DNA from: Candidatus Vogelbacteria bacterium
GTDB lineage: Bacteria; Patescibacteriota; Minisyncoccia; Phycocordibacterales; XYD1-FULL-46-19
Reading direction: 5' to 3'
DNA length: 12,883 bases
Assembly: GCA_026395035.1 (NCBI GenBank)
Contig: JAPLZN010000020.1
Coordinates: 1-12,883, forward strand
A program made the position numbers and the translations under genes. Numbering within the stretch: the stretch's first letter is position 1; every line of letters starts with the position of its first letter. The notes beneath the pieces were generated by a model, which did not search any database, was not told where the DNA came from, and saw nothing but the letters and a program-made list of their open reading frames with translations. Below are positions 1-12,883 of the stretch, piece after piece.

Positions 1-194
1 CTCAAACAGCGCCTCACGCCGGTTCTCTCTTTGTTATTTTCTAATTGTCTGCGCGAGTCCCGCCGGAGCTTTGGGCTCGTTCTCGCTTCTAATCTTGAAT
101 AAGGGGGGGGTGTGGCTAGAATGTCGCTCTGCGTCTGTCTATGGTCATTCGCCGGTCTGGCGAATGACAAAAATGCCTGCAGTTTGAGTTTACC
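1..194. other. Left-edge region without a convincing gene
   Basis: No convincing gene is seen here. A frame open from the window edge stops at a TAA at 100-102, but it has no recognisable protein character. A run of eight G lies at 103-110. A perfect 10-bp hairpin (GTCATTCGCC / GGCGAATGAC, loop GGTCT) occupies 144-168. It has no T-run after it on either strand, so it is not a classical terminator. It may be an intergenic repeat or part of an RNA whose remainder lies outside the window. Confidence 0.4.
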
Positions 195-222
195 TTGCCT
201 TTTTATAGGGGGAGGGTATTAT
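195..222 (+). promoter_or_regulatory. Candidate promoter for the 254-592 gene
   Basis: TTGCCT at 195-200 and TATTAT at 217-222 are separated by 16 bases. They match the sigma-70 consensus at 4/6 and 5/6 positions. Transcription would start near 229, giving a short AT-rich leader of about 25 bases before the ATG at 254. No Shine-Dalgarno sequence is present at a useful distance. Confidence 0.4.
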
Positions 223-253
223 TTAAACATTAATAATTTTCACTAAAACAATT

Positions 254-592
254 ATGTCAACAGAAAACCCGACGACTGGACAAGAAGATGTTCGAACAAT
301 GGCCGATTCATATGAAAGAAGCTTGGTAAGGGGAAAGGAAGTTCACGATGAACTCCTGGAGATGGAAGCCAGAATTAGCAAACTTTTGGCGGAAAAGGCC
401 GAGCTTCTTTCAAATAGAGCAGTACTTGAAAAAAAACTGGGAGCCACCTCGGAAGGGACGGGGCTTTTAAGGGAAGTAGATAGCCGTGATCCGTTTCCCG
501 AAGCTGAATTAGGCCAAAGAATTCCATTTGCTCCTCCCGAGTTCACTCACATAACATGGAAGACCCCGCTTATCGGCCGTCGTGAGTGGTAA
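254..592 (+). CDS. Hypothetical protein with central coiled coil
   Basis: This is a 112-residue protein that I do not recognise. Residues about 20-63 are rich in Glu, Lys, Leu and Ala with heptad-like spacing, as in a short alpha-helical coiled coil (core words ELLEMEARISKLL and AVLEKKL). The N-terminus is polar and Thr/Glu-rich. The C-terminal 35 residues are Pro/aromatic-rich and probably not helical. There is no signal peptide or membrane segment, so it is likely cytoplasmic. The start is the first ATG after a plausible promoter; no Shine-Dalgarno is visible. A good terminator lies 28 bases after the stop, so the gene appears to be a single-gene unit. The terminator and promoter context support a real gene; the function is unknown. 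Confidence 0.6.
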   Translation: MSTENPTTGQEDVRTMADSYERSLVRGKEVHDELLEMEARISKLLAEKAELLSNRAVLEKKLGATSEGTGLLREVDSRDPFPEAELGQRIPFAPPEFTHITWKTPLIGRREW

Positions 593-620
593 GATTTAAG
601 TATTTGTCAAAATCTAGAGA

Positions 621-655
621 CCCCGTGTACGCGATTCCTTCGCTACGGGGTTTTC
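621..655 (+). terminator. Rho-independent terminator after the 254-592 gene
   Basis: The stem CCCCGT (621-626) pairs with ACGGGG (645-650). An inner GCGA/TCGC helix helps close the loop, and TTTTCT follows directly. It sits 28 bases after the stop codon at 592. Confidence 0.75.
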
Positions 656-756
656 TATTGATTTTTTTGGGTTTTGGCGCATTGTATAGGCAGATAGTTT
701 GAAGATAGATAAAGGGACCTTTCAATCTTTGAAATCATGCCAAGGGAGGCATTACC

Positions 757-1395
757 ATGAAACGCTTGCGCGCTTTTACTTTGATCGAACTGTTGATCGT
801 CGTCGCCATCATCGCCATTCTGGCCGCTATCGCCGTGCCCAATTTCCTGGAGGCCCAGATGCGGGCTAAAATCGGGCGGGCCAAGGCCGACCTGCGCACT
901 TTAAGTATTGGGGTCGAGACTTATCGCATCGACAACAACAAGTGCCCGGTCGACCGCTTTATCTGGCAGGACATTTACCCCAGTGCTTCCGTCGAACTGT
1001 CCAACAGGATGTGTATGGCGATGCTGACAACACCAATCGCCTACCTTTCCAGTCTTCTCTACGATCCCTTTCGGGAGAAAGGCATTCCGGCCGCGGATAT
1101 GGGGACAGATTCAAAGAACATCCTGGTCTTGCGTACGGTCAAGAGCGCAGCCTCCACCAAGACTTGGAAGAATGCCGCCACGAACAATAAATGGTGGCAG
1201 GCCTACCGGTTGGGTTATGAGTGGATGGCCAAGAGCAACGGTCCGATGATCAATTCCACCGGAACGATCGTGGCCTGCGTGCTGGAGGGTGGTGGCGAGG
1301 AAACCTACGACTCCACCAACGGCACGGTCTCCGACGGAATCATCCTGTTGACCAATAAGGGCTTCAACGTAGGCCAACGCGAAAATGGCAAGTGA
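757..1395 (+). CDS. Type IV pilin / type II secretion pseudopilin-like protein
   Basis: The 212-residue product begins with a class III prepilin signal: a short basic leader (MKRLRA) and then FTLIELLIVVAIIAILAA, the hydrophobic helix that packs pilin subunits together. Glu at mature position 5 is present, as needed for N-methylation and assembly. Prepilin peptidase would cut between Ala6 and Phe7; Ala rather than the usual Gly at -1 is tolerated but less common. Residues about 30-60 (RAKADLRTLSIGVETYRIDN) continue the helix as in GspG-like proteins of Planctomycetes- and Omnitrophota-type genomes. The C-terminal part contains a Gly/Thr-rich YDSTNGTVSDG segment typical of these pseudopilins. 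GGGAGG at 744-749 fixes the start with 7-base spacing. No other pilus or secretion gene is nearby, so the assembly partners must lie elsewhere. The family call is firm; pilus versus secretion role is open. Confidence 0.88.
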   Translation: MKRLRAFTLIELLIVVAIIAILAAIAVPNFLEAQMRAKIGRAKADLRTLSIGVETYRIDNNKCPVDRFIWQDIYPSASVELSNRMCMAMLTTPIAYLSSLLYDPFREKGIPAADMGTDSKNILVLRTVKSAASTKTWKNAATNNKWWQAYRLGYEWMAKSNGPMINSTGTIVACVLEGGGEETYDSTNGTVSDGIILLTNKGFNVGQRENGK

Positions 1396-1428
1396 TGCTG
1401 GTCCGTATCGTCTGATCTTGTGTATTTA

Positions 1429-1462
1429 CCCCGCGCGACAGCTAGTCGCCGCGGGGTTTTCT
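1429..1462 (+). terminator. Rho-independent terminator after the pilin gene
   Basis: CCCCGCG (1429-1435) pairs with CGCGGGG (1450-1456). CGAC (1436-1439) pairs with GTCG (1445-1448) inside it, and TTTTCTTTT follows. It sits 33 bases after the stop and separates the pilin from the next unit. Confidence 0.88.
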
Positions 1463-1510
1463 TTTATTTCGGTAGAACACCCTTGTTTTTAGCCGTATTT
1501 TAGTAAAAAC

Positions 1511-1539
1511 TTGCATTTATCTTCAGAGTATGGTATAAT
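1511..1539 (+). promoter_or_regulatory. Strong sigma-70-type promoter for the lipoprotein gene
   Basis: TTGCAT (1511-1516) and TATAAT (1534-1539) are spaced by 17 bases; the -10 box is a perfect consensus. Transcription would begin near 1546, giving a leader of about 75 bases before the ATG at 1622. Confidence 0.72.
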
Positions 1540-1621
1540 AGAAAAAGAGATTTTGACATAGATAGAAACAACCCACCGCTAATTCTTTGAAGTTTGAATC
1601 ACTTTGTCCAGGAGGCCAAAG

Positions 1622-2101
1622 ATGAAAAAGTTGCTTGTTTCGATGTTGATCTTATTGGCGGCTGCTTGCTCACCAAAAAAAGATTTTGGGCTCAGCTACG
1701 CCAAAGCCAAGATGGTCGCGGACGATGTCAAACAGGAGATGCTCAAACTTTGTTTCGACATTCCCGCAACAGAAGAAGTCTTAGGTCAGGAGTTATTGGC
1801 CATCTCCAAATCAAAGGATCTGTCAGATCGGCAGGAGCATCAACAGATTGTCGGTCAACTTCAGAGTGAACTCGCGGTTATGCGGTCTTCACTGAAGAAT
1901 TTGGAGGAGTCGGACAGGCGCTTTGATACCCAGGAGAAGACGACTCAGGAGTTATTGAAGCAGAGCTCGTCTGGCAAGGCGATGAAGGAGCAATTGGATA
2001 GGGTTATCGAGCAGCAGAAGAAAAATGATAAATTGTCCGCTGAACTGGGTTTGGCTGTCAGTGATTTGGCTGAGGCCACATCTGCGACCTTAAGAAGGTA
2101 G
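1622..2101 (+). CDS. Coiled-coil lipoprotein, function unknown
   Basis: The ATG at 1622 was chosen because AGGAGG lies at 1611-1616 with ideal spacing. A frame-compatible ATG at 1604 lies before that site and is unlikely. The 159-residue product starts MKKLLVSMLILLAAACS, a lipoprotein signal with cleavage before Cys16 (lipobox AAAC). The mature protein should be lipid-anchored on the outer face of the cytoplasmic membrane. From about residue 60 it is almost entirely Gln/Glu/Lys/Leu-rich helix (for example QLQSELAVMRSSLKNLEES), as in an extended coiled coil. It therefore probably works as a surface spacer or oligomer; I see no catalytic motif. It has its own promoter upstream and terminator downstream, so it is monocistronic. 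The lipoprotein nature is well supported; the role is unknown. Confidence 0.78.
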   Translation: MKKLLVSMLILLAAACSPKKDFGLSYAKAKMVADDVKQEMLKLCFDIPATEEVLGQELLAISKSKDLSDRQEHQQIVGQLQSELAVMRSSLKNLEESDRRFDTQEKTTQELLKQSSSGKAMKEQLDRVIEQQKKNDKLSAELGLAVSDLAEATSATLRR

Positions 2102-2157
2102 TTTGCCAGGCCGATTCATTCGACAATTTAGTAGCGGAATTGAAAAAGTTGATTAAT

Positions 2158-2182
2158 TAATTCCGGACTGCCAACGGAATTA
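2158..2182. repeat. Small perfect hairpin after the lipoprotein gene
   Basis: TAATTCCG (2158-2165) and CGGAATTA (2175-2182) are perfectly complementary around a 9-base loop. A further GCGGAATT word at 2134-2141 could compete for pairing. It has no T-run. It may stabilise the 3' end of the transcript ahead of the terminator. Confidence 0.35.
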
Positions 2183-2211
2183 CGAAGAGAAGCTGATTAG
2201 CCGATCTCCCC

Positions 2212-2248
2212 AAACCCCCTGAAGCTGAAACATGCTAGGGGGTTTTTA
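2212..2248 (+). terminator. Rho-independent terminator after the lipoprotein gene
   Basis: AAACCCCCT (2212-2220) pairs with AGGGGGTTT (2237-2245). An inner AGC/GCT helix shortens the loop, and the T-run is 2243-2247. Confidence 0.88.
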
Positions 2249-2313
2249 ATTTGTAAAAAAATTAATATTTTAATTTGCAAAACAGTGAGTTATGCACAGA
2301 AAATGCTAAAAGA

Positions 2314-2346
2314 CATGTCCTTGACTTTTATCGGACATGGTATACT
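2314..2346 (+). promoter_or_regulatory. Promoter overlapped by an operator-like inverted repeat
   Basis: TATACT (2341-2346) is a good -10 box, 12 bases before the ATG at 2359. TTGACT at 2321-2326 resembles a -35 box, but the 14-base spacing is short. The perfect inverted repeat CATGTCC (2314-2320) / GGACATG (2333-2339) brackets the TTGACT, a layout typical of a dimeric repressor site. The transcript leader would be only a few bases long. Confidence 0.45.
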
Positions 2347-2358
2347 GCGAGGAACGTT

Positions 2359-3063
2359 ATGGTTTTACGCAAGAATTTTCGTCGGCATAAAGGAAATTCG
2401 ACGACCAAGCTAATCATCTGGCTGGCGGTTTTGATTGTTCTGGCTTTCGGGGTTAGATTTTGGCAGACTCGGGAATCTTCAGTTAACGAGAACCGAACAG
2501 CGACTTCAACCTCGGTGGTTTCGACCAGCACGGCGAGTGTTTCCTCTTGGACAAAATTGCGGGATCGCGCCGGGATTTTCGAGGTTTCCTATCCTCGTCG
2601 GGTTTTTAAATTGGCGGAAAAACCGGCGGTTGTTCCGTCCGCCTGGACGGAGAAAACAAGAGCTCAAGTTTTGACTCACACTATTCCGATTCAACATTGT
2701 GGTCTCTCTGGCTTGCCGGAGCACTGCACGCCTTCGACAACCGATATTTCGATCAGTTTTTTTGTGTTGGAGCGTAGTTTCAATGATGTTTTTAAGGAGC
2801 TCAAAAAAACCTTCGGCGACCTGCCGGTCGTCACTCTCGATGGACATCAAGGGGTGCGATTTGAACAAGGGGTGGAAGGGGAGGGAATCGTCTATACGGT
2901 CCTACCGGTCAACGACACAAAAACTCTTTTTATCGGCCGATCTTACCTCGACGAACAGATCGTCGGGGGGTATAAGGGGGCGAAAGATTTTATTCGCCTG
3001 GCCGAACAGAAGAAACTCTACGACGAAGTGATTGCGACTTTTAAATTCCGCCCAGCTTTCTAA
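2359..3063 (+). CDS. Membrane-anchored hypothetical protein
   Basis: The ATG at 2359 was chosen because GAGGA (2348-2352) sits just before it. The longer open frame upstream starts before the promoter-like boxes at 2321-2346. The 234-residue protein has a basic N-terminus (MVLRKNFRRHKG), one membrane helix at about residues 18-35 (LIIWLAVLIVLAFGVRFW), and a Ser/Thr-rich linker at about 40-60 (TATSTSVVSTSTASVSS). A predicted extracytoplasmic domain follows, rich in beta-strand-like alternation (GIFEVSYPRRVF near its start, IATFKF at its end). The topology is N-in with the domain outside. Small anchored proteins with this layout are common in Patescibacteria, but I cannot name a family or function. 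No downstream partner shares its transcript clearly, because a strong palindrome and a new promoter follow. Confidence 0.72.
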   Translation: MVLRKNFRRHKGNSTTKLIIWLAVLIVLAFGVRFWQTRESSVNENRTATSTSVVSTSTASVSSWTKLRDRAGIFEVSYPRRVFKLAEKPAVVPSAWTEKTRAQVLTHTIPIQHCGLSGLPEHCTPSTTDISISFFVLERSFNDVFKELKKTFGDLPVVTLDGHQGVRFEQGVEGEGIVYTVLPVNDTKTLFIGRSYLDEQIVGGYKGAKDFIRLAEQKKLYDEVIATFKFRPAF

Positions 3064-3064
3064 T

Positions 3065-3150
3065 GGGGTTGACCCTGTTAGAGAACGCCCTCCCGCTTTG
3101 GCGGGACGGCTTCGGCCGCTTTGGGGCGGCCTTTCTCTAACGGGGTTGAC
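3065..3150. repeat. Multi-branched palindromic element upstream of tuf
   Basis: The outer 13-bp stem pairs 3073-3085 (CCCTGTTAGAGAA) with 3133-3145 (TTCTCTAACGGGG), with one G-T pair. Inside it, CGCCC (3086-3090) pairs with GGGCG (3124-3128). Two perfect hairpins sit within that: CCCGC-TTTG-GCGGG (3092-3105) and CGGC-TTCG-GCCG (3107-3118). The word GGGGTTGAC is directly repeated at both edges (3065-3073 and 3142-3150). No T-run follows, so this is not a standard terminator. It resembles a dispersed REP- or MITE-like element, and its right edge supplies the tuf -35 box. Confidence 0.7.
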
Positions 3151-3173
3151 TTAAGCTTCCGTTCTGTTAAGAT
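3146..3173 (+). promoter_or_regulatory. Candidate promoter for tuf-rpsJ
   Basis: TTGACT (3146-3151) and TAAGAT (3168-3173) are spaced by 16 bases, matching consensus at 5/6 and 4/6 positions. The -35 box lies inside the right edge of the palindromic element. Transcription would start near 3180, leaving a leader of about 110 bases before tuf. Confidence 0.45.
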
Positions 3174-3178
3174 ATATG

Positions 3179-3240
3179 GTACGCTTGAGTGCGTGCTTTT
3201 TATTGTATTAACCTTGCCTCCGGGTTGTTCTCGGGGCAGG
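3179..3240 (+). promoter_or_regulatory. Structured leader of tuf with two hairpins
   Basis: GTACGC (3179-3184) pairs with GCGTGC (3191-3196) and is followed by five T (3197-3201), which looks like a small terminator or attenuator. A second hairpin of about 11 bp spans 3213-3240 (TGCC and CCGGG pair with CTCGG and GGCA, loop TTGTT). The first hairpin may instead end transcripts of the upstream gene. No Shine-Dalgarno is present before the tuf ATG. Confidence 0.4.
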
Positions 3241-3290
3241 CGAAAAAATTAGTAATTTAGTAATTAGTCATAAGTTTAAGAATAAAGAAT

Positions 3291-4493
3291 ATGGCAGATA
3301 AATTTGATCGGTCCAAGCCGCACATGAATGTGGGCACTATCGGCCACGTTGACCACGGCAAAACGACCACCACTGCGGCGATTTTGCATGTCTTGAATCT
3401 GGCAAAAGATCAGGGCTACAGCGCTCGCGTGGAAGGCGTAGATAATATCGATAACGCGCCGGAAGAAAAGGCTCGTGGGATTACTATTGCGCTTCACCAC
3501 TCCGAATACTCGACCCCTAAGCGTCATTACGCGCACATCGACGCTCCGGGACACGCTGACTACATCAAAAACATGATCACCGGGGCCGCTCAGATGGACG
3601 GAGCCGTGCTGGTTGTCGCGGCCCCTGATGGCGCGATGCCACAGACGCGCGAGCACGTGCTTTTGGCTCGCCAAGTCGGTGTACCGAAGATGCTGGTTTA
3701 CCTCAACAAGTGCGACATGGTGGATGATCCGGAAATGATCGACCTCGTAGAGGAAGAAATTCGCGAACTTTTGACCAAGCAGAACTTTGATGGAGCCAAC
3801 ACTCCGATTATCCGCGGTTCCTCATTGAAGGCTTTGGAAGCCAAAGACCTGAATGATCCGTGGGCAATTAAAATCTTGGACCTGGTCAAGGCAATGGATG
3901 AATTCTTCCCGGATCCGATTCGTGAAACCGACAAGCCGTTTTTGATGCCAATCGAAGACATCTTTTCGATTGAAGGTCGTGGCACTGTTGTGACCGGCCG
4001 TATCGAACGCGGTATCGTGAAGGTGGGTGAGGAAATCGAAGTGGTCGGACTTAAACCGACGGCCAAGACGACCATCACCGGAATTGAAATGTTCAACAAA
4101 CAGCTCGACGAGGGGATGGCGGGCGACAATGCCGGCGTGCTCTTGCGTGGTCTGAAGAAGGAGGATGTTACCCGTGGCCAGGTGTTGGCCAAGCCGGGTT
4201 CCATCACCCCGCATACCGATTTCGTGGCTGAGGTCTACATTCTGACCAAGGAAGAAGGCGGTCGCCATACTCCGTTCTTTACCGGCTACAAGCCGCAGTT
4301 CTATATCCGCACGACGGATGTGACTGGTGATGTGACCCTGCCGGAAGAAGTGAAAATGGTTATGCCAGGCGATACGGTGACTTTCAATGTCAAATTGGTC
4401 GCTCCGGTTGCTATGGAAGACAAGATGCGCTTCGCGATTCGCGAAGGGGGCAAGACGGTCGGCGCGGGGGTAGTTACAAAGATCACCGCCTAA
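3291..4493 (+). CDS. tuf: Translation elongation factor Tu
   Basis: This GTPase carries aminoacyl-tRNA to the ribosomal A site in the cytoplasm. The 400-residue product is full length for the family. The G1 P-loop GHVDHGKT is at residues 18-25, the switch I word ARGITI follows, G3 reads DAPGHADY (most relatives have DCPGHADY), then [12 protein letters not shown], and G4 reads NKCD. Domain 2 ([11 protein letters not shown]) and domain 3 ([21 protein letters not shown]) are intact. The residues after ARGITI read ALHHSEY instead of the common NTSHVEY, a lineage-type variant. The gene starts with ATG and no Shine-Dalgarno. It lies 91 bases upstream of rpsJ, as in the str-S10 arrangement of many bacteria, but no fusA precedes it; an unrelated membrane protein gene does. 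Probable cotranscription with rpsJ. Confidence 0.98.
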
Positions 4494-4580
4494 TCAATTA
4501 AAAATGTAAAATTAAAAATTAGAAATGAAATGCGAGTCCAAGAATTCAATTTTTAATTTCTAATTTCTAATTTACAATTA
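4494..4580. repeat. AT-rich imperfect inverted repeat between tuf and rpsJ
   Basis: The spacer is built from AATTAAAAATTAGAAAT-type words on the left and their complement (AATTTTTAATTTCTAATTT) on the right. They fold around a centre at about 4526-4548 containing GCGAGTCCAAGAATTC. The centre's flanking words CATTTC and TTGAATT (read on the minus strand) recur in the rplD-rplW spacer in the opposite orientation, so the two belong to one repeat family. It fills the whole spacer and leaves no Shine-Dalgarno for rpsJ. Confidence 0.75.
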
Positions 4581-4584
4581 GTTT

Positions 4585-4977
4585 ATGCCCGTAAAAACCC
4601 CTACAACTAAAAAGACCGTCACCCGCGCTCCGCGCGCTAAGGCTAAGCCGAAAGCGGAGGTGGAAAAGGAACTGTCCAAGCTCCGTATCAAGGTGTCTGC
4701 CTACGAGAACAAAATCTTGGACGCCAGCGTGAAGCAGATTGTGGATACCGCTCTGCGGTACGACGGCAAGGTGCGGGGACCGATTCCGTTGCCTACCGAG
4801 ATCAAGAAATACACGGTCAATCGTGGAGCGTTCATCGACAAGAACTCGCGCGAACAGTTTGAAATGCGGACACACAAGCGCGTGATCGACATCATGAATC
4901 CGTCCCCGAAGATTATCGAGAATCTCACCAATCTCAATCTGCCGTCGGGGGTGAATATTGGTGTGAAGATGCTGTAA
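4585..4977 (+). CDS. rpsJ: 30S ribosomal protein S10 with N-terminal extension
   Basis: S10 is a head protein of the small ribosomal subunit and also partners NusB in antitermination in other bacteria. The S10 core runs from about residue 32 (LRIKVSAYENKILD) to the end and contains GPIPLPTE, RTHKRVIDI and NLPSGV. About 30 extra residues rich in Lys, Ala, Pro and Thr precede the core. With 130 residues it is longer than the usual 102-105, and no internal ATG offers a shorter start. The C-terminus reads VNIGVKML, where most S10 proteins have an acidic residue at the Gly position (as in VDIEIKL). The last 85 bases are repeated downstream at 5641-5726. A terminator follows at once, so rpsJ is cut off from rplC. 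Confidence 0.96.
   Translation: MPVKTPTTKKTVTRAPRAKAKPKAEVEKELSKLRIKVSAYENKILDASVKQIVDTALRYDGKVRGPIPLPTEIKKYTVNRGAFIDKNSREQFEMRTHKRVIDIMNPSPKIIENLTNLNLPSGVNIGVKML
4893..4977 (+). repeat. Direct repeat, copy 1: 3' end of intact rpsJ
   Basis: These 85 bases, up to and including the TAA, match 5641-5726 with five substitutions and one inserted G in copy 2. Four of the five substitutions are synonymous (ATT/ATC twice, ACC/ACG, AAT/AAC). One changes Gly to Asp. The distance between copies is 748 bases, with hicBA between them. Confidence 0.93.
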
Positions 4978-4993
4978 AAGTATATATCAGCAC

Positions 4994-5019
4994 AAAAAAT
5001 CCTCGTATGGGGATTTTTT
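4994..5019. terminator. Terminator after rpsJ copy 1
   Basis: AAAAAATCC (4994-5002) and GGATTTTTT (5011-5019) form a perfect 9-bp stem with an 8-base loop. The T-rich arm gives the U-tract, and the symmetric A-tract could make it work in both directions. It lies 16 bases after the rpsJ stop. Confidence 0.75.
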
Positions 5020-5049
5020 GTTGGGTTTCATTTTGACCACATTTGCGCG

Positions 5050-5078
5050 TTGCAAAATTGCCGTAAATGAGCAATACT
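5050..5078 (+). promoter_or_regulatory. Weak candidate promoter of hicBA
   Basis: TTGCAA (5050-5055) and AATACT (5073-5078) are spaced by 17 bases and each match consensus at 4/6 positions. The start site would fall almost on the hicB ATG (5086), implying a leaderless message. TTGACC at 5033-5038 is an alternative -35 box without a good -10. Confidence 0.27.
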
Positions 5079-5085
5079 TATTCAC

Positions 5086-5391
5086 ATGAATACGCCAAAG
5101 GCAGGAGCCGTGAGATGTATAGTTTTTAAAGAAGGCGATACTTGGTATGGTGTAGCTTTGGAGTTTAATATTGTTGAATCGGCCGATGATTACGATGTCG
5201 CGATGAACAATTTGCAGGAAGCAATCCAGGGCTATGTGGAATCTCAACGAAAAATAAAAGGCTCTTATCGTATCTCCCCACTCAATCAAAAGTCAGATGA
5301 AGAATATGAACAGCTTTGGAAGAACCTTAACGCCGGCAAACCCATACCTTCGCCGATTAATGTTAGATATTACGGGGTGACAAGAGTCTAA
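5086..5391 (+). CDS. hicB: HicB-family antitoxin
   Basis: The 101-residue product has the HicB partial RNase H-like fold signature: a first strand RCIVFKEGDTWYGVALEFN, then a short loop with acidic ESADDYDVAMNNLQEAI, then a helix (QGYVESQ). In this family the domain neutralises the HicA toxin and often represses the operon through a C-terminal DNA-binding region. Here the C-terminal 40 residues do not show a clear ribbon-helix-helix or helix-turn-helix, so autoregulation cannot be inferred. hicA follows after 3 bases, which suggests translational coupling. The order antitoxin-toxin is one of the two known arrangements. The gene has no Shine-Dalgarno and sits in the unit between the two rpsJ ends. 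The call rests on the fold pattern and the neighbouring HicA. Confidence 0.82.
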   Translation: MNTPKAGAVRCIVFKEGDTWYGVALEFNIVESADDYDVAMNNLQEAIQGYVESQRKIKGSYRISPLNQKSDEEYEQLWKNLNAGKPIPSPINVRYYGVTRV

Positions 5392-5394
5392 TTA

Positions 5395-5634
5395 ATGCCC
5401 AACGGAATTAATAATTGGAATTTTAACGACGTTGTGACACTCCTAAAAGAGAATGGCTTTACTCTTAATCATGTGAAAGGAAGCCATTATTTTTATATCG
5501 GCTATGTTGGTGCAAAATCTCGACAGGTTTGTGTTCCCAAGCATAGTAAGCTGGTTTTTAAACCCCGGACATTGAAGAGTATGATTTTACAATCAGGTTT
5601 ATCCCCTAACATTTGGGGACTGGGTAAAAAGTAG
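5395..5634 (+). CDS. hicA: HicA-family mRNA interferase toxin
   Basis: The 79-residue product has the HicA/YcfA double-stranded-RNA-binding-like fold. A helix NFNDVVTLLKENGF is followed by strands NHVKGSHYFYIG and QVCVPKHSKLVFKP, then the final helix TLKSMILQSGLS. The Gly-Ser-His of HicA active sites is present with His31 as the catalytic residue, so the toxin looks intact. HicA proteins cut mRNA and tmRNA when the unstable HicB antitoxin is lost, causing growth arrest. It begins 3 bases after the hicB stop, with no good Shine-Dalgarno, so expression should depend on hicB translation. It ends only 6 bases before the second rpsJ 3'-end copy. A solo role outside a toxin-antitoxin pair is unlikely. 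Confidence 0.88.
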   Translation: MPNGINNWNFNDVVTLLKENGFTLNHVKGSHYFYIGYVGAKSRQVCVPKHSKLVFKPRTLKSMILQSGLSPNIWGLGKK

Positions 5635-5640
5635 AAGCCT

Positions 5641-5726
5641 CATGAATCCGTCCCCGAAGATCATCGAGAATCTCACGAACCTCAATCTGCCGTCGGGGGG
5701 TGAATATCGATGTGAAGATGCTGTAA
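5641..5726 (+). pseudogene. rpsJ': Frameshifted 3'-end remnant of rpsJ (repeat copy 2)
   Basis: The 86 bases repeat 4893-4977. They encode the last 28 S10 residues from MNPSPKIIENL onward, but one extra G in the run after CCGTC (six G instead of five) shifts the frame. No upstream rpsJ sequence is attached. Ignoring the extra G, it would end VNIDVKML, with the acidic residue that S10 proteins normally carry. It is followed 28 bases later by a strong terminator, plausibly the original end of a tuf-rpsJ transcript. Confidence 0.92.
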
Positions 5727-5754
5727 ACAAGTACAAAGTAGTAAGTAGTAAATC

Positions 5755-5790
5755 AAACCGCCCTGGGCTTTGCCTGGGGCGGTTTTGGTT
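5755..5790. terminator. Bidirectional terminator
   Basis: AAACCGCCC (5755-5763) and GGGCGGTTT (5777-5785) pair perfectly. An inner GGGC/GCCT helix closes a 3-base loop. T-rich sequence follows on the plus strand (TTTTGGTTT), and GGTTTGATTT follows on the minus strand. It can end transcripts from the rpsJ/hicBA side and from the minus-strand gene that ends at 5826. Confidence 0.85.
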
Positions 5791-5825
5791 TCTAACACAA
5801 AGATAACTGAAAATCGGCGAGAGTT

Positions 5826-6251
5826 TTATCTCTCTACACCGAAGAGGGCCATCAGTAGACGCTTCCAGAGGGACAATTTTTCGCGGGGAGCTTTTTTCTC
5901 GGCTGACCCACCACCCCCACCTCCACCGCCGATATTATTTTGGATACTGACGATATTATCTCCGCCCCTGGTCGGTTGTTCGTCCTCTTTTTTCTTGGCC
6001 GGTTCAGTCATCGCAGCTTCTCGGCGTAGTTGCTCGATTCGTTCCTGTCGGGCGGCTTCTTGTTCGCGCCCCTGCTCGATTTGCTCGGCCTCATCTTCTT
6101 GACTGTTTGTTTCGGCGACCGGCTCCAGTTCTGATTCTTTCTCATTGTCCGTTTCCGTTGACTCGGGGAACATCTCAATTACTTCAGCGGTCGGTTCCTG
6201 ACCCTCTTCCTCGTTTGGTTGCTCCTGATTTGGGGCTTGTTCCATACTCAT
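5826..6251 (-). CDS. Acidic disordered protein with poly-Gly tract and basic amphipathic tail
   Basis: This 141-residue protein is not recognisable as a family. Residues 1-80 are extremely rich in Glu and Gln (EQPNEEEGQEP, QEDEAEQIEQG) and probably disordered or helical. Residues about 60-80 (REQEAARQERIEQLRREAA) suit a charged helix. Eight consecutive Gly occupy 108-115. The tail (about 120-141, REKLSLWKRLLMALFGVER) is a basic amphipathic helix that could bind membrane or a partner. There is no signal peptide. A -10 box (TACAAT) lies upstream. No Shine-Dalgarno is visible; the ATG two codons further in (6245) is an alternative start. The terminator at 5755-5790 follows. The poly-Gly tract is not in repeat DNA of one codon only, so slippage is possible but not evident. 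Confidence 0.6.
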   Translation of the reverse strand: MSMEQAPNQEQPNEEEGQEPTAEVIEMFPESTETDNEKESELEPVAETNSQEDEAEQIEQGREQEAARQERIEQLRREAAMTEPAKKKEDEQPTRGGDNIVSIQNNIGGGGGGGGSAEKKAPREKLSLWKRLLMALFGVER

Positions 6252-6284
6252 ATTATTTTTTTTGTTTTTCCAGTAATTGCTGTA

Positions 6285-6312
6285 ATTGTATCAGCTCTGG
6301 GGCACAAGTAAA
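6285..6312 (-). promoter_or_regulatory. Candidate promoter of the acidic poly-Gly protein gene
   Basis: On the minus strand, TTTACT (plus 6307-6312) and TACAAT (plus 6285-6290) are spaced by 16 bases, matching 4/6 and 5/6 positions. Transcription would begin near 6278, about 27 bases before the ATG at 6251. Confidence 0.45.
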
Positions 6313-6349
6313 AACCTGTTATCCACCCTCTCGAGCTATTTTAAAAAGA

Positions 6350-6376
6350 AAGCCCTCACGACGAGCGTGGGGGCTT
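6350..6376 (-). terminator. Terminator overlapping the amidase stop codon
   Basis: AAGCCC (6350-6355) and CACG (6357-6360) pair with CGTG (6366-6369) and GGGCTT (6371-6376) around the loop ACGAG. On the minus strand the hairpin is followed by TTCTTTTT. The amidase stop codon (plus 6356-6358) lies inside the stem, so the last codons of the gene double as the terminator arm. Confidence 0.75.
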
Positions 6377-7000
6377 TTTGAGTTTTCCGTCATTTGACGG
6401 TTTCACCTCCAATCGGGCAGATGGGGTTGGGGCCGGCGCGGGTTTCGGTTTAAGCTCGGTCGACAACTCCTTGAAGGTGAGCGGTAACTTGTCGTCATTC
6501 AATCGTGCCACCTCACTGATCAGTTTCTCGAGCGGGAAAGTCCGGCCCGGGCAGTCCTCGTGATGATGAGTGATGGTCACGGGCGACGGATCAATCCGAT
6601 AACGCCGGCAGAGATCGGCTGACAACTGAACCAGTTTTAAGAATTGCTTTTCATTGACCGGGTGATTCCGCCCGTCTTCCAGGGCAATACCGATGTCGGT
6701 CAAATTACGCAAATTGTCCTTACCGGCGTGGGCGCCGATTTCGGATTCCGGTCGAAGGACTTCAATCTGCCCGGTCTGTCCGATCCAGTAATGATAGCCG
6801 CAGTCGGACCAACCGCGCGCGAGATGATCGTCCCGGATTTGATCTGTACTGATCGTCCCTTGCGTATGATGGACGGTAAGGCCGTATACCGTTCGGCCGT
6901 CGGGCGATTTGGGCGAGAAGCTGAAGCGGATCTCGTAGGTCGTGCCGAGATAGCCGATCAGCAGGACGAGGCCGAGCAAAGCGAACGCTTTAGTGAACAT
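6356..7000 (-). CDS. Secreted or anchored N-acetylmuramoyl-L-alanine amidase (Amidase_2/PGRP fold)
   Basis: The enzyme should cut the amide bond between N-acetylmuramic acid and the peptide of peptidoglycan, using zinc. The start at 7000 is set by AAGGAG upstream of the ATG; a longer frame upstream would run through the promoter. Of 214 residues, 4-18 form a signal peptide or membrane anchor (KAFALLGLVLLIGYL). The Amidase_2 domain spans about 38-170. Candidate zinc ligands are His44/45 (TVHHT), one of His145-147 and Cys150 (HHHEDCPG); the GYHYWIG word (68-74) supplies the usual Tyr. The His-to-Cys spacing is shorter than in T7 lysozyme or PGRPs. A Pro/Ala/Lys-rich tail (184-214) may bind the wall. 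It lies on the opposite strand inside a broken S10 operon. Wall remodelling or attack on a host cell are both possible. Confidence 0.85.
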   Translation of the reverse strand: MFTKAFALLGLVLLIGYLGTTYEIRFSFSPKSPDGRTVYGLTVHHTQGTISTDQIRDDHLARGWSDCGYHYWIGQTGQIEVLRPESEIGAHAGKDNLRNLTDIGIALEDGRNHPVNEKQFLKLVQLSADLCRRYRIDPSPVTITHHHEDCPGRTFPLEKLISEVARLNDDKLPLTFKELSTELKPKPAPAPTPSARLEVKPSNDGKLKKPPRSS

Positions 7001-7038
7001 GGTGAGCTCCTTAGACGAAAAGATCGAAATTTGCTCAA

Positions 7039-7067
7039 ACTGTATCGCAATGCCCACCTTCGGTCAA
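7039..7067 (-). promoter_or_regulatory. Promoter of the amidase gene
   Basis: On the minus strand, TTGACC (plus 7062-7067) and TACAGT (plus 7039-7044) are spaced by 17 bases, matching 5/6 and 4/6 positions. Its -35 box is only 6 bases from the -35 box of the opposite rplC promoter, so the two are back to back and could influence each other. Confidence 0.58.
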
Positions 7068-7073
7068 TCACCG

Positions 7074-7103
7074 TTGACTTTGGGGGAATATCTGTGATAG
7101 GAT
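7074..7103 (+). promoter_or_regulatory. Promoter of the rplC-rplD-rplW-rplB unit
   Basis: TTGACT (7074-7079) and TAGGAT (7098-7103) are spaced by 18 bases, matching 5/6 and 4/6 positions. Transcription would begin near 7110. The resulting leader is about 195 bases long, unusually long for this window. Confidence 0.5.
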
Positions 7104-7109
7104 ACGACC

Positions 7110-7304
7110 AAGCTCGTCGGAGCTCTTATTTATTAAAAATTGATTTTTTGAGTCGAAAGGGCTCAAAAATAGGGGTGGAGATTTGGATGCAGTTCGAGAC
7201 TGTGAGCGAAGTTCGTGACCAAGCTGTACAAAAGGTGGTACTGCGCGGGAGCGGACGAGTGAGCAGGCGATGAAATGCGCCAAATATGCGCCCCGTAACA
7301 TACC
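7110..7304 (+). promoter_or_regulatory. Long structured leader of rplC with T-box-like motif
   Basis: A hairpin forms from AGCTC-GTCG-GAGCT (about 7112-7125), and another from TTTTTGAG / CTCAAAAA (about 7145-7177). At 7232-7245, AAGGTGGTACTGCG matches the T-box core (AGGGTGGNACCGCG) with two changes. The seven bases TGGTACT (7236-7242) could bulge between GG and GCGC pairing with GCGCCC (7288-7293), the antiterminator geometry of T-boxes. I cannot identify a Stem I with a specifier codon, and the hairpin loop would be long, so this is a suggestion only. The leader ends at the rplC ATG with no Shine-Dalgarno. Confidence 0.3.
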
Positions 7305-7928
7305 ATGAAATATATCCTGGGGGTAAAGGAGGGCATGACCCAAGTCTGGAACGACAAAGGTCAAGCCATCGCCGGGACGATCATTTCCGCTGGTCCGCTG
7401 GTTATTACCCAGCTCAAGAGCTCCGAGAAGGACTCCTACGAAGCCGTACAGGTTGGCTCCGGGACACGTCGGGAAAAGAACGTCTCTAAGGCCGTCAAAG
7501 GCCACACCAAGAACGCTGGTTTGCCGGAGGGTAAGGCGTTTCAGTTTATCAGAGAATTCCGCCTGCCGGGTGGAGATTTGGCAGTTGGCGACAAGTTAGA
7601 TGTCACCGCTTTTACCGAAGGCGACAAAGTGTGGGTAACGGGGGTTTCCAAAGCCAAGGGTTTCCAGGGGGTGGTCAAACGCCACGGTTTCCACGGCGGA
7701 CGCCGCAGTCACGGCCAGAAGCATTCCGAACGCGAGCCAGGCTCTATCGGAGCGACCGCGCCTCAGCGGGTATTCAAACTGACCCGGATGGGTGGCCGGA
7801 TGGGTGGCGACCGGGTAACGGTTAAGAACCTGAAGATTGTCAAGATTGATGCGGAAAATAATAAACTTTTCATTAGTGGCGCGATCCCGGGTCGCCGCGG
7901 CACCTTACTTGAAATTATTGGTAAATAA
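7305..7928 (+). CDS. rplC: 50S ribosomal protein L3
   Basis: L3 binds 23S rRNA early in large-subunit assembly, and its extended loop reaches toward the peptidyl transferase centre. The 207-residue product is of normal length. It begins MKYILGVKEGMTQVW and has the typical KGFQGVVKRHGFHGGRRSHGQKHSEREPGSIG loop region at about 119-150 in shortened reading (KGFQGVVKRHGF, then GSIGATAPQRVFK). The motif RMGGRMGGDRVTVKNL follows, and it ends GRRGTLLEIIG. It starts a four-gene run in the usual S10 order but is separated from rpsJ by about 2.3 kb. No Shine-Dalgarno precedes the ATG. The gene has its own promoter and a long leader, so it appears to be regulated apart from tuf-rpsJ. Confidence 0.97.
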   Translation: MKYILGVKEGMTQVWNDKGQAIAGTIISAGPLVITQLKSSEKDSYEAVQVGSGTRREKNVSKAVKGHTKNAGLPEGKAFQFIREFRLPGGDLAVGDKLDVTAFTEGDKVWVTGVSKAKGFQGVVKRHGFHGGRRSHGQKHSEREPGSIGATAPQRVFKLTRMGGRMGGDRVTVKNLKIVKIDAENNKLFISGAIPGRRGTLLEIIGK

Positions 7929-7938
7929 TTTCAACAAT

Positions 7939-7966
7939 GACAAATGTCAAATGACAAATGTCAAAT
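7939..7966. repeat. Tandem repeat of 14 bases between rplC and rplD
   Basis: GACAAATGTCAAAT occurs twice without interruption (7939-7952 and 7953-7966), and parts of a further unit flank it. Each unit contains the near-palindrome GACAAATGTC. It adds an ATG at 7958 that is in frame with rplD. Confidence 0.9.
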
Positions 7967-7978
7967 GAAAATACTACA

Positions 7979-8635
7979 ATGCAGACTAAAATTTATAATC
8001 AAAAGGGTAAGGAGGCCGGCGCAATGGAATTGCCGGTAAAGATGTTTGGCGTTAAATGGAACGCCAATTTGGTGCACCAGGTGGTCACTTCGATGATGAG
8101 TAATGCCCGACCGACTGTGGCCGATACCAAGGGTCGCGGGGAGGTACGAGGAGGCGGTAAGAAGCCGTGGCAACAGAAAGGTACCGGCCGGGCGCGGCAC
8201 GGTTCTTCGCGTTCGCCAATCTGGAGCGGTGGCGGTGTAACTCATGGACCTCTGGCTGAGCGCAATTTCAAGAAGAAGATCAATAAAAAAATGAAGACCA
8301 AGGCGCTGGCGACGATCCTCTCGGCTAAGCTTCGCGACGGCGAGGTTGTCTTACTCGAAGGCCTTTCTTTGGCCGCGCCGAAGGTAAAATTGGCGGCGGA
8401 AACGCTGGCCAACTTGGCTAAGGTTTTCGCTAAGATCAACTACAAAATCGGCAAGCGCGCGATTATTGCCACGGCGGGACCGGACGAGAATCTGAAAAAG
8501 AGTTTCCGCAATATCAAGTCGACACTGGTCGAGGAGGTGCGGAATTTGAACCCGCTCTTGCTCCTAAATTACAAGTATGTGGTTCTGGTCAAACCCGAAG
8601 AATCGCTGGCCGTCCTTGAAGGACGCCGAAAGTAA
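7979..8635 (+). CDS. rplD: 50S ribosomal protein L4
   Basis: L4 lines the peptide exit tunnel and in enterobacteria represses its own operon by binding the S10 leader. The product from the ATG at 7979 has 218 residues. An in-frame ATG at 7958 would add seven residues but lies within the 14-base tandem repeat, so 7979 is preferred. The conserved tunnel loop is present: GGGKKPWQQKGTGRARHGSSRSPIW in outline (KPWQQKGTGRARHG at about 63-76, then GGGVTHGP). The C-terminal part has the usual alternating alpha/beta core with NLNPLLLLNYKYVVLV. It follows rplC by 50 bases and precedes rplW by 93 bases. No Shine-Dalgarno is seen. Confidence 0.95.
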   Translation: MQTKIYNQKGKEAGAMELPVKMFGVKWNANLVHQVVTSMMSNARPTVADTKGRGEVRGGGKKPWQQKGTGRARHGSSRSPIWSGGGVTHGPLAERNFKKKINKKMKTKALATILSAKLRDGEVVLLEGLSLAAPKVKLAAETLANLAKVFAKINYKIGKRAIIATAGPDENLKKSFRNIKSTLVEEVRNLNPLLLLNYKYVVLVKPEESLAVLEGRRK

Positions 8636-8722
8636 TTAAAAATTAGAAATTAAAAATTAAAAATGAAATTTGAATTGGTCTGCATCGACATTTCTAATTT
8701 ATAATTATTAATTTCTAATTAA
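8636..8722. repeat. AT-rich imperfect inverted repeat between rplD and rplW
   Basis: The left arm is made of ATTAAAAATTAGAAATTAA-type words and the right arm of ATTTCTAATTTATAATTA-type words. The centre (8668-8694) contains TTGAATT and CATTTC. The same two words flank the centre of the tuf-rpsJ spacer repeat when that is read on the other strand, so this is the same family inserted in reverse orientation. Confidence 0.75.
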
Positions 8723-8728
8723 ACTACC

Positions 8729-9031
8729 ATGTCCAAAATCAGTAATACAATAAAGGGGGATCGAGTTGTGTTGTCCCGCCCGCGCGTGACCGAAAAGGCG
8801 ACTTTCCTCTCCGGAGCGAAGAGTCCCGTCTATACTTTTGAAGTATCGCCCGAAGCGACCAAGCCGGAAATAATCAAAGCGGTTCTGGCTAAATATAAGG
8901 TTAAGGCGGTCAAAGTGAATATCGTTACTCTGCCGGCCAAAGCGGTGATTATGCGCGGTCGAAAGGGCCATCAGCCAGCCATCAAAAAGGCGTTAGTCTT
9001 TTTGAAAGCCGGGGAGAAAATCGAGAGTTAA
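8729..9031 (+). CDS. rplW: 50S ribosomal protein L23
   Basis: L23 sits at the exit of the peptide tunnel and is the docking site for trigger factor and the signal recognition particle. The 100-residue product has the family's first motif RPRVTEKAT (about 17-25), the YTFEVSPEATKPEIIKA strand-helix, the KVKAVKVNIVTLPAK strand, and a basic RGRKGHQPAIKKALV end. The loop that inserts into the tunnel has the expected basic Gly-rich character. It follows rplD and precedes rplB as usual, but both spacers are filled by palindromic repeats and no Shine-Dalgarno is visible. The start is the only ATG near the conserved N-terminus. Confidence 0.95.
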   Translation: MSKISNTIKGDRVVLSRPRVTEKATFLSGAKSPVYTFEVSPEATKPEIIKAVLAKYKVKAVKVNIVTLPAKAVIMRGRKGHQPAIKKALVFLKAGEKIES

Positions 9032-9033
9032 AC

Positions 9034-9150
9034 ATACGAATATACGAATAATGCGAATGAAACGAATGGCTACGAATGAATTCGAACAAACGCATTAATT
9101 CGCATCAATTCGTAGCCATTCGTAGATTAGTATAATTCGTATATTCGTAT
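9034..9150. repeat. CGAAT-type inverted repeat between rplW and rplB
   Basis: ATACGAATATACGAAT (9034-9049) pairs perfectly with 9135-9150. ACGAATGGCTACGAAT (9062-9077) pairs perfectly with 9108-9123. The whole 117-base spacer is therefore a long imperfect palindrome built from repeats of the word ACGAAT. It lies 9 bases before the rplB ATG and differs completely in sequence from the AT-rich repeats in the other spacers. Confidence 0.92.
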
Positions 9151-9159
9151 ATTAATTTC

Positions 9160-9996
9160 ATGAAAACTTATAAACCAACAACTGATTCTCGTCGTCACAT
9201 GGTCACGATCAACTATCGTGAGGTTTTGACGGCGGGCAAACCGCACAAGGCGCTCGTGGGGGGCGGCCAGCGCGCCGTGGGACGCAACAATGCCGGCCGG
9301 ATTACCACGCGCCACAAAGGCAACGGGCATAAGCGAGTTTTTCGTCAGGTAGATTTTGTGTATAGCAAAAAGAACATTCCGGCCAAGGTGGAAACGATTG
9401 AGTACGATCCGAACCGATCGGCTTTTATCGCTCTTGTTTGTTACAGCGACGGCGAGCGCCGTTACCATGTCGTGCCGAAAGGAATGAAGGTCGGGGACAA
9501 ATTCCTGACTTCGGCCGAAGCCGATATCAAGACCGGCAACCGTTTGCCACTCAAAAATATCCCAGTTGGTACTTTTGTTTATAACTTGGAAATCAAACCG
9601 GGCTCCGGCGCCAAAATGATCCGCTCGGCGGGAAACTTTGGTGAAGTGATGGCCTCCGATGCTGGTTACACAATGATTAAAATGCCGTCGTCTGAAGTTC
9701 GTCGCTTTGACGAGAACGCCTGGGCCTCGGTGGGCGAACTGTCTAATGAAGATCATCATTTGGAAAATTACGGCAAGGCCGGTAAGTCGCGCTGGAAAGG
9801 CATTCGCCCGACCGTTCGCGGTACCGCCATGAACCCGGTGGATCACCCATACGGCGGTGGTGAAGGCGTGCAGGGTCGCGGAACACGGCGGGCCAAGTCC
9901 AAGTGGGGCAAGCCAACCGGCGGTGAGAAAACTCGCACCCCGAAGAAGTACTCGAACCACCTCATTGTTTCCCGCCGCAAAAAAGGCAAGAGGTAA
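9160..9996 (+). CDS. rplB: 50S ribosomal protein L2
   Basis: L2 is one of the most conserved large-subunit proteins and supports subunit association and peptidyl transferase centre folding. The 278-residue product is full length. It begins MKTYKPTTDSRRHMV and has the GRNNAGRITTRHKGNGHKR segment in outline (GRNNAGRITTRHKG at about 44-57) and YDPNRSAFIALV. The C-terminal TAMNPVDHPYGGGEG is followed by WGKPTGGEKTR. His229, discussed in the E. coli protein as important, is present. Residue 231 is Tyr where most bacteria have His (HPHGGGEG), a change I associate with Patescibacteria. No Shine-Dalgarno precedes it. In other bacteria rpsS follows; here a perfect terminator ends the run. Confidence 0.97.
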   Translation: MKTYKPTTDSRRHMVTINYREVLTAGKPHKALVGGGQRAVGRNNAGRITTRHKGNGHKRVFRQVDFVYSKKNIPAKVETIEYDPNRSAFIALVCYSDGERRYHVVPKGMKVGDKFLTSAEADIKTGNRLPLKNIPVGTFVYNLEIKPGSGAKMIRSAGNFGEVMASDAGYTMIKMPSSEVRRFDENAWASVGELSNEDHHLENYGKAGKSRWKGIRPTVRGTAMNPVDHPYGGGEGVQGRGTRRAKSKWGKPTGGEKTRTPKKYSNHLIVSRRKKGKR

Positions 9997-10051
9997 AAGT
10001 TTCCAGCTGTCAGCTTTTAGCTTTCAGGGAATACAAACACAGATTCCGATT

Positions 10052-10085
10052 CACACAAAAACCCGCTTCGGCGGGTTTTTGTGTG
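10052..10085 (+). terminator. Perfect terminator ending the rplC-rplB run
   Basis: CACACAAAAACCCGC (10052-10066) and GCGGGTTTTTGTGTG (10071-10085) form a 15-bp perfect stem capped by TTCG. The T5 lies inside the descending arm. Between the rplB stop and this hairpin, 10008-10028 has an AGCTGTCAGCTTTTAGCTTTCAG-like patch resembling half of a further palindromic repeat. Confidence 0.93.
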
Positions 10086-10128
10086 GTGGCGAATAGTAGT
10101 TAATAGAAAATGTATTAAGTAGCAGGGA

Positions 10129-10152
10129 AAAAGCCCCCAGGTGGGGGCTTTT
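10129..10152. terminator. Terminator between convergent units
   Basis: AAAAGCCCCC (10129-10138) and GGGGGCTTTT (10143-10152) form a perfect 10-bp stem with loop AGGT. Its A- and T-tracts make it usable from both sides. It lies 29 bases after the stop of the minus-strand lipoprotein gene. Confidence 0.88.
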
Positions 10153-10181
10153 GAATGTACGAAACGGAGGGGGAGCAGAAA

Positions 10182-10721
10182 TTATTTTGTCATGTCCCTG
10201 AAGTAAATAATTTTACCCTCTCTGCTTTTGATAACGATCTGGGAGTGGAACGTGACCACTTCTTGGTCGATGGTCGAAACGGTTAGGGCACGGTAGCGCG
10301 CCCCCGAAGTGCTGTTCTCGGCCTCGATCAGATTGATGAACTTCGTCACGGGTTGGCCATTATCTCCCCACCCAAATGTTGACGGTTCGTCTCTGGTTTC
10401 AGACCGAATTTCAGGTAACCGGGCCTGAAAAGCGGCGAACTCTTGCACCCCGGCATCCTTGATGAACAGGGTGACGGTGGTCAGTTTTCCGCGGTCGATG
10501 CCCGCATAGCGAACGCCACGAGTGAGGTTCGAAGCCGGTTCGTGCTCGACTTCGAAACTCGCCGAGGGGACGAGCCCCAGATTGGGAATGGGAAGAAACT
10601 CAGCTCCCTTGAGTTGGTCTGTCCAGCTCAAGTTTTGCAGTTGTCTCTCCGCCCCCGCCGTTCTCGCGCAAGAGGTGGACAAAGTGGCCACCACCAGGAT
10701 TAGAACGAAACATGACTTCAT
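10182..10721 (-). CDS. Putative lipoprotein, function unknown
   Basis: The start at 10721 was chosen because AAGGAG lies 8 bases before it; an ATG eight codons upstream lies before that site. The 179-residue product begins MKSCFVLILVVATLSTSCA, a signal peptide with a possible lipobox ending at Cys18 (STSC is a loose match, so ordinary secretion is also possible). The rest has no recognised motif. It alternates beta-like strands (GKLTTVTLFIKDAG, YRALTVSTIDQEVVTFHSQIVI) and ends KIIYFRDMTK, as in a small beta-rich extracytoplasmic domain. It has its own promoter and terminator and faces the ribosomal operon tail to tail. I cannot assign a function. Confidence 0.72.
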   Translation of the reverse strand: MKSCFVLILVVATLSTSCARTAGAERQLQNLSWTDQLKGAEFLPIPNLGLVPSASFEVEHEPASNLTRGVRYAGIDRGKLTTVTLFIKDAGVQEFAAFQARLPEIRSETRDEPSTFGWGDNGQPVTKFINLIEAENSTSGARYRALTVSTIDQEVVTFHSQIVIKSREGKIIYFRDMTK

Positions 10722-10776
10722 CAGATTTACTCCTTCGATTTTCAAACTTAAATCGGCTGTTTTTACACCTATCGTA

Positions 10777-10805
10777 ATTATACCATAACCATAACAAAAA
10801 GTCCA
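10777..10805 (-). promoter_or_regulatory. Promoter of the minus-strand lipoprotein gene
   Basis: On the minus strand, TGGACT (plus 10800-10805) and a perfect TATAAT (plus 10777-10782) are spaced by 17 bases. Transcription would begin near 10770, about 50 bases before the ATG at 10721. Confidence 0.65.
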
Positions 10806-11163
10806 GTATCTCCGAATAACGCTCCTATTAAGCCGTTTTTAAGTCGACCGGCCATAAAACAGGTTTTGCGTCTTATCCCGCGCGGGAAGCGACCGAGCGT
10901 GAGCGAGGAAGTACTAAAGACGAGTATGGCGTATGTGCCGTCGCGGTCTAGGCGCAAAACACCATGGCTGTTTTTTAGGAATAGGAGCGGTCCGCCGACC
11001 GCGACAGAATCACACCGCCCGTTTTCCATCCCTGCGACAAGCCGTCGGGGTGAGAAGCGAGCTAGCGCAGCTTCGCAAGACCTTTTGAGCTGTTTTGAAG
11101 TGAAACGAACAAAAAAGCCAAAAGGTGGACAGTCCCTGTAAGGGATTCAAACTGTGCTCACCT
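10806..11163. other. Gene-free region with long-range complementary segments (possible structured RNA)
   Basis: No convincing protein gene is present. Several perfect complementary pairs are visible. CGCTCCTATT (10820-10829) pairs with 10980-10989. GTTTTGCG (10863-10870) pairs with 10953-10960, nested inside the first. TCCCGCGCGGGA (10876-10887) is self-complementary. GTCGCGGTC (10940-10948) pairs with GACCGCGAC (10997-11005), crossing the first pair. GACCGC also pairs locally with GCGGTC (10987-10992), an alternative fold. A composite hairpin lies at 11123-11163 (AGGTG/CACCT, ACAGT/ACTGT, CCCT/AGGG). The 170-base rod (10820-10989) is about the size of 6S RNA, but I recognise no known RNA family. 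A decayed repeat is the main alternative. Confidence 0.4.
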
Positions 11164-11278
11164 ATAAACCGAAATGTGGATAACTGAAATCGGGAATTGT
11201 CATACTTGAGGTATACTTACGGTAATTAGAAAACATATTTTTGACTTTCAAATGACTAAACTACCAACAGCCCATTTT
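11164..11278 (+). promoter_or_regulatory. Upstream region of the large secreted protein gene
   Basis: AT-rich sequence with a good -10 box, TATACT at 11212-11217, but no convincing -35 box 16-18 bases before it. The small inverted words ATAC/GTAT flank TTGAG just before the box. Transcription from here would leave a leader of about 55 bases. Nothing else is recognisable. Confidence 0.25.
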
Positions 11279-12883
11279 ATGAAAAAAGTGATTATAGTTT
11301 TGATACTGTTTTTCGGTTTTATTTTTGCCTTGTCAGTGCAGGCCGCCCCGCAAATTCCAGCTGCTTTTTTCTACAAAACTCCCCAAAGTTTTTGTTCAAT
11401 CCGCTATGGCAATCAAACCAAGGCGGAACCAACGGACGATCAGGAGTTGTACGGAACAGGGGAATGTCAGTCTAGTGAAGTGTCATGTATGAGGTCGGGC
11501 TGGGATTATGTCGGCGGAGTCGTAGAGAAGACCGGCCAAAAGGTTAAAAATTATGTGAACCCTGTTGCCTGGGACCAAGGTTATACTGGAGATTCTATTT
11601 TTTGCAGCGCCGATGGCATACCAACCCCGATTGGTTGCTGGCAACCCTATGGAGAAGACAAAGATCCTGGAGGAGACTACTCCACCACAACAATCGCTAC
11701 TTGGCCGAAGGGGAATTATTGCGGTAATAGCGGAAACGCCAATGGGAAAGAGAAAGACAATAAGTGTGCGAGTGGGAATAGTAGGGCAGACGTCGGATTT
11801 GAGGCGATCAGCTCTGCCCTTGAGAATATAAACGTGGTTGAGATTACGGAAGGTAGCTTGGATGAATGGATGGATAATAATGTTTTTGACCCGGATGGCA
11901 ACCGGGCTAAATTTCGAAATCTGGCCTCAAATATTCATGCCGAAGATAACGGTCGGTTGCTGAAAGATATGCTGGCGCAAGGGATTACGACTAAGAGTGC
12001 CGTACCGAAACAAAGCTGGGAAAGGCTCAAGGAAATTAAAGCAAGATATCTAGATAACGGGAATCCGGTTTTGATGGGAATGACAATTCAGGGTCTTGGC
12101 GGGCATTCAGTCATCTTGACTCGAGCCGAAATTAACTCTGAAGATGCAACCTTGACCATAGTTGACTCGAACTCGAACCAAAACGCCGGACCCACGACCT
12201 TTAGTTGTAATCGACGACCAATGGAAGATAACGCGGAATACGAGTGTTCCTCGAACATATATGACGGATACTCAATATACATTGAAGATTTTGACTTTGA
12301 TAGCGCCATCACTGACTCTTTGCTTTCAGCAAATACTGCCTATTGCAAGTCTCATTCAAAGGGTAACTTGTGCGCACGTCGGGGTCAGTTCAATACTTGG
12401 GTAGAAAGCCATTCGTCGGCAATGGGACCTAATTATTCGACAACTCGCGCGGGCGGTACATGCTACGGCTGGTCCGACACACTCCTCAGGATAGCTTACC
12501 TGGCTAACTTTGTTGGTGAAAACCCGGCTGTTCCGGCTATGGGCTGCGCCAGCGACCTGGCCGGAGAATCAAATACTTACTGGTGTTACTACAATCAAAG
12601 TGCTTGCAAGTTATCCGTGGTCTATGAATTTTATGATATAGACCCCCTCGGCAGAAATGGCACGGTCAAAGCCAGTGCTGAGGGCGAGTTAGACGGTTTT
12701 TGTGCCCACAAATCTCAGCCGGCTTGGGTGGGTGGGCCAATGCTTTCCGATATCGCGCGAGTGGTGCCGAAATTGGCATGCGATGGGGCTAAGGTTTTAG
12801 TTTTTTATGGGGGGCCGGATCCAAAATCTGCTGTACCTTATGGCATTTACTATCGACTTGAATCAAGCGGTACAGCTGCCAAG
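11279..12883 (+). CDS. Large Cys-rich secreted protein, possibly papain-like, C-terminus outside window
   Basis: The frame is open from the ATG at 11279 to the window end (535 residues, incomplete). A classical signal peptide is clear: MKKVIIVLILFFGFIFALSV followed by QA, with cleavage likely after Ala22. The mature part is rich in Cys (for example around residues 39, 395 and the WCYYNQSAC word) and in Asn/Gly/Asp, as in an exported, disulphide-bonded protein. GLGGHSVILT (His276) followed by a strand and VDSNSN (Asp296/Asn298) resembles the His and Asn/Asp part of papain-like or C39-like folds. TCYGWSDTLL (Cys395) looks like a Cys nucleophile at a helix start, but it comes after the His, the opposite of the usual order. 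Function is therefore unproven. No Shine-Dalgarno is seen; a TATACT box at 11212-11217 may mark the promoter. Confidence 0.78.
   Translation, partial: MKKVIIVLILFFGFIFALSVQAAPQIPAAFFYKTPQSFCSIRYGNQTKAEPTDDQELYGTGECQSSEVSCMRSGWDYVGGVVEKTGQKVKNYVNPVAWDQGYTGDSIFCSADGIPTPIGCWQPYGEDKDPGGDYSTTTIATWPKGNYCGNSGNANGKEKDNKCASGNSRADVGFEAISSALENINVVEITEGSLDEWMDNNVFDPDGNRAKFRNLASNIHAEDNGRLLKDMLAQGITTKSAVPKQSWERLKEIKARYLDNGNPVLMGMTIQGLGGHSVILTRAEINSEDATLTIVDSNSNQNAGPTTFSCNRRPMEDNAEYECSSNIYDGYSIYIEDFDFDSAITDSLLSANTAYCKSHSKGNLCARRGQFNTWVESHSSAMGPNYSTTRAGGTCYGWSDTLLRIAYLANFVGENPAVPAMGCASDLAGESNTYWCYYNQSACKLSVVYEFYDIDPLGRNGTVKASAEGELDGFCAHKSQPAWVGGPMLSDIARVVPKLACDGAKVLVFYGGPDPKSAVPYGIYYRLESSGTAAK

Follow-up and report, generated by a model that had tools for sequence, protein, structure and literature searches.

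The closest known counterpart of the locus studied here is the insertion of restriction-modification systems with long target duplication, reportedly set out by Nobusato et al. 2000 and Furuta et al. 2010. Integrative elements, in turn, insert at the 3' ends of tRNA or protein genes; the element brings a new end for the gene, and the original end comes to lie beyond the inserted DNA. The target duplications that accompany restriction-modification systems are described in the available text of PMC3874152 as long and variable, of the order of 100 bp, and this mode of insertion is also mentioned or cited in the accessible parts of PMC2654758, PMC3031569 and PMC1643837. In homology-facilitated illegitimate recombination, as presented in the available portions of PMC3240628, homology joins the DNA on one side only; in the E. 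coli study most products were partial duplications, of 109-950 bases in those sequenced, which that text ascribes to single crossover of circles, the predicted product being a deletion.

The locus bears on how small transposase-free toxin-antitoxin modules pass from one chromosome to another. We analyse a stretch of 12,883 nucleotides (the window) in which a hicBA pair lies between two copies of the 3' end of rpsJ, and we consider it probable that hicBA came with the rpsJ end of a relative, which now serves as the working end, and that the native end persists as a relic.

Two rpsJ ends around a hicBA module

The rpsJ product matches Pfam Ribosomal_S10 (2.5e-30) and NCBIfam rpsJ_bact (9e-37); the gene is preceded by that of EF-Tu (3291-4493), and the nearest named rpsJ loci are Parcubacteria-type records, such as a Kaiserbacteria genome, which marks the host as Patescibacteria-type. 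Its 3' end occurs twice (Table 1). Copy 1, of 87 bases, consists of the final 86 bases of rpsJ and one more, and copy 2 has 88 bases; they are 93% identical, start 748 bases apart and gave BLAST E-values of 5e-27 and 2e-27, which exclude a chance match by far. The hicBA module is flanked in this way by long direct repeats of rpsJ sequence, the relic beginning 5 bases past the hicA stop, and the GC content of the insert is lower than that of rpsJ. The initial annotation had reported a repeat of the rpsJ end 748 bases downstream around hicBA, exactly as we find it, and had given it a length of 85 bases, to which one base has to be added on each side.

Table 1. Features of the rpsJ-hicBA locus in the window
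Feature	Position	Strand	Remarks
rpsJ, working gene for ribosomal protein S10	4585..4977	+	130 aa, C-terminus ...VNIGVKML
Copy 1, working rpsJ 3' end, probably arrived with hicBA	4892..4978	+	repeat match
Terminator-like hairpin behind copy 1	4994..5019	+	by eye; absent from hairpin scan matches
hicB-like antitoxin gene	5086..5391	+	101 aa; adjoins hicA upstream; HicB-named relatives
hicA toxin gene	5395..5634	+	79 aa; Pfam PF07927 HicA_toxin
Copy 2, rpsJ 3' end relic with one-base insertion, probably the displaced native end	5640..5727	+	repeat match
Terminator-like hairpin behind copy 2, probably the native rpsJ terminator	5755..5785	+	14-pair stem

When the copies were realigned in the rpsJ frame, we recovered the five substitutions reported at the outset, four of them synonymous (ATT/ATC, ACC/ACG, AAT/AAC and ATT/ATC) and one, GGT/GAT, non-synonymous, exchanging Gly and Asp. 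The insertion described in copy 2 is likewise present, as one additional G within a run of G, and leaves this copy frameshifted. At the S10 position of the Gly/Asp difference, the 120 nearest proteins comprise 117 with Asp, one with Ser, one with Gly and one that is truncated; of 109 rpsJ loci scanned with a motif, 57 have Asp and 36 Glu, and 16 could not be read. Gly is thus rare at this position, and both counts agree with the first reading of the locus, in which the relic keeps Asp where Asp or Glu is usual and the working gene carries Gly. The closest S10 relatives (P0121-P0123) show 93-96% identity across about 80% of the protein.

The hicA product meets the HicA toxin profile PF07927 at 2.3e-10, with 40.8 bits against a cut-off of 27. 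For the product of the small gene upstream no match was found in Pfam, NCBIfam or PDB sequences; it has 317 other relatives, several of the close ones (for example P0004, 75%) being named HicB family by their source, and its predicted model contains three strands, two helices and one strand at a mean pLDDT of 83, features which together suggest a HicB-like antitoxin. Besides these two genes, the only open reading frame of at least 50 amino acids that lies wholly between the copies is one of 100 amino acids on the minus strand, which overlaps hicB and has no Pfam match. Neither the list of reading frames nor the Pfam search of the unit yielded an integrase or other recombinase between the repeats, which bears out the earlier statement that the unit holds no integrase. 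The hicB family of the window is patchy in its order (38 of 397 genomes), and among these 38 the window's own genome is the only one of its taxonomic family. Carriage by a phage or plasmid was considered and rejected, as none of the viral contigs, plasmids and phages searched gave a confirmed match to the hicB family; in the viral contigs there were five pattern matches, none of them confirmed. The window's own genome has a second HicA match (L033, G000 C26), near a contig end.

Among 107 other rpsJ loci, none has a strong repeat of the rpsJ 3' end up to 4 kb downstream, and weak matches to this end number three (E 6e-4); within rpsJ, the repeat is, as far as seen, particular to the window. 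In a set of 61 genomes, the window's own is the only one of its genus. In another genome (L026, G059) rpsJ is followed by HicBA and by one more pair of small genes, which by eye looks toxin-antitoxin-like, with no rpsJ repeat, so that the rpsJ end may be a hotspot for such pairs. An rplC match lies downstream in 62 of 68 tabulated rpsJ loci, either near or as much as about 3 kb away, and from this varied distance the rpsJ-rplC interval seems tolerant of insertions. In the window the interval (4978-7304) measures about 2.3 kb, and it also holds a minus-strand Amidase_2 gene and an acidic open reading frame of 141 amino acids for which Pfam gave no match. Separately, P0002 (a close HicB relative, 86% identical to the HicB of the window) and P0169 (an S10 gene) come from the same source, and for each of them the longest contig measures 3268 bases; the two contigs are possibly one, which would then hold a second rpsJ-hicBA unit, or the equal lengths may be chance.

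Repeated gene ends at other toxin-antitoxin loci

For the survey, 700 bases on either side of hicA were compared, and a direct repeat spanning hicA was accepted at an E-value of 1e-6 or better, so that the position of the module between the copies is a consequence of the search design. We took 140 HicA/HicB loci from the window's order (30 of 43 listed hicB places, 30 from a second listing and 80 more from that listing by rank); the 13 passed over in taking these 80 were mostly at contig ends or beside a chosen locus, and one had an inner stop. Of the 140 loci 138, which may include duplicate sites, were usable, their HicA matching the profile and neither flank being shorter than 300 bases; this left out L130 and L146.

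A spanning repeat was found at 22 of the 138 loci, the window included, and repeat flanking of hicBA is not unique to the window. The corresponding figures were 6 of 612 for random pivots in 20 stretches of the same order (Fisher p = 2e-12) and 4 of 95 for the small genes in those stretches (Fisher p = 0.0035, a modest contrast, far weaker than that with random pivots). In sets made up of the 30 loci returned per search, spanning repeats were present at 3 of 30 ParE loci, 2 of 29 AbiEii loci and 0 of 28 glycosyltransferase loci; with flanks of 1200 bases these values became 3 of 30, 7 of 29 and 0 of 28, respectively, the random control applying to 700 bases only. Two of the six random-pivot matches are themselves gene-end repeats, one ndk/AbiEii-like (L262) and one arsR-like (L267), both named by eye, and both recur among the four small-gene matches, so that the controls themselves contain cases of the phenomenon.

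Several arrangements were noted beside these counts. At L262, near 2290-3296, the ndk 3' end is repeated around an AbiEii-type gene, and at L345 what appears by eye to be the 3' end of rplT, a ribosomal protein gene, is repeated around an AbiEii gene. L130 (G269), which stayed outside the 138 because its HicA had no match to the search profile, carries hicB and a truncated hicA with an hsdS-like 3' end (named by eye) repeated on either side, and L129 (G057) is a hicB locus between 224-base direct repeats that are 96% identical.

In at least 12 of the 22 loci, the repeat is the end or near-end of an assigned intact neighbouring gene: rpsJ, gatB, pyrG, rny, recG, atpC (twice), an M48 peptidase gene, a GIY-YIG gene (L222), an amino-acid-kinase-type gene, an ABC transporter ATPase gene and an unassigned gene of 98 amino acids (L179). 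A thirteenth gene-end pair, of ppsA (L228), lies beyond the 700-base limit. The genes concerned are unrelated, and the scar repeats the 5' end in some cases and the 3' end in others; the pyrG repeat (L205) ends 27 bases before the gene end. The repeats that flank hicBA at L144, L160, L214 and L243 look non-coding and may be a different phenomenon, and at L161, L170, L177, L190, L230 and L239 no intact gene could be securely assigned to the repeat.

We then compared the copies in the 13 pairs that had an intact gene assigned, among the matches listed. In a local duplicate that drifts freely, about a quarter of the differences are expected to be synonymous; we counted 57 synonymous and 44 non-synonymous differences, with 25.9 synonymous expected (p = 6e-11 if the differences are independent), and 59 of the 101 differences fall at third codon positions. 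Among the pairs with at least five differences, eight of nine lie above the neutral synonymous fraction, the exception being rny, whose pair shows the opposite ratio of 1:5 synonymous to non-synonymous; the window pair alone, with four of five synonymous, gives p = 0.018 on few substitutions. From this synonymous excess, most of the divergence between copies would seem to predate the join, the two ends having mostly evolved in working genes before they met. The initial annotation had claimed for the window that the copies diverged mostly under selection, before the join, and the excess over 13 comparable pairs speaks in favour of that claim. At atpC in G367, the nearest relative (G334) agrees with the working copy at 15 sites, with the relic at 11 and with neither at 3; that it does not favour the relic counts against reading the relic as the native end.

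These data bear on whether the second rpsJ end could instead have been made on the spot. As proposed for restriction-modification insertion, the entry of the module might have duplicated some 90 bases at the end of the resident gene, the copies being identical at first and the spare one drifting afterwards. The anatomy agrees with this, as does a repeat length comparable to that given for restriction-modification systems, of the order of 100 bp, in the available text of PMC3874152; in addition, identity reaches 98-100% in some pairs, and most of the rny differences are non-synonymous. We nevertheless regard such a duplication as unlikely, given the synonymous excess over the 13 pairs and in the window itself, and given that the gatB copies, described below, are two alleles found in other genomes of the genus. 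In the pyrG, L179 and ppsA pairs, at 98-100% identity, a donor end and a local duplication are indistinguishable.

A site-specific integrative element that uses the rpsJ 3' end as attachment site, with its integrase elsewhere or lost, would account for a replacement end and a displaced native end, which are generally known as the usual outcome of such integration. It is a very improbable source of this locus, as the unit contains no recombinase, the hicB family is without a confirmed match in viral contigs, plasmids or phages, and the scars affect unrelated genes, some at the 5' end and some at the 3' end, which speaks against a common attachment site (one rpsJ unit being known). Integrase-type insertion at a fixed site was rejected on the same grounds, namely the missing recombinase, the different genes and the use of both gene ends, and the likeness first drawn to the 3'-end insertion of integrative elements at tRNA genes is not supported, with scars at 5' ends too and no recombinase. 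We also give very little credence to an assembly chimera of two metagenome strains: the source assembly is fragmented (158 contigs totalling 808,503 bases, with 85% completeness and 4% contamination), but a like architecture recurs with different genes in other genomes and, as the junction between hicA and copy 2 is where the match between the copies ends, a mix of strains inside the repeat would still need hicA beside an rpsJ fragment. A chance entry of hicBA into a tandem duplication that had long existed at the site is structurally possible but hardly credible, leaving both the enrichment around toxin-antitoxin modules and the synonymous excess unexplained.

Direction of replacement at gatB and a proposed route at rpsJ

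All 16 genomes of genus g69 have gatB. It stands directly behind hicBA in six of them, and these genes all start M-x-E-Y, with an extra Glu codon (6/6), while the remaining gatB genes of the genus are without this codon (10/10). One genome, G293, carries in order a truncated M-S-Y gatB behind its own promoter-like sequence, hicBA, and a working M-S-E-Y gatB; both forms are present there, the scar being the unlinked gatB form and the working start the hicBA-linked form. In five of the ten unlinked genomes, gatB starts 13-27 bases after the end of a gene of 331-345 codons that is similar at its C-terminus, with no insert; in four more another open reading frame or hicA intervenes before gatB, and in G401 no such reading frame was found before the gene. 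G395, counted among the ten, has a hicA match that ends about 129 bases before gatB, whose start and promoter-like sequence are of the unlinked form. At two adjacent sites in the G293 copies the relic matches the hicBA-linked genomes (by eye), which goes against a simple swap; this is the pattern that a crossover inside the repeat would leave, and two sites decide nothing.

In a gatB tree of 15 of the 16 genomes, the six hicBA-linked genomes lie on one side of a branch (91/98). In a tufA tree of 12 genomes, four of them hicBA-linked, the hicBA-gatB genomes are not set apart from G314, which has no hicBA there; this too goes against a simple swap, and hicBA at gatB may be either one old insertion or the product of repeated transfer. 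Comparison of the gatB starts across the genus shows that the two copies correspond to two alleles present in other genomes, and it gives the direction of replacement. The proposal made at the outset for rpsJ, that a module and a replacement gene end arrive together, gains from the G293 scar, with an unlinked relic and a hicBA-linked working gene, as well as from the synonymous excess in the 13 pairs.

The arrival of hicBA together with a relative's rpsJ end is supported by the substitution statistics and by analogy, the direction having been read at one other locus. By this analogy we infer the same direction of replacement at rpsJ; the donor, the route of entry, the mode of joining and retention by addiction are likewise inferred. 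The source DNA would have come from a related bacterium with hicBA just behind rpsJ. RecA-type recombination inside rpsJ would have linked the 5' part already present to the 3' end brought in (copy 1), its hairpin and hicBA, and the far side would have been joined within the resident rpsJ 3' end, leaving copy 2 before its own terminator, where it would have been dispensable and could acquire the frameshift. The far join was possibly illegitimate, as in homology-facilitated illegitimate recombination; alternatively, a single crossover with a circle bearing the gene end plus hicBA could have produced both copies. The anatomy fits one homologous and one illegitimate joint, or a single-crossover circle, and either route would suffice. 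As the scars involve varied genes and both gene ends, and as the unit carries no recombinase and would need none, recombination by the host is a better fit than an integrase. Natural transformation is the likely route of entry: a ComEC-family gene was found in 36 of the 41 genomes searched, the window's included, and natural competence has been shown in Saccharibacteria, according to the available text of PMC10633639. Once in place, the toxin-antitoxin pair would make the insertion hard to lose.

A broader reading, which we put forward tentatively and hold to be rather doubtful, is that a toxin-antitoxin pair with a piece of a core-gene end might form a recombinase-free mobile unit in Patescibacteria, inserted by host recombination that swaps the gene end. 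The flanking repeats might allow the unit to loop out as a circle and to enter the same gene elsewhere, the conserved gene end serving as a portable address.

The proposed route seems to leave a readable scar, in which the old gene end is kept beside the new one, and such scars make the donor, direction and order of events testable from sequence alone. Along with a module, a genome may also receive a new end for an essential gene, here that of S10 with its rare Gly at a conserved acidic position. In small Patescibacteria-type genomes, with competence in one lineage, such modules could often be acquired by this route.

Comparison with known systems

With restriction-modification insertion, as far as the available texts describe it, the rpsJ unit shares an addictive module, the lack of a recombinase of its own and direct repeats of host sequence of about 100 bp. 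It differs in its cargo, hicBA and other toxin-antitoxin genes, and in its hosts, which are Patescibacteria-type genomes; moreover, the repeats here are gene ends with a synonymous excess between them, and at gatB they appear as two alleles and not as a duplication. Homology-facilitated illegitimate recombination, in the accessible account of it, combines a homologous with an illegitimate joint, brings in adjacent foreign DNA and involves no dedicated recombinase, as may have been the case here, but it is known from transformation experiments, whereas the events proposed here are read back from genome sequences. Unlike integrative elements, the window's unit has no integrase and no fixed site, and such units occur at both 5' and 3' gene ends.

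The module itself resembles an ordinary HicBA: as in other type II toxin-antitoxin modules of this kind, a HicA above the PF07927 cut-off is preceded by a small gene of a HicB-named family, and it is the location and the flanks that are unusual. A literature search, which covered few subscription journals, returned in the available texts no description of such gene-end scars for toxin-antitoxin genes. Three points are new in relation to the known systems: toxin-antitoxin genes as the cargo, in genomes of Patescibacteria type, an excess of synonymous differences between the copies, and the allele evidence from gatB.
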